Source: Bryobacterales bacterium
GTDB taxonomy: Bacteria > Acidobacteriota > Terriglobia > Bryobacterales > Bryobacteraceae
Length of the DNA stretch: 64,000 bases
Direction: 5' to 3'
NCBI GenBank assembly: GCA_003170915.1
Contig: PMYB01000234.1
Span: 1 to 64,000, forward strand
Each line of letters begins with the position of its first letter. Positions within the stretch are counted from its first letter, which is position 1. The notes beneath the pieces are model-generated. The model saw only the letters and a program-made list of their open reading frames with translations. It did not search any database and was not told where the DNA came from. A program made the position numbers and the translations under genes. Below, piece by piece: positions 1 through 64,000 of this stretch.

Positions 1-118
1 GACTTATAGCCGGACAGTAGTGTATCTATATGAAGCGTGTTAGGGTTACGGCGACAGTGTTGACAACCGCACAGAACCGCTGTTAACAGGGAGACTTCAG
101 TACGGGCCATCCCCCCTC

Positions 119-961
119 GTGTCTTCCAATCCTGTCCAAACGGCTGGTGAAAATAAACCGTTTAGGGTCGATTGCATATATGATGACATCATGGTTTTCG
201 CCGATGCGCTGCTGGCACAGCGGATTGAAGCCGCCGAGGCGGCCAACGCCCGGGGGTGCAGCCCTCGCGGCGCCAGTGTGCTCGAAGTGGCCGGCGGCTG
301 CGCCATTTTCACGGGCGCGGATTCGCCCCTGACCCACGCCGTGGGAATCGGTCTGAACGGCACCGTGAGCGAGGCGGAGATCGGCGCTCTGGAGACGTTC
401 TTTCGCAGCCGCGGCGCCAAGGCCACTATCGACCTCTGCCCCCTGGCCGACCCCGGCCTGCTCCAGGCGCTGGGCCATCGCGGCTACCGGCCCACGGAGT
501 TCAACAACGTTCTGGTCAGGCGGCTGGCCCGGTCGGAAATCGTGCTCACGCCGCGCGTGCGGCGCGCGGTGGCCGGCGAAGACGATCTGTGGTCCTACAC
601 CGTGGGCCGGGGCTTCTTCGATCAGATCGAGCTCACCACCGAGGAGATGGACGTGGGCCGCGCCATCTTCGCCATGCCCGGAGCGATGTGCTATCTGGGG
701 GTCGCGGAGACCGGCGCCAGCGCCGGAGGAGCCGCTTTGGCGATACGCGATGGCCTGGCGACCCTGTTTGCCGACAGTACCGTCGCCCAGTTCCGCTGCC
801 ATGGCCTGCATCGCGAGCTCATTGCCGCGCGGCTGAACGAAGCGGTCGCGCAGGGCTGCGATATGGCCACGGCTTCCACGCTGCCCGGCGGCGTATCGCA
901 GCGTAATTACGAGCGCGCCGGCTTCGAGGTGGTCTATACCAAGGTGACCCTGGTGGCGTAA
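119..961 (+). CDS. GNAT-family N-acetyltransferase
   Basis: 280 aa ORF; C-terminal QRNYERAGFEVVYTKVTLV is typical of GNAT C-termini; duplicated GNAT-like layout. Confidence 0.75.
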   Translation: MSSNPVQTAGENKPFRVDCIYDDIMVFADALLAQRIEAAEAANARGCSPRGASVLEVAGGCAIFTGADSPLTHAVGIGLNGTVSEAEIGALETFFRSRGAKATIDLCPLADPGLLQALGHRGYRPTEFNNVLVRRLARSEIVLTPRVRRAVAGEDDLWSYTVGRGFFDQIELTTEEMDVGRAIFAMPGAMCYLGVAETGASAGGAALAIRDGLATLFADSTVAQFRCHGLHRELIAARLNEAVAQGCDMATASTLPGGVSQRNYERAGFEVVYTKVTLVA

Positions 962-1028
962 GCGTTTTTTTTGAGATATTCGTCGCTCCTCCGGCACTAC
1001 TTTGACTTAGAATCGGGAAATCCAAATC

Positions 1029-2876
1029 GTGTGGCTCGACCACTGGGTGGCGGCGTGTCTGGTTCCCCTCGCGGCGTGGATGCTGCTGAGTGGACTCGAT
1101 GACCTGTTTATCGACCTGGTCTTCTTCCTAACGGGGCGAAAACAGTTTCGGTGGCCGGCGGAATCGGAGTTGGATCAAACTCCTCAGCGCCGGATGGCCA
1201 TTCTTGTGCCTCTGTGGCGCGAATACCGCGTCATCGGACGGATGCTGGAGCACAATCTCTCGGTCATTCGTTACGAAAACTACGACATATTCGTCGGCGT
1301 CTATCCCAATGACGAACTCACGGAGCGCGCGGTAGCCGAGACGGAGCGCCGCCACCCGCGCGTCCACTCGGCCCCGGTCCCCCACGACGGCCCCACTTCC
1401 AAGGGCGACTGTCTGAATTGGATCTACCGCCGGATGATGGACTACGAAGCCCGCCACGGAATCCGTTTCGAGGTGGTGGTTACGCACGATGCCGAGGACC
1501 TGATCCACGGGGAATCGCTGCGTTTGATCAATTGGTTCTCGCGAAGCTACGACATGGTGCAAATTCCGGTGCTGCCCCTGCCCACGGGGCTGGACGAATT
1601 CACGCACGGGCTCTACTGCGACGAGTTCGCGGAATACCAGTTGAAAGACATCCCGGCGCGGCAGCGGCTCCGCGGGTTTCTGCCCTCCAATGGCGTCGGA
1701 ACCGGCTTTGCGCGCGCCGCGCTGGAACGGCTGGGCGAGGTCCATCAGGGACGCATCTTCGACCCCGAAGCCCTGACCGAAGACTACGATAACGGCTACC
1801 GGCTGCATGTTCTCGGTTATCGCCAGGTGTTTGTCCCGATCCGGCTGGATGCCGCCGCCCGGGTGGCGACGCGCGAGTACTTTCCGCGAAACTTCCGCTC
1901 GGCCGTTCGCCAGCGCAGCCGGTGGGTGGTGGGCATTGTACTCCAGGGCTGGCAGCGCCACGGATGGCGTCCATGGCGGCAGGTCTACTGGTTCTGGCGG
2001 GACCGTAAAGGCCTGGTGGGCAATCTGCTCTCGCCGGCCGGCAACCTGTTTCTGCTGTATGGCGTATCGAGTTACTTGTTGACCGCCCAGCCCGGCCAAT
2101 CATGGCACCTGGGCAGCTACGTCCCATTGTGGGTGACCCGCGTTTATGCGATTACGTTTGGGATCTCGCTGCTGCAAGCCGCGGTGCGGGCGCATTGCAG
2201 CGCGCGTATCTACGGATGGCGATTCGCCGCGGCATCGCCGCTGAGGATCTTCTGGGGCAACGTGTTGAACTGCGCCGCCACGGTCGCCGCCGTGGGGCAG
2301 TTCATGGGTGCGCGCATGGAACACCGCACCCTGGCCTGGCACAAGACCGAGCACGCTTACCCCGCACACCGCACCCCGGAGCAGGGAAGGCCCCGGCTGG
2401 GTGAGGTCCTGATGGGCATGAACTGTGTATCGACCGGTCAACTCGAAGCGGCTTTGCGCAAGGTTCCAGAAAGCCTCCGGCTTGGTGAATATCTTCTGCA
2501 ATTACAGCAGATTTCCGAAGAAAATCTCTACCAAGCCTTGAGCTCTCAGATGGGAATCCCGTGGGGGCTTCCCAGCAGTGCGGAGGTGAACCGTCTGGCG
2601 ACGCGGGCGCTGCCGGCGGCAGTGGCGCTGCGGTGGAAGGTGATGCCCTACCGGGTGGATGCGGGCCAGCTTCACGTAGTCACGGCGGACGTGCCGTCGA
2701 AAGCCATGATTCGGGAACTGAACCGCCTTTCCGAGTTGGAGCTCCGCTTCCACCTCATCCGGCCGAAGGAGTTCGAGGACTTGGCTAGAGAGTATCTGCC
2801 GGCGCCGCCTTCAGCCAGCTATCCTGCCCATAGAAATTTTAGATTGGACTCGCCCGAAACGCGGCCCATACACTAA
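1029..2876 (+). CDS. NfrB-like membrane glycosyltransferase (GT2) with C-terminal MshEN/T2SSE-N domain
   Basis: GT2 motifs (HDAEDLIHGESL, LTEDYDNGYRL, RQRSRWVVGI) plus C-terminal RLGEVLMGMNCVSTGQLEAAL MshEN-like segment; GTG start. Confidence 0.8.
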   Translation: MWLDHWVAACLVPLAAWMLLSGLDDLFIDLVFFLTGRKQFRWPAESELDQTPQRRMAILVPLWREYRVIGRMLEHNLSVIRYENYDIFVGVYPNDELTERAVAETERRHPRVHSAPVPHDGPTSKGDCLNWIYRRMMDYEARHGIRFEVVVTHDAEDLIHGESLRLINWFSRSYDMVQIPVLPLPTGLDEFTHGLYCDEFAEYQLKDIPARQRLRGFLPSNGVGTGFARAALERLGEVHQGRIFDPEALTEDYDNGYRLHVLGYRQVFVPIRLDAAARVATREYFPRNFRSAVRQRSRWVVGIVLQGWQRHGWRPWRQVYWFWRDRKGLVGNLLSPAGNLFLLYGVSSYLLTAQPGQSWHLGSYVPLWVTRVYAITFGISLLQAAVRAHCSARIYGWRFAAASPLRIFWGNVLNCAATVAAVGQFMGARMEHRTLAWHKTEHAYPAHRTPEQGRPRLGEVLMGMNCVSTGQLEAALRKVPESLRLGEYLLQLQQISEENLYQALSSQMGIPWGLPSSAEVNRLATRALPAAVALRWKVMPYRVDAGQLHVVTADVPSKAMIRELNRLSELELRFHLIRPKEFEDLAREYLPAPPSASYPAHRNFRLDSPETRPIH

Positions 2877-2904
2877 ATAGGGGCAACCCCAAAGAGGAAA
2901 GATT

Positions 2905-4128
2905 GTGGCGCCACCGGAAGCCAGAAGCCAGGTCGAGCTACTGCACCAGATCAGCAACATCGTCAGCTCCAATCTGGGCCTCGAGCGGATGCTGCAGGAG
3001 TTGATCGCGATGGCGGTCGACGTGACGGGCTGCGACGCCTGCCTGGTTTACCTGGTGGACCACGCCAGCCACGAGATCGTGCTGCGCGCTTCGCAACTGC
3101 CGCATGCGCCGGAGATCGGCAAGATCCGGATGAAGATAGGCGAAGGCATCACGGGTTGGGTGGCCCAGCATAAGTCCGTGGTGGCGCTCGCGGCCAACGC
3201 CGCGGCGGACGCGCGGTTCAAGACCTTCCAGGCGTTGCCGGAAGACACCTACCAGGCCTTTCTATCGGTGCCGCTGATCAGCAACGGAGAGCTGATCGGG
3301 GTCATCAACGTGCATCACAAGGCCAAGCACCCGCACACGCCCGAAGAGACCGCGTTAATCGGCTTCATCGGCGAGCAACTGGGCGGCGCCATCGCCAAGT
3401 CCAAACTGGAGGAGCGAACCGAGAGCGCGGCCCGGCGCATGGAGGCGCTGGCCGGACTGGCGCGGACAATTTCGGAAGAGGATTATCTCGACCGTATTTT
3501 GCAGGCCATCGCGGAGATGGTGGCGGAGACGCTGGATTCGCCGGTGTGCTCCATCATGCTGGTGGACGAGGACCGCCGCGAGCTGGTGATTTCGGCGGCG
3601 CGGTGCTCGTCGCCGGACTATCTGCACAAGAAGCCGCTGAAGATCGAGGACTCGCTGATCGGACGCGTGGTGCGCGAAGGGCGGGTCATCGCGATTCGCG
3701 ACGTGTTGGAGGAGAAGCAGTACCGCTACCCCGAATTAGCGCGCAGGACGGGCTTGGCTTCGCTGCTGTCAGTGCCGTTGATGACGCGCGAAAAGGCGAT
3801 CGGCACCATCAACCTTTACACTCGCGAAGTCCGCCAGTTCACCGAAGACGAGATCGGCTTCGTCAAGGTGGTAGCGGGCCAGGCTGCCATCGCCATCGAG
3901 AACGCCCGGCTGATGTCGGAAGCCCTCGAGATAAAGCGCACGCTCGAAGCGCGCAAGCTCATGGAGCGGGCCAAGGGCATCCTGCAGCACAAGCACAACC
4001 TCACCGAAGAAGAGGCCTACCTGAGGCTGCGCAATGAGAGCCGCCGGCTGCGGCGGTCCATGCGCGACCTGGCCGAAGCCGTGATCCTGGCCGACGACCT
4101 CGAGCGGAAGAAAAGCCCCAACGCGTGA
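2905..4128 (+). CDS. GAF-GAF-ANTAR domain protein
   Basis: Two GAF-like domains; C-terminal LMERAKGILQHKHNLTEEEAYLRLRNESRRLRRSMRDLAEAVI matches the ANTAR RNA-binding helical pattern. Confidence 0.8.
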   Translation: MAPPEARSQVELLHQISNIVSSNLGLERMLQELIAMAVDVTGCDACLVYLVDHASHEIVLRASQLPHAPEIGKIRMKIGEGITGWVAQHKSVVALAANAAADARFKTFQALPEDTYQAFLSVPLISNGELIGVINVHHKAKHPHTPEETALIGFIGEQLGGAIAKSKLEERTESAARRMEALAGLARTISEEDYLDRILQAIAEMVAETLDSPVCSIMLVDEDRRELVISAARCSSPDYLHKKPLKIEDSLIGRVVREGRVIAIRDVLEEKQYRYPELARRTGLASLLSVPLMTREKAIGTINLYTREVRQFTEDEIGFVKVVAGQAAIAIENARLMSEALEIKRTLEARKLMERAKGILQHKHNLTEEEAYLRLRNESRRLRRSMRDLAEAVILADDLERKKSPNA

Positions 4129-4310
4129 CCCGGGGTCTCAGGCTGCTTTCAGCGTCATGCTTTCTGGATCCCACAAGCACACTCGCTCGTCGAAGTAGCC
4201 GATATTCGACAGCAGCGCCGGGGTTGACTCACCTTGCGCCGGTAGCCACAGAATGCCATCACTCGAGGTCCGCTCTTCGGCAGTTGTGGCAAACTGGATG
4301 GGGACGAGTC

Positions 4311-4604
4311 ATGGCAGCCGCTGCCCCGCCGTTGTTTGATGAGGCCGTATTCCATTGCCAACAGGCCGCGGAAAAGGCGCCCAAGGGATTTCTCGCGTTC
4401 AACGGCTGCAGTTTCCGGAAGACCCATAACTTGGAGTAGATCGGCGAGCAGTGTCTGGCCATCGATCCATCATCGCGCGGTGTCATCGATCAGGCGGTGC
4501 CGCTCAGCGAGTATGCCTGGAAGTTCCGGTATCCCGGTGAGCCTTTTCAGCCAGAGCCGGATGAAGTGGTCGAGGCGCTCATGACCGCTCGGGGAGTCCC
4601 GTAA
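4311..4604 (+). pseudogene. HEPN-domain protein relic with in-frame TAG
   Basis: PPLFDEAVFHCQQAAEKAPKGFLAFNGCSFRKTHNLE-TAG(4437-4439)-IGEQCLAIDPSSRGVIDQAVPLSEYAWKFRYPGEPFQPEPDEVVEALMTARGVP-stop; HEPN HxQQAAEKxxK and R..H motifs continue in the same frame across the stop. Confidence 0.75.
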
Positions 4605-4696
4605 GCCGTCTGCCATTCGACGCGCGCCCCTGAATCGTCAGCGAGCCGCAGCCGCCGACCACCTGCTGGCGTACCGAAACGCAATATAATCTAGCT

Positions 4697-5896
4697 ATGT
4701 CCAATCCCGACGTGCCCCGCAGGGCCTTCCTCCGTGGCGTCACCGCCGCCACGGCGCTTTCCTATTCCCGAGTTTTCGGAGCTAACGACCGGGTGCAACT
4801 CGGCCTGATCGGCTGCGGCGAACGCGGCCGGAGCGACATGGGGAAGTTCATTAAGGCGGGTAACACCGATGTGGTGGCCCTGTGCGACATCTACGGCGCG
4901 CAGACGGACCGCGCCAAACAAGACGCGGCCAACGCCAGGAGCTTCACCGACCACCGCGCGCTGCTCGCGCTGAAGGACGTGGATGTGGCGCTGATTGCCG
5001 TTCCCGACCACTGGCACGCGGCCACGGCCACGGACGCGCTCAACGCGGGCAAAGACGTGTACGTGGAAAAACCGCTGACGCTGAAGATCGAAGAAGGCCC
5101 CATCATCGTCAAGGCGGCGCGCCTCAACAACCGCATTTGCCAGGTGGGCATGCAGCAGCGTTCCGGCAAGCACTACCTGGAGGCCAAACAACTCTACATG
5201 GACACGGGCAAGCTGGGCAAAATCACGCTGGCGCGCACTTGGTGGCACGGGAATTCCTATCACTTGCGCAAAGCGCCGGCGTCGCTCCAGACGCAGCCCG
5301 CAAACCTCGATTGGGCGCACTTCCTGGGCCCCCTGAAGTGGCGCGACTGGGACCCGCAACAGTACTGGAATTGGCGCGCGTACCTGGATTTCGGCGGCGG
5401 GCAGGTGACCGACCTGTTCACCCACTGGATCGACGTGGTTCACATGTTCATGGGCCAGGACAATCCGATTTCGGCGGCGGCGGCGGGCGGCGTCTATCAC
5501 TACAAGGACGGCCGCACCGCACCCGACACCATCAACGTGCTGCTGGAATACCCGTCGCAGTTCACGGCCACGTTCGAAGCCACGCTGGCTCCCGGCGTCA
5601 CGGGGGCGGCCGTGGAGTTGTGCGGCACCCAGGGGCGCCTGTGGATCGATCGCTCGCGCTACGAATTCCATCCGCTCGGGCGCAACGCGCAAGCCACCGT
5701 GGTGCAGGCGTCGAGCGACCTGGATCTGGATCACGTTCAGAACTTCCTCGAGTGCGTCCGCTCGCGCCAACTGCCCAACGGCGACGTGCTCATCGGCCAC
5801 CGCTCGGCGCAAGCTTCGCACCTGGGCAATCTCTCGTACGTGCAGAAGCGGCGCATCGATTTCGACCCGGTGCGCGAAGAGATTCTGCCGTTCTGA
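4697..5896 (+). CDS. Gfo/Idh/MocA family oxidoreductase, Tat-type signal
   Basis: RRAFLRG leader, GLIGCGERG Rossmann, PDHWHA and EKPLT motifs. Confidence 0.9.
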   Translation: MSNPDVPRRAFLRGVTAATALSYSRVFGANDRVQLGLIGCGERGRSDMGKFIKAGNTDVVALCDIYGAQTDRAKQDAANARSFTDHRALLALKDVDVALIAVPDHWHAATATDALNAGKDVYVEKPLTLKIEEGPIIVKAARLNNRICQVGMQQRSGKHYLEAKQLYMDTGKLGKITLARTWWHGNSYHLRKAPASLQTQPANLDWAHFLGPLKWRDWDPQQYWNWRAYLDFGGGQVTDLFTHWIDVVHMFMGQDNPISAAAAGGVYHYKDGRTAPDTINVLLEYPSQFTATFEATLAPGVTGAAVELCGTQGRLWIDRSRYEFHPLGRNAQATVVQASSDLDLDHVQNFLECVRSRQLPNGDVLIGHRSAQASHLGNLSYVQKRRIDFDPVREEILPF

Positions 5897-5943
5897 CGGC
5901 TTGCTATACTGAAGTTTCTAAGCCATAACTACCAAGGAGTTTC

Positions 5944-6501
5944 ATGATTTCCGCAACACAACTGCGCCCTGGGATGGTCGTCAAGTTCAACAACGAGCTG
6001 TACTCGATCTTCAGCGTGAATCACCGTACGCCCGGCAATTTGCGAGGGTTCGTGCAGGTCAGAATGCGCAGCCTGCGCAGCGGATCCATGACCGAGCACC
6101 GCTTCTCTTCCGAGGACAAGGTGGAGAAGGCGCTGCTCGAAGAGCACGAAATGCAGTACCTGTACGACGACGGCGAATACTACTATTTCATGAACACGGA
6201 GAACTTCGAGCAGATGCACCTGATGAAGGACCTGCTGGGCGACGCCACCCAATACCTCATCCCGCAGTTGATGGTCAAAGTGGAATTCCACGAAGGCAAG
6301 CCGATGAGCGTGGAGCTGCCGGCGACCGTCGATATGACGGTGCTGGAAACCGAGCCGGGCATGAAGGGCGCGACCGTCTCCAACGTCACCAAGCCGGCCA
6401 AGCTGGAGACGGGGCTGGTGGTGCAGGTGCCGTCGTTCATCACCGAAGGCGAGAAGATCCGCGTCAACACCGCCGAAGGCACTTACCAGGAACGGGCCTA
6501 G
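5944..6501 (+). CDS. efp: Elongation factor P
   Basis: 185 aa, full-length EF-P; loop tip PGNLRGF; AAGGAG SD upstream. Confidence 0.95.
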   Translation: MISATQLRPGMVVKFNNELYSIFSVNHRTPGNLRGFVQVRMRSLRSGSMTEHRFSSEDKVEKALLEEHEMQYLYDDGEYYYFMNTENFEQMHLMKDLLGDATQYLIPQLMVKVEFHEGKPMSVELPATVDMTVLETEPGMKGATVSNVTKPAKLETGLVVQVPSFITEGEKIRVNTAEGTYQERA

Positions 6502-6509
6502 CCTTAGCC

Positions 6510-7829
6510 TCACAGCCTCCGCAGCGCCGCCGCCAGTTCTTCCTCCTCTTCCGGAAACACCGTCCTCAAGTCGAGGATGAGCCTTTCGTTTTCGATGCGG
6601 GCCACCACCGGCGGATCGCCCGCGCGCAGGCGGCGCTCGGCATCCGCCAGGTTCGGGCATTCGATGGCGATCAGCCAGGTGGGAATGGATTGCTCCGGCG
6701 TGGCGCCGCCTCCGGCCACGGAGCTTCCGGGCACGACTTCGGCGTGGATACCCGGGACGCGGGTTACCAGCGCCTCGGCGCGCGCGCGAATCTGGGCGGC
6801 CGTCTGGCGGATCAGGGAAAGCGCCGGCAGGTCGTCCCACCGCTCGAGCAACAGGCTGCGCAGCGTGTTCCCGAGAGCCTGGTAGATGATTTTGTCGAGC
6901 CGCAGGGCGCGGAACAGCGGGTTGCGCCGCAGGCGGGCGACGATCTCCGGTTTCCCGGCAAGAATCCCCGCCTGGGGACCGCCGAGCAGCTTGTCGCCGC
7001 TGAAGGAGATCAAATCGGCGCCGGCCTTCAGGCTATCGGAGACCAGCGGTTCTTCGATACCGAACGCCAGCAGGTCCACCACGCAGCCGCTGCCGAGGTC
7101 CTCATACACGGGCACGCCGCGCTCGCGCCCCAAGGCCACCAACTCGCGCAGCTCGGGCCGCGCGGTGAAGCCCGAGATGCGAAAGTTGCTGGGATGGACG
7201 CGCAGCAGCAGCTTGGTGCGATCATTGATGGCGGCGCGGTAGTCGGCAATCACAGTCCGGTTGGTAGTCCCGACTTCGCGGACGGACGCGCCCGACCGCG
7301 CCATGATATCGGGGATGCGGAAACCGTCGCCGATTTCGATCAGCTCGCCGCGCGAAACCACCACTTCGCCGCCGGCGGCCATTTCGTTCAGCGCCAGAAA
7401 AATGGCGGCGGCATTGTTATTGACCGCGATTCCCGGCGCGCCCAGCAGCCGCTCCAGCAGGCCCGCGGCATGCACATCGCGCTGGCCGCGGCGACCGGTC
7501 GCCAGATCGTATTCCAGGTTGGAATAGCCGGGCAGCACGTGGATGGAGCCCAGCGGCGCGCGTCCCAGGTTGGTATGCAGCACGACCCCGGTGGCATTGA
7601 CGACGCGCCGCAGCGACGGCCGTTCCAGCGCCGCCAGGGCCTTTTCGACGCGTGCTTCAGCCGGTGGCCCGCCGGCACGGCCGCCCAGGATTTCCTCCCG
7701 GAGTTCATCGAGCGCGCGCCGGATTTCCACCGCCACCAGCGCGCGCGGGAACCGCGTCAGGGCGGGGAAGAGGCGTTCCAGCACTTCATGCACCGCCGGC
7801 AAATCGCGCAGCTTGTCGTTTTCGTCCAC
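6510..7829 (-). CDS. selA: L-seryl-tRNA(Sec) selenium transferase
   Basis: 439 aa; RRVVNATGVVLHTNLGRAPL and PLP-lysine motif SFSGDKLLGGPQAG; RLDKIIYQALGNTLRSLL. Confidence 0.93.
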   Translation of the reverse strand: MDENDKLRDLPAVHEVLERLFPALTRFPRALVAVEIRRALDELREEILGGRAGGPPAEARVEKALAALERPSLRRVVNATGVVLHTNLGRAPLGSIHVLPGYSNLEYDLATGRRGQRDVHAAGLLERLLGAPGIAVNNNAAAIFLALNEMAAGGEVVVSRGELIEIGDGFRIPDIMARSGASVREVGTTNRTVIADYRAAINDRTKLLLRVHPSNFRISGFTARPELRELVALGRERGVPVYEDLGSGCVVDLLAFGIEEPLVSDSLKAGADLISFSGDKLLGGPQAGILAGKPEIVARLRRNPLFRALRLDKIIYQALGNTLRSLLLERWDDLPALSLIRQTAAQIRARAEALVTRVPGIHAEVVPGSSVAGGGATPEQSIPTWLIAIECPNLADAERRLRAGDPPVVARIENERLILDLRTVFPEEEEELAAALRRL

Positions 7830-7854
7830 GAATTCGATGGTACACTGGAAACGT

Positions 7855-7932
7855 CGGGGCGTGGCTCAGCCTGGCTAGAGCGCCTGGTTCGGGACCAGGA
7901 GGTCGGTGGTTCGAATCCACTCGCCCCGACCA
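7855..7932 (+). tRNA. tRNA-Pro (anticodon CGG), CCA encoded
   Basis: Cloverleaf by eye: acceptor CGGGGCG/CGCCCCG, D-arm GCTC..GAGC, anticodon arm CCTGG-TTCGGGA-CCAGG, T-arm GGTTCGAATCC, A73-CCA; C1:G72 as in bacterial tRNA-Pro. Confidence 0.95.
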
Positions 7933-8089
7933 GCCTTTTCAGCCGTTTCCAGCCTTTTGCAGACGGAACCGGCTCTACGCCAAAAAAGGATGACTGCCGC
8001 AAAGCGATAAAGCCGTTCAGAATAAAGCACGGCCTCGATGCAGATGACGAGAGCGTCATCGCTACGCTTCACCTCATGAATCAGGACGG

Positions 8090-8276
8090 CATCGACATTC
8101 CCGAAGTCGGTGAGCAGGTGCTGGGCCAGGGGTATCAGCCAGCGGACGCGCCGCGGTCCGTCATGGGCGGCCAACCGGCGTCCGTCGCCTTCTATGGAGA
8201 GGCTCCGGACATGGTTTCGGGCGTGATGCGGCTCGACGCCCGGATACCCACGAATGTTCCGTCCGGCACCCGGTAG
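8090..8276 (+). pseudogene. Relic of a TIGR03437-like (Solibacter C-terminal) domain
   Basis: QPASVAFYGEAPDMVSGVMRLDARIPTNVPSGTR resembles the family end (VLYAGxAPGxVxGxxQVNxxIPxGVPSG); no upstream gene body. Confidence 0.5.
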
Positions 8277-8389
8277 GCTCGGCTACGCGGTCAAGCCGGG
8301 CGGACATCAAACGCATGGCGGTCCGAGGCCATGAACGCAACGAGCGGCGCTTCAGATACCACGCGGCCCGGCGACGGACCCGATCCTGC

Positions 8390-9997
8390 CTAGGACTTCA
8401 CCCGGTGGAACTCCCAGCCTTTGCGGAAGGCGGGTTTCAGCAGCTTGTTGGCTTCACCGTTGTTGGTGATGCGCATCTGCCCGGGGTCGTACTCCAGCTT
8501 GCCTTCATGGCGGAGTGCAATGACACCCAATAGCATCCATTCCACGAACGGAGCCGCGACGTCGAAGTTGGAGCACGCCGGGTCGCCGCCCTTACACGCG
8601 CGGATGAAGTCGCGCATGTGGCCCGGTGAGCGCGTGAGCAGAGGCGCGGGCATGCGATAGTCTTTCATCTTCTCGATGGGGATCAGCCGCGTCACATCAC
8701 CGTAAGTTCCGGTAGTCAGCATTCCCTTGTCGCCAATGAAGATACTGCCATCCGGCATAGGTAAACGGAGCGGCTCGGTGGACGCCTTGAGAGCCGCGAA
8801 CTCGTCCCCATTGAAAACGCGGCCCGGAGACCGGAATTCGTTGGAAGCCGGACCCGCCGGGCCCGCTCCTGGGCCACGGGCCCCTCCGGGAGCACCGCCG
8901 GGAGCCGCTCCCGGCGCGCCTGCGCCCGCGCCCCGCCCGCCGCGGCCCGCCCCGCCGGGACGCGGCAGATTCGGGGGATCGCCGAGCCACTCGCCTTCGG
9001 GCACGCCCGCGATCTTGGGGGTCTCCTTCAGCCCGTCGTACCAGAAGACCTTCAGCGCCGGCATGTTGCCGTAAGGCGCGAAGTCGAAGCGGATGACCGA
9101 AGCCTTGGGGAACATGAAGGGGCTTACGCCTTCCTTGTGGATGCACTCCACGGCGATGACCTTGCGGTTGGAAAGATGCAGGGCCATGTTGGGCGCCCCC
9201 AAAATGTGGCAGGCCATATCGCCCAGGGCGCCGCAGCCAAAATCGTAAAAGCCGCGCCAGTTGAACGGCTGATAGAAGAAGCCTCCGTTCCGGTCGGGTT
9301 CGGTCTTACCGTCGGCCGTGAAAGGCCGCTTATCGGCGATGCCGAGCCATAGATCCCAATCCAGAGTGGAGGGAACCGGATCTTCCTTGGGGATTTCGGT
9401 CAGGCCCTGCGGCCACATCGGCCGGTCGCTCCAGGCGTGCACTTCCGCGACGTTGCCGATGTCGCCGTTCCAGACGATCTCGGCGCACTGCCGCGTGCCT
9501 TCGTTGGAGTAGCCCTGGTTGCCCATCTGGGTCGCCACCTTGTATTTGACGGCGGCCTCGCGCAACTGCCGCGCTTCCCAAATCGTGCGCACCAGCGGTT
9601 TTTGCACGTAGACGTGCTTGCCGCGCTCCATACACCACATAGCGGCGGTGGCGTGCATGTGATCCGGCGTGGCGACGATCACGGCATCGATGTTCTTGCC
9701 TTCCTTATCGAGCATTTGCCGGAAGTCTCGGAACTTCGGCGCGTTCGGAAACCGCGTGAATGTCGCGGCCGCGCGCCGGTCGTCCACATCGCACAGCGCG
9801 ACGATGTTCTCCGTCGGCGCGGCGGCCGAGAGATTGGACGCGCCCTGGCCGCCGGAGCCGATGGCGGCAAGGTTCAGTTTTTCGTTAGGGGATTTGTATC
9901 CCGCGGATTTCAACGATGGCGTGCCGCCGAATCCCACCGCAGGAATAGCGCCGGCCAGCAGGCTGCCATAAAAGAAGTGCCGCCTTGATAATGCCAT
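8390..9997 (-). CDS. Gfo/Idh/MocA family oxidoreductase, Tat-type signal, with Gly/Ala/Pro-rich insert
   Basis: SRRHFFYGS leader, PDHMHA, QKPLVR motifs; insert GGAGRGGRGAGAGAPGAAPGGAPGGARGPGAGPAGPA. Confidence 0.9.
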   Translation of the reverse strand: MALSRRHFFYGSLLAGAIPAVGFGGTPSLKSAGYKSPNEKLNLAAIGSGGQGASNLSAAAPTENIVALCDVDDRRAAATFTRFPNAPKFRDFRQMLDKEGKNIDAVIVATPDHMHATAAMWCMERGKHVYVQKPLVRTIWEARQLREAAVKYKVATQMGNQGYSNEGTRQCAEIVWNGDIGNVAEVHAWSDRPMWPQGLTEIPKEDPVPSTLDWDLWLGIADKRPFTADGKTEPDRNGGFFYQPFNWRGFYDFGCGALGDMACHILGAPNMALHLSNRKVIAVECIHKEGVSPFMFPKASVIRFDFAPYGNMPALKVFWYDGLKETPKIAGVPEGEWLGDPPNLPRPGGAGRGGRGAGAGAPGAAPGGAPGGARGPGAGPAGPASNEFRSPGRVFNGDEFAALKASTEPLRLPMPDGSIFIGDKGMLTTGTYGDVTRLIPIEKMKDYRMPAPLLTRSPGHMRDFIRACKGGDPACSNFDVAAPFVEWMLLGVIALRHEGKLEYDPGQMRITNNGEANKLLKPAFRKGWEFHRVKS

Positions 9998-10038
9998 TTT
10001 CAGATCTCCTCAAAAACAGATGGTGTGGTATCCAAACC

Positions 10039-11010
10039 CTACGCCAGACAGCTCTTGACGTAGGCGAAGCACTTCTTCGCCTCGGCGATAATGTCCGAAC
10101 CCTGCGGAATCGGGTACTCCAGCTCCAGGTTCGCCGGGATGGGGTACTTTTCCTTCTTGAGCAGTTGGAGCACTTCCTTCATGGGCGTGTCGCCCGTGCC
10201 CCAGACGGCGACGTTGGGACCGTGGTCCTTCTTGCGATCCTTGATGTGCAGGTTGGTGATCTTGGCGTGGTGCTGTTTGATGAAGGCCACCGCATCGTAT
10301 CCAGCCGCCGTGAAGTGGCCGATATCGAGGTTGATGCCGTTGTACTTCCCGTAGGCCATCAACTGGTCGTAGCTCTCGAGGGTGGCCGTCTGGTTGGGGT
10401 CGTTGGTGGCGTCGTGGCCGTGGTAGCCGACCAACAGTTTGTGTTTATCCGCAATCGGGGCGATCCGCTTAGCCATGGTGAGGGTCGTGCTTGTGGTGAT
10501 GCCCTTGACTCCGAGCCCTTTGGCCATGCTGAAGCCAAATTCGATGTCCGCGTCCTTCATGCTGTCCTGCATGCTGTCCTGCATGTTATAGCAGAGCAGG
10601 GCGACATCGACGCCGGCGTCGTTGAATTTCTTCCGGACGGCCCCCCATGTCTGGGCGTTTGCCGAGGCGCGCCATTGCGCGAGCTTCTCCGTCGCCGCTT
10701 GCCTTTCGGCCTGTTGCTCGGGAGTAGGCTGCGCACGGCCGCCGCCCGAGCGGCCGACGTTCGGCATCGCAGGCGCGCCCGCGAGGGCCTCGCAATGATT
10801 CGACATCAACTCCGCCTCGCCGAGCCCGATTTCGACAAACGCCCTGACGATGGCTTCCGGGTCGGGGCTGGCGATGCGGTTGAAGCTGTAGGTGATGGCG
10901 CCAATCTGTACGCCGCCGAATTTCGAGTCGATCCTTTTCGCGGCAAATGCCTTGGCCAGCGGTACGGAGACCAACGCGAACTTTGCCATGTCTCGTCTGG
11001 TATATTGCAC
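10039..11010 (-). CDS. Sugar phosphate isomerase/epimerase-like TIM barrel (xylose isomerase-like), exported
   Basis: TRRDMAKFAL leader; ...VGYHGHDAT... NLDIGHF... ITNLHIKDRK... NLELEYP pattern. Confidence 0.8.
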   Translation of the reverse strand: MQYTRRDMAKFALVSVPLAKAFAAKRIDSKFGGVQIGAITYSFNRIASPDPEAIVRAFVEIGLGEAELMSNHCEALAGAPAMPNVGRSGGGRAQPTPEQQAERQAATEKLAQWRASANAQTWGAVRKKFNDAGVDVALLCYNMQDSMQDSMKDADIEFGFSMAKGLGVKGITTSTTLTMAKRIAPIADKHKLLVGYHGHDATNDPNQTATLESYDQLMAYGKYNGINLDIGHFTAAGYDAVAFIKQHHAKITNLHIKDRKKDHGPNVAVWGTGDTPMKEVLQLLKKEKYPIPANLELEYPIPQGSDIIAEAKKCFAYVKSCLA

Positions 11011-11193
11011 GGTGTTCCTTTCAGCCGATGTGCGGCCTACGCATATTTCAACCCAAAGGAATTCATAACACGTTTCCTGTAGCCGAGGGCAAGCACCCTG
11101 CCGCCCATGGTATACCCGCTCGCTCGACAGTTGGGGGGCGATAACTTCATTGTATCCAGCATCGCGGACAAATCCAAGAGCGGTTCGGGCATG

Positions 11194-11472
11194 CTATTCC
11201 ACCGGAATGCGACCGGTCCGCGCCACGTCTCCATACCACGAGCCGGGGTCCTTGCGATCCCAGTTCGATTCGCCTTTCCCGTCCTCCTTCGCGCCGCCTT
11301 CGATTTGTACGGCGGAAGTTGCGGCGCCGAACAGAAAGCCTTTCGGAAAAGGCGGAACCGGCTTGTCATCCGCGGCTGCCGCCGCGGCGAACGGCGCAAA
11401 TGCCCGAACTCGAACACCCGTCAAAGCCGCCGCCGCCGTCATGTTTGCCCGCAAGAACGTTGGCCGTCTCAT
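11194..11472 (-). pseudogene. GH1 beta-glucosidase N-terminal remnant
   Basis: [32 protein letters not shown] is the GH1 N-terminal signature; ORF ends after about 90 aa, the rest of the barrel is absent. Confidence 0.8.
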
Positions 11473-11623
11473 CGGGGCGGCCTCCCAGTGAAGAGCCTAG
11501 CACCGGCTTGCAAACCGGACACCTTTTTTTTAGCGCCCTGGGTGTGTTTTATCCAGCATCGTGGAAGTTTTTCCGTTCCAGCTCTGTTGGTCCGCTTTCG
11601 GGAATGATAGAATCCCGAGCGAA

Positions 11624-12403
11624 ATGAATTACCGAATGATCTCATGCGCGGTTGCGAGTCTCTGCGCCGGCAGGCTGTTTGCGGCCGTCGCCATCCCCGT
11701 GATCCAGTGGGCTCCTGGCGACCACAACCGACCGCAGCCGGCACAGGTTGCGCCTGGCACCTTCTCTACCCAGGCACAGCCTGGCACGCCGCCATCCGAC
11801 GCGGCCGTGCTATTCGATGGCGCCGATCTTTCCGCCTGGCAGCACAGTGACGGCAAGCCTGCCGATTGGAGCGTCCGCGATGGTTACTTCGAAGTCAAAG
11901 CTCGCTCCGGGGATATCGATACCAAGCGGGCTTTCGGGGATTGCCAGTTGCATGTGGAGTGGGCGGCTCCCGATGCGCCGCGCGGGAGCGATCAGACGCC
12001 AGGCAACAGCGGCGTTTACCTCATGACCCTGTACGAAATTCAAGTATTGGAATCCTTCAAGAACCGGACCTATCCGGACGGCCAGGCAGGCTCGGTCTAT
12101 TGCCAGTACCCGCCCCTGGTCAATGCCTCGCTCCCACCCAGAGTATGGCAGACCTACGACATCGTGTTTCACGGTCCGCGATTTTCGTCAAGCGGAGAAC
12201 TAACGCGGCTGGCCACCGTTACACTGCTGCACAATGGCGTACTGGTTCGGGATCACGTCTCTCTGACCGGACCGACCGACTGGCTGAAACGTCCGCCATA
12301 CAAAGCGCACGCCGCCAAGATGCCGCTTCGGTTGCAGGACCATGGCCAGCCGGCACGCTTTCGCAATATCTGGATTCGCGAAATCCCAGAACCGGAACAG
12401 TGA
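11624..12403 (+). CDS. DUF1080 (3-keto-disaccharide hydrolase-like) domain protein
   Basis: LFDGADLSAWQHSDGKPADWSVRDGYFEV and GNSGVYLMTLYEIQVLES motifs. Confidence 0.85.
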   Translation: MNYRMISCAVASLCAGRLFAAVAIPVIQWAPGDHNRPQPAQVAPGTFSTQAQPGTPPSDAAVLFDGADLSAWQHSDGKPADWSVRDGYFEVKARSGDIDTKRAFGDCQLHVEWAAPDAPRGSDQTPGNSGVYLMTLYEIQVLESFKNRTYPDGQAGSVYCQYPPLVNASLPPRVWQTYDIVFHGPRFSSSGELTRLATVTLLHNGVLVRDHVSLTGPTDWLKRPPYKAHAAKMPLRLQDHGQPARFRNIWIREIPEPEQ

Positions 12404-12520
12404 GGGACCCCCGATGAGATTAGCTGGGCGAGCGATTCATTTTGTCTGCTCTCCCGGCCGCGTGGGGTTCCGGCGGCCGCTGGCAACCGGGCGTAGGGCG
12501 CCGGGCGGCGGCCGGGCCGG

Positions 12521-13220
12521 CTAGAGCGAGCCGCATTTTCGATACAGGTCGCGGAGATAGGTGCCAGCCGCCAGTTCCGCGCGCGATCCGTCCTCTTGCC
12601 GTACTCTATCGGCCGCCAACCGCACCGCCTCCTGGACCATGGCACCGGGGACCACCACCACGCCGTCGAAGTCCGCCACGATCAGGTCACCCGGATGGAC
12701 CATGACTTCGCCGCATTCGACGGCTTCGTTGTAGCCAGTTACGATTCCACGCCCGAGGGAGCCGACCGGTTTAGGCCCGGCGGCAAATACCGGAAAGCCC
12801 AGCGCCTCGATTTGTTGCACATCGCGCACCAATCCATCCACCACCGCGCCGCGTGCACCGCGCGCCGAGGCGGCGGTGGAGAGCAGTCCGCCCCACGGCG
12901 CGCTGCACGTCGAGTGTCCGGTCGAAACTACAACCACGTGGTCGGGCTGAATGCTGTCCACGGCTTGAATCTCGGTATCGGAGGGCGTCGCGGAGATTTC
13001 CAACGTATCGACGCAGGAAATGGTGTGGGCCCACCCGGCCAGCCGGCAGCCGGCATGCACGGGCCTCAGGTACTCACGCATCGCCTGGTGGCGTGTCCCC
13101 AATTCGTCGAGTGCGTCGGAGAGGACTGCGGTATAGAGGCATTCTCCGACGTACGAGAGGAACTTGGGGCTGCGAATTTCGGCCGGGACAGGGAGGCGGC
13201 CGGAACGTGAGGCATTCATG
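12521..13220 (-). CDS. RraA-family protein (HMG/oxaloacetate aldolase-like)
   Basis: SDALDELGTRHQAM, ARGARGAVVDGLVRDVQQIEALGFPVFA, GDLIVADFDGVVVVP; start chosen at MNASRSG. Confidence 0.85.
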
Positions 13221-13304
13221 GCTGGCCTCAGATTAGCGGCAACGGAAGGCTTCGTCAAGCCGTACTTGACTCTCGGTGCAAGACTCTTCCAGAATACGGG
13301 AAGC

Positions 13305-14105
13305 ATGGGGACCGAGATGGACCACCACGCCCCGGATACGCCCAGCGCCTCCGCGGTGAGGCGCACGATGGCGATTCTGGAGTGTCTGGATAGCAGCCGG
13401 CGGGGTTTGAATATTTCCGAGGTGAGCCGTAAGCTGGAGATCCCCAAGAGCTCGGCGCACGTGCTCATGGTGACGCTCGAACGCCTCGGGTATATTCGCC
13501 GCGCGGCTAACAGCCGGGATTTCCGCCTGGGATTGAAGACCTACGCCCTGGGGCAGAGGATGGCAAAAATGCTGTCTATTTCCGATCTTGCACTGCCACA
13601 CATGCAGTTGCTGGCAAGCGAGACCGGCCTCAGTGCCCACCTGGCAGTGCTGGACCACGACCAGGCGGTGTTCATCCAGAAGGCGGGGGCCGGCAGCCTG
13701 GTCCAACTGGACACGTACGTGGGCGGGCGGGCCGACCTGCACTCGACCGCACTGGGCAAAATCATCCTCGCCTTCGGCCCTTCGGAAAGCACGAAGCACA
13801 TCCTTTCCAAGCAGGTATTCGCGCGCTATACACCCAAAACGTTGATCTCGGGAGAAGCTTTGGCCAGGGAGATCTCGCGCATCCGGCGGCTGGGACATGC
13901 CATTGACGATGAAGAGGAGGAATTGGGCATCCGCTGTGTCGCGGTCCCTCTCCTTCGTCGGGGTTGCCTGTTCGTCGCTGCGCTCAGCCTCTCGGGGACG
14001 GTCGCCCAAATGCCGTTCCGCGGCATGGACACCATGCTGGCGCGCATCGCGCAGTGCGCCGCCGCCATTACAGCGGAGAATATGCCAATCCCTCCGCTGT
14101 GGTAG
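13305..14105 (+). CDS. IclR-family transcriptional regulator
   Basis: SAVRRTMAILECLDSSRRGLNISEVSRKLEIPKSSAHVLMVTLERLGYI wHTH plus C-terminal effector domain. Confidence 0.9.
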   Translation: MGTEMDHHAPDTPSASAVRRTMAILECLDSSRRGLNISEVSRKLEIPKSSAHVLMVTLERLGYIRRAANSRDFRLGLKTYALGQRMAKMLSISDLALPHMQLLASETGLSAHLAVLDHDQAVFIQKAGAGSLVQLDTYVGGRADLHSTALGKIILAFGPSESTKHILSKQVFARYTPKTLISGEALAREISRIRRLGHAIDDEEEELGIRCVAVPLLRRGCLFVAALSLSGTVAQMPFRGMDTMLARIAQCAAAITAENMPIPPLW

Positions 14106-14284
14106 GATCGCGGCGTGCGCGCGAGCCGGATCAGTTGCACAACACAGGTGTTCGGTTTGGAGCAGGCGGTGCTGGTCTCTTCACTGGGAGGCAGGCTGGG
14201 GTACCGGTTTCTTCCAGCTATCTGGACCAAAAGGCCGTCCGGACCCTCTTGGGCGTGCTGTATTGTCGTATACTTCCAGCCGGA

Positions 14285-15479
14285 ATGCATTTGACCAACG
14301 TCGCCGGCCGCCGGCAGTTTGTGGGTGCGGCACTCGTCACGGCCGTTTCTTACCGCCGGATTCTCGGCGCCAACGACCGGATCCGGATCGGCGCAATCGG
14401 GACCGGAGAACGCTGCCAATTCCTGTTGAGCCTGCTCAACAAGATCGAATCGAACGAGATCGTGGCCGTCTGCGACGTCTACGAACCGCGTCGTTTGGAG
14501 GCCAGATCCAAATACGCGGCCGAGGCGCGCGACTACGCCGACCACCGCGAGATTCTCGACCGGAAAGATATAGACGCCGTCGTGATTGGCACGCCCGACC
14601 ACTGGCACGTGCCGCTGCTTCTCGATACGCTCAAGGCGGGCAAAGATGCCTACTGTGAAAAGCCGGTCACTCACACCATCGACGAGGGAGAGCCGCTGAT
14701 CGCGACGGTGCGCGACTCGAAGCGGGTGGTGCAGACCGGCACCCAGCAGCGAAGCTGGGCGCACTTCGCCGAGGCCAGGGAGGAGATTGCCGCCGGCCAT
14801 CTGGGCCAGGTGACGCTGATTCGGACTTACTGGTATCAGAACCATCCCAAGTGGTGGCAGGCTACCCTCTTTCGACACTGGAAAGCTCGATTGGGAGCGC
14901 TTTCTCGGGACGGCTTCCGCCCGCCCATTCGACGCCGACCAATTCGCGAACTGGCGCTGGTATTGGGACTTCGGCGGGGGCGCCATGACCGACCTTTTCG
15001 TGCACTGGGTGGACGTGGCCCATTGGATCATGGGCTCCGATATGCCCGATCGCGCCACGGCCAATGGCCTTCGCGCCATTCTGACGCGGCGGCAGACACC
15101 CGACACGATGAGCGCCGCGCTCACCTATTCGGGCAACGTTGTGGTTGAGTTCGACAGCGCCTTGCTGGGCTATCTCGAGGGCGGCGGCTTGATGATTCGT
15201 GGAACCAAAGCGGCCATGCGCCTTTGGCGAGGCGGGTTTGCGGTCTATGGCGAGATCTCGCGGTACAGTGAGCGGTCCGATCCCTCGAGTCCCATTCTCG
15301 ACGTGCGGTCCAAGGGTGAAGGCACAGTGGACCATCTGAGCAACTTTCTGGACTGCATTCGCTCCCGCAATACGCCGAACGCTTCGGTTGAAATCGGAGT
15401 AGCGGCAGCCCGCGCGGGTCACGTGGCGAATCTGGCGCTACGCGGCAGCGGGGTCTGGACGCGAAGCCCTTCGGCGTAG
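14285..15479 (+). pseudogene. Gfo/Idh/MocA family oxidoreductase disrupted by a frameshift
   Basis: N-half MHLTNVAGRRQFVG...PDHWHV..EKPVT in one frame; C-half FDTGKLDWERFLGTASARPFDADQFANWRWYWDFGGGAMTDLFVHWVDVAHWIMG in another; shift at about 14863-14880. Confidence 0.85.
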
Positions 15480-15531
15480 AGAGTCGCGGCTGCGCACGGC
15501 ATCATCAAGACCAACAGATGTGAGGTGGAAT

Positions 15532-17598
15532 ATGCTTTGCAATCTGAACATTGTCAGGATTCTCGCGCTGGTTCCGTTGGCCTTGCTCACGGCCTCGGCG
15601 CAAACCGGGCCGGTGGTGCTCCAATCGCCGAACGGAACGCTCGAGATTTCAATTGCGACCGTACAGCGTCAGTCCGTGCAGGCGGCGGGCGGCCAACTGG
15701 CGTATCGCGTGGCTTTTCGCGGTCAGCCTGTGCTGGAGTGGTCGAACCTCGGGCTCGCCTTCGAGGGCTCGCCCGCACTCGGGCCGACTGTCCGTATCGA
15801 GTCGTCGCAGGCGTCCAGCCAGGACGAGACTTGGGCGCCTGTCGCAGGCAAGGCCAATCCCATACGCAACCACTACAACGCCGTCATGGTTCAGACGGTG
15901 GAGACGGCCCCGAACGGCCGGCGCCTGGTGGTGGAAGCCCGCGCGTACGACGAGGGCGTAGCCTTCCGCTACGTCGTGCCCGAGCAGCCTTCCCTGAAGG
16001 ATTTGCGCATCCTCAACGAGTCCACACAATTCCGCTTCTCCAAGGACGCACGCACCTTTTCTCTAATCTCGCGCGGCTTTGAGACCAGCAACGAGGACGA
16101 CTATCACGAACTGGCGATCAGCGGCCTGCACCCGGAGTACCTCGTCAACCTCCCGTTGCTGGTGGAAGTGCCGGGAATCGCCTGGGTCGGTCTGACGGAA
16201 GCGGACATCGAGGAGTACTCCAACCTGTTCGTGACCGCTTCGGGCGACCGGACAATGGCGGCGCGGCTGGCCATCCGCGTTGAGGACATCAACACCGACG
16301 CGAACATCGCCCCCTCCTTCGATCCCAAGGCGGATGCGTCGAAGGTATCGGTGATCGCGCAAACTCCCGTAAGATCGGGCTGGCGGGTGTTGATGATCGC
16401 GGATCAACCCGGACGGCTGGTGGAATCCAACATGGTGGTCAACTTGAATCCGCCCAGCGCCATCGGAGACACTTCCTGGATCAAGCCCGGCAAGACCTCC
16501 TGGAACTGGTGGAACGGCAGCCAGGCCAAGGGCGTCGCCAACCCCGGCATGAACAACGAGACCATGAAGTACTACATCGACTTCTCCGCGCGGAACAAGT
16601 TCGAGTTCCTGCTGATTGACGCCGGCTGGTCGGCGAACTTACCCACGCCGGCCGGCCAGGCGGGGCAGTCCCGGCGCGGGCGCGTGGACCTCACCAAGTC
16701 CATCGCGGCCATTGATATTCCGATGCTGGTCGAGTATGCGAAGTCGAAGAACGTACGCATCTGGCTGTGGGCTCATTTCCGGGACATGAACGACCAGATG
16801 GACCTGGCTTTCGCGCAGTTCGAAAAATGGGGCATCGCCGGTGCGAAGATCGATTTTATGGACCGCACGGACCAATGGATGGTGAACTGGTACCGGACGG
16901 CCGCGAAGAAAGCGGCTGAACACCACCTCATGGTCGACTTCCACGGTGCGTTCAAGCCCGACGGGATGCGACGCACCTACCCCAACGTGCTGACGCGCGA
17001 AGGCGTCATGGGCGCGGAGTACAACAAGTGGAGCGCGCGAATTACTCCCCAGCACGACGTGACGCTGGCCTTTACCCGCATGCTGGCGGGGCCCATGGAC
17101 TACACGCCCGGCGGGTTCGATAACGCGACCCGCGAGAATTTCGTGCCGCGCAACAGGGCGCCCATGGTGATGGGCACGCGCGCCCACCACACCGCGCTGT
17201 ATGTAGTCTTTGAAAGCGAGTTGCAGATGGTCTCGGATTCCCCCGACGCCTACGATGGGCAGAAGGAAACCGCGTTCCTCAGGGCGGTCCCGGCGAGCTG
17301 GGACGAGACCCGCGTTCTCAACGGTGTGCCGCCGAAGTACATCACCATCGCGCGGCGCCGCGGGAACGAGTGGTTCGTGGGCAGCATCACGGACTGGGAT
17401 GCGCGCGAGCTCGATGTGCCGCTTAGCTTTCTGGGGAGCGGCGCCTACGATGCGGAGATTTACGCGGACGGACCCAATGCGGTGGCGCAGCCGAAGGACT
17501 CGGTTGTCGAGAAACGTCGCGTGAATGGCCAGACTGTCTTGAAGTTGAAGCTGGCGCCGGGGGGCGGTAGCGCCATCCGGCTGGTCCCGGTTCACTGA
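15532..17598 (+). CDS. Glycoside hydrolase family 97
   Basis: Signal peptide; TSWNWWNG, YYIDFSARNKFEFLLIDAGW, GIAGAKIDFMDRTDQWMVNWY, HHLMVDFHGAFKPDGMRRTYPN, MDYTPGGFDNATRENF. Confidence 0.92.
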   Translation: MLCNLNIVRILALVPLALLTASAQTGPVVLQSPNGTLEISIATVQRQSVQAAGGQLAYRVAFRGQPVLEWSNLGLAFEGSPALGPTVRIESSQASSQDETWAPVAGKANPIRNHYNAVMVQTVETAPNGRRLVVEARAYDEGVAFRYVVPEQPSLKDLRILNESTQFRFSKDARTFSLISRGFETSNEDDYHELAISGLHPEYLVNLPLLVEVPGIAWVGLTEADIEEYSNLFVTASGDRTMAARLAIRVEDINTDANIAPSFDPKADASKVSVIAQTPVRSGWRVLMIADQPGRLVESNMVVNLNPPSAIGDTSWIKPGKTSWNWWNGSQAKGVANPGMNNETMKYYIDFSARNKFEFLLIDAGWSANLPTPAGQAGQSRRGRVDLTKSIAAIDIPMLVEYAKSKNVRIWLWAHFRDMNDQMDLAFAQFEKWGIAGAKIDFMDRTDQWMVNWYRTAAKKAAEHHLMVDFHGAFKPDGMRRTYPNVLTREGVMGAEYNKWSARITPQHDVTLAFTRMLAGPMDYTPGGFDNATRENFVPRNRAPMVMGTRAHHTALYVVFESELQMVSDSPDAYDGQKETAFLRAVPASWDETRVLNGVPPKYITIARRRGNEWFVGSITDWDARELDVPLSFLGSGAYDAEIYADGPNAVAQPKDSVVEKRRVNGQTVLKLKLAPGGGSAIRLVPVH

Positions 17599-17652
17599 GA
17601 AGGCGGCAAAACGGTGGCCGTCCGCGCGATTGACCCGAGCGGGCTTCCAGCC

Positions 17653-19290
17653 CTACTTGGCCGTCACTCTCAGCATGACCACCGCATGGGTCGAGACGTT
17701 CGCCGTGTACTTGTCGCCGGAGACCGTCACGGCTGCGTGCTTCCAAAGATCGCGGACCTGCAGCTTCTTACCCGCGACACCCAGCGAATCCCAACTCACG
17801 CTGATGTCGGCGGCCCGATCGCCGCGGTTGAACATGCCCACGGCGATGTCGCCGCCCTTCAGCGGGCGCATGTAGACCACGGTGTTCCCTTCCTGGCTGA
17901 CGCGCTTCAGCGGCAACCCGGCGGGGTCCTGGTCGATCGCGATCACATCGGTATTCGTCAGGATCGACTTGGTGTCGTCGCTCATATCCCGCAGATCGTT
18001 GCCGGCCAGCAGCGGCGCGCGCAGCAGGCACCACAACGAGAAATGTGTCTTGTATTCGTCCGTCGTCATGTGCCCGTTGCCGACCTCAAGCATATCCGGA
18101 TCGTTCCAATGTCCCACCGTGGCACCCTGCGCAATGTCGTACTGGGTCAGTCCCGGAGGCGCGGGCTCACCCTCTTTGCGGATGCCGCCCGGGACGGCCG
18201 TACCGAAGCCGATGCGATCCAGCGATTGCCAGCTATCGTTGATGTCGCCGGTGGTGCGCCAGCAGTTTCCGCCCACCTTCGCGCCCCACTCCCAGACTTT
18301 GTTGTTGCCGTACTGGCACAAGCTGTACAAAATGGGGCGTCCGGCCTTCAGCAGCGCGTCGCCCATCTTCTGGTAGACCGCCTGCAAGTCCGCATCGGTA
18401 TAGATGGTTCCGGCGCTGCACCAGTCGTACTTCAGATAGTCGATGCCCCACGCGGCGAAAGTCTTGGCGTCCTGCGCCTCGTGGCCGTAGCTGGCTTCGT
18501 AGCCCGCGCATGTCTTCGGCCCCGGTGAGGAGTAGATGCCGATCTTCAATCCCTTGGAATGCACATAGTCTGCCAGGGCCTTCATGTTGGGAAATTTGGT
18601 GTTGCTGGTGATGTTGCCATTGGCGTCCCGGCCCAGTTCCCACGTGTCGTCGATATTGACGTACACATAGCCGGCCTTCTTCATGCCGCTCGAAACCATG
18701 GCATCGGCGATGCCGCGCACGGCTTTATCGTCAATGGCGCCGGCGAACTTGTTCCAACTGTTCCACCCCATGGGAGGCGTGCGGGCCAGCTTGTTGTCGC
18801 GGACATCGTGCAGTGCGGGCAGGGGAAGCTTGGCGGGAGGCATGGCAGCCTCGGCCTTGGTACGTTGGAATTCGCCGGTGGTGGGGCCCCTGCCGGCTCT
18901 GCCACCGCGCCCGCCAGTCATGGTCATGGCGAACTTGTCGCCCTGCAACGTACCTTCGTAAGTGGTGGTCAGGGTCTGCGGCGTTCCGCCCTTCTGGCCA
19001 CCGCGTCCCGTAAACGAGACGGCGAAGCGCAGCTTGCCATCCCGGAAGGCACCTTCGTTGACCGGCGACTGAGCCCTGCCGCCGACCGTGTTTCCGGTTA
19101 TGGTTTCACCGCTCTGCTTCAGCTCGAAGTAGGACTCGGTGAACGTGCCATCGCCTCTCGGAGCCTTGAAGACCCAAAAGCCAGTCAGATCGGTCTGCGC
19201 GTGAATGAAGAGGGCGCTGAGCATTACGATCAGCGCGCACCAGAGAACTCTGGAAAGCAAGGGAGATTTCGATGTCATTGTCTGCTCCAT
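17653..19290 (-). CDS. Glycoside hydrolase family 27 alpha-galactosidase-like
   Basis: TPPMGWNSWNKF, YVNIDDTWE, IGIYSSPGPKTCAGYEASYGHEAQDAKTFAAWGIDYLKYDWC. Confidence 0.92.
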   Translation of the reverse strand: MEQTMTSKSPLLSRVLWCALIVMLSALFIHAQTDLTGFWVFKAPRGDGTFTESYFELKQSGETITGNTVGGRAQSPVNEGAFRDGKLRFAVSFTGRGGQKGGTPQTLTTTYEGTLQGDKFAMTMTGGRGGRAGRGPTTGEFQRTKAEAAMPPAKLPLPALHDVRDNKLARTPPMGWNSWNKFAGAIDDKAVRGIADAMVSSGMKKAGYVYVNIDDTWELGRDANGNITSNTKFPNMKALADYVHSKGLKIGIYSSPGPKTCAGYEASYGHEAQDAKTFAAWGIDYLKYDWCSAGTIYTDADLQAVYQKMGDALLKAGRPILYSLCQYGNNKVWEWGAKVGGNCWRTTGDINDSWQSLDRIGFGTAVPGGIRKEGEPAPPGLTQYDIAQGATVGHWNDPDMLEVGNGHMTTDEYKTHFSLWCLLRAPLLAGNDLRDMSDDTKSILTNTDVIAIDQDPAGLPLKRVSQEGNTVVYMRPLKGGDIAVGMFNRGDRAADISVSWDSLGVAGKKLQVRDLWKHAAVTVSGDKYTANVSTHAVVMLRVTAK

Positions 19291-19487
19291 GAAGTGGCCA
19301 GTATATCACTGGAAGTGTCGGTAATTGGCGTTCGCAGTCGAACTCCGTGCGCGGGTGCAGGTTTGGTTGAAGTTATACTGGTGGTTCCCGGAGTGGGCCA
19401 GGCACGCCCGGCCCACTGGAAACCAGGCCGGGGACAAGTCGAGGCAGTCCGAAAAAGGAGCAGCGGGAATCGCGTGGAGAGGAGACT

Positions 19488-20885
19488 ATGACGATATCTA
19501 AGGGCAGTGGCAGTACGATAAGCCGGCGAGGGCTGTTCCAGTCTTCGGCCGCAATCCTGGGCGGAGCAGTCCTGGGGAAGGATGCCAAAGGGGACCAAGA
19601 GGCGCAAGTTCGCAACGTGAATACCAACTCCAGTCCGTCGACCCTGAAGATCACGGACCTACGCGTGGTCACCATGGGAGGCCGGCACATCATCCGTCTC
19701 TACACCAACCAGGACGTTTATGGACTCGGCGAGGTTCGGGACGGCGCCAGCGCCACCTACGCACTCTTTCTGAAGAGCCGCCTGGTGGGCGCGAACCCGC
19801 TCAGAATCAACTACCTGTTTCAGAAGATCAAGCAGTTCGGCGGTCACGGGCGGCAGGCGGGTGGAGTGGTGGCCGTCGAAGTGGCTCTCTGGGACATCGC
19901 GGGAAAGGTATACGGGGTGCCGATCTACCAGATGCTGGGCGGCAAATTTCGCGACAAGATTCGCATCTACGCCGATACCACGGAATCGAAGGATCCCAAG
20001 ATTTACGCTCAGCGCGAGAAGGAGCGTAAGGAAGTGATGGGCCTGACGTGGCTGAAGATGGATCTGGGAATCGAGATGGTCGCGGACACTCCCGGCACCG
20101 TGACCGTCCCTTCGGGATTGAGTCCCTGGGAACAGCGGATTCTCCCGCATCCGTTCGTGGCGATGGAGGTGACAGACAAGGGAATCGAGAAGCTGTCCGA
20201 GTATGTCGCGGCTGTCCGTGAAGCGGTTGGAATGGAAATCCCGCTCGCCATGGATCACCTCGGCCACCTCGGCGTGAATTCCATCATCCGGCTGGGAAAG
20301 GCCTATGAGAAATTCAACCTCGCCTGGATGGAGGATGTGATTCCCTGGCAGTATACCGACATGCTGAAGCACATCACGGACGAAAGTCCCACACCAATCC
20401 TCACCGGCGAAGACATCTACTTGAAGGAGGGCTTCATCAATCTGTGCGAGAAGCACGCCGTCAGCAAGATTCAGCCCGATCTCTCCACGTCGGGCGGAAT
20501 CCTGGAGACGCACAAGATCGGCGAGGCTGCCATGGAGTTCGGCGTCCCCATGGTGATGCACTATGCCGGCCTGCCAGTCAATTGCATGGCCAGCGTTCAC
20601 TGTGCGGCGGCCACCGAGAATTTCCTCGCGCTCGAAAACCACTCGCTGGACCAACCGTGGTGGCAGGACCTGGTGGAGGGCATCGAGAAACCCATCATCA
20701 ACAAAGGATACATCACCGTTCCGGACAAACCCGGCCTGGGCATCACACTCAACGAGGAAGCCTGCAAGCAGCACATGGGGCAGGGCGCGGCCTGGTTCGC
20801 TCCTACCCCCCAGTGGGACAACGAACGTTCCGGCGACCACCTTTGGAGCATGGCGCCGCCCAGGGCGGCGGCCAAGGTGGGATGA
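19488..20885 (+). CDS. Mandelate racemase/muconate lactonizing (enolase) superfamily enzyme with Tat-type leader
   Basis: SRRGLFQSSAAILGG leader; VVAVEVALWDIAGKVYGVPIYQMLGGKFRDKIRIYAD; WMEDVIPWQ; GEDIY. Confidence 0.88.
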   Translation: MTISKGSGSTISRRGLFQSSAAILGGAVLGKDAKGDQEAQVRNVNTNSSPSTLKITDLRVVTMGGRHIIRLYTNQDVYGLGEVRDGASATYALFLKSRLVGANPLRINYLFQKIKQFGGHGRQAGGVVAVEVALWDIAGKVYGVPIYQMLGGKFRDKIRIYADTTESKDPKIYAQREKERKEVMGLTWLKMDLGIEMVADTPGTVTVPSGLSPWEQRILPHPFVAMEVTDKGIEKLSEYVAAVREAVGMEIPLAMDHLGHLGVNSIIRLGKAYEKFNLAWMEDVIPWQYTDMLKHITDESPTPILTGEDIYLKEGFINLCEKHAVSKIQPDLSTSGGILETHKIGEAAMEFGVPMVMHYAGLPVNCMASVHCAAATENFLALENHSLDQPWWQDLVEGIEKPIINKGYITVPDKPGLGITLNEEACKQHMGQGAAWFAPTPQWDNERSGDHLWSMAPPRAAAKVG

Positions 20886-20942
20886 AGCCCTCGCCGTCCT
20901 GCGACCCCAGCGGTTGGCTCTCCGCGCAAGGATGGGTGCTTC

Positions 20943-21075
20943 TTCTAAACAGAGTGTCACAAGTAATTGGGCATCCGCTCCCTGACGGGCGCAACTCCGA
21001 CCGAGGCGACTTTCAGAGCCGCGACCATAAGGGAGCGGTGGGCCCGAATACGTGACCGAACTTCTGAAACAGAGT
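20943..21075. repeat. MITE/REP-like palindrome flanked by imperfect direct repeats
   Basis: Arms CCGCTCCCTGACGGGCGCAACTC / GAGCCGCGACCATAAGGGAGCGG (20976-21038); flanks CTTCTAAACAGAGT (20943-20956) and CTTCTGAAACAGAGT (21061-21075). Confidence 0.5.
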
Positions 21076-21208
21076 ACTAAGATAGGGAGTGAGTCCGCCG
21101 CCCGTTGCCGGCCGCGCTTCAGAGACGGTCTGTCTGGCTCCGGGCGCACCCGATGGCGCGGATAGAACCTCCGACTTGCACGGAGGAACGGAAACGGAAA
21201 GGTCCAGC

Positions 21209-21979
21209 ATGAAGACAGACCTGGCGGGAAAGACTGCTCTGGTCACTGGAGCAAGTAAAGGCATTGGAAAGGGCATTGCATTGGAGTTGGCGAGGGCCGG
21301 GTGCGATGTGGCGGTGAACTATCGCTCGGACCGGGCCGGCGCGGAGGCAACCGTGGCCGAAATCGAAGCGCTCGGTCGCCGCGCCTTCGCGCTGCACGCC
21401 GACGTCGGCATTGGCGCAGACGCCGCTACGATGTTTGGCGAGGTATTCCGGCGGTTCGAACGCCTGTACATCCATGTCAATAACGCCGGCGTGCAGACCT
21501 TCAAGCCGCTGCTCGACCTGGAAGAAGAGGAATGGGACCGCGTCATCGACACAAACCTGAAGGGCTGTTTCCTTTGCACGAAGCTGGCGGCCCGGCATAT
21601 GAAAGAACGCGGCGGCGGGCGCATCGTCAATATCGGCTCGGGCTGCAACAAGGCGCCATTCCCGAACCTGGTGAGCTACACGGCGAGCAAGGGCGGCATC
21701 GAGATGTTTACGAAGGCCGCGGCCATCGAACTTGGAAAATACGGGGTTACGGTGAACTGCGTCGCGCCGGGGGCGGTTGAAATCGAGCGGACCAAGCAGG
21801 AGACGGGCGACTACGCCGCCATTTGGTCGAAGTTGACCCCGATCCCGCGCATCGGCACAACAGCCGATGTCGCCCATACGGTGGGATTCCTAGTGAGCGA
21901 CGAAGCAAGCTTCATCACCGGGCAGACGATCTGGGTGGACGGCGGACTCTTCACCAGGCCGCAGTGGCCCTACGATTAG
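21209..21979 (+). CDS. SDR-family oxidoreductase (glucose-1-dehydrogenase-like)
   Basis: TGASKGIGKG, NNAGV, YTASKGG motifs. Confidence 0.9.
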   Translation: MKTDLAGKTALVTGASKGIGKGIALELARAGCDVAVNYRSDRAGAEATVAEIEALGRRAFALHADVGIGADAATMFGEVFRRFERLYIHVNNAGVQTFKPLLDLEEEEWDRVIDTNLKGCFLCTKLAARHMKERGGGRIVNIGSGCNKAPFPNLVSYTASKGGIEMFTKAAAIELGKYGVTVNCVAPGAVEIERTKQETGDYAAIWSKLTPIPRIGTTADVAHTVGFLVSDEASFITGQTIWVDGGLFTRPQWPYD

Positions 21980-22491
21980 GTTCGCCCGGGCCTTTCCGGC
22001 GGGCTTCGATTGGCCAGAAGATTTCTCGATTGTCGAATGAGGTTTCCGAATGCAAACCAGATGTTCAAATGTGTTGGCGCCTTTGCTGTTCGCTCTGGCG
22101 GCCGGGGCTGTGCCGTCCGCCCCCATACATGGGGCGAGGATTCCTGGGTCACGCTGCACCAGACCGGCAACCTGCGCGAGCACAACAACTACTGGTACCT
22201 GATTACGCGAATCCCTCGCTGACACCGCGTGTCACCGCTCCCTCCGCGTTCGAACCCCGGAGAAGAGGAGACTCCCGATTTCTCATCCTCTCCGCGTCCT
22301 GCTCCGCGTCTCCGCGTCGAAATGGAATTCGACCCATTCGCATCAAGTTCGCGGGTCCGAGTACTCTTGCGGATCGATGTCAGCATTGGGGAGCTCGCTC
22401 GCATCATGGACACCGATGTAATCTGAAAACACTATGTTCCCTGGCCGATCTGCGCATTAAGATACAATTACATCCGAATTTCTCGAAACAC

Positions 22492-23829
22492 ATGCAAATG
22501 TGGATCATTGCGGGCCGCTGCGCCGCCGGCGCGATCGTAGCGGCGGCGGCCGCCTTCCTTCCCGGGGCGGAAGTCATCGGGGACCAGAAGGCCGCGACCG
22601 GCTTCGTGTTCACCGAAGCATCGAAATACGATCCCACGGCGTGGATGGAAGGCCGCGACCGCTTCCCCGCCGGCGCGGCCCTGAAGATCTCGACCGGCGG
22701 CGCCCGCCGCGCGCTGGCGCCCGCGTTTCACGCCTCGGCCGACGCCACCATCTCCTTCGATGGCCAGCGGGTCCTGTTCGCCGGCAAGCCAACCGCCGGC
22801 GATTTCTGGCAAATCTGGGAAATGCCCCTCGCCGGAGGAACCCCGCGCCGCGTGTCGGCGGGTCAAGGCGATTGTGTGCGGCCCCTCTACCTCCCCGATG
22901 AGCGCGTGGTGTACACGCGCCTGGCAACCGCCGGTTCCGAAATCGAGGCCGCTGCTCTGGCCGGCGGAGAGGGCGGGCGCCTCACCTTCGCGCCCGGCCG
23001 CTACCTCACCGACGACGTGCTGCGCGACGGGCGCATCCTATTCGAAACCGGGCGGGACGGCCAGCGCGAGCTGTTCACTGTCTACCCCGATGGCACTGGC
23101 GTCGAAGCCGTCCGTTGCGACCACGGCAAAGACCGCGGCGATGCGCGGCAGCTTTCTTCGGGCGACGTGGTCTTCACCTCCGGCGCCCGGCTGGCGCGCT
23201 TCACTTCGGCGCTTGCGGCGCAAACCGATCTTTCGCAGCCGGCCCTTGAACCGGCGGGACCCGTGGCCGAAGTCGCGCCGGAAGCCTGGATTCTGGCCCT
23301 GCGCGGCAAGGACGGCCGCTTTGGCCTGTATGGTTGGGACGCGGCCACCAAACAGACGGAGCCACTCGTGATTCCGCCCTCCGGCAACGCGGTTCAGCCG
23401 GTGGTGGTGATGGCGCGCACAGCTCCGCCGCAATTCCCTTCCGCGCTGGTGCCCACCCGCACCGCCGGCAACCTGCTGTGCCTGGACGCGCGCGCCTCGC
23501 GCACGCCGCTTGCAGGCGCGGACATCCGCCGCGTGCGCATCTATACGCGCGGCGCCACCGGGGAGCCGGTGCTGCTCGGCCAGACCGTCCCCGAGCGCGA
23601 CGGCTCCTTCTACGTGCAGGTGCCCGCCGATCGGCCGTTGCGCATCGAGTTGACGGATGGCTCCGGCCGTACGGTCCGTGCCGAACAGGGCTGGTTCTGG
23701 ATGCGGCCCAGCGAGCAACGCGTCTGCGTGGGCTGCCATACCGGCCCCGAGCGCGCGCCGGAAAACAAGGTTCCCGAGATTCTGTTGAAGACTATCGTGC
23801 CTTTGAAAATGCTGGGAGACACGCCATGA
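22492..23829 (+). CDS. Exported propeller (TolB/PD40-like) protein with C-terminal CxxCH haem site (HzsA-middle-domain-like)
   Basis: Repeated propeller strands; C-terminal RVCVGCHTGPERAPENKVP. Confidence 0.7.
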   Translation: MQMWIIAGRCAAGAIVAAAAAFLPGAEVIGDQKAATGFVFTEASKYDPTAWMEGRDRFPAGAALKISTGGARRALAPAFHASADATISFDGQRVLFAGKPTAGDFWQIWEMPLAGGTPRRVSAGQGDCVRPLYLPDERVVYTRLATAGSEIEAAALAGGEGGRLTFAPGRYLTDDVLRDGRILFETGRDGQRELFTVYPDGTGVEAVRCDHGKDRGDARQLSSGDVVFTSGARLARFTSALAAQTDLSQPALEPAGPVAEVAPEAWILALRGKDGRFGLYGWDAATKQTEPLVIPPSGNAVQPVVVMARTAPPQFPSALVPTRTAGNLLCLDARASRTPLAGADIRRVRIYTRGATGEPVLLGQTVPERDGSFYVQVPADRPLRIELTDGSGRTVRAEQGWFWMRPSEQRVCVGCHTGPERAPENKVPEILLKTIVPLKMLGDTP

Positions 23830-25448
23830 AGACGATTTCGCGAGCGGGCCTGGCGGCGGGCCTCTGCCTGTTCGCTTGCGCGGCTTTTGCCGCGGACCCC
23901 ATCCGGTTCGAGGACGCGACCGCGCAATCCGGCATCCAGTTCACCCATTCCTTCGGCGCCGAGAAGCTTGGCTCGTTGCTCGAAAGCACCGGGGCCGGCT
24001 GCGTCTGGTTCGACTACAACAACGATGGCAAACCCGACCTGTTCGTGACTAGCGGGCGCCCCCTCGAAAAGGGCATGCACCCCTACCCCCTGCGCAAGGC
24101 GCCCGCTGTTCCCCCTCACAACCATCTCTATCGCAACGATGGCAACGGCAAGTTCACCGATGTCACCGAGCAGGCCGGGTTGACGGGCGGCGGCTTCAGC
24201 TTCGCCGCCATCGCCGCCGACTACGATAACGACGGCCTCACCGACCTGCTGGTCACCAGCTACGGCCACGTCACGCTGTACCGCAACAAGGGCGACGGTA
24301 CCTTCGAGGACGTCACCGCCAAGGCCGGTCTGGATGTCAAGGGCTGGGCCCTCGGTTCGGCTTGGCTCGATTACGACCGCGACGGCTGCGTGGACCTCTT
24401 CATCGGCCGCTACGTGAAGTTCGACCCCACCTATCGCTCCTACTACGCCGCCGACAACTATCCGGGACCGCTCGATTACGAGGGCGACACCAACCTGCTC
24501 TTCCACAACACCTGCAAGGGCACGTTCGTCGACGTGAGCGAGAAATCCGGCATCTCGAAATTCAAGGGCCGCACCATGGGCGTCACGGCGGCCGATTTCG
24601 ACGGCGACGGCTTCCCCGACATCTACGTGGCCAACGATAAGACCGAGAACTTCCTGTTCCACAACAAGCGCGATGGCACTTTCGAGGAGATCGCCACCGA
24701 AGCCGGCGCGGCCTTCGGGCAGAACGGCGAGAACACTTCCGCCATGGGTCCGGTGTTCTTCGACATGGCCAACAGCGGACACATGGATCTGTGGGTCACC
24801 GATTCCAAGTACAATCGGCTCCTCAAGAACACCGGCAAGCTGCCGTTCGAAGACGTGACCCAGCAGGCCGGCATCTCGCAGCAGCAAGCGCAGTACACCA
24901 GTTGGGGCACGGGCGTCCACGACTTCGACAACGACGGTCTGAAAGATATCTTCATCTTCCACGGCGGCCTGATCCACATGATCCCGCAGGAACACTCGCT
25001 CTTCAAGAATCTGGGCGGCGGCAAGTTCCAGGATGTCTCCACGACCGGCGGCCCGTTCTTCCAGGTCAAGAGTGTGGGACGCGGCGCCTGCTTCGCCGAC
25101 TACGACAACGATGGCAAGATCGACGCCTACCTGGTGAACCTCGGCGGCCCCGGGTACCTGCTGCACAACACCACCGCGGGGGCCGGGCACTGGCTCATGG
25201 TCCGGCTCGTCGGAACTAAGAGCAATCGGGACGGCATCGGCGCCGTGGTACAGGTGGAAGCGGGCGGGGTGAGGCAGAAATCGCAGCGCGTGGCGGGATC
25301 GGGCTACCTGGGCCAGGACGACTGGCGGCTGCATTTCGGACTCGGGGCCGCGACCAAGGCCAGGGTTTCGGTGACCTGGCCCAGCGGCAAGCAACAGGTA
25401 AAGGAAAATGTTTCGGCGGATCAGATTCTCGTCGTTACGGAACCGTAG
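23826..25448 (+). CDS. CRTAC1 family protein (FG-GAP repeats plus ASPIC/UnbV)
   Basis: Multiple DYDNDGxxDLxV repeats; GTKSNRDGIGAVVQVEAGG and LHFGLGAATKARVSVTWPSG ASPIC/UnbV end; ATGA overlap with upstream gene. Confidence 0.92.
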   Translation: MKTISRAGLAAGLCLFACAAFAADPIRFEDATAQSGIQFTHSFGAEKLGSLLESTGAGCVWFDYNNDGKPDLFVTSGRPLEKGMHPYPLRKAPAVPPHNHLYRNDGNGKFTDVTEQAGLTGGGFSFAAIAADYDNDGLTDLLVTSYGHVTLYRNKGDGTFEDVTAKAGLDVKGWALGSAWLDYDRDGCVDLFIGRYVKFDPTYRSYYAADNYPGPLDYEGDTNLLFHNTCKGTFVDVSEKSGISKFKGRTMGVTAADFDGDGFPDIYVANDKTENFLFHNKRDGTFEEIATEAGAAFGQNGENTSAMGPVFFDMANSGHMDLWVTDSKYNRLLKNTGKLPFEDVTQQAGISQQQAQYTSWGTGVHDFDNDGLKDIFIFHGGLIHMIPQEHSLFKNLGGGKFQDVSTTGGPFFQVKSVGRGACFADYDNDGKIDAYLVNLGGPGYLLHNTTAGAGHWLMVRLVGTKSNRDGIGAVVQVEAGGVRQKSQRVAGSGYLGQDDWRLHFGLGAATKARVSVTWPSGKQQVKENVSADQILVVTEP

Positions 25449-27279
25449 GCCGGTTCGGCCGCTGCTGGCCCTGGCCCTCCTCGCCCTGGGATGGGCGCTG
25501 GCGGGGCAGGATGTTCCGCGCTATCCCAGCCCGGTGGATCTGGCGGTGTCGCCGGATGGCCAGCGCCTGTACGTGGTCTGTGAGGGCACCGACGAGTTGC
25601 TGGCCGTGGACACGGCCGCCCAATCCATCGCCGGCCGCGTCAAGGTGGGGCGCGTGCCCCAGGGCATCGCGCTCTCGCCAGGCGGCCAGCGTATCTACGT
25701 GACGAACTCCTGGTCCGATACGGTCACCGAGATCGATGCCGCCTCGCTCGGCGTGCTACGCACGCTGCCGGCCGGGTTTGAGCCGCACGGTATCGCCGCG
25801 GGCAACGGATCTCTGTTCGTGGCCAACCGCATCGGCAGCGACGTGTCGGCGATCGACCTCTCCACCGCCCAGGACGCGCGGCATCTCCCGGCCGGCCGCG
25901 GCGCCAGCTACGTGGCGGCATCGCCCGGCGGCCAGCGCGTCTACGTCACCCACATCTATCCCAACCCGGGACCCTTCCGCAGCCAGCCCGAATCCGAAAT
26001 CACCGAAATCGATACGGAGCACCAGGTGGTGGTCTCCCGCACCCGCCTGCACAACGCCGCCGGCATTTTTCACGTGGCGATTTCGCGCGACGGCCGCCTC
26101 GGCCTGGCGGCGCAACTGCGCCCCAAAAACCTGATCCCGCTGGCCCACGTGGCGCACGGCTGGGCCTTCGGCGATTCGCTCGCGGTCTTCGGCGAGGATA
26201 TCGGAGACGCGGTGCAGCTTCCGCTCGACGAGTTGGACCGCTACTTCTCCCTGCCCTTCGGCGTGGCCATCGCACCGGACAAGAGCAAGGCCTACCTTTC
26301 GGCCAGCGGCTCCAACGAGGTCGCCATTCTGGACCTGCCGCGCCTGGTCGAGGCGGCCCGCTCGCCCGGCCGGGCCGCGCTCGCCAACGATCTCTCGGCT
26401 TCCGCCGCCTACGTGTTGGCGCGCATTCCCGTGGGGCGCAATCCCAAGGGCATCGCGCTCTCGCCCGATGGCGGCAAGCTGTACGTGGCCAACCGGCTCG
26501 ACGATACCGTGTCGGTGCTCGATACCGCGAAGGGCAGGATCGCCGCCACCATCCCGCTTGGCGGCGCGGCCACGCTGACCGCGGAACGGCGCGGCGAGCG
26601 CCTCTTCTACTCCTCGAGGTACGCCTTCCAGGGCCAGTTCGGCTGCGCCAACTGCCACCTGGATGCCACCATCGACGGCCTCTCCTGGGACCTCGAACCG
26701 GATGGCTTCGGCGTCGACATCGTCGATAACCGCTCGCTCGAGCAGGTGGGCGATACCGCGCCTTACAAGTGGAACGGCTCCAACCCCGACCTGCAAACGG
26801 AATGCGGCCCGCGCACCGAGCGGTTCTTCTTCCGCTCGCAGGGTTTCGCCGGCGCCGACCTGGAGGACTTGGTGAGCTTCATCAAGTCGATTCCCCTCCG
26901 CCCCAACCGCTTTCGCCAGCCCGATGGCGAACTGACACCGGCCCAGGAGCGCGGCAAGGCCATTTTCGAGCGCACTACCAGGAAGGACGGCACCGAGATT
27001 TCGGAGCTGCTGCAGTGTTTCGTTTGTCATGCGGGCAAGGACTACACCAACCAGCAACTGGCGGAAGTAGGCACCTTTAAGGAAACCGACCGGTCGCCCA
27101 AGGTGGACGTGCCGCAGCTCATCAACGTGGGGAACACCGCGCCCTACCTCCACGACGGCTCGGCGCGAACGCTGGAAGAGATCTGGACGGTCTTCAACCC
27201 CAAGGACCAGCATGGCGTCACTAACGACCTCTCCAAGGACGAGTTGAACGACCTGATCGAGTATCTGAGAACCCTATGA
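25408..27279 (+). CDS. YncE-like beta-propeller fused to di-haem cytochrome c (peroxidase/MauG-like)
   Basis: YVTN-type repeats (GKLYVANRLDDTVSVLDT), CANCH and CFVCH haem motifs, NTAPYLHDGSARTLEEI. Confidence 0.88.
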   Translation: MFRRIRFSSLRNRRPVRPLLALALLALGWALAGQDVPRYPSPVDLAVSPDGQRLYVVCEGTDELLAVDTAAQSIAGRVKVGRVPQGIALSPGGQRIYVTNSWSDTVTEIDAASLGVLRTLPAGFEPHGIAAGNGSLFVANRIGSDVSAIDLSTAQDARHLPAGRGASYVAASPGGQRVYVTHIYPNPGPFRSQPESEITEIDTEHQVVVSRTRLHNAAGIFHVAISRDGRLGLAAQLRPKNLIPLAHVAHGWAFGDSLAVFGEDIGDAVQLPLDELDRYFSLPFGVAIAPDKSKAYLSASGSNEVAILDLPRLVEAARSPGRAALANDLSASAAYVLARIPVGRNPKGIALSPDGGKLYVANRLDDTVSVLDTAKGRIAATIPLGGAATLTAERRGERLFYSSRYAFQGQFGCANCHLDATIDGLSWDLEPDGFGVDIVDNRSLEQVGDTAPYKWNGSNPDLQTECGPRTERFFFRSQGFAGADLEDLVSFIKSIPLRPNRFRQPDGELTPAQERGKAIFERTTRKDGTEISELLQCFVCHAGKDYTNQQLAEVGTFKETDRSPKVDVPQLINVGNTAPYLHDGSARTLEEIWTVFNPKDQHGVTNDLSKDELNDLIEYLRTL

Positions 27280-28337
27280 GACACAAGGTCCTCGCCGCAC
27301 TCTGTTTAGCTTCCGGGCTTCTGGCCCAGAACATGCCCCGCTTCCGCTGGGAGAATTTCACCACCGCTCAGGGGCTGCCGGACGACCGCGTTTACAGCGT
27401 CTGCGTGGATGGCGACCGCGTCTGGGCGGGCACCGATAACGGCCTGGCGGTCTACGAAAGAGGCAAGTGGAAAGTCTTCACGCCGGCCGACGGCCTGGCC
27501 CATCGCGCGGTGCTTTACGTGACGCTCGACAAGCGCACCCACGACGTGTGGATGGCCACCATGGGCGGTCTGAGCCGCTACTCGGCCGGCCGCTTCGACA
27601 CCTTCACGCAGCTCAACAGCGGACTCGCCAACGACGTGGTCTACGGCGTTTCCGTGCTGGACGATTTCGTGTGGGTCGCCACCGCCGCCGGCGGCAGCCG
27701 CCTCAATACGCGCACCGGCCAGTGGAGCCTGTACAACGAGCGCAACACGCCCATGTACGAGATCTGGACCTACTCCGTGACCGCGGCCGAAGACAAGGTC
27801 TACTACGCCGTCTGGGGCGGGGGCGTGCTCGAGTACGACGTGAAGACCGACCACTGGAAAGATTACAACGACCCGGATGGGGAAACCGAGCTGGTGCTCT
27901 TCAAGGACCAGGGGTTGATCCACGAAATCACCACCTCGGTCAGCTACGTCAACAAGATCCTGTGGGTGGCTACTTACTTCGGCGCAAGCCGCTACGACGG
28001 CCGCAACTGGCATAACTTCCTGCAGAAGGATAGCGGCCTCCCCAGCGACTTCCTGAACCAGGTGAAGTCCACGGACGGCACGCGGGCGTGGTTCTCCACC
28101 GACAAGGGTCTCGCCTATTTCGACGGCGAGAACTGGGCGACTTACCGTCCCGCGCTCGATACGCGCGCGCCCGAAATGCTGGTGCGCGACTCGCAGGGAA
28201 AGGTCACGCGCGTGGCCGTGGATACGGCGCCCGCGCATCACTACACGTTCGGCGTCGATTTTCAGGGCGACGACGTGTGGGTGGCCACGGCCAAGGGCCT
28301 GAGCCACGGAATCCGAATCCAAGGGGAAACCAAATGA
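27276..28337 (+). CDS. Two-component-regulator-propeller-like (Reg_prop) exported protein
   Basis: ENFTTAQGLPDDRVYSVCVDGDRVWAGTDNGLAVYERGKWKVFTPADGL repeats; no kinase domain; ATGA overlap. Confidence 0.8.
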   Translation: MRHKVLAALCLASGLLAQNMPRFRWENFTTAQGLPDDRVYSVCVDGDRVWAGTDNGLAVYERGKWKVFTPADGLAHRAVLYVTLDKRTHDVWMATMGGLSRYSAGRFDTFTQLNSGLANDVVYGVSVLDDFVWVATAAGGSRLNTRTGQWSLYNERNTPMYEIWTYSVTAAEDKVYYAVWGGGVLEYDVKTDHWKDYNDPDGETELVLFKDQGLIHEITTSVSYVNKILWVATYFGASRYDGRNWHNFLQKDSGLPSDFLNQVKSTDGTRAWFSTDKGLAYFDGENWATYRPALDTRAPEMLVRDSQGKVTRVAVDTAPAHHYTFGVDFQGDDVWVATAKGLSHGIRIQGETK

Positions 28338-28822
28338 CAATCACAGAGGCTCTGGAACAATTGGAAGGCGTACAGCAGGTCAAGCGCCGCGCGGTCAGCA
28401 ACCCGGAAGTGCTGAGCGAGGCGTACGCTTACGAGCATCCCAGCTCATTCTCCCGCGCCTTGCGCATCGACCTGAACGGCCTGGTCATTCTGCTCATATC
28501 CGGCACAGCCAGCGTCGACGAAGAGGGGCGGTCGGTCCATATCGGCGATTTCCGCGCGCAGTTGCGGCGAACCTACTACAACATCACCGGGCTGCTGGCC
28601 GCCGAAGGCGCCACCTGGAAGGACATCGTGCGGACCACCTGCTATCTGCGCGATATCGAGCGCGACTACGCCGCGTTCAACGAAGAGCGCACGGCGTTCT
28701 TCAAGGGACAGCAGCTCGATCCGCTGCCCGCCTCCACCGGCATCCAGGCCATCCTGTGCCGGCCCGAGCTTCTGGTGGAGATCGAAGCCATCGCCATGTT
28801 CATTCCGGCGAAGGAGAAGTAG
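28334..28822 (+). CDS. RidA (YjgF/YER057c/UK114)-like protein
   Basis: ILLISGTASVDEEGRSVHIGDFRAQLRRTYYNITGLLAAEGATWKDIVRTTCYLRD pattern; ATGA overlap with upstream gene. Confidence 0.75.
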   Translation: MTITEALEQLEGVQQVKRRAVSNPEVLSEAYAYEHPSSFSRALRIDLNGLVILLISGTASVDEEGRSVHIGDFRAQLRRTYYNITGLLAAEGATWKDIVRTTCYLRDIERDYAAFNEERTAFFKGQQLDPLPASTGIQAILCRPELLVEIEAIAMFIPAKEK

Positions 28823-28824
28823 TC

Positions 28825-30618
28825 ATGCGGGCGCCGATCGGTATCGCCTTCGCAATGCTGGTGTGCGCCGCCGCCTTCGGGCAGCCCGGCCCCTGCTCGT
28901 GCGGCGCCCATCCGCCCGGGCCGCCCGCCAATCGCACGCTCGAGCCGTACGCGGGCGCGCCCGACGACCTCCGGCCGTTCAACCGCTTCACCAAGCCCTA
29001 CTACGAGTTCTACACCAAGCTGGTCGAATACAACGGCGCGGCGCGCGACGCCGCGACCGTGAAGCCTTCGGAAGTCTCCGAAGTGCCGATCGGCTTCCTC
29101 GGCCCCATCTCCGAGCACAAGGACATCGCTCTGGGCCAGGCCATGCTCCGCGGCGCGCAGATGGCCATCGACGAGGCCAACGCCCGCGGCGGCTACGGCG
29201 GCAAACCGTTCCGCCTCAAGATCCACAACGACGGCGCGGTGTGGGGAGCGTCCTCCAACGAGATCGTCAAGATGGTCTACGACGAAAAGGTCTGGGCCAT
29301 GCTGGGCTCCATCAGCGCCGACTCCACGCACATCGCCCTGCGCGTCTCCCTGCGGGCCGAATTGCCCATAGTGAACAGCGCCGCCACCGACCCCACCATT
29401 CCCGAGACCATCGTCCCCTGGATCCTAACCACTATCCAGGACGACCGCGTGCAAGGCTACACCCTCGCGCGCCGCATCTACACCGATCTCGGACTGAAGC
29501 GCGTGGCGCTGCTGCGCGTCAACGAGCGCTACGGGCGCTTCGGCATTCTCAAGTTCAAGGACGCATCGCGCCGCTTGGGGCACCCCGTGGTGATCGAGCA
29601 AAAATTCGCGCCGTCGGACACCAGCTTCACCCGCAACCTACGCGTGATCAACGATTCGCGCGTGGATGCCATCGTGCTGTGGGCCGACGCCGCGGCCGCC
29701 GGCACGATTCTCAAACAGATGCAGCAAATGGGGATGAAGCAGCCGGTCTTCGGCGCCTCGCGCGTGGTGGGTGAAGACCTGTTCCGCATCGCCGGTCCCG
29801 CCGCGGATGGGCTCGAAGTGGTGTATCCCTACGACCCCAACCGCGACGACCCCGCCTGGCTGGATTTCCAGAAGCGCTTCGCAAGCAAGTTCCAGGACAA
29901 GGTGGACGCCTTCTCCGCGCTCGGCTTCGACACCATGAACATACTGCTCGACGCCATCTGCCGCGCGGGTCTGAACCGCGGCGGCATCCGCGACGCACTC
30001 TACGGTCTGGAGCGCTATAAAGGCGTGACCGGCGAGATGGTGTTCGACCCCAACGCCAAGAACATCGCGCCGCTCTACCTGGGTAAGGTGAAGGACGGCA
30101 GGATCGCCTACCGGCGGTACACCATGGACAAGCCCTACGCCACCGTGGGCGAGCGCGGGGTGGAATACAACGGACCGCCCGTCGCCGACGCCGCCGGCCC
30201 CAAGCCGACCATCGGAGTCTTCGGCCCAGCCGCCGAAACCGCCGTGGTGGCCCTGCGCGAGCCGGGCTACCGCATTGTCGGCGTGTCTTCGGAAGCGGCC
30301 TGGGGCAAGGCCTCCACGGAACTGGTAAATCTCTTCTACGACCCCAGCACCATCGGGCTGGTAGCCACCGACCGCGCGTCGGCCCACCTGGCCGAACAGA
30401 TCGCGGTGAAGACCTTCCTTCCCGTGATTGCGCTTTCGGCCGACCGCAAGCTGACCTCGACCAACATTCCGTGGATCTTCCGGCTGGCGCCCGAAACGCC
30501 CTTGAGCGACGCGGTCCGCTGCCTCGCTGAAGCGGTCGAGAAGGCCGGCCCCAACCGCGCGAAGGTCCGCGATTACCTGGCTTCCGGGCGCTTCGGTTCC
30601 ACCGGGGAGTTGCGGTAG
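28825..30618 (+). CDS. Branched-chain amino acid-type periplasmic binding protein, 1.5 domains, no ABC partner nearby
   Basis: Signal peptide; IGFLGPISEHKDIALGQAMLRGAQMAIDEANARGG...; second half-domain IGVFGPAAETAVVALREPGYRIVG.. Confidence 0.85.
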   Translation: MRAPIGIAFAMLVCAAAFGQPGPCSCGAHPPGPPANRTLEPYAGAPDDLRPFNRFTKPYYEFYTKLVEYNGAARDAATVKPSEVSEVPIGFLGPISEHKDIALGQAMLRGAQMAIDEANARGGYGGKPFRLKIHNDGAVWGASSNEIVKMVYDEKVWAMLGSISADSTHIALRVSLRAELPIVNSAATDPTIPETIVPWILTTIQDDRVQGYTLARRIYTDLGLKRVALLRVNERYGRFGILKFKDASRRLGHPVVIEQKFAPSDTSFTRNLRVINDSRVDAIVLWADAAAAGTILKQMQQMGMKQPVFGASRVVGEDLFRIAGPAADGLEVVYPYDPNRDDPAWLDFQKRFASKFQDKVDAFSALGFDTMNILLDAICRAGLNRGGIRDALYGLERYKGVTGEMVFDPNAKNIAPLYLGKVKDGRIAYRRYTMDKPYATVGERGVEYNGPPVADAAGPKPTIGVFGPAAETAVVALREPGYRIVGVSSEAAWGKASTELVNLFYDPSTIGLVATDRASAHLAEQIAVKTFLPVIALSADRKLTSTNIPWIFRLAPETPLSDAVRCLAEAVEKAGPNRAKVRDYLASGRFGSTGELR

Positions 30619-30629
30619 TATTACCGTGT

Positions 30630-32291
30630 TTAGGGGTTCTTCGCCGAGAGCCGCCCGCCTTCCACGCATTCGTACGCGCCCACGGCCACACCCTCAAAAC
30701 CCTGCACGCCGCCGCTGGGCCACTCGATCGCCACGCGATCCGCCCTGTCGCGTCTGGCCAGACCGAACGTCAGGGTCGGCTCCGATTGCGAGAGGTAGCT
30801 CGATCCGGTCTTCACCATGCGCGACTGCGTGCCGTCGGGAGTCGTCACTCGCACCACGGCGCCGATCGCGTCGCGGTTCGATTTCGTCCCGATCAGCCGC
30901 ACGCGCAGCGAACGGTACCCCGGCGTCACGTCGTTGCGGTAGAGGTATGCCGGCCCCTGGTTGGTGGTCAGCAGAATGTCCACGTCGCCATCGCGATCGA
31001 AGTCTCCGTAGGCCAGCCCGCGCGCCACTTTGGGCGCCGCGAAACCCCCTCCGGCCAGCGCCGCGACGTCGTGGAAGCCCCCCTTGCCGTCGTTGAGAAA
31101 CAGGTGCGGCGCCTGGGCGTAGCCCACGTTGCCGTGGATGTGGCGCACGGTTTCGTCGATATGCCCGTTGGCCGCCAGCAGATCGAGATACCCGTCCAGG
31201 TTGACATCCACGAAGGCGCATCCGAAGCCCAGGCTGTTGATCGACGCCGTCCCCACGCCGGATTTGTATGCCACGTCCTTGTACGTGCCGTCGCGGGCCA
31301 GTTTGTAGAGCGCCATCATCTCGTTGTCGAAATTGGTGATGACGATCCCGCTGGCGCCGGAGTTATCGAAATCGCCCACGTCCACCCCCATGCCGGCGCG
31401 CGCCTTGCCGTCTTCGCTGAACGCCACGCCCGCGCGCACGGCCACGTCCTCGAAGGTACCGTTGCGCAGGTTGCGGTACAGCTTGTTGGGCTGCGTGTCG
31501 TTGGCGATCAGCAGATCCGCCCAGCCATCGCGATCGTAATCCACCAGCGCCACCCCCAGCGATTTCGAGCTGGTATCGAAAATGCCGCTTTTCGCCGTGA
31601 CGTCCTCGAACGTGCCGTTGCCGCGATTGCGGAACATCCAGCACGTTTCTCCGTGGTAAGCTTCCGGCGTGCAGTAGGATTTCTTCTTTCCGTCCAGGCT
31701 GCAGAACACGTCGTGCTCGGGCGACCACTTGACGTAATTGCACACCACCAGGTCCAGCAGTCCATCGCGGTCGAAATCGAACCACGCCGCCGACGTGCTG
31801 AAAGCCTGCCGCCCGCCCAGCCCGGCCTTCTCTGTGACGTCGAGGAAACGCCCGCGGCCGTCGTTCTGAAACAAGCGGTTCTGCCCCACGGCGGTGACCA
31901 GGATATCGGGGAAGCCGTCGTTGTTATAGTCGGCGATGGCCACCCCCATGCCGTACATCTCCACTGCCAGTCCGGCACGCTCGGTGACGTCCGTAAATGT
32001 GCCGTTGCGGTTGTTGCGGTACAGCTTCATGGTGCTGCGCTGCCGCTTGTGCCCCGGCCAGTCCATGCCGTTCACCAGCAGAATGTCCAGCCAGCCGTCG
32101 CCATCGTAGTCGAAGAACGCGCACCCTGGAGCCATGGTTTCCGGCAGGTACTTGGCGCCGAAAGCCCCGCTGTTGTGCTGGAATGCGATGCCCGCTGCCG
32201 CGGTGATGTCGGTCAGCCGGAACCCCAGCGGCGCCGCCGCGCGAGCGGCCGCTGCCGCCACCGCCCCGAGCGTGAACTCCCGCCGCGTCAC
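30630..32291 (-). CDS. CRTAC1 family protein (FG-GAP plus ASPIC/UnbV), Tat-type leader
   Basis: TRREFTLGAVAAAAARAA; FDYDGDGWLDILLVNGMDWPG; GTKSNRDAIGAVVRV. Confidence 0.92.
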   Translation of the reverse strand: MTRREFTLGAVAAAAARAAAPLGFRLTDITAAAGIAFQHNSGAFGAKYLPETMAPGCAFFDYDGDGWLDILLVNGMDWPGHKRQRSTMKLYRNNRNGTFTDVTERAGLAVEMYGMGVAIADYNNDGFPDILVTAVGQNRLFQNDGRGRFLDVTEKAGLGGRQAFSTSAAWFDFDRDGLLDLVVCNYVKWSPEHDVFCSLDGKKKSYCTPEAYHGETCWMFRNRGNGTFEDVTAKSGIFDTSSKSLGVALVDYDRDGWADLLIANDTQPNKLYRNLRNGTFEDVAVRAGVAFSEDGKARAGMGVDVGDFDNSGASGIVITNFDNEMMALYKLARDGTYKDVAYKSGVGTASINSLGFGCAFVDVNLDGYLDLLAANGHIDETVRHIHGNVGYAQAPHLFLNDGKGGFHDVAALAGGGFAAPKVARGLAYGDFDRDGDVDILLTTNQGPAYLYRNDVTPGYRSLRVRLIGTKSNRDAIGAVVRVTTPDGTQSRMVKTGSSYLSQSEPTLTFGLARRDRADRVAIEWPSGGVQGFEGVAVGAYECVEGGRLSAKNP

Positions 32292-32911
32292 GCGATGCTC
32301 ACCAGCCCCTTGCGAATGGCGTACACCACCACCTCCGCCGTATTGTGCTTCCCCAGGGCCTGCATGATGTTGGCGCGGTGCACCGCCACGGTATTCACGC
32401 TCAATCCCAGCACGGCGGCGATCTCCTTATTGGACTTGCCATGCACGATCAGTTGCAGCACCTCGAGCTCCCGCGTGGTCAGGTTGGGCCGCACATCGTC
32501 CACTTCCGCAAGCGATCCCAACCGGCGGTCGAGCACGCGCCTGCCCGCGGCCACCTGCTTTACCGCGTCCACCAGCTCCAGATCCATGGCGTTCTTGAGC
32601 AGATATCCGCGCGCCCCCGCATCCAGGCAGGTTCGCACGTACGACGGCTCGGAATGCATACTCAGGATCAGCACCGGCATGTCCGGCATCGATTTCAGAA
32701 TGTGGCGCGTCGCCACCGCGCCGTTCATGCTGGGCAGGGCGAAATCCATCACCACCACCGAAGGCCGCAGCTCCAGCGCGGCTGCCACGGCTTCCGGCCC
32801 GTCGCTGGCTTCGCCGATCACCGTGATGCCGGGATCGTCCTCCAGCATCCGGCGAAAGCCGCGCCGCACCAGGGCGTGATCGTCCACCAGCAGTACGGAG
32901 ATCTCAGCCAT
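32288..32911 (-). CDS. NarL/LuxR-family response regulator
   Basis: VLLVDDHALVRRGFRRML receiver; LTTRELEVLQLIVHGKSNKEIAAVLGLSVNTVAVHRANI HTH. Confidence 0.95.
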   Translation of the reverse strand: MAEISVLLVDDHALVRRGFRRMLEDDPGITVIGEASDGPEAVAAALELRPSVVVMDFALPSMNGAVATRHILKSMPDMPVLILSMHSEPSYVRTCLDAGARGYLLKNAMDLELVDAVKQVAAGRRVLDRRLGSLAEVDDVRPNLTTRELEVLQLIVHGKSNKEIAAVLGLSVNTVAVHRANIMQALGKHNTAEVVVYAIRKGLVSIA

Positions 32912-34199
32912 CGCTTTCCTCCCGCGCGGTCGGAACCGTCAGGCGGACCAGCACCCCGCCGCCCGTGCGGTCGAGAAACTCCACCCGGCCATTCACCAGA
33001 TCCGCGCGCTCGCGCATCGAAACCAGCCCCATGCCCTGCTTCCCCGTCTTGCCGAACCCAACGCCTTCGTCTTCCACTTCGAGCACCAACGATTCCGGCA
33101 GAAACCGCAGCCGGACGGCGGCCTGTTTCGACTTCGAATGGCGCGCGATATTGCTCAAGGCCTCCTGCACCACGCGGTACAGGTGAATCGCCACCTCGCG
33201 GTCCAGCTCGCGGCTCGGACCGTCTTTCTCATATCGTATGGCGATCCCCGTCTGCTTTTCAAAACCAGGCAAGTACTGGCCGAGCGCGCTCTCGAACCCG
33301 ATCTCGTCCAGGCTCGCGGGATGCAACGCGCGCGACAAAGAGCGCACCTTCTCGAGCGCGGCTTGTACGATCTCCTGTACCTCGCGCAGATCCGCGCGCA
33401 GCGCGCCCGGGTCCTCCAGGCGCCTCTCGCTTCGCTGCAGCATGGTCCCGATGGCCGTCAGCACCTGGCCGAAATCGTCGTGCAGTTCGCGGGAGATCGA
33501 GCGGAAGGTGCTCTCCTGCATGGAGATCAGTTGCTGGGCCAGCTCGCTGCGGCGTTCCGAAAGCGTGGCCACCTGCTCGAACATCCTGCGGTTGTACTGC
33601 ACCAGGTACAAGCTCGTCAAGACGATCGGCACCAGCATGGCCACGAGAAAGATGTACACGTTTCGTTCCGCGCGCGTGTAGATTTCGTGCGTGCGCCGCG
33701 CGGCTTCCTGCTCGGTCTCGTTGTTCTGCACCAGCAGTCGCGCCACGGCTGTGCTCAAGGCCTCCTGCCGGGCCTGCAGTGAGAGCTGGATCATGGTGCG
33801 CCCTTCGCCCTCTTTGCCCTCGCGGCCCAGCGCGAAGACACGGTCCAGCGCGTCCCAGAACTGCGCCACCGAAGACGTCAGGTAGCTGCGCTGCCCGGAC
33901 GTGCGGTCCGAAGGCGAGTACCGCTCTTCCTTCGCCAGGGCGTCTTCCAGATCGGTGCGGATGCGCTTGAACTGCGCCTGCCAGGCCGTCAGCGGATACG
34001 GCTCATTGCCGTCCACCATGTCGCGCATGGCGAGCGCCAGCGAATTCAGATTGTTCTGGATGCGCAGCAGCAGCAGCGAGTCCGTGCGGTTGCGGTCGAT
34101 GGTGGTGGCCTGCAGCTCGCGCAGCCCGCGAAGCTGATCGATGGTGTACGCCGAGTATACCGCTACCGCCGAAAGCGTCACCGCCAGGCCGGCCAGCAA
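32904..34199 (-). CDS. HisKA_3-type sensor histidine kinase
   Basis: SISRELHDDFGQVLTAIG H-box; LEVEDEGVGFGKTGKQGMGLVSMRERADLVNG ATPase. Confidence 0.93.
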   Translation of the reverse strand: MLAGLAVTLSAVAVYSAYTIDQLRGLRELQATTIDRNRTDSLLLLRIQNNLNSLALAMRDMVDGNEPYPLTAWQAQFKRIRTDLEDALAKEERYSPSDRTSGQRSYLTSSVAQFWDALDRVFALGREGKEGEGRTMIQLSLQARQEALSTAVARLLVQNNETEQEAARRTHEIYTRAERNVYIFLVAMLVPIVLTSLYLVQYNRRMFEQVATLSERRSELAQQLISMQESTFRSISRELHDDFGQVLTAIGTMLQRSERRLEDPGALRADLREVQEIVQAALEKVRSLSRALHPASLDEIGFESALGQYLPGFEKQTGIAIRYEKDGPSRELDREVAIHLYRVVQEALSNIARHSKSKQAAVRLRFLPESLVLEVEDEGVGFGKTGKQGMGLVSMRERADLVNGRVEFLDRTGGGVLVRLTVPTAREESDG

Positions 34200-34315
34200 A
34201 CGAATTGTCGGAGATCGCGTGGCGCGTGGTATGTATCTATTATTGCCGGTATTGAGGTCGCAATAGTATCCTGGCCCCAGCCGGGGCGTTTGCCCTACAA
34301 GGGTATGATCGAAAC

Positions 34316-37300
34316 ATGAGTCGATTGGCGGTGTTCCTGGCGGCGTGCGGCGGCGGAGCGCTCCTGGTTGCCCAACTGAACCAGCCCGATGCGGTCCGCC
34401 TGTGGCACTACCGGAATCTCGGCAAGGCCTTCTACGAGAACCCCACCACCCAGAAGGAGGCGGTGGACCAGTTCCGCCAGGCGCTCGCGCTGGCGCCGGA
34501 TTCCCCGCGCGAGCTGTTGAACTACGGCCTCGCGCTGCTGCGCGCGGGCGAGATCGAAAGCGGCACCGCGCAGATCGAGAAGGTGCAGAAACTCGAACCC
34601 AAGCTCCCCCATTCCTGGTTCAACCTCGGCATCGCGCTGCAGAAGCAGGGCGAATTCGACCGCGCCTTCACCCAGTTCCAGGGCATGGCGCGGCTGGCGC
34701 CGGATGATCCGATCACCCATTACCACTTGGGCACGCTCTACAAATTGCGGGGCGATCAGGCCGCCGCCATCCGGGAGTTTGAAACCGCGCGCAAGCTTCA
34801 GCCGAGGCTGGCGGCGGCGCATTTCCAGCTCTATGGAATCTATCGCCAGGCCGGCCGCGCGGCGGACGCAGCCACCGAGCTCCAGATCTTCCAGGACCTC
34901 AAGAAGCAGACGGAAGGCGCCGCCGTCCCCGAAGATGTGGATTGGTCGGCCTACTCCGAAATCTACGACCCCATCGACGGTCCGCCTTCGGCGCCGCCCG
35001 CCGCGCCCGTATACCGCGATGAGAAGATCGCCGGAGGATTCGGCCAAGGTCCCTCCGGCGTCGTGGCGCTCAGGCTCGATGCCGGCGCGCGGCCGAGCCT
35101 GATCGCGTGGTCCTCCGAACGCGTCGCGGTGTTCCGCTACGGCACCCAGGCCGTGCGCGATTCCGGCCTGGAAAGCCTGCGCGACGTAGTCTCGATCGCT
35201 CCCGGCGATTTCGACAACGACGGTCTTCCCGACCTCTGCGTCATCACTTCCCGAGCTGCGCTGCTCTACCGGAACGTCAAGGGCAAGTTCCAGCAGCAGG
35301 CCACCCTGGCCACCGGTTCCTTCCGCAAGGCCGTGTGGATCGACTACGACCACGACTACGATCCCGACCTCGTCCTGCTGGGCGACGACTCCCGCCTCCT
35401 GCGCAACAACGGCGCCGCCGGATTCAGCGACGAAACCAGGCGCTTCCCCTTCGTGGCGGGCCGCGCGCTCGATGCCGCGCTGTTCGATCTGGAACCCGAC
35501 ACCCCCGGATTCGACCTCGTGGTCTCTTACCAGGATCGCCCCGGCGTGCTCTATCGCGACAAACTGGGCGGCGCCTACCAGGCCGTCACGCTCGACGCGC
35601 TGCCCGCGGGCGCCGCGCACCTGGTGGCGCGCGATTTCAACCGCGACGGGCGCACCGATCTGGCTTTCGGGGCCGGTCTCCTTCTGCTAAATCGCAACGC
35701 CCGGCTCCAGTCCGAAACCGCGCTGAAGTCCGTCGTCGTCGCCGGCTCCGTTCTTGCCGATTTCCAAGGCAATGGCCGCCTCGATCGCGCCCTCATTTCC
35801 GCCGATGGTACGCTCGTGATCGAGCGCGATGTCACGCCCAACTACGGCGACTGGATCGAGATCGCGCTCACCGGCGTCAAGAACGAGAAGCTCGCCCTCA
35901 ACGCCAAGGTGGAAGTCAAAGCCGGCACAAGCTACGAGAAGGCCACTTACGAAGGACTGCCTCTGGTGTTCCGCCTGGACAGCCGCGCCGTCGTGGACAC
36001 GGTGCGCATCACCTGGGCCAACGGGCTGGTGCAGAACGAAACCGGACAGGCCGTCAACCGCGTGGTGTCCATCACCGAAGCGCCGCGCCTCGCCGGCTCC
36101 TGCCCCATGATCTTCACCTGGAACGGCGAGCGCTTCAACTTCGTCACCGACGTGCTGGGCGTGGCGCCCCTGGGTGCTAGTTCCGGCGACGGCCACTACT
36201 TCCCCGTGGACCACGATGAGTACGTCTCGATTTCCGGCGACATGCTCAAGCCCCGCGAAGGCCGCTACCAAGTCCGCATGACCGAGGAACTGCGCGAGGT
36301 CTCCTATATCGACCAGATCGAGCTCATCGCGCTCGATCACCCCGCCGGCATCGGCGTCGTCACCAACGAGAAGTTCAAATCGCCGCCGTTCCCGGAATTC
36401 CGCCTCTTCGGCGTGGACCGCAAAATCCACCCGCTGGCCGCGCGCGATTCCCGCGGCGCAGACGTGCGGGAGGCGCTGAGCAAACAGGACCGCGTGTACC
36501 CCGACTCCTTCCGGCGCGACCATGCGGGCGTGGCCGAAATGCACAACCTCGACCTGGATTTCGGCCCCGTCGCGAGATCCAACCACGCCGTGCTGGTGCT
36601 CCAGGGCTGGGTCGACTGGGCCGACGGCAGCACCTTCCTTTCCGCCATGCAGGAGCACAACGACCTCACCTTCCCTTACATCCAGGTGAAGGACCCCGCA
36701 GGCAACTGGAAGACCGTAGTGGAGGACATGGGGATTCCGTCGGGCAAGCCCAAAACCATGGCGGTGGATCTGACCGGCAAGTTCCTCTCGCCCGCGCGCG
36801 AGGTGCGCATCGTAACCAACTTGTGCGTCTACTGGGACGAGATCTACCTGGTGGAGGACAGCGCCGCGCCGCCCGCGCGCCTCACCAGCGTTCCCATGCT
36901 CTCCGCCGATCTGGGTTTCCGCGGATTCTCCAAAGCCGTCATTCACCCCGAACGCAAGCAGCCCGAAATGTTCGATTACCAGACCGTGAGTTTCACGTCC
37001 ATGTGGAACCCCACGCCCGGCAACTACACTCGCTACGGCGCGGTGGAGAACCTGCTGGCCAGGCCCGATGACCGCATGGTCGTCATGGGCTCCGGCGACG
37101 AGCTACGCATGCTCTTCGGCGCCGCCGGGCTCCCCGCTCTGCCGGACGGCTGGAAACGCGATTTCCTGCTGCTTGTGGATGGCTGGGCCAAGGACGCCGA
37201 CGCCAACACGGCGTTTTCGCAATCCGTGCTGCCACTGCCCTTCCATGGCATGAGCGCCTATCCCTATCCCGCTCGCGAAAACTACCCAAGCGACCATATC

Positions 37301-37369
37301 CACGCCGATTACCAGCGCCAATACAACACCCGTCCCGCGTTGCGCCTCATCCGGCCGCTGACCGAGTAG
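34316..37369 (+). CDS. TPR plus CRTAC1/FG-GAP/ASPIC protein, 1017 aa
   Basis: N-terminal TPR repeats; PGDFDNDGLPDLCV, FNRDGRTDLAFGAG, ASPIC-like VRITWANGLVQNE. Confidence 0.85.
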   Translation: MSRLAVFLAACGGGALLVAQLNQPDAVRLWHYRNLGKAFYENPTTQKEAVDQFRQALALAPDSPRELLNYGLALLRAGEIESGTAQIEKVQKLEPKLPHSWFNLGIALQKQGEFDRAFTQFQGMARLAPDDPITHYHLGTLYKLRGDQAAAIREFETARKLQPRLAAAHFQLYGIYRQAGRAADAATELQIFQDLKKQTEGAAVPEDVDWSAYSEIYDPIDGPPSAPPAAPVYRDEKIAGGFGQGPSGVVALRLDAGARPSLIAWSSERVAVFRYGTQAVRDSGLESLRDVVSIAPGDFDNDGLPDLCVITSRAALLYRNVKGKFQQQATLATGSFRKAVWIDYDHDYDPDLVLLGDDSRLLRNNGAAGFSDETRRFPFVAGRALDAALFDLEPDTPGFDLVVSYQDRPGVLYRDKLGGAYQAVTLDALPAGAAHLVARDFNRDGRTDLAFGAGLLLLNRNARLQSETALKSVVVAGSVLADFQGNGRLDRALISADGTLVIERDVTPNYGDWIEIALTGVKNEKLALNAKVEVKAGTSYEKATYEGLPLVFRLDSRAVVDTVRITWANGLVQNETGQAVNRVVSITEAPRLAGSCPMIFTWNGERFNFVTDVLGVAPLGASSGDGHYFPVDHDEYVSISGDMLKPREGRYQVRMTEELREVSYIDQIELIALDHPAGIGVVTNEKFKSPPFPEFRLFGVDRKIHPLAARDSRGADVREALSKQDRVYPDSFRRDHAGVAEMHNLDLDFGPVARSNHAVLVLQGWVDWADGSTFLSAMQEHNDLTFPYIQVKDPAGNWKTVVEDMGIPSGKPKTMAVDLTGKFLSPAREVRIVTNLCVYWDEIYLVEDSAAPPARLTSVPMLSADLGFRGFSKAVIHPERKQPEMFDYQTVSFTSMWNPTPGNYTRYGAVENLLARPDDRMVVMGSGDELRMLFGAAGLPALPDGWKRDFLLLVDGWAKDADANTAFSQSVLPLPFHGMSAYPYPARENYPSDHIHADYQRQYNTRPALRLIRPLTE

Positions 37370-37404
37370 CCATGCGCCTCATCCTGGGCGAGACCCCACG
37401 GCCC

Positions 37405-38589
37405 TTACTGGCTCCGGCGTCCGCCGAATGCCGGCCGCGGCCCCAGGTGCTCGGGGAAGCTGAACCGCGCTTGCTGAATCGGCACCCCGATCACTTCGAT
37501 CCGCTTCAGGTCGCGCGTGCCCACGCCGAGATCTTCGGCCAGTTTCAACGTGCTGTCGCACCCCTCGAACGGCGCCGTGCCGCGCTCCGCCATGGGGTCG
37601 AACCCCATCACGGCCGCCCCCACCGCGTCCGTCGTGACGCAGTTGGTTCCCGCCAGCACCACACCGGGGCTGACCATCTTGGTGTAGCCAGGCCGCGGGA
37701 GTTCCGCCCCGGCGATGGTTTCGACGCCGTCGACGATCGCGAGGTGCACCGGGAGCGCGGCCACTATGTCGGCCACGAACCGCGGGATGCGGTATCCGGC
37801 CTGGCGGGGGCTCGTCGGATCTTTCTCGGGCGGCGCGCTTTTGGGAGGCTGGCGGCTGCCCGAATGGCCTATCTGGTTGCGGCCGCCGTAGGGAATCGGT
37901 GAAGGCTCGTCGGTGGGGACCTTGTCGCCATAGATCGTGGTCGGACTACAGCCGAAGCAATTCTTCATCGAGAGCGTGATGCCCGCCGTGTCGTGCTGCT
38001 TGAGCTTCGCCAGCGAAACCAGCACGTCGGACTCGGCGTAAACGGTGTTGAGATCGAAAGCCGGAAACAGGTGGCCGCCGTTCGGTACCGGGAACCGCGT
38101 GTACGGCTTCCTGCCCCTGTACGGCAGGTTGGTATTCACCAGCTCGACGCGCGGCGCCGCGCCCAACACCAGCCTGGCGTCCCAGTTGGCCTTGTACATG
38201 AATTCCTCGAGCGAGGCCGCCCAGACCCAGGCGCCCTCCACCACCCGGATGCGCCGCGCCCCGGCCTTGTCCAGCAGGTGGACGATCGTCCCGACGGTGC
38301 GCGGATGCGTCCAACTGGTCCGCCCGGCGGAGAAGTGCTCCTGGCGCATGCCGGCCTCGCCCGTCAGGTTGATCTTGATGGTAACGGTCTTGCCCTTCAC
38401 CAGCCGCCCCATTCCGCCCAACTGGTCGAACAGCTTCTCGGTGGCGGACAGGAACCCGGTTCCGTAGTCGGCGCACTTGGCAATTGCCACGGGGGCAGTG
38501 GGCGCGGTGGCACGCAACCGCGCGGGCTGGATCAGCCCCAGGCCGGCCGCTCCGGCTCCCGCCATGAATTCTCTTCGGGTGACTTTCAT
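37405..38589 (-). CDS. DUF362 domain protein, Tat-type signal
   Basis: TRREFMAGAGAAGLGL; VTIKINLTG, SDVLVSLAKLKQHDTAGITLSMKNCFGC. Confidence 0.85.
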   Translation of the reverse strand: MKVTRREFMAGAGAAGLGLIQPARLRATAPTAPVAIAKCADYGTGFLSATEKLFDQLGGMGRLVKGKTVTIKINLTGEAGMRQEHFSAGRTSWTHPRTVGTIVHLLDKAGARRIRVVEGAWVWAASLEEFMYKANWDARLVLGAAPRVELVNTNLPYRGRKPYTRFPVPNGGHLFPAFDLNTVYAESDVLVSLAKLKQHDTAGITLSMKNCFGCSPTTIYGDKVPTDEPSPIPYGGRNQIGHSGSRQPPKSAPPEKDPTSPRQAGYRIPRFVADIVAALPVHLAIVDGVETIAGAELPRPGYTKMVSPGVVLAGTNCVTTDAVGAAVMGFDPMAERGTAPFEGCDSTLKLAEDLGVGTRDLKRIEVIGVPIQQARFSFPEHLGPRPAFGGRRSQ

Positions 38590-38606
38590 GAGATCCCTCT
38601 CTCGTC

Positions 38607-40085
38607 CTAAACTTCGAACTCCAGCGCAAAGTAGCCCGGAACCGACGCCGGTACCCGGCACTCCACTCCGAAATACTCGTCCGCCGGCATCGGTTCGATC
38701 CGCACCGGCTCCGCCGCCCCAATCGACCACAGGCTGGCGCCGCGGTACTTCTCACGCACCCACACCGTCCGTGGACCGTAAACTCGTGCGGTTGCGAACG
38801 CCAGCACCTCGACCAGCGCCCGTTTGCCATCGGGCGAACCCATGACGAGCGTGCAACCTGAGCTGCTGGCGTTGTAGACCTTCACCAGGTCGTTGGCGTG
38901 GCTGATCAGGAACTGCGCGTCCACCGCCACCTGGAAGGCGTCGGTCAACTCGTCCTTAGCCACCGCCAGGCGGCCTTTCCCGAAAGTGCGCACGGTGAAC
39001 TGCGTGTCGAAACCCGGGTCGGTGGGCGTCCCCTCGGGATCCCATTTCGGCCCGGTGATCAGCAGGCCGCCTTGTTCGGTAAAGGCCATCATCTTCCGGC
39101 GCAGGGGAGCTTCGGGCGCCGCCTTGTCGGCGTAGATCAGGGCCTTCAACCCCGTGAAGGGCTGCGCCATGGCCTGCGATTTCCAGATCGCGCGGAACTG
39201 TAGATTTTGCCGCGCCGCCAGGTTCAGGATTTCGCCGCTCATGTCGAAGTTATCGCCCGTGAAGTCCGAGACCACTCCGAGTATGCCCAAGGACCGGAAC
39301 GTCCGCCAGTCCGCGTGTTTATCGAAGAATGCAATCGCCGCGCCGATCTGCTTCAGCGTCTCCCGCGCCGGGGCGTTGCCCTCGGTCAGGCCGGCGCGCA
39401 CCGTCTCGTCGAGCGAGATCACCCAGCGCCCGCCGGCGATTTCCGCGTCGCAGATGGCCGTCTGGTAGTTGGCGGCGGTGATGATGCGGCCCTTGGCGGG
39501 CGGGTCGAACATCAGCCAGAGCGGCTTCCGCACCCGCGCCCGCGCCATTTGCAGAAACCAGCCGTTGGAATCGAGCCACGGTACGCGGGTCGGCCCGGCG
39601 CTGTCGCCGAACCCCGGCACGGTCACGCCCGGCCAGACGTTGCCGGTCGCGGCGAGCAGGGGTCCGGGTGCGTCCCACGGCATCTTGCCGCGCTCACCCC
39701 ACGGAATGACCGGGAAATCGGTCTGGCCCTTGAAATCCTGGATGGCCACGGCCACCAGACCGGCCGCGCGGGCGGCCGCGATCGCCGCCGCGTGATCCGC
39801 CGTGCCTTCCACCCATCCGGCCACGGCGAGGTTGCGCTGGCGCGCCGCGGCGACCAGCGCCGCCGCGGATTTCTGCTGAGCCGCGTCTTCCGGCAATCCC
39901 GCCGCCCAGCTCAACAGCAGGCAGTCGATGGGAGAGTCCTTGAGGATGTCGAGAGACGCGGGGTCGTGAAAACGCTCCAGCGTTTGTTTGTTTTGGGGGG
40001 TGAAGCCGTCAGTCTTGCCGCGCTTGGCGATCTCCAGCGGACCGCTTGCCCAGCGCATAGGCACTGCATTCGGTAATAGAGCCAT
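38607..40085 (-). CDS. Uncharacterised protein, possible TIM barrel plus glutamine-amidotransferase-like domain
   Basis: 492 aa intact ORF in operon orientation with 37405; layout resembles GH42-type barrel/trimerisation order but no diagnostic motif seen. Confidence 0.6.
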   Translation of the reverse strand: MALLPNAVPMRWASGPLEIAKRGKTDGFTPQNKQTLERFHDPASLDILKDSPIDCLLLSWAAGLPEDAAQQKSAAALVAAARQRNLAVAGWVEGTADHAAAIAAARAAGLVAVAIQDFKGQTDFPVIPWGERGKMPWDAPGPLLAATGNVWPGVTVPGFGDSAGPTRVPWLDSNGWFLQMARARVRKPLWLMFDPPAKGRIITAANYQTAICDAEIAGGRWVISLDETVRAGLTEGNAPARETLKQIGAAIAFFDKHADWRTFRSLGILGVVSDFTGDNFDMSGEILNLAARQNLQFRAIWKSQAMAQPFTGLKALIYADKAAPEAPLRRKMMAFTEQGGLLITGPKWDPEGTPTDPGFDTQFTVRTFGKGRLAVAKDELTDAFQVAVDAQFLISHANDLVKVYNASSSGCTLVMGSPDGKRALVEVLAFATARVYGPRTVWVREKYRGASLWSIGAAEPVRIEPMPADEYFGVECRVPASVPGYFALEFEV

Positions 40086-40143
40086 GTGTCACCCTAGTTT
40101 CATTGGCGAAAATCAAAATACCATCTTAAACCCAAATCAACTG

Positions 40144-40168
40144 CGCGCCGCTCCGGCGCGAACGCCGG
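40144..40168 (+). promoter_or_regulatory. Two mutually exclusive hairpins upstream of the redoxin gene
   Basis: CGCGCCG-CTC-CGGCGCG (40144-40160) and CCGGCG-CGAA-CGCCGG (40153-40168) share the middle segment. Confidence 0.35.
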
Positions 40169-40212
40169 CGGCGTACTATTAAATATCAACATCCGAAAAG
40201 AGGAGAAAGTTA

Positions 40213-41370
40213 ATGACTGCATGCCGATTCGCTCTCTTCGCGATTGCCGTGGCGGCATTCGGGCAGGAGGCGCGCCTCACGCCGTCCGTCAACAATGCGC
40301 ATCCGATCCTGGCGATCGGTTCGCCGGCGCCGGATTTCGAACTTCCCGGAATCGATGACAGAATTCACAAGCTGAGCGAGTACAAGGACCCCATCCTGGT
40401 GGTGATGTTCATCTGCAACCACTGCCCGACTTCGCAACTGTACGAAGGCCGAATGAAGAAGCTGGTGGATGACTACCAGAGCAAGGGCGTAGGCTTCGTG
40501 GGCATTGAGCCCAACGACCCCAACGCCATTCAGTTGGGCGAACTGGGCTACACCGACGTGAGCGACAGCTTTGAAGAGATGAAGATCCGCGCCGAATACC
40601 GGCACTTCAACTTCCCGTACCTGTACGATGGCGAGACGCAGGCCGTGGCGCAGGCTTACGGGGTACAGGCGACGCCGCACGTGTACATCTTCGACAAGGA
40701 ACGGAGGCTGCGATACGAGGGGCGGATTGATAATGCGCAGCGCGAATCGCTGGTGAAAATTCGGGATGCTCGCGCCGCGCTGGATGCGCTTCTGGCGGGA
40801 CAGCCGGTGGCGGTCGCACACACGCCCGCGTTCGGCTGCTCAACCAAATGGAAGTCGAAAATCGACAGCCACTTGCAGGAGTTGAAGCGAATCGAAGCCG
40901 CGCCCGTGACCCTGGAAGCGGCCACCGCCGACGATCTCAAGAAGCTCCGCACGAACCCCACCGGCAAAGTGCTGCTCGTTAATTTCTGGGCAACCTGGTG
41001 CGGCCCATGCCTCACCGAATTCCCCGGCTTGGAAACCACCTTCCGCATGTTCCGCCACCGCGACTTCGACATGGTGACGGTAGCGACAAACTATCCCGAC
41101 GAAAGGGCCGGTGTTATGAAATTGCTCCAGGAGCAACACGCCTCCAGCCGCAACCTGCAATTCGCCTCCGAAGATACCTACGCGATGCAGGCGGCGTTTG
41201 ACGCCAAGTGGGACGCGGGCGTGCCGTTCACAATGTTGATCGCTCCCGGCGGTAAGGTGCTCTTCCAGCAGCAGGGCGAAGTGGATGTTATCGCCTTGCG
41301 CCGGGTGATTCTGGCCAACCTGGAAAACGAAACATACGTCGGCCACCCCGCCTACTGGGCGGCCAGGTAA
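40213..41370 (+). CDS. Exported double thioredoxin-fold protein (redoxin plus TlpA-like)
   Basis: First domain CNHCPTSQLYEGR; second domain NFWATWCGPCLTEFP; AGGAG SD. Confidence 0.88.
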   Translation: MTACRFALFAIAVAAFGQEARLTPSVNNAHPILAIGSPAPDFELPGIDDRIHKLSEYKDPILVVMFICNHCPTSQLYEGRMKKLVDDYQSKGVGFVGIEPNDPNAIQLGELGYTDVSDSFEEMKIRAEYRHFNFPYLYDGETQAVAQAYGVQATPHVYIFDKERRLRYEGRIDNAQRESLVKIRDARAALDALLAGQPVAVAHTPAFGCSTKWKSKIDSHLQELKRIEAAPVTLEAATADDLKKLRTNPTGKVLLVNFWATWCGPCLTEFPGLETTFRMFRHRDFDMVTVATNYPDERAGVMKLLQEQHASSRNLQFASEDTYAMQAAFDAKWDAGVPFTMLIAPGGKVLFQQQGEVDVIALRRVILANLENETYVGHPAYWAAR

Positions 41371-42281
41371 CACCGCTGGCCGCCGAACACCGCGAACCGA
41401 TTCTCCGGCTGCCCTGGCACGTCCGTCTGGATCGCGAACAGCCCGCCGCCCAGGCGGTCCGAGGGTGGCGCGTCGAGCCCGGCGCTGGTGACGTAGAGCG
41501 TACCGAGATCCGGGCCGCCGAATGTGCAGCTCGTGGGATTCAACGCGGGCATCTCGATGACGCGGTCGATGACGCCGTCCGGCGCCACGCGCACGACGCA
41601 GCATCCGCCATACCGGCAGTTCCACAGATAGCCTTCGCTATCGACGGTGGATCCGTCCGGCCAGCCGCGCGAGAAGCCCGCGAAAAACGGCCGCTCACCG
41701 CCGATCGCGCCGCTGGCTGCGTCGTAATCGTAGACGCAAATTGCGTTTTCGAGCATGTCGGCGAAGTAGAACCGCGTGCGGTCCGGGCTCCAGGCCAGCG
41801 TGTTGGAGATACCGATGCCGCGCTTGCGCTCGGTGACGGAGCCGTCCGGGTCGATGCGGTAGAGCGCGCCATCCTTGCCGCCGCAAGCGCCCGGAGAGCC
41901 GTCGGGGTTCACGTTATTGCGCATCGAGCCGAGCCAGAACGAGCCGCGCGGATCGGGGCGGGCGTCGTTGGACCGCACCGCCGGCCACCCCGGGAGCCGG
42001 AAGCCGTGATCGCGCCGCTCGTCCGTCTCCGGCATCCACAGGATGAGCCGCGAGCCGAGCGCCACGGCCAGCGTGTCGTCGCGGTCCGTGAGGGCCAGCG
42101 CCGTCACGGGCTCATCGAAGAACCATGAGTTCACCGACTTCCGGCAGGGGTCGAAGCGGTGAATCAGGAAGCGGTTGATGTCGGTCCAGTAGAGCGCCTG
42201 TGCGGCGGCGTGCCAGACCGGGCCTTCGCCGCAACGGTCGCCCGCGGGCGCTACGCAAACGGGTTCGCTTACCCTCTCCAT
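41352..42281 (-). CDS. SMP-30/gluconolactonase-like protein
   Basis: GEGPVWHAAAQALYWTDI, SNDARPDPRGSFWLGSM, NTLAWSPDRTRFYFADM. Confidence 0.9.
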   Translation of the reverse strand: MERVSEPVCVAPAGDRCGEGPVWHAAAQALYWTDINRFLIHRFDPCRKSVNSWFFDEPVTALALTDRDDTLAVALGSRLILWMPETDERRDHGFRLPGWPAVRSNDARPDPRGSFWLGSMRNNVNPDGSPGACGGKDGALYRIDPDGSVTERKRGIGISNTLAWSPDRTRFYFADMLENAICVYDYDAASGAIGGERPFFAGFSRGWPDGSTVDSEGYLWNCRYGGCCVVRVAPDGVIDRVIEMPALNPTSCTFGGPDLGTLYVTSAGLDAPPSDRLGGGLFAIQTDVPGQPENRFAVFGGQRCYLAAQ

Positions 42282-42288
42282 GCGATCC

Positions 42289-42816
42289 TCACCGCACGCC
42301 GATGCCGGTCAGCAGGCCGCCGTCGATCAGGTAGTCGCCGCCGGTGCAGAAGCTGGTCTTATCCGAGGCCAGAAACGCCGCCATTTCCGCCACCTCCTCG
42401 GGCCTTCCAACGCGCCCCAGCGGGTGCGCCGCGCCGAAGCGTTTGAAAACCTCTTCCACGGGCTCGTCCGGCGAGAGCGTGCGTGCCGCGAGCTCCAGGA
42501 TCGGAGTCGCCACCGAACCGGGGCTTATGGAGTTCACGCGGATGTTGTCCGGGGCGAAATCGAGAGCCATGGCGCGGGTCAAGCTGTGAATCGCGCCCTT
42601 CGATGCGACGTACGCCGCCACCCGCCGCTGGCAGGCGCGACCCTGCACGGAGGAGAGGTTGACGATGGCCCCGCCGCCGCGCTTTCTCATTTCCGGCACG
42701 CCGAAGTGCGCGAAAAGATAGATGCCTCCCACGTTGACCTGCATGCACCGGTTCCAGGTTTCCGCGCCGGTTTCCACGGCGTCGCCATATGGATGGACCG
42801 CCGCGGCGACTCCCAT
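42289..42816 (-). pseudogene. 5'-truncated SDR-family oxidoreductase
   Basis: Begins at AAVHPYGDA (after the usual NNA) and keeps YVASKG, SPGSVATPI; lacks the N-terminal TGxxxGIG Rossmann segment. Confidence 0.75.
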
Positions 42817-42819
42817 CTC

Positions 42820-45195
<2,376 letters not shown>

Positions 45196-45199
<4 letters not shown>

Positions 45200-46539
45200 A
45201 CGGTCCTCACCTCGGGGTGGACCCACGGCTCGCGATACGGCCTGCGCAACCGCCGATTGGCTTCTTCGTCGCCGATGACCATGCCCTTCTGCGCATCCCA
45301 GGCCAGCGTCCGGCCCACTTGCATGGAGAGATTCGCCAGGATGCAGCACGATGTGGAAATGAAGCCTTCCTCGATATCGGCCACCGGCTTGCCGCGCGAC
45401 GCCATGTTGGCCAGCAGGTCTTTCATGTGACCGCGGATGGCCGGGGCCACATGACGCTCCAGCCGGGCCTCGGTCCGGTCTTCCGGATACTCGTCCAGTT
45501 CGTAGGCGACGTCTTTGTGAATCGCCTGCCCTCCCCGCTCCGCCGGAATAAAATCGTAGCCCATGACCCCGGCCTTCAGAGTGCCTCGCTCGCCATACAG
45601 CGTGGCGCCCCACGGGTAGTTCGGATCCACCGCGGGACCGAAGCGGCGATGCTGCCAGACGATGGTGAGGTTGTCGTACTCGAAGATGGCGGTCTGCGTG
45701 TCGGCGATGTTGGATTTGCCGCCCTTGAGAACGCGCAACCCGCCAGAGGACGAAATGCGCTTCGGCCAGCCCAGGCCCATGAACCAACGCACCATGTCGA
45801 ACATGTGGATTCCCATGTCTCCAATGGTGCCGTTGCCATACTCCATGAACTGCCGCCAATCGCGCTGGATATCGGGGCTGTAGGGCATCATCGGCGCGGG
45901 GCCCACCCAGAACTCCCAGTCAAGCGTGTCGGGAACGGGCGCCGGCTGCGCGGCAATGGCCCGGCCTCCGCCGTAGGAATAGATCTCCACGTGTCCGATC
46001 GTGCCGAGCTTCCCCTCCCGGACGAGGTTGCGCGCCTCGATCAGATGCGGAGTGCTGCGCCGTTGCGTGCCCACCTGGACCACACGCTTATACTTGCGGG
46101 CCGCCGCCAGCATCGCCTGCCCTTCCACGACGTCCACGCTGATCGGCTTTTGCACGTATAGATCGGCGCCCGACCTGGCGGCCTCGATCATGGGCAGGGC
46201 ATGCCAGTGATCCGGCGTGGCGACCTCCACCAGGTCCAGGTCTTTCTCCTTGAGCATCTCGCGGTAGTCGGTGAACATCCGCGGCTTCTTTTTGGAGGCC
46301 TGGCGCGCGGCCGCCATCTCCGCGCAGTCGGCCATCATTTTCTTGTCCACGTCGCACAGCGACACGATCTCGACCGGCGCCACCTGGACCAGCCGGAAGA
46401 TATCGGACTTACCGTACCAGCCGCAACCGATGAGTCCCACTCGTTTGGGAGGCGAATCCGCGGCCTCGGCGCTATACCGCCGGGCGGCTCCCAGCGCCAG
46501 CCCGGCAACACTCGTTTGCATGAATTCACGACGGTTCAT
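45196..46539 (-). CDS. Gfo/Idh/MocA family oxidoreductase, Tat-type signal
   Basis: NRREFMQTSVAG; GLIGCGWYGKSD; TPDHWHALP; QKPISVD; ATGA overlap with 44147 gene. Confidence 0.92.
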
Positions 46540-46685
46540 AGACTCCTCGCGGATTTTCCAGTGCCGGCGTCCAGTTTATCCGATTTCACCGGGTGTGGAG
46601 AGGTTGACCTCGGCAAAGCACTTCCCCTTTGACACGGAAAGTGAAACCGGGGAGAATAAACCTGCCAGTCAAAAAAGGAGGCTGA

Positions 46686-47597
46686 ATGCGGAGAGTATCG
46701 AATTTGCTATGGACAACGATGGTCCTCGTTCTTTGGATCGGCGCGATCCAGGCTCAGACGCCGCCCCCGGCGCAGGGCGCGCAGACGCCGGCTGGGCGCG
46801 GCGGCACGCCCGTGCCTGGCGGACGCGGAGGTCCGGCGCCCGTGCCCAAAAAGCACCTGCTCGTGATCGGCATGACCAGGGGTTATCATCACGGCTCCAC
46901 GTCCAACGCCATGGCCACTTTCTGGAAGCTGGGCAAGGAATCCGCAGTCTGGGACACCGAGATCAAGACCGACATGGAATGGATCACCAAGAAGCAGCCA
47001 TCGAGCGAAGCCCACAGCCTGGAATGGTTCGACGCCGTGGCGTTCGTGAACACCACCGGCAACTGGAAGCTGGACGACGAGCAGAAGCAGGCCCTGCTCT
47101 CCTTCGTGCACGATGACGGCAAGGGGCTGGTGCTGGCGCATGCCGCCCTCGACGCCAACTACGACTGGCCGGAGTTCGCTGAAATGACCGGCGGCTGGTT
47201 CCAGGCGCACCCGTGGGGAACTTTCGACGCGCCCGTGATCGTCGAAGACCCCACTTTCCCCGCTATGCGACACTTCCCGGCGCGCCTCTTCATTCACGAC
47301 GAAATGTATTCGCCGAAGAACTGGTCGCGCGAGAAGGTCAACGTGCTCATGCGGCTGGACGAGACGCAACTCAACTACACCAACCCGCAGTACGGCGTCG
47401 TGGCCACGCGCCCGGACAAAGACCAGGCTATTGCCTGGTCGAAGATGTACGGCAAGGGCCGCGTCTTCTATTCCAGCCTCGGCCACACCAACGAGGCCTG
47501 GGAGAATCCCGACGTTCAGAAGATGTATCTCGAAGCCGTGAAGTGGGCGATGAAACGAACGGAAGGCAGCACTGCTCCTCATCCGAAAGTGAATTGA
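46686..47597 (+). CDS. ThuA domain protein (exported)
   Basis: KHLLVIGMTRGYHHGS, YDAVAFVNTTG-like, VLAHAALDANYDWPEFAEMTGGWFQAHPW, GRVFYSSLGHTNEAW. Confidence 0.92.
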   Translation: MRRVSNLLWTTMVLVLWIGAIQAQTPPPAQGAQTPAGRGGTPVPGGRGGPAPVPKKHLLVIGMTRGYHHGSTSNAMATFWKLGKESAVWDTEIKTDMEWITKKQPSSEAHSLEWFDAVAFVNTTGNWKLDDEQKQALLSFVHDDGKGLVLAHAALDANYDWPEFAEMTGGWFQAHPWGTFDAPVIVEDPTFPAMRHFPARLFIHDEMYSPKNWSREKVNVLMRLDETQLNYTNPQYGVVATRPDKDQAIAWSKMYGKGRVFYSSLGHTNEAWENPDVQKMYLEAVKWAMKRTEGSTAPHPKVN

Positions 47598-47626
47598 GGT
47601 CGCAGGGAACGTTAAGGCGGACTCTC

Positions 47627-48850
47627 ATGCATAACAGGCGCAGTTTCCTGGTCAGTGCCGCTGCTACCGCGGCCCTCTCGCGCTCCGCCATCGGCGCGAA
47701 TGACAGAATCCGGTTCGCCATTATCGGCGCCGGCGTCCGCGGCAGTTATGTCGGCGGGGTTTTCACCGACTTCCCCGACGTGGAACTGGTGTCGGTGTGC
47801 GATGTCTACACGCCCCCCCGCGAGCAGCAGGCAGCCAAGCTGGGCGAGAAGACCAATAGCCACCCCGAGGCCGTGGCCGACTACCGCCGGGTGCTCGACC
47901 GCAAGGACGTGGACGCCGTCCTGATCACCACGCCGGATCATTGGCATGGGCCCCTGGTCATCGAAGCCAGCCAGGCGGGCAAGGACGCCTACTGCGAGAA
48001 GCCGCTGACCAACAGCATCGAAGTGGGGCAGAAGATGCGCGAGGCGGTCCGCCGCTACCAACGGGTCGTGCAGATCGGCCTCCAGCAGCGCTCCTGGGAC
48101 CACTTCCAGGAGAACGCCAAACGGGTGCAGGACGGCCTGATCGGCAACGTCTATCACGTCGAGTGCATTTACCAGGGCAACTACACGCGACCCGAAGGCG
48201 AGCCCACCGCGCCGCCCGCGGACCTCGATTGGGATCTCTTCCAGGGGCCCGCCGAGCGTCGCCCCTATACGGCCATGCGCCAGCGGTCCTGGCGGGCCTT
48301 CTATGACTATTCGGGCGGCACCCTGCTCGATTGGGGAACCCATTTGACGGACGTGGCGCACTGGTACATGGGCGTGCGGGAGCCGCTGACCTGCAGCGCG
48401 TCGGGCCAGTACGTTCGCGTCCCGCCCCAACCCTTGCAGTTGCCCGACACCATGTCCGTGACATGGAAGTATCCGCGGTTCGTGATGACATACACGAACT
48501 GCGTGCGCCAAAGCCCGGATTTCGATGTTCAGGGCAACCACTTCCTCGGGACCATCGGGTGGCTGCAAGTGAATCGCACCGGCTTCCGCTACCGGCCCAA
48601 TGCCACAGGCGGGCGCGGCGGCCCGGCCACGCCGCCGTTCCAGCCCGTGAGCCAGAGTTTCCGCTATGACGGCGGTCCTTCCGACCACGCCCACGTCCGC
48701 AATTTTCTGGATTGCGTCAAGAGCCGCCAGGACCCGGTGGTCAACATCGACACAGGCTTTTATTCCACGCTGCCCACTCTGCTGGGCGTGCTGGCCATCC
48801 GCGACGGTAAGACGCACTCGTGGGACGGCCAGCGGGCGCAAGCCGTCTAA
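47627..48850 (+). CDS. Gfo/Idh/MocA family oxidoreductase, Tat-type signal
   Basis: NRRSFLVSAAATAAL; AIIGAGVRG; TPDHWHGP; EKPLTNS. Confidence 0.92.
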   Translation: MHNRRSFLVSAAATAALSRSAIGANDRIRFAIIGAGVRGSYVGGVFTDFPDVELVSVCDVYTPPREQQAAKLGEKTNSHPEAVADYRRVLDRKDVDAVLITTPDHWHGPLVIEASQAGKDAYCEKPLTNSIEVGQKMREAVRRYQRVVQIGLQQRSWDHFQENAKRVQDGLIGNVYHVECIYQGNYTRPEGEPTAPPADLDWDLFQGPAERRPYTAMRQRSWRAFYDYSGGTLLDWGTHLTDVAHWYMGVREPLTCSASGQYVRVPPQPLQLPDTMSVTWKYPRFVMTYTNCVRQSPDFDVQGNHFLGTIGWLQVNRTGFRYRPNATGGRGGPATPPFQPVSQSFRYDGGPSDHAHVRNFLDCVKSRQDPVVNIDTGFYSTLPTLLGVLAIRDGKTHSWDGQRAQAV

Positions 48851-48899
48851 ATCGGTAGCTATCCGGCCGGCCAGAAGCCCGCGGCGCGGGCATCGGGAT

Positions 48900-49451
48900 C
48901 CCTGGCGGGTCGGATGCGGCTCTCGTTTCCAAGGGGACGGAGCCTATCGCTCGCTCCTGCCGTGGTCATGCGCGACGGCCGGCGGCTACGTGCTCGAGTC
49001 CAGGATCCGGCTCGACAGCGCGGAGCGCGGGCAGGCGGATGCGGTCGATCTGATGGCGGCCGATCTGAAGACGGCGGGCTTCCGCCGGGTCTTCAGCAAC
49101 CGGCGGGACATCTGGCTCGCCGCGGGATTGCGCAACGCGGACGGCACGGCCATGCCGGACGGGCATGACCCCAAAGCGGACGCCTACAACTGCATCGCGC
49201 TGTCCACTCCGGGGCAGGACGCTCTGTTTGCGGGCATCGAGGTCCCTGCGCGCAACGACCTCACCCTGAGCTTCCGCGAGGGAATTCTGCGCGCCTCACC
49301 CGGCTCGAAATTCCTCCAGGCGCATCCGGAAACCCTGCTCACCGGGGACACCAGAGGAGGGGCCCCGTTGCGGAGACCGGTTCTGGACCCAAGCCATCCT
49401 CTCGTCCAGGAGAAAATCTTCAACGGTTCTGCCTGTGGCCGGCCTGCCTGA
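48900..49451 (+). pseudogene. Degraded coding region of unknown family
   Basis: GGYVLESRIRLDSAERGQADAVDLMAADLKTAGFRRVFSNRRDIWLAAGLRNADGTAMP... protein-like but no good start; apparently continues in another frame (LPVAGLPDGARIADDAHIYFSTIQVCVRQCTASLELPAS). Confidence 0.4.
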
Positions 49452-49582
49452 CGGCGCGCGCATTGCGGACGACGCCCATATCTACTTCTCCACAATCCAG
49501 GTCTGCGTACGCCAGTGCACCGCTTCGCTGGAGTTGCCCGCGTCAAGCTCCAGGCGACGCTAATCCACCACCAGCCCCTCAG

Positions 49583-50376
49583 CTCGAGGATACGCTGTAC
49601 TTCACGGCGGGCCCGGGCGGGCAGACGCACGGACTTCTCGGCAGCATCTCGGCGAATCCTAACGCGGCCTCCGTTGTCAACGCCGCGCAAGTCGGCGGCG
49701 GCATCGCCCCCAATACCTTCGTAACCATCTATGGCACCGATCTGGCGGCTACCAAGCGTACTTGGACGACGGCGGATTTCGGTCCTACCGGCACGGCCTT
49801 ACCGACTTCACTGGATGGCGTGAGCGTCGCGGTGAACGGCGAACCGGCGTACATCTGCTACATCAGCCCGGTCCAGATCAATTTGCTGACGCCGACCGAT
49901 TTGCCGACAGTCGGGCGAGTCACGGTGCAGGTATCCAACGGCACATTGACCAGCAGCGTGGTCAATGCGACAGTGCAGGCCACGGCGCCTGCGTTCTTCC
50001 TGTTTGACGCCGCTGGGCACGTCGCGGCGACTCATGCGGACAACACACCAATCGGGACGGCCACTTCCACGCCGGTCGGCACGCCGGCTAAACCGGGAGA
50101 ATTGATTATCCTCTACGGCACCGGTTTTGGCCCCACCATTCCGCCGACGGTGAACGGCCGACTCCAGACCGTTGCCGCACTCTTGACATCGTATCTGGTG
50201 ATCCAGTTCAATAACACCTCCGGCACTATCGTGTGGGGGGGCTCTCGGCGACGGGCCTGTATCAATTCAACTTGACGGTGCCTACCTCGGTGGAGGACGG
50301 CGACGTGAGTGTAACCGCGATGACCGTGGGGGGAATCAGCTCCCCGATCAACGGCTTGATCACAATCAAACACTAA
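49583..50376 (+). pseudogene. TIGR03118-tail/TIGR03437-like protein fragment, frameshifted at a G7 run
   Basis: LYFTAGPGGQTHGLLGSI then NAAQVGGGIAPNTFVTIYGTDLA...; frame breaks at GGGGGGG 50235-50241; other frame gives GLSATGLYQFNLTVPTSVEDGDVSVTAMTVGGISSPINGLITIKH-stop. Confidence 0.75.
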
Positions 50377-50825
50377 CTGCGGCCGACGGGCTTGGATTCC
50401 AGATCTTCGATGGCCTTCCGGCAATGCTCGGGGAGGGGAACCGTCTTGTTCTTGCCGTAATCCAGGACCACTATGGTGGACTCCACCTCGGCGACTACCG
50501 TATCGAGGGCTTTGCTCACCACCCGGTGCTGCAACTGGAAGCTGCGGTTCCCGATCCGTGTCACCCTGGCGCCCGTGTAGGCCATATCGGGGTAAGTCAA
50601 AGGCCGCTTGTAGTCGCACGAAATACTGGCCAGTATCGGCCCGACGCCCGCCGGCGGCAACGCAGGCCAGAGGCCGATGCGGATCAGGTATTCCACGCGC
50701 GCCGTCTCGCACCAGCGCAGGTACACCAGGTTGTTCACGTGCCCGAAAGCGTCTTGGTCCCCCCATAGCAGGGGGATGGTAACGACGACGGGAAAACCGA
50801 TCAGAGATTCATGGCAGTGTTTCAT
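50373..50825 (-). CDS. Hotdog-fold acyl-CoA thioesterase
   Basis: LWGDQDAFGHVNNLVYLRWCETARVEYL motif. Confidence 0.9.
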   Translation of the reverse strand: MKHCHESLIGFPVVVTIPLLWGDQDAFGHVNNLVYLRWCETARVEYLIRIGLWPALPPAGVGPILASISCDYKRPLTYPDMAYTGARVTRIGNRSFQLQHRVVSKALDTVVAEVESTIVVLDYGKNKTVPLPEHCRKAIEDLESKPVGRS

Positions 50826-52159
50826 TTAGCGCTCTTGGCGATTTCGACCGCGTACACATGCACCGGACCCAGCATGTTGGACCGGAAGACCACCCATTTC
50901 ATGTCCGGTGAAAACGTCACGTTGGGCTCCAGCCGGTAGTCGTGCTTGCTCATGTTGACCAGCCGCTCCGCTTTGAAGAAACCCGTATCGATCAGGTTAT
51001 CGGAATTCGCCGTCTTGATGCCAGCCACGTCCGGCACATGCTCGGGCCGGAAGAGGTAGATCCATTTGCCATCGGGCGCGCGCGCCACCATTTCGCTGTC
51101 GCCGCCGTCTCCCGCAAACAGCGTGCCGTCGGGCGATACGTTGAAGTGCACCGACCATTCGTTGCGCTCGAGGTGATACCAGGTGCGCTTGCCCGTCGCC
51201 ACCTGGTAGCCGGCCAGCCAGAAATCCTGGCCCCGCGGGGTTTGCAGGTCGTACCAGATCATGGCGCCATCCGCCGAAAAGAATTCGTGGCCGGCAATTT
51301 CCATGTTCATCGTGCGGGTGTGAAGCTTGGTCAGGCCAGTGCCGTCGGCGCGGATGGTCCAGACGCGGTCTACCTCGTGCCACGTGCCCTCGTGGCAGAA
51401 CATGATGAGGTTGGCGTCGGCCGGCGAAATTTGCAGATGACCCAGCCACTTGTGCTCCCGAAGGATATCCTTCACTTCCCCCGTCTTGGTATTCACCGTA
51501 AACAGGACGCGAGGCGCACCGGCGCGCGCGGCCATCAACGAGTTGTGCAGCCGCAGGTCCTTGGCGTCCGCGAAGGTCATCGGTTTGCCGTCCGCGCCGA
51601 CGGCTTGGTAGTTGGGCTGGCCAAAACGCGCATTCGCCCCGGGCGGCCGGTTGGCCGCCGGTGGGGGTGGGGTGGCGCCGTCCACATAACTGCCCAGCAG
51701 AAGAGTCTCATCCGCATTGAGGGACGAGACGTTTCGTCCCGGCGGTAGTTTGACGACCTCGCGCGTGGCTCCGGTATCGACATTCGCTGCGTATACCGTC
51801 GCCCCGTTGGAATTGCGTCCGCCCGCCTGGCCGCCCGGCAGCCGCTTGATGTAATACACATCGCCGGTCTTGCGACCCGCCACCAGGACCGACACGGGAC
51901 CGGAGACCAACGGTGTGACCTCGCGCGTGGCGAGAATAATTGTTGCGATGCCGCCGCCGGCTGTGGTGACGATCAGCTTCTTGCCGTCGGCCGTGTAGGC
52001 GTCTTGATTGAAGTACAGGCTCTGGGTGCCGTCTTCGCGGGAAAGCCGGATCACGCGATGGCCCGTGTCGGCATCCGTCCATTCGGTGGGCAGTTCGGCG
52101 GCCAACACCGCGGGGGCGAGGGCCAGAAATAACGGCAATATTCGTCGATGGCTATGCAT
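50822..52159 (-). CDS. Oligogalacturonate lyase-like (PL22-like) beta-propeller
   Basis: TEWTDADTGHRVIRLSREDGTQSLYFNQDAYTADGKKLIVTT; propeller repeats. Confidence 0.75.
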   Translation of the reverse strand: MHSHRRILPLFLALAPAVLAAELPTEWTDADTGHRVIRLSREDGTQSLYFNQDAYTADGKKLIVTTAGGGIATIILATREVTPLVSGPVSVLVAGRKTGDVYYIKRLPGGQAGGRNSNGATVYAANVDTGATREVVKLPPGRNVSSLNADETLLLGSYVDGATPPPPAANRPPGANARFGQPNYQAVGADGKPMTFADAKDLRLHNSLMAARAGAPRVLFTVNTKTGEVKDILREHKWLGHLQISPADANLIMFCHEGTWHEVDRVWTIRADGTGLTKLHTRTMNMEIAGHEFFSADGAMIWYDLQTPRGQDFWLAGYQVATGKRTWYHLERNEWSVHFNVSPDGTLFAGDGGDSEMVARAPDGKWIYLFRPEHVPDVAGIKTANSDNLIDTGFFKAERLVNMSKHDYRLEPNVTFSPDMKWVVFRSNMLGPVHVYAVEIAKSAK

Positions 52160-52180
52160 GGTCGTTCTTCTTTCGCGCGC

Positions 52181-52939
52181 TCACGGTTTAGCGATCTCGA
52201 CCGCGAAGACGTGCGTAGGGCCGAGCATATTGGAACGAAAGACGATCCATTTCATGTCCGGGGAAAACGTGACATTGGGCTCGAGGCGGTAGTCATGCTT
52301 CGCCAGGTTCACCATACGCTCGGACTTGAAATAGCCGATGTCAATCAGGTCCTTCTTGTCGCGGAACGAACTGCCCTTCACCATGGCCGGCCGGAAAAGG
52401 TAAATCCACTGGCCGTTGCCAGGCGGCTTCAGAGTCTCGTTGTCGGGCGACCGCGCGGCAACGCTGCTCGGGGCGCCCCCGTCGCCGGCGAACAGCTTCC
52501 CATCCGCCGAGACATTCATGGTTTCATCCGCGTTGACGGCGAATGCGCCGCCGCGGCCCGCCTGGACCGGAATCTTGGCAACCTCATGGGTAGCGTGGGT
52601 GTCCAGATCCGTGGCGAGAATTGCGCCTTCCTTGGTGTAGTAAATCTGGCCGGTCTTATGGCCAGTCACGAGAATGTTCACCCGCCCCTCGACCACCTGA
52701 TCGATTTCGCGCGTAGCCAGATTGATGGTGGCGATTCCGTGCGGATTGGTGACCACCAGCTTCTTGCCGTCGGCCGAGTAGGCGTTCTGGTGGAAATAGA
52801 GCGAAGCCGTGCCGTTTTCGCGCGAAAGGCGGATCACGCGATGCCCGGTGTCGGGATCGATCCATTCCGTTGGCAGCGCGGTCTGTGCCGAGAGCAACCG
52901 CATCCCGGCGAGGGTCAGGAACAAAAAACTGCGCATCAT
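52181..52939 (-). CDS. Internally deleted paralog of the PL22-like protein
   Basis: High similarity to both ends of the 50822 product, but lacks about 186 aa between NADET and NVS. Confidence 0.75.
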   Translation of the reverse strand: MMRSFLFLTLAGMRLLSAQTALPTEWIDPDTGHRVIRLSRENGTASLYFHQNAYSADGKKLVVTNPHGIATINLATREIDQVVEGRVNILVTGHKTGQIYYTKEGAILATDLDTHATHEVAKIPVQAGRGGAFAVNADETMNVSADGKLFAGDGGAPSSVAARSPDNETLKPPGNGQWIYLFRPAMVKGSSFRDKKDLIDIGYFKSERMVNLAKHDYRLEPNVTFSPDMKWIVFRSNMLGPTHVFAVEIAKP

Positions 52940-53012
52940 AGTCGGAATTGGCGGCGCGCCGCGACGGAAAGTTACCACTCGACCGGCCCAGCGGCAACGC
53001 GGCCGCCGCCAA

Positions 53013-54065
53013 TCACCAAGCCTCCGCTTCATATTCTCCAACGGCCCGAAACATGGCGCGGACGTTCCGATCCGGGGTATCCCGATCCATGTTGATCGAG
53101 CAGACACCTACGCGCTCGCGCCTCCCGGCCGCGCGGAGCAGGCCGCCGACGTCGGCATGGATCTCCCGTTCGCTCAACTGCAACATTCGTACCGGGCTCA
53201 ATCGAAGATTCAGGAACGCATCCGGCAGGTCCGCGCTGCATCGAGCCACGTCGGAACCCCAACCGACATCGAAAAAGCGCGGCGAGACTTGCGAGTAGGC
53301 CTTGGTGTATCGCTGCAAATTGTTGCCGCAGTGGTGAATCCCGTAGGGCCGAAGGTGGTCCGCGAGGTACTGCTCGAAGCGCAAGACGCGAGTCTCGTAC
53401 AGCGCCGGCGAGATCATCTGCACGCTGCAGTTGCTTGTCAGATAGGTAGCCGGATCGGCGTCCAGGACGGAGCGGTTGGTGGCGATGGCGCAAGTGCCGG
53501 TCCTGGATTTGACGCAGGCCGCCACAGCGGCCTGGGTACCCGCCACCACGCTCAGGATGCGATCGGCCAGTTCCGCGTCCTCCACCAGGTCGAGGAAGAA
53601 CTGCTGCCCACGCAGTTCGATGGCCGTATTCAGCAGCCCCGCCGTATTCAGGTCGCCCGTGACGTACCCGAATTGCCGCTCCAGTCGATCCATCTGGCGG
53701 ATCAGCACATCCATTGGCCAGGTGGAGCCGAGGTCGGGAACCCGCAGGCAGAGCGCCGATTTGCGGTCGAGATCGAGCGGCACGGGCCAGGCCGCCTGGT
53801 CGCGGGAGAAACGCGGCTCGACGCCCAGCAGCGCCGGGACCACAAAGCCCCCCGCGATGTGTCTGGACCCGATCACGGGCCGCGGCTGCGGGTCCGGCTG
53901 GCCCAGGCCGAAACGCTCGTACAGAGCCTTCCGCATTAGAACATCGTTTCGAATGCGTGTTTCCGCATCCAGGTAGAACGGCTCTTCGAAGGAGACGCCG
54001 TAATGATGAAACCACCAGCTCGGGCTGAAAACGAGATTGACCGGTATCCTCCTTCGGCTATCCAC
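53013..54065 (-). CDS. Uroporphyrinogen decarboxylase (URO-D)/methyltransferase-like protein
   Basis: RPYGIHHCGNNLQRY conserved His-x-Cys-type site and overall URO-D-like layout. Confidence 0.7.
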   Translation of the reverse strand: MDSRRRIPVNLVFSPSWWFHHYGVSFEEPFYLDAETRIRNDVLMRKALYERFGLGQPDPQPRPVIGSRHIAGGFVVPALLGVEPRFSRDQAAWPVPLDLDRKSALCLRVPDLGSTWPMDVLIRQMDRLERQFGYVTGDLNTAGLLNTAIELRGQQFFLDLVEDAELADRILSVVAGTQAAVAACVKSRTGTCAIATNRSVLDADPATYLTSNCSVQMISPALYETRVLRFEQYLADHLRPYGIHHCGNNLQRYTKAYSQVSPRFFDVGWGSDVARCSADLPDAFLNLRLSPVRMLQLSEREIHADVGGLLRAAGRRERVGVCSINMDRDTPDRNVRAMFRAVGEYEAEAW

Positions 54066-54183
54066 GAAATGGATCCTCCGCTCGGGCGTCCCTACTCTCC
54101 CGCGCGCGATGGGCTCCGGAACACCAAACCAGAAATGGCCCTGAAACCGGTGCTTTCACCCATCACCAATTTAGCAGACGGAT

Positions 54184-55443
54184 TCAAGCAACCCGCGCCG
54201 CGAGCTGCGCCTGCATCCGCGCCACATCGCGCCGCACGAACCCTGCGATCCCCGTGATCAACAGCGCGCCCGCCGCCACGTACACCACCGCCGCCATGGC
54301 GATGCCGAGGCCCAGGCTCGCGCGCTGGGCGATGTAGCCGATGACGATAGGCGCGGTCCCACCGCCTCCCAGCCACCCCACCATGTTCATGAATCCCGCC
54401 GCTGTGCCGCGCGCCTCCGGCCGGATCACGTCGAACATCGAAGCGAAAATATTCGCGTCGTACAGGCCCTTGAACAGCCCCCAGGCGATTAACGCCACTA
54501 CTAGCCACGTCACCGATGTCGTCAGCCCGCACAGCATCACGAATGGCGCGCCGCCGAGCACGCCCAGTGCCTGCACCATCATCCGCCCGCCTGGCGTGCG
54601 CCTTCGCAGGATGTCCGCCAGCCAGCCGCCCAGCGGCGATCCGGCCGTGCTCGCCAGTTGCACAAAGATCGTCGCCGTCAGCCCCGCCGCCGCGAGGCTC
54701 AGGTGAAACTTATCGTACAGGAATGCCGGCATCCAGGAGAGCAGCACTGCGGCCACAAAATTCGCGCACACGAAAGTCGCCATCAGGATCAGCGCGGTCG
54801 GCGTGTTCCACAGGATGCGCAAGAATCCCGCCAAAGGAATCCGCTCCGCGCTCTGGCCGGCCGTGAATTCGGAAGCGCCGCGTTCCGGCTCAATCAGAAA
54901 CTTGCTCAGGACCAATCCCAGAACCACGCCCAGCCCGCCGAAAACGATGAATGACCACCGCCATCCGTAGTGCTGCCCGATCAGACCCGCAAAGAATGCG
55001 CCCGCGATGGTCCCGATATAGACGCTCGTCTGATGGATTCCCAGGGCGCGCGAGCGCGTCTCCTTACCGTGATAATCGCTGATCAGTGAGACGGACGCCG
55101 GAAAATAGAACGTCTCGCCCAGCCCCCCGGCCGCGCGGAAAAGCAGCAGGTTGCCGAAGTTGCGCGATACCGCCGTCGCCATGCAGATGACGCTCCAGGC
55201 TTGCAGTCCCCCCAGGATCGCCGACTTGCGCCGGACGCGGTCCACGATGTTCCCCGCGAACGGCGCGCACAGCCCGTACACCCATGCGAACGACGAGGCC
55301 AGCAGCCCCAGTTGCACCGGCGTCAGGTGCAGTTCCTTCTCAAGCAGGGGAAACAGCGAGAAGATCGCCTGGCGGTCCGCGTAATTAAAGAACGCGATCC
55401 ACCACAGCATCGCAACGACGTACCACTTGTAACGCGGGTTCAT
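54184..55443 (-). CDS. MFS transporter (ACS/hexuronate-like)
   Basis: 12-TM pattern, NYADRQAIFSLFPLLEKEL, GLGETFYFPASVSLISDY. Confidence 0.88.
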   Translation of the reverse strand: MNPRYKWYVVAMLWWIAFFNYADRQAIFSLFPLLEKELHLTPVQLGLLASSFAWVYGLCAPFAGNIVDRVRRKSAILGGLQAWSVICMATAVSRNFGNLLLFRAAGGLGETFYFPASVSLISDYHGKETRSRALGIHQTSVYIGTIAGAFFAGLIGQHYGWRWSFIVFGGLGVVLGLVLSKFLIEPERGASEFTAGQSAERIPLAGFLRILWNTPTALILMATFVCANFVAAVLLSWMPAFLYDKFHLSLAAAGLTATIFVQLASTAGSPLGGWLADILRRRTPGGRMMVQALGVLGGAPFVMLCGLTTSVTWLVVALIAWGLFKGLYDANIFASMFDVIRPEARGTAAGFMNMVGWLGGGGTAPIVIGYIAQRASLGLGIAMAAVVYVAAGALLITGIAGFVRRDVARMQAQLAARVA

Positions 55444-55456
55444 TGGTGAGGAGCGG

Positions 55457-57832
55457 TCATTTCCTGATCAGCCAAACTTCGGCCACCTGGCATCCGCGCC
55501 CGTTTCCCCCCAACGCCGGTTCCCGGTACCAGCTCAAGTTCAGAACGCCTGTCCCGGTTGCCTGCTTCGGAATATCGAACTCCAGCGGCCTGGCAGGCGC
55601 CGGCTTGGCAATCAACGGATGCACCTCGATTGTGTCATTCGCCACCAGGCGGATCTTCACGCCGGGGCTGTCGCCGGCATACACGACGCGGATCTTGTAT
55701 TGCGCGTTCGGATCGAGATCCTCGTAACGCATCCGGAGCGGAGAGTCGCCCAGCGATTCCGCGTCCGTCCACCAGGAGATGGGCAAATTCGAGCGGCCCC
55801 CAAATCCGACCAGCGGCGATTCCAAGAAAGCCGGGTCCTTCTCGTACGCCGCCCCGCGCACCAGATGCGGCTGCTGGGTCAGGTTCCCCAGATCGTCGTA
55901 AAACCCGCCCGGGCCCGGATCGGTCCAGTGGACAATCTGGTCCAACTCCCTCAGCCGCGCGGCTTCATCCGGGGTTTGCCGCAACTCCGCGAACTTCTGC
56001 TTCAGCCACACGCGGTTGTTGAGCGGCGCGTCCACTGTATCGAGGTTGGCCCCGCGGTCCACTGCGATGGCCTTGTACCGCGGAACGCTCAACTGCATCC
56101 GGATGCTCTGGAACAGGGCTTCGGCCAGTTCGAAGATGCGCGCGCGCCAGTCCGCCGCCACGCCATCCGTCACCGCGCGATCCAGAATTTCTTCCGCGCG
56201 GCTCATCGCCGCCAATGCCCCGGTGGTCCTCGCCTTGCGAAGCTCAACCACGGCTTGGTCTTCGAGTTCAGTTTCATCGACCAGCCGGCTGCGCGTGAAA
56301 GCGTCGTAGTAGGCGCGGTAGAGCGCCTGTTGAAAGCGCCAATTGGCAAGCACGCCGGGAGCCGCGGTCCGCTGCAACTCCTGAAATTGCTGGAGCGTGG
56401 CGTATACGCCGGCATTGGTCGCCAGCGGCCCGCGCCAGTTCCGTTCCAACGCCATCAGCCCCTGCGCGAAGGTGTCGGTGTAGCGGTCGCCGATGAAATA
56501 CCGGCTGTACTCCCGCAGGATGTCGATCACTTTGGCATCGGGATTCCAGCCCAGGCCGCTCCACACGATCTTGTTCACGTCATCGTTGCAGCCTTCCGAA
56601 TAGGTCAGGAAGCCGATGGTGTACGGCTGTAGCAGGTGGAAAATAGCGGCCTCGTCCAGCGGGCGCGGATTGATGGTCTCGCGCCCTTCGGTGACCGCGT
56701 ACGCCACGTCCCAGTCCGGCACCGGATACTGGGAACTACGGCTGTGCGTGATGTCCGGGTAGTGGCGGATGGGATACCGTTTCGGCACCGCCGCGCGCAG
56801 CTCCGGCAGGCTCATGCGCACCTGCGGTCCGAATACCACGCCATCCAGCCAGGCCGGCTGCTGGTTTTTCAGAATGCCCAGGAACTCGTCCATCCATTCC
56901 CGGTTGAAGCTCTGCGGCGAGACCCACATCTGTGCCCGCGGGTGATACCGGTGCAGCACCGCGGTTTCTTTCTCGAGCAGCGCCATCAAATACTTCGGCT
57001 GGGTGTGGCCCGGATCGCCGCCGGGCACAAAAACCGCGTCGATGCGCGGCAGTTGCCGAAACACCTCGCCCCACTCCTTCAGCGCAAACTCGACCGTCTT
57101 CGGATCCGAGTAGTCGCGGTCCATGGCCGGATACCAGATCCACACGCCGAGTCCGTAAGAATCGGCGATGCGCGACATCTCGACCATCATCTGCATGGGG
57201 GGCAGCGGAAACAGCGGGCTGTCGGCGTCGTCGTCCGAGCGCGACGGAATCAGCTCGATCGCGTTTGTGCCGAACACCGCGAGGTCGCGCATGTACTGCT
57301 CCCAGACCGGCGCGCTCCAGCCATCGTATGAATTGGTCTTCGGCCGGTACCCAAGCTGATGGCCGCGCAACGGATACTTGGGCGCGCTGGCGAGTTTGAG
57401 GCCGCCGGGGACCTCCAGCGTGTCGCGGTCCATGCGCAGGTTCCGGAGCAGCGCTCCCACGCCGAACAGCGTGCCGCGAGCGTCGTTGCCCGCCACCAGC
57501 ACCACGTCGTCTATCACCTGAACCCTGTATCCCTCAGCCCCGGAGACCGCTGACACCAGACGATCGGCGAACTTCCGGCCGATGTTGCGCAGCCCGGACT
57601 CCTGGCCAATGAGAATGGCAGCCCCGGAGCCGGACCAGTGATCGGTGACAGGCAGGCGGATGCGGGTGCGCTTCTCGATTTCATCGGCCAGCATGCCGGC
57701 GGCTTTCTTTTCCGGGCCGGTCAGGCTGGCTGACGCGACTACCACCGAGCTTTTCAGGTCGACGGCCAGGGCTGGGATCGCGGGCAGGCACCCGAGAACG
57801 GCACAGAAGACGATTGTTTTCCGAGACATCAC
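55457..57832 (-). CDS. GH67/GH20-N-like glycoside hydrolase (alpha-glucuronidase-like)
   Basis: N-terminal GH20b/GH67N-like domain (KKAAGMLADEIEKRTRIRLPV..GTLFGVGALLRNLR), barrel RGHQLGYRPKTNSYDGW. Confidence 0.65.
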   Translation of the reverse strand: MMSRKTIVFCAVLGCLPAIPALAVDLKSSVVVASASLTGPEKKAAGMLADEIEKRTRIRLPVTDHWSGSGAAILIGQESGLRNIGRKFADRLVSAVSGAEGYRVQVIDDVVLVAGNDARGTLFGVGALLRNLRMDRDTLEVPGGLKLASAPKYPLRGHQLGYRPKTNSYDGWSAPVWEQYMRDLAVFGTNAIELIPSRSDDDADSPLFPLPPMQMMVEMSRIADSYGLGVWIWYPAMDRDYSDPKTVEFALKEWGEVFRQLPRIDAVFVPGGDPGHTQPKYLMALLEKETAVLHRYHPRAQMWVSPQSFNREWMDEFLGILKNQQPAWLDGVVFGPQVRMSLPELRAAVPKRYPIRHYPDITHSRSSQYPVPDWDVAYAVTEGRETINPRPLDEAAIFHLLQPYTIGFLTYSEGCNDDVNKIVWSGLGWNPDAKVIDILREYSRYFIGDRYTDTFAQGLMALERNWRGPLATNAGVYATLQQFQELQRTAAPGVLANWRFQQALYRAYYDAFTRSRLVDETELEDQAVVELRKARTTGALAAMSRAEEILDRAVTDGVAADWRARIFELAEALFQSIRMQLSVPRYKAIAVDRGANLDTVDAPLNNRVWLKQKFAELRQTPDEAARLRELDQIVHWTDPGPGGFYDDLGNLTQQPHLVRGAAYEKDPAFLESPLVGFGGRSNLPISWWTDAESLGDSPLRMRYEDLDPNAQYKIRVVYAGDSPGVKIRLVANDTIEVHPLIAKPAPARPLEFDIPKQATGTGVLNLSWYREPALGGNGRGCQVAEVWLIRK

Positions 57833-58033
57833 TTCAGCATTATAGGAGTTGTTTGGTTGCGCCGTTCAAAGGCTGGGGCGTCAACTGGCTCGGAGTTTTC
57901 CATGAAAACGTGAATTTGTACTATGCCGGGACCATCCCACTGGTACAAGCGGTACAAAACAGACGCTTTTTCTTGCCCCGTTGCGGCTACAATTATTTCA
58001 GAGAACCGTCGATATAGTTACTGGGAATACTGG

Positions 58034-58321
58034 ATGGCTACCGTTCAAGTCTTCATCTACCTGCAACTGCTGGATGTGCTCACCACCCTAGTGGGGTTCA
58101 AGCTGGGGGCGGCCGAAGCCAGCCCCTTCATTCACGTGCTGATGCACGCCGGCCCCGCCGCCGGAGTGATAGCCTCGAAAGCGCTGGCGCTGGGCATTGG
58201 AGCGATCTGCATTTATACCAAGAAGCACCACTTGATCCGCTGGATCACCTACTGGTACGGCGGGCTGGTGGTGTGGAACCTGATGGTGGTGCTGGCGGCG
58301 CCCGGCCCCTTGGTACACTAA
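58034..58321 (+). CDS. Small membrane protein, DUF5658-like
   Basis: VFIYLQLLDVLTTLVGFKLGAAEASPFIHVLM..; three predicted TM segments. Confidence 0.65.
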   Translation: MATVQVFIYLQLLDVLTTLVGFKLGAAEASPFIHVLMHAGPAAGVIASKALALGIGAICIYTKKHHLIRWITYWYGGLVVWNLMVVLAAPGPLVH

Positions 58322-58470
58322 CCGCGAACCACCCACGACGACGTCAACAGCATGGCCAGCAGCAGCCCGCCTTCCGCCAGTATCCGGCGCCAGGACCAAT
58401 CTTCCCGCCGCTCCCAACTCAAGTGTTCGGCCGCCGATCCTCGAAAGCTTTCCAGTTCGTGCTTCCACAT
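58318..58470 (-). CDS. Possible 50 aa single-TM protein MWKHELESFRGSAAEHLSWERREDWSWRRILAEGGLLLAMLLTSSWVVRG
   Basis: Intact ORF with amphipathic N-half and a hydrophobic C-terminal helix; overlaps neighbours; weak SD. Confidence 0.35.
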   Translation of the reverse strand: MWKHELESFRGSAAEHLSWERREDWSWRRILAEGGLLLAMLLTSSWVVRG

Positions 58471-59672
58471 GGCATGCCTGCTTTCACACCTCGAATCACC
58501 ACACGGTGGCCCGGAGCCGATTGCGCCACGGCGCCTTGCATCCGGTCTTCCATCGCGTTCATAGCGCGCTCATCTCCGTAGAGGAAACCGAAGAAGATAA
58601 GCGCCAGCGCCACCAGCGCGTAACGCTCCAACATTCGCGGCCGTGCCGCTCCCAGCAGGGCGCAAACGCAAACGCCCACACCCAGAGCCATGCGCTCGGC
58701 GATCAGAACCAGCGCGTGGTGAACGCCCGGGATCACCAACGCAACCGGCAGGACGAAAACCCCCGCGGCGCTGACGACACAAACCTGGAAGGGGGTGCTC
58801 GAAGCCAGGCGGCGCGTTCCCCATTGGTGCATCAATTCCAGAAACAGCGCCCCCCAAACCAGCAACAATCCCACCAGCACCACGTAGTACTTGCCGTCGA
58901 AGGCCCAGCCCTGGTCGGCCCCCGAGGGCATGAAGATCTGCTGACGGGGCCACTCGGCGATCAACGTGCCGCCGACCAACGCGCGCAACAGGAACATGGC
59001 CAGCAGAGAAACGGCAATCATCCAGGCGCGGGTCCGCGGCGCCGTACGGCCGGCCAGCCACAGGTACGCCAACAAGCCGGCGGTCCAGACTACCGGCAGC
59101 GCGTGGGCGAGATAGGCGAGCGCCAGAATGGGCGCCGCGGCGGCCAACCGCCAGGGCTTCCATTCCCACGCCAGAGCCAGGACCCAGAAGCACAGCCCGA
59201 GACTCAGATAGAAATTGAAGAAGCCCATATGGAAGACCCAGCCGTAAGCCAGCATGGCGATCGCGGGCATCAGGTGCCAGGCGCGGCGGCCCGACACCGC
59301 CGAGATAAACGCAAACGCGCCCCAGACGAATGCCAGGACCACGAGGGAAACCGAGATCCGCTGCGCCGCTTCCGCGCCCACCACCTTGAACAGCCCGCTT
59401 AGAATGAGGTCGAAAAGAAGGTTGGTGGTCTGGTGGACCGCCTCCAACCCTTCCGCCCGCCCGCTCTCGATCAACCGCGCCAGCCAGGAGCTGTAGTTAT
59501 GACTGGAAAGATCGCCCCCTTCGACGCTCGGCTGCCAGTGGCAGGGGACCAGCAGCAAAAGCGAGACCAGCACATAGATGGCGCGGCTCCGGCTCATGGC
59601 GGCGAACCGGGCCCTCCATCCCGGCCGGAAGGGCGGTGCCGTTCGAGGCGGATCGGGTAGTTGCGCTGGCAT
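58419..59672 (-). CDS. Polytopic membrane protein
   Basis: 417 aa with about 10 hydrophobic segments; glycosyltransferase-like membrane topology. Confidence 0.7.
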   Translation of the reverse strand: MPAQLPDPPRTAPPFRPGWRARFAAMSRSRAIYVLVSLLLLVPCHWQPSVEGGDLSSHNYSSWLARLIESGRAEGLEAVHQTTNLLFDLILSGLFKVVGAEAAQRISVSLVVLAFVWGAFAFISAVSGRRAWHLMPAIAMLAYGWVFHMGFFNFYLSLGLCFWVLALAWEWKPWRLAAAAPILALAYLAHALPVVWTAGLLAYLWLAGRTAPRTRAWMIAVSLLAMFLLRALVGGTLIAEWPRQQIFMPSGADQGWAFDGKYYVVLVGLLLVWGALFLELMHQWGTRRLASSTPFQVCVVSAAGVFVLPVALVIPGVHHALVLIAERMALGVGVCVCALLGAARPRMLERYALVALALIFFGFLYGDERAMNAMEDRMQGAVAQSAPGHRVVIRGVKAGMPCGSTNWKAFEDRRPNT

Positions 59673-60641
59673 CTAACTGTTCTCCATCCGAACCCATCGG
59701 AACTCGGGTATCAGTTCAAACGGCGTGGCGACCGCCGGCAGGCTTTCGCCGATCTGGCGGATATTCCCCTCGGTGATGTGCGATTCTCCGCCGGACGCCA
59801 GCCGCAGGTATTCTATCTTGAGAGGTTCGATGCGCATGATGCGGCAGCAAGTGGCATCCACGGCAGCCCCATCGCGGCCCGCTACCAGCACCCCCACGGG
59901 CTTCGGCGTGCCCTGAATGGGACCATTTCCTTCCATGCCGACGATGCCGTCGACGATCGCGAACTGGCGCGGAAAGGCCGCATGCAGGTCGGCGATGGAT
60001 TCGTGGATGCCGGCCCAGTGGAGCACGTTCTTGGGCCATCCATAGATGCCGCCCGGCACCACGCCAAAGAGGTTCTTCATGGACAACGTGGCAGCCACCC
60101 AGTGATGGGTCTTCATCTTTGGCATCGAGACCAGCAGGTCCGCGCCCAAAGCCGTGTTGGGGAGGTAGAGCGTGCCGAGGCGCGAGAGCTGGCGGGCGGG
60201 GCGCACGCGCGTGACGTCATCCAGGTTGAGATCCACAAAGATGTCTTCGAAGCGTGGCACGGTTTTGAAGTACCCGGCCGCGTCCGCCAGGTCCAGCGTG
60301 TTGCGGCGGTGCCCCGGCCCCTCAGCGATGCGCACACTGGCGGCGCCCATCGCACGGAAGGCTTCGAAGGCGGCATGAACCAGCAGGGGATGCGTATTGA
60401 TGCTGCTTTCCGGCTCGAACTCGACGAGATTGGGCTTGAGCACGACGTTTCGGCCGCGCACCTCGAGCCCATGCTCCTCCAGCATCCGGCGCACCGTCTC
60501 ATAGATGCGCTGGTCATAAACCGGCGCGCGCACAATCGAGACGATCGACGGAACGATGGGCCGATCCTCGCCGCAGCCGGTGAGGAGCGCGGTACCCGCC
60601 GACCCTGCCAGCCATTCGCGTCTGGTGAGTGTTCGTGACAT
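59673..60641 (-). CDS. DUF362 domain protein, Tat-type/lipoprotein-like leader
   Basis: TRREWLAGSAGTALLTGC; VVLKPNLVEFEPESSINTHPLLVHAAFEAFRAMGAASVRIAEGPGH; MPKMKTHHWVAATLSMKNLFGV. Confidence 0.88.
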   Translation of the reverse strand: MSRTLTRREWLAGSAGTALLTGCGEDRPIVPSIVSIVRAPVYDQRIYETVRRMLEEHGLEVRGRNVVLKPNLVEFEPESSINTHPLLVHAAFEAFRAMGAASVRIAEGPGHRRNTLDLADAAGYFKTVPRFEDIFVDLNLDDVTRVRPARQLSRLGTLYLPNTALGADLLVSMPKMKTHHWVAATLSMKNLFGVVPGGIYGWPKNVLHWAGIHESIADLHAAFPRQFAIVDGIVGMEGNGPIQGTPKPVGVLVAGRDGAAVDATCCRIMRIEPLKIEYLRLASGGESHITEGNIRQIGESLPAVATPFELIPEFRWVRMENS

Positions 60642-60644
60642 GGG

Positions 60645-61502
60645 TCAGGCCAAGAAGAAGTCCCGCCCTTTTGCGGCCTCGGCGACGAGCAATCCGAGGG
60701 ACGTATCCGGAAGCGTCCGGTCCGCGATCTCCAACGGATGGCAGTAGCCCGCCGGCAGTTGCCCATGCGCCAGCAGGCCCAGCCGCAACCAGTTGAGGGC
60801 GTCCGCCGAGCGGCACTCCCCGAGAAAGCGCCGGGCCACCGCCAGGCCGCGCTCCGTGCCGGGCGACCGGACACCGCGCAGGGCCGCCAGCGCCATGCCG
60901 GTAGTTTCCGGGTAAGGGCGAGACTCGTATCCCAGGGCTCGCGCCGCCCCGTAGTTCCATCCGCCTTCCCGGCACATGCGCGCCAGCAAGAACCGCCGGC
61001 CGGAATCGATTCGTTCCCGAATCGCCGGCAAGGGTCTCCGGCGGTACTCCTTATCCAGCGCCAGAACCGCCAGAGAAGTCGGACCAACCCAGGCGGCCGC
61101 GTCCGGTATCCACGGCCAGCCTAGAAACTCCTGCTCGGGGGGCCTCGGGTTGCCCAGTAGCCATTCCCGCAACCGGTACGTCAGGGTGGATTCCCTGCCA
61201 GTGGTTTCCAGCAGCCATGCGATGGCGCGAGCGTGCGCACGGGCGCCAAGCTGCTCCGGAGGCAGCAGCGCCACCAGCGCGGTCACCCATGTGCTCTGGT
61301 CGATGCCCGCTTGCGGAGGCCAGCCTCCGTCGGGCCGCTCGGTTGCCAGAATCCACCGCAGGCCGCGCCTGGCTGGCTCCGTCTCGCCCGCTACGAGCAT
61401 CGCCAGGACGGCGTAGACCGTGGGTTCGGTCCATGACGAGCCGCAGACGTACGGCCAGCCGCCATCCCCATTCTGTTTGCCTGCAAGAATCCCAATCGTC
61501 AT
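60645..61502 (-). CDS. Terpene cyclase/prenyltransferase-type alpha-toroid protein
   Basis: QNGDGGWPYVCGSS, ATERPDGGWPPQAGIDQSTWVTALVALL repeats; start MTIGILAGKQ. Confidence 0.7.
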   Translation of the reverse strand: MTIGILAGKQNGDGGWPYVCGSSWTEPTVYAVLAMLVAGETEPARRGLRWILATERPDGGWPPQAGIDQSTWVTALVALLPPEQLGARAHARAIAWLLETTGRESTLTYRLREWLLGNPRPPEQEFLGWPWIPDAAAWVGPTSLAVLALDKEYRRRPLPAIRERIDSGRRFLLARMCREGGWNYGAARALGYESRPYPETTGMALAALRGVRSPGTERGLAVARRFLGECRSADALNWLRLGLLAHGQLPAGYCHPLEIADRTLPDTSLGLLVAEAAKGRDFFLA

Positions 61503-61569
61503 AGGGCGTACTGGGCTGACGGGAGACCTGCTTTGTATGAAATCTCCCGCCAGTCGCTTTTCGCGGACA

Positions 61570-61665
61570 CTACCGGAGCACTCGACGGCTGCGCCGGCGC
61601 GACAACAGCATAATGAGCGTGACACCCGCTCCCAGCCAGATCGCCCCTTGAATCGCGAGGTTCAT
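61570..61665 (-). CDS. 31 aa single-TM microprotein MNLAIQGAIWLGAGVTLIMLLSRRRSRRVLR
   Basis: SD AAGGAGAACGAT-ATG; paralogous to the adjacent 32 aa ORF. Confidence 0.7.
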   Translation of the reverse strand: MNLAIQGAIWLGAGVTLIMLLSRRRSRRVLR

Positions 61666-61694
61666 ATCGTTCTCCTTTCATTCGTGGTCGCTTG

Positions 61695-61709
61695 GCGGGG
61701 CGGCCCCGC
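61695..61709. other. GC-rich hairpin between the two microprotein genes
   Basis: GCGGGG-CGG-CCCCGC perfect stem. Confidence 0.4.
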
Positions 61710-61735
61710 GCCTCGGGGACCGCCTCGCAATTCCC

Positions 61736-61834
61736 TTATTGCTGCGTGCGCCGGTTCCGCCGCCGTCTCAAAAAACTAAACAAGACGCCGAAAGCTCCCA
61801 GCCATATCAAACCTTGAATCAATGCGCCGTTCAT
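61736..61834 (-). CDS. 32 aa single-TM microprotein MNGALIQGLIWLGAFGVLFSFLRRRRNRRTQQ
   Basis: SD AAGGAGAAACG-ATG; shares IQGxIWLGA..(17-residue TM)..RRRxRR with 61570 ORF. Confidence 0.7.
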   Translation of the reverse strand: MNGALIQGLIWLGAFGVLFSFLRRRRNRRTQQ

Positions 61835-61849
61835 CGTTTCTCCTTGTCT

Positions 61850-62797
61850 TCAACCACCGATTTGTTTCATCATCGGGAACAGATGTTTGAAAAGTTGTAA
61901 CATTCCAGGGCCTGCCGCGACGATCATCATCGACGGCAAAATGAAAAAGAAAATCGGGAATACCAGTTTCACGCCCACCTTGCCGGCGCGCTCTTCAGCC
62001 TCCTGGCGCCGGCGCACGCGCAGGAAGTCGGAGTGGCTGCGCAGCGATTCGCCCATGCTGGTGCCGAAGCGATCGTTTTGAATCAGGATGGCCACCAGCT
62101 TGCGAATTTCCGGTTCGCCGGTTCGCTCCGCTAGATTGCGCAGGGCGTCGGAGCGCCGCGTGCCGGCGCGCATTTCGAGGGTGATCAGCGACAGCTCTTC
62201 GGCGAGCTGCGGGTGGCTCTCCTGAAGCTCGCGCCCCACGTGCTGGATGGCCTGGTCCAAACCCAAACCAGCTTCCACCGAGACCACCATCAGGTCCAGC
62301 GCATCGGGCAGCGAGAGGCGGATGATGTCCTGCCGCTTGGCCACCTTCTTTTCCAGAACGAATCGCGGGAGAATCCACCCCGCGGCCACCCCGGAAAACA
62401 TCAGGGCCAGCTTCATCATGGGGTTGGGCGGCATGTCGGATTCCAGCATGATGCACGGCACCAGCATCGCCAGGACGGCCACGATCTTCAGGCCGTAGAG
62501 CACCGTCGTCGCATTCTCGGAACGGTAACCCGCCTGGATCAACTGCGTGCGCAAATCGGCGGTCTCCGCTTTCGACGAGGGCACGTAGCCGCCGATCTGG
62601 TGCAACACCGTGACCAGGGTGCTGGCTTCCGGCTCGGCGTCGATGGCAATGCCGTGGCTCCCGGCGTCGCCGATCACGGGGTTGCCGAGTTGTTTGAGGA
62701 AGCGGCCGGGCTTGTAGAACAGACGGTACGCGGCCCACGTCATCACGATCATCAACGCTAGAAACGTGAGAAAGGCAAACCCCAGTGGATGTTCCAT
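61850..62797 (-). CDS. Type II/IV secretion F-family inner-membrane protein, TadC-like
   Basis: LSLPDALDLMVVSVEAGLGLDQAIQHVGRELQESHPQLAEEL, RFGTSMGESLRSHSDFLRVRRRQEAEERAGKVGVKLVFPIFFFILPSM. Confidence 0.92.
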   Translation of the reverse strand: MEHPLGFAFLTFLALMIVMTWAAYRLFYKPGRFLKQLGNPVIGDAGSHGIAIDAEPEASTLVTVLHQIGGYVPSSKAETADLRTQLIQAGYRSENATTVLYGLKIVAVLAMLVPCIMLESDMPPNPMMKLALMFSGVAAGWILPRFVLEKKVAKRQDIIRLSLPDALDLMVVSVEAGLGLDQAIQHVGRELQESHPQLAEELSLITLEMRAGTRRSDALRNLAERTGEPEIRKLVAILIQNDRFGTSMGESLRSHSDFLRVRRRQEAEERAGKVGVKLVFPIFFFILPSMMIVAAGPGMLQLFKHLFPMMKQIGG

Positions 62798-62798
62798 A

Positions 62799-63770
62799 TC
62801 AAACCTTGATGTTGATAATCTTCTTGATGAAAAAATTGCCGAGGATCTGGGCTACGATGGCGCCGCCGATCATCCACTTGCCGTCGGAATCCTCGGCCAT
62901 ACCCTGCAAATAGCCCGGCGCCACCACCAGCAGGCCCAGCATGGTGCCGACCGGCAGCAAGGTCAGAATGGTGGCCGTGAGCCGCCCGTGGGCGCTGGCC
63001 GCCCTTACCTGGCCCTTCAAACGGAAGCGCTCGCGGATGATGTACGCGAGGCGGGTGAGAATCTCGCTCAGGTTGCCGCCGGTCTGCTTTTGCAGCAACA
63101 CCGATGAAGTGAAGAAGCGCACGTCGAGCAGCGGCACCCGCATGCCGAAATTGCGCAGCGCCACATCCAGCGGCGCCCCCAGGTTCTGCTCGTTGAAGAG
63201 CGCGCGGTATTCCTGGCCCAATGGATCGGGCATCTCCTCGCCCACCATTTCCAGGCTGATGGAGAAGGCATGGCCGGCCCGCATCGAGCGCGACAGAAAG
63301 TCGAGCGACTCCGGGAATTGCTCCTCGAGCGTATTCAGCCGCTTTCGGCGCTTGTGCCGCACGTACAGGTACGGCATCGTGGACAAAGTCAGGCCCAGCA
63401 CCACCGCCGTAATCGGGCCGTTCACCAGAAACGGAAGCATCGTACCCAGAACCAGCCCGAGTATCCCGGCAATCGCCATGCTGGTCAGCAGCCGCGTGGA
63501 CGACCAGTTCAAACCCGCCTGCTGGATCTGCTCCTGGGCGTGACGCGAGAAGTGCAACGAGGCCAGCAGGGCCTTGAATCCCGAGGGGTTCTCGGAATTG
63601 ATCTCCTTCAGCAGGTTGTGGATTGCCACCACGGGATCGCCGGTGGCCGTGTGCAGCATCCCGGTCATCTGCGCCTTGCGCCGGGCGTCGAAAAACTTCA
63701 ACCCCAGGCTCACCGCTAGCAGGGTGAGCGCGAAGACCACCACGAAGGAGACGATTGCGCCTACAGGCAT
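62799..63770 (-). CDS. TadB-like F-family inner-membrane protein
   Basis: FPESLDFLSRSMRAGHAFSISLEMVGEEMPDPLGQEYRALFNEQNLG; QTGGNLSEILTRLAYIIRERFRLKGQVRAASAHGRLTATILTLLP. Confidence 0.92.
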   Translation of the reverse strand: MPVGAIVSFVVVFALTLLAVSLGLKFFDARRKAQMTGMLHTATGDPVVAIHNLLKEINSENPSGFKALLASLHFSRHAQEQIQQAGLNWSSTRLLTSMAIAGILGLVLGTMLPFLVNGPITAVVLGLTLSTMPYLYVRHKRRKRLNTLEEQFPESLDFLSRSMRAGHAFSISLEMVGEEMPDPLGQEYRALFNEQNLGAPLDVALRNFGMRVPLLDVRFFTSSVLLQKQTGGNLSEILTRLAYIIRERFRLKGQVRAASAHGRLTATILTLLPVGTMLGLLVVAPGYLQGMAEDSDGKWMIGGAIVAQILGNFFIKKIINIKV

Positions 63771-64000
63771 CAGTTAATCTCCACCACCGTCTGGAACAGT
63801 TGGGGCGGCAAAACGATGCCCGCCGCTTTGAGGCGTTCGCAGAAGCGCGGACGAATGCCGGTGGCCCGAAACCGGCCGAGCACCCTTCCGGATTCCACAA
63901 TCCCCGTCTTCTCGAATAGAAAAATGTCCTGCAGCGTGATAATGTCCTGCTCCATGCCGACCACTTCGGTGATGTGCGTAACGCGCCGCGACCCGTCGCT
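63770..64000 (-). CDS. CpaF/TadA ATPase C-terminus (truncated by window edge)
   Basis: SDGSRRVTHITEVVGMEQDIITLQDIFLFEKTG typical CpaF C-terminal sequence, open at window end. Confidence 0.85.
   Translation of the reverse strand, partial: SDGSRRVTHITEVVGMEQDIITLQDIFLFEKTGIVESGRVLGRFRATGIRPRFCERLKAAGIVLPPQLFQTVVEIN

Follow-up and report, generated by a model that had tools for sequence, protein, structure and literature searches.

Hydrazine synthase (HZS) is the key enzyme of anammox, and the PF18582 domain of its alpha subunit holds the catalytic haem. To our knowledge, the enzyme was for a long time regarded as standing alone, without relatives; we know of no function for its homologues outside anammox bacteria. 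In the anammox enzyme, the histidine of the alphaI CxxCH motif (His587) binds zinc, Tyr591 binds the haem, and a third cysteine holds gammaI (PMC12607021 and the text of PMC12758564). The hzs-like genes of Phycisphaerae UBA1845 metagenome-assembled genomes (MAGs) led to a proposal of possible anammox, as well as to that of a broader enzyme family with other substrates (PMC10732223). Clusters made of an alpha homologue, a CRTAC1 gene, and a betagamma fusion have already been described in three clades (I–III) by Hagglund et al. (December 2025, PMC12758564); going by the text of that article, hydrazine synthesis is rejected for them, substrate-binding proteins lie downstream in clade III, and Paludibaculum is the only acidobacterium that we noticed by name.

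Locus Organization

The DNA studied here comes from a Bryobacterales bacterium (assembly GCA_003170915.1, contig PMYB01000234.1); we call "the window" the whole stretch analysed, positions 1–64,000 of the forward strand. Six tightly packed reading frames, named genes A to F, occupy positions 22492–30618 of its plus strand:

Gene A (P0001, 445 aa), 22492..23829, plus strand: exported short HzsA-like protein, with a TolB-type propeller, the HZS-alpha middle domain, and one CVGCH.
Gene B (P0002, 540 aa), 23826..25448, plus strand: exported CRTAC1-like FG-GAP propeller with an ASPIC/UnbV domain.
Gene C (P0003, 623 aa), 25408..27279, plus strand: exported HzsB-HzsC-like fusion of a 7-bladed propeller and a MauG/CCP-like di-haem part, with two CxxCH.
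Gene D (P0004, 353 aa), 27276..28337, plus strand: exported Reg_prop-type propeller, without kinase or DNA-binding domain.
Gene E (P0005, 162 aa), 28334..28822, plus strand: Rid-family protein, without evident signal peptide.
Gene F (P0006, 597 aa), 28825..30618, plus strand: orphan binding protein of the periplasm (Peripla_BP_6), whose C-terminus is formed by a second, truncated binding-protein domain.

ATGA junctions join A to B (23826), C to D (27276), and D to E (28334), and a 2-nt gap (28823–28824) separates E from F. Genes B and C overlap by 41 nt (25408–25448), the frame of gene C being closed upstream by a stop at 25399; we kept this overlap because the only later candidate that we considered, at 25453 next to the signal peptide, reads GTT, which is no start codon. 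Judged from the sequence, genes A, B, C, D, and F have a signal-peptide-like N-terminus and gene E does not. The packing and the count of three CxxCH motifs over two proteins (one in gene A, two in gene C) are as given in the earlier note, a first reading of this DNA without database searches, and its view of the locus as a periplasmic redox module, in which exported haem and propeller proteins form a single set that looks co-transcribed, is supported as well. That note also saw a binding protein with neither permease nor ATPase, and the ATPase half of this statement stands: no ORF within the window combines a Walker-A with an ABC signature in a motif scan that did not treat permeases separately. 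At 32 representative loci (see below), no ABC permease or ATPase family recurs.

A LuxR-type histidine kinase and response regulator pair lies adjacent on the opposite strand (32288–34199), and a related regulator fragment also flanks a second locus of the same genome, L029.

Homology of Genes A and C to Hydrazine Synthase

Gene A matches the HZS alpha middle domain (PF18582, E 3.8e-14), and when 38 alpha homologues were combined into a profile, chain A of the Kuenenia enzyme (5c2v_A) was matched with an E-value of 2.4e-53, over both propeller and middle domain. The same chain is the best PDB fold match of the AlphaFold2 model of gene A (pLDDT 89.6; TM 0.76 by query length). As for gene C, its best model is that of the hydrazine synthase beta-gamma fusion (NF052342, E 7.1e-56), and a profile of 20 homologues finds both 5c2v_B (E 2.7e-64) and 5c2v_C (E 4.4e-36). 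The propeller of its AlphaFold2 model is good and matches the fold of 5c2v_B (TM 0.88 by target length); the di-haem part falls below pLDDT 50 in places, so we drew no residue geometry from this model. The likeness to HZS is thus one of sequence and predicted fold for alpha and beta, and of sequence only for gamma. Both proteins score far below the curated cut-offs (53 bits against 800 for gene A with the NCBIfam alpha model, 190 bits against 1250 for gene C with NF052342), and we therefore call them homologues and not orthologues.

The residues around the haems depart from those of the anammox enzyme. The haem motif of gene A is CVGCHTGPE, against CSGCHYGSY; at position +4 after the alpha CxxCH, 74 of 85 homologues have Glu, the rest Ala, Ser, or Asn, and none Tyr. 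This Glu stands opposite Tyr591 without a gap in the pairwise alignment; the profile alignment has a two-residue gap there, as also reported in the text of PMC12758564. P0001 ends 29 residues beyond its sole CxxCH, so haem alphaII is missing; the paralogue at L029 has a CX4CH that is a candidate for it. In gene C, Cys466 aligns with gammaCys165, the third cysteine anchoring haem gammaI, an equivalent that is Cys in 84 of the 93 homologues scorable by motif and Asp or Ala in the other 9. The text of PMC12758564 gives this additional cysteine as a feature of clade I; in our set, non-octahaem proteins have it too. Both CxxCH and a PYLH(D/N)G motif are kept among the homologues and Trp455 (PYKWNG), a CCP/MauG-type tryptophan, is invariant, but gammaHis144 is replaced by Trp and gammaAsp168 is not kept.

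By homology, the operon is placed in the HZS superfamily as a non-anammox member, gene A being alpha-like and gene C fused beta-gamma-like, and we consider it very likely that the two genes serve a system other than hydrazine synthesis.

Distribution, Gene Order, and Fixed Partners

Our genome set comprised 81 genomes, the window's own and 80 relatives, and gene C reaches E ≤ 1e-40 in 20 of them. Sampling the phylum evenly, we found the gene at E ≤ 1e-120 in 14 of 297 genomes; its distribution is therefore patchy. A genome-wide scan gave more than 500 loci, and the 80 best of them, which are a sample and not a census, belong mostly to Acidobacteriota; the other carriers among these 80 are Opitutaceae, Pirellulales, Thermogutta, Phycisphaerae, a deltaproteobacterium, and MAGs labelled Chlorobiota and Verrucomicrobia.

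We then counted the neighbours of gene C in 101 loci selected on this gene, keeping in mind that some are the same genome fetched twice and that losses at contig ends are uncorrected: gene A is present in 86, B in 88, D in 93, E in 73, and F in 89. The order HzsA-like, CRTAC1, HzsBC-like, Reg_prop, [Rid], binding protein is found in about 100 loci from several phyla, so the gene-neighbourhood check that had been proposed for this locus comes out in favour of a conserved order. With G for a DAHP synthase and H for an amidase (17/101 loci), the arrangements ABCDEF, GABCDEF, HGABCDEF, ABCDF, EABCDF, ABCDEGF, and ABCDFE make up most of the 101. Among 32 representative loci, only A–F and G recur widely, and no family from outside the module is found in more than 6; a response regulator reaches that number, and a GMC-type oxidoreductase, named from its sequence, is found in 3.

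Genes B, D, and F are the fixed partners, and gene E is a usual companion. Gene B (PF13517, 1.3e-53; PF07593, 6e-19) lies nearly always between A and C. As for gene D (PF07494, 1.2e-6), its homologues at E ≤ 1e-40 occur in 18 of the 81 genomes, the very ones with gene C at E ≤ 1e-100, and the remaining 63 have none; Reg_prop is an obligate partner of the HzsBC-like protein. Gene F (PF13458, 9e-50) has 4gnr as nearest solved structure. Its last 167 residues (431–597) are, by sequence, a second binding protein in shortened form, related to the second of the two binding proteins in the paralogous operon (E 5.9e-11). As specific markers, we rejected both CRTAC1 and the regulator pair, CRTAC1 paralogues being too common in these genomes (up to 17 matches).

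The second locus of the window genome (L029, G000:C76) is a diverged copy of all six families, with a Rid protein, a 690-aa HzsA-like protein, CRTAC1, a 977-aa HzsBC-like protein, Reg_prop, and two binding proteins. Its HzsBC-like protein has ten CxxCH, with two c554 domains in front (octahaem fusion). Identity between the two operons is 72% for E, 47% for D, 42% for C, 37% for F, and 25% for A, which makes gene E the most conserved of the members compared.

Gene E and DAHP Synthase

Gene E is a Rid-family protein (PF01042, 1.8e-18), and the earlier note took it as a sign of enamine or imine products. Imine hydrolysis by RidA requires its catalytic arginine (Arg105; PMC4433059). P0005 has Ser at this position, and the surrounding PASTG motif is present in 70 of 73 operon copies; we thus rejected imine chemistry for gene E. 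The copies have other motifs in common, GTAS (73/73) and CRx(D/E)LLxEIE (64/73; CRPELLVEIE in P0005), that resemble the C-terminal domain of chorismatases. Gene E shares fold family and motifs with the chorismatases FkbO, Hyg5, and XanB2 as well as with RidA; it differs in its single domain, its scores below curated cut-offs, and its lack of the RidA arginine. All 19 members scanned match the chorismatase model TIGR04444, more weakly than Rid models (28 bits for the one-domain P0005, against a cut-off of 325). Two-domain chorismatase-like proteins (376–394 aa) are found within the operon at L107 and L122, and for a two-domain relative, the closest solved structure is 5ag3.

Of the 101 loci, 39 have a DAHP synthase beside the operon; it occupies one of three positions, and these fall in separate gene C clades. 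We followed these positions on a gene C tree, a quick maximum-likelihood reconstruction of 99 rows with a midpoint root, built without Brocadiales and named clade II members. Octahaem proteins form one group; several members of a separate 12-row group have the DAHP synthase between E and F; a 58-row acidobacterial group includes the window and, within it, a 36-row subclade has the DAHP synthase upstream of A; in the long-branched L114, it comes after F. The association therefore arose or moved at least two times and probably three.

Together, gene E and the DAHP synthase suggest a substrate or product linked to chorismate-derived aromatic metabolism, a link that we put forward as possible but doubtful. 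One has to keep in mind that the operons of the small clade to which the window belongs lack a DAHP synthase and that gene E scores higher on Rid models. Shikimate neighbours are few as well: gene E occurs in all 18 gene C genomes and in 11 others, and is therefore not exclusive to the module, and 3 of its 19 stand-alone sites lie near chorismate synthase, prephenate dehydratase/UbiA, or DAHP synthase, most of these sites having unrelated neighbours.

Proposed Function and Alternatives

HZS parts without the signature residue, in a gene set found in several phyla, probably make up an enzyme for another substrate. Our best overall explanation, to which we give a probability of about 0.6, is an HZS-like, non-hydrazine, two-site periplasmic haem system linked to chorismate; taken alone, the two-site periplasmic redox enzyme has roughly even odds. 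Our best guess is thus a periplasmic two-site haem enzyme for a small, perhaps chorismate-derived, molecule. By analogy with HZS and from synteny, A and C would bind each other in the periplasm, in a complex with the shape of HZS. Haem gammaII would exchange electrons, entering or leaving, with a cytochrome c, a role that the fused eight-haem c554 domain may play in the paralogous operon. A small substrate, captured by F, would be transformed at haem gammaI, where the site is predicted to be open, with the extra anchoring cysteine and the CCP/MauG-type tryptophan; the product would reach the alpha haem along a path lined by beta, B and D may act as scaffold or gate, and a chorismate-linked compound would be handled by E and DAHP synthase. 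The most specific version, in which an enzyme of HZS architecture has as its substrate an aromatic compound derived from chorismate, which the chorismatase-like Rid protein and a recruited DAHP synthase make or handle, is unlikely to be right in every part. If it is, such chemistry would be of the kind from which hydrazine synthesis arose, a carboxylate (Glu) standing in place of the anammox Tyr haem ligand.

The best surviving alternative starts from the di-haem part of gene C, which belongs to the same family as MauG, MbnH, and bacterial cytochrome c peroxidase (MbnH model, E 2e-10; PDB 6e1c). If it oxidised residues of a partner protein such as CRTAC1 or Reg_prop, the operon would be a protein-maturation system, which would fit the invariant tryptophan of gene C and the many invariant Trp and Tyr residues of gene D. 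Unlike these three enzymes, however, the di-haem part shares one protein with an HzsB-like propeller and is linked genetically to an HzsA-like protein; alpha and beta parts for which MauG has no need are kept; the gamma active site of HZS is joined to alpha by a small-molecule tunnel (PMC12607021), and we identified no known cofactor-precursor motif. We regard protein maturation as improbable, though worth keeping in mind.

An orphan binding protein and a Reg_prop propeller without transport genes could also form an exported redox or ligand sensor, F and D reporting to a two-component system, for instance the LuxR-type pair on the other strand, of which a related fragment flanks the second locus. 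A related regulator is, however, found in only 6 of the 32 representative loci, HZS-type haem machinery exceeds what a sensor needs, and the eight-haem domain of the paralogue implies electron flux; a sensor is quite unlikely.

The earlier note had read the locus as an analogue of PQQ-alcohol-dehydrogenase loci, with CRTAC1 in place of a quinoprotein and a RidA clearing carbonyl or imine products. It had missed that the first and third genes are HZS alpha and beta-gamma homologues. The orphan binding protein and the similarity of the beta part to the YncE/PQQ-associated propeller (TIGR03866, E 3e-28) are in keeping with the analogy, but HZS models outscore all other functional models (7e-56 for gene C), no quinoprotein family recurs at the 32 representative loci, and gene E lacks the arginine; we rejected the analogy as very improbable.

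Searches for the HAO/hydrazine-dehydrogenase family (PF13447) returned no match in the window genome (G000, 82% complete) or in 13 other carriers, that is, in 14 of 20, and no NirK was found above cut-off in the 20 carriers, so that we also discarded an anammox potential for the window genome. A working hydrazine synthase, and with it anammox-type or NO-detoxifying hydrazine chemistry in these Acidobacteria, is hardly credible in spite of homology to and a similar fold of the three subunits and of a fused beta-gamma also found in Scalindua (PMC10732223 and the text of PMC12758564), given the altered alpha motif with Tyr at +4 in 0/85 homologues, the absent alphaII haem domain, the loss of gammaHis144 and gammaAsp168, and these negative searches. 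The absence of Tyr591, of the alphaII domain, and of an HAO-family protein agrees with the rejection of hydrazine synthesis in the text of PMC12758564.

Comparison with Described Clusters

The non-hydrazine HZS-like system that we favour joins a published cluster type, although the earlier note had recognised no named system in this gene order. As in clades I and II, going by the text of PMC12758564, the alpha homologue lies upstream of the fused beta-gamma with a CRTAC1/FG-GAP gene between them; like clade II, the window type has neither the alphaII haem nor extra haems and keeps two haem motifs in beta-gamma, whereas L029 has, like clade I, eight extra c554-type haems. That text yields no match for RidA, regulator, or Acidobacteri, and names no Reg_prop, Rid, or DAHP synthase genes, some of which its figures or supplements may show. 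In the literature that we searched, we found no description of Reg_prop as an obligate partner, of the Rid/chorismatase-like protein without the RidA arginine, or of the DAHP synthase at three operon positions. What the present analysis adds is the set of partners D, E, and G with their statistics, along with the breadth of the cluster in Acidobacteriota.

The locus belongs to a large family with fixed partners in soil and peat Acidobacteria, in which the obligate Reg_prop, the Rid/chorismatase-like protein, and the DAHP synthase recruited in separate clades offer handles on function; the substrate, if found, would make the origin of biological hydrazine synthesis testable. Metagenome matches to "HZS_alpha" or "hydrazine synthase" should not be taken as evidence for anammox. 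With HzsABC of anammox bacteria (PDB 5C2V), the locus shares the architecture (alpha propeller and middle domain, beta propeller, gamma di-haem) and the third gamma cysteine; it differs in having no Tyr591, no alphaII domain, and Trp for gammaHis144, as well as in its reversed gene order, its extra partner genes, and the lack of anammox pathway genes in our searches. Around the HzsBC-like gene of L129, which lies on a short contig, we found no CRTAC1, Rid, or binding protein. This locus, recovered by our search with 42% identity, is that of MAG OFTM5, one of the UBA1845 MAGs of PMC10732223, which have, like the window, an hzsA-like gene beside a fused hzsBC-like gene.

Further Genes at the Operon or near Gene E Relatives

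Among the 101 loci chosen for the HzsBC-like gene, 39 carry a DAHP synthase gene within or adjoining the operon, in three different positions, and many Acidobacteriaceae operons have in addition an amidase gene 5' of it (17 loci in all). At three loci a two-domain chorismatase-like protein, encoded within the operon or close by, occupies the place held elsewhere by the small Rid protein; three stand-alone relatives of this Rid protein (gene E) have the neighbours listed here.

Example genes, by locus
L072 5865-6764, DAHP synthase, in or adjoining operon
L115 13583-14485, DAHP synthase, in or adjoining operon
L074 4331-5767, amidase, upstream of DAHP synthase
L107 4679-5860, two-domain chorismatase-like protein
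L122 2850-3977, two-domain chorismatase-like protein
L123 7091-8467, two-domain chorismatase-like protein
L136 5953-7122, gene E relative and nearby chorismate synthase
L140 5022-6957, gene E relative and nearby prephenate dehydratase plus UbiA
L141 8366-8992, gene E relative and nearby DAHP synthase

Haem Protein and Oxidoreductase Variants

The entire module is present again, diverged, in the window's own genome (L029, contig C76, 4692-15678). There, the HzsBC-like protein has an octahaem c554-type extension, the HzsA-like protein is longer with CX4CH as a candidate second haem motif, and the binding proteins are two and separate. Elsewhere, an HzsA-like protein bears an added multihaem (c7-like) tail, bringing its CxxCH motifs to four (L037 4383-6179).

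After the binding proteins at L038 (14122-15822), L105, and L109 lies a candidate GMC-type oxidoreductase, called from its N-terminal sequence, followed at L105 by a small ORF resembling gluconate dehydrogenase subunit 3.

Genes 3' of the Operon in the Window

Facing the 3' end of the operon is a set of three genes whose adjacency is not kept at most other operons; downstream of its response regulator/histidine kinase pair lies a long ORF.

30630-34199, minus, second CRTAC1-like protein, LuxR-type response regulator, and histidine kinase
34316-37369, plus, 1017-aa ORF, weak CRTAC1 similarity (22%)
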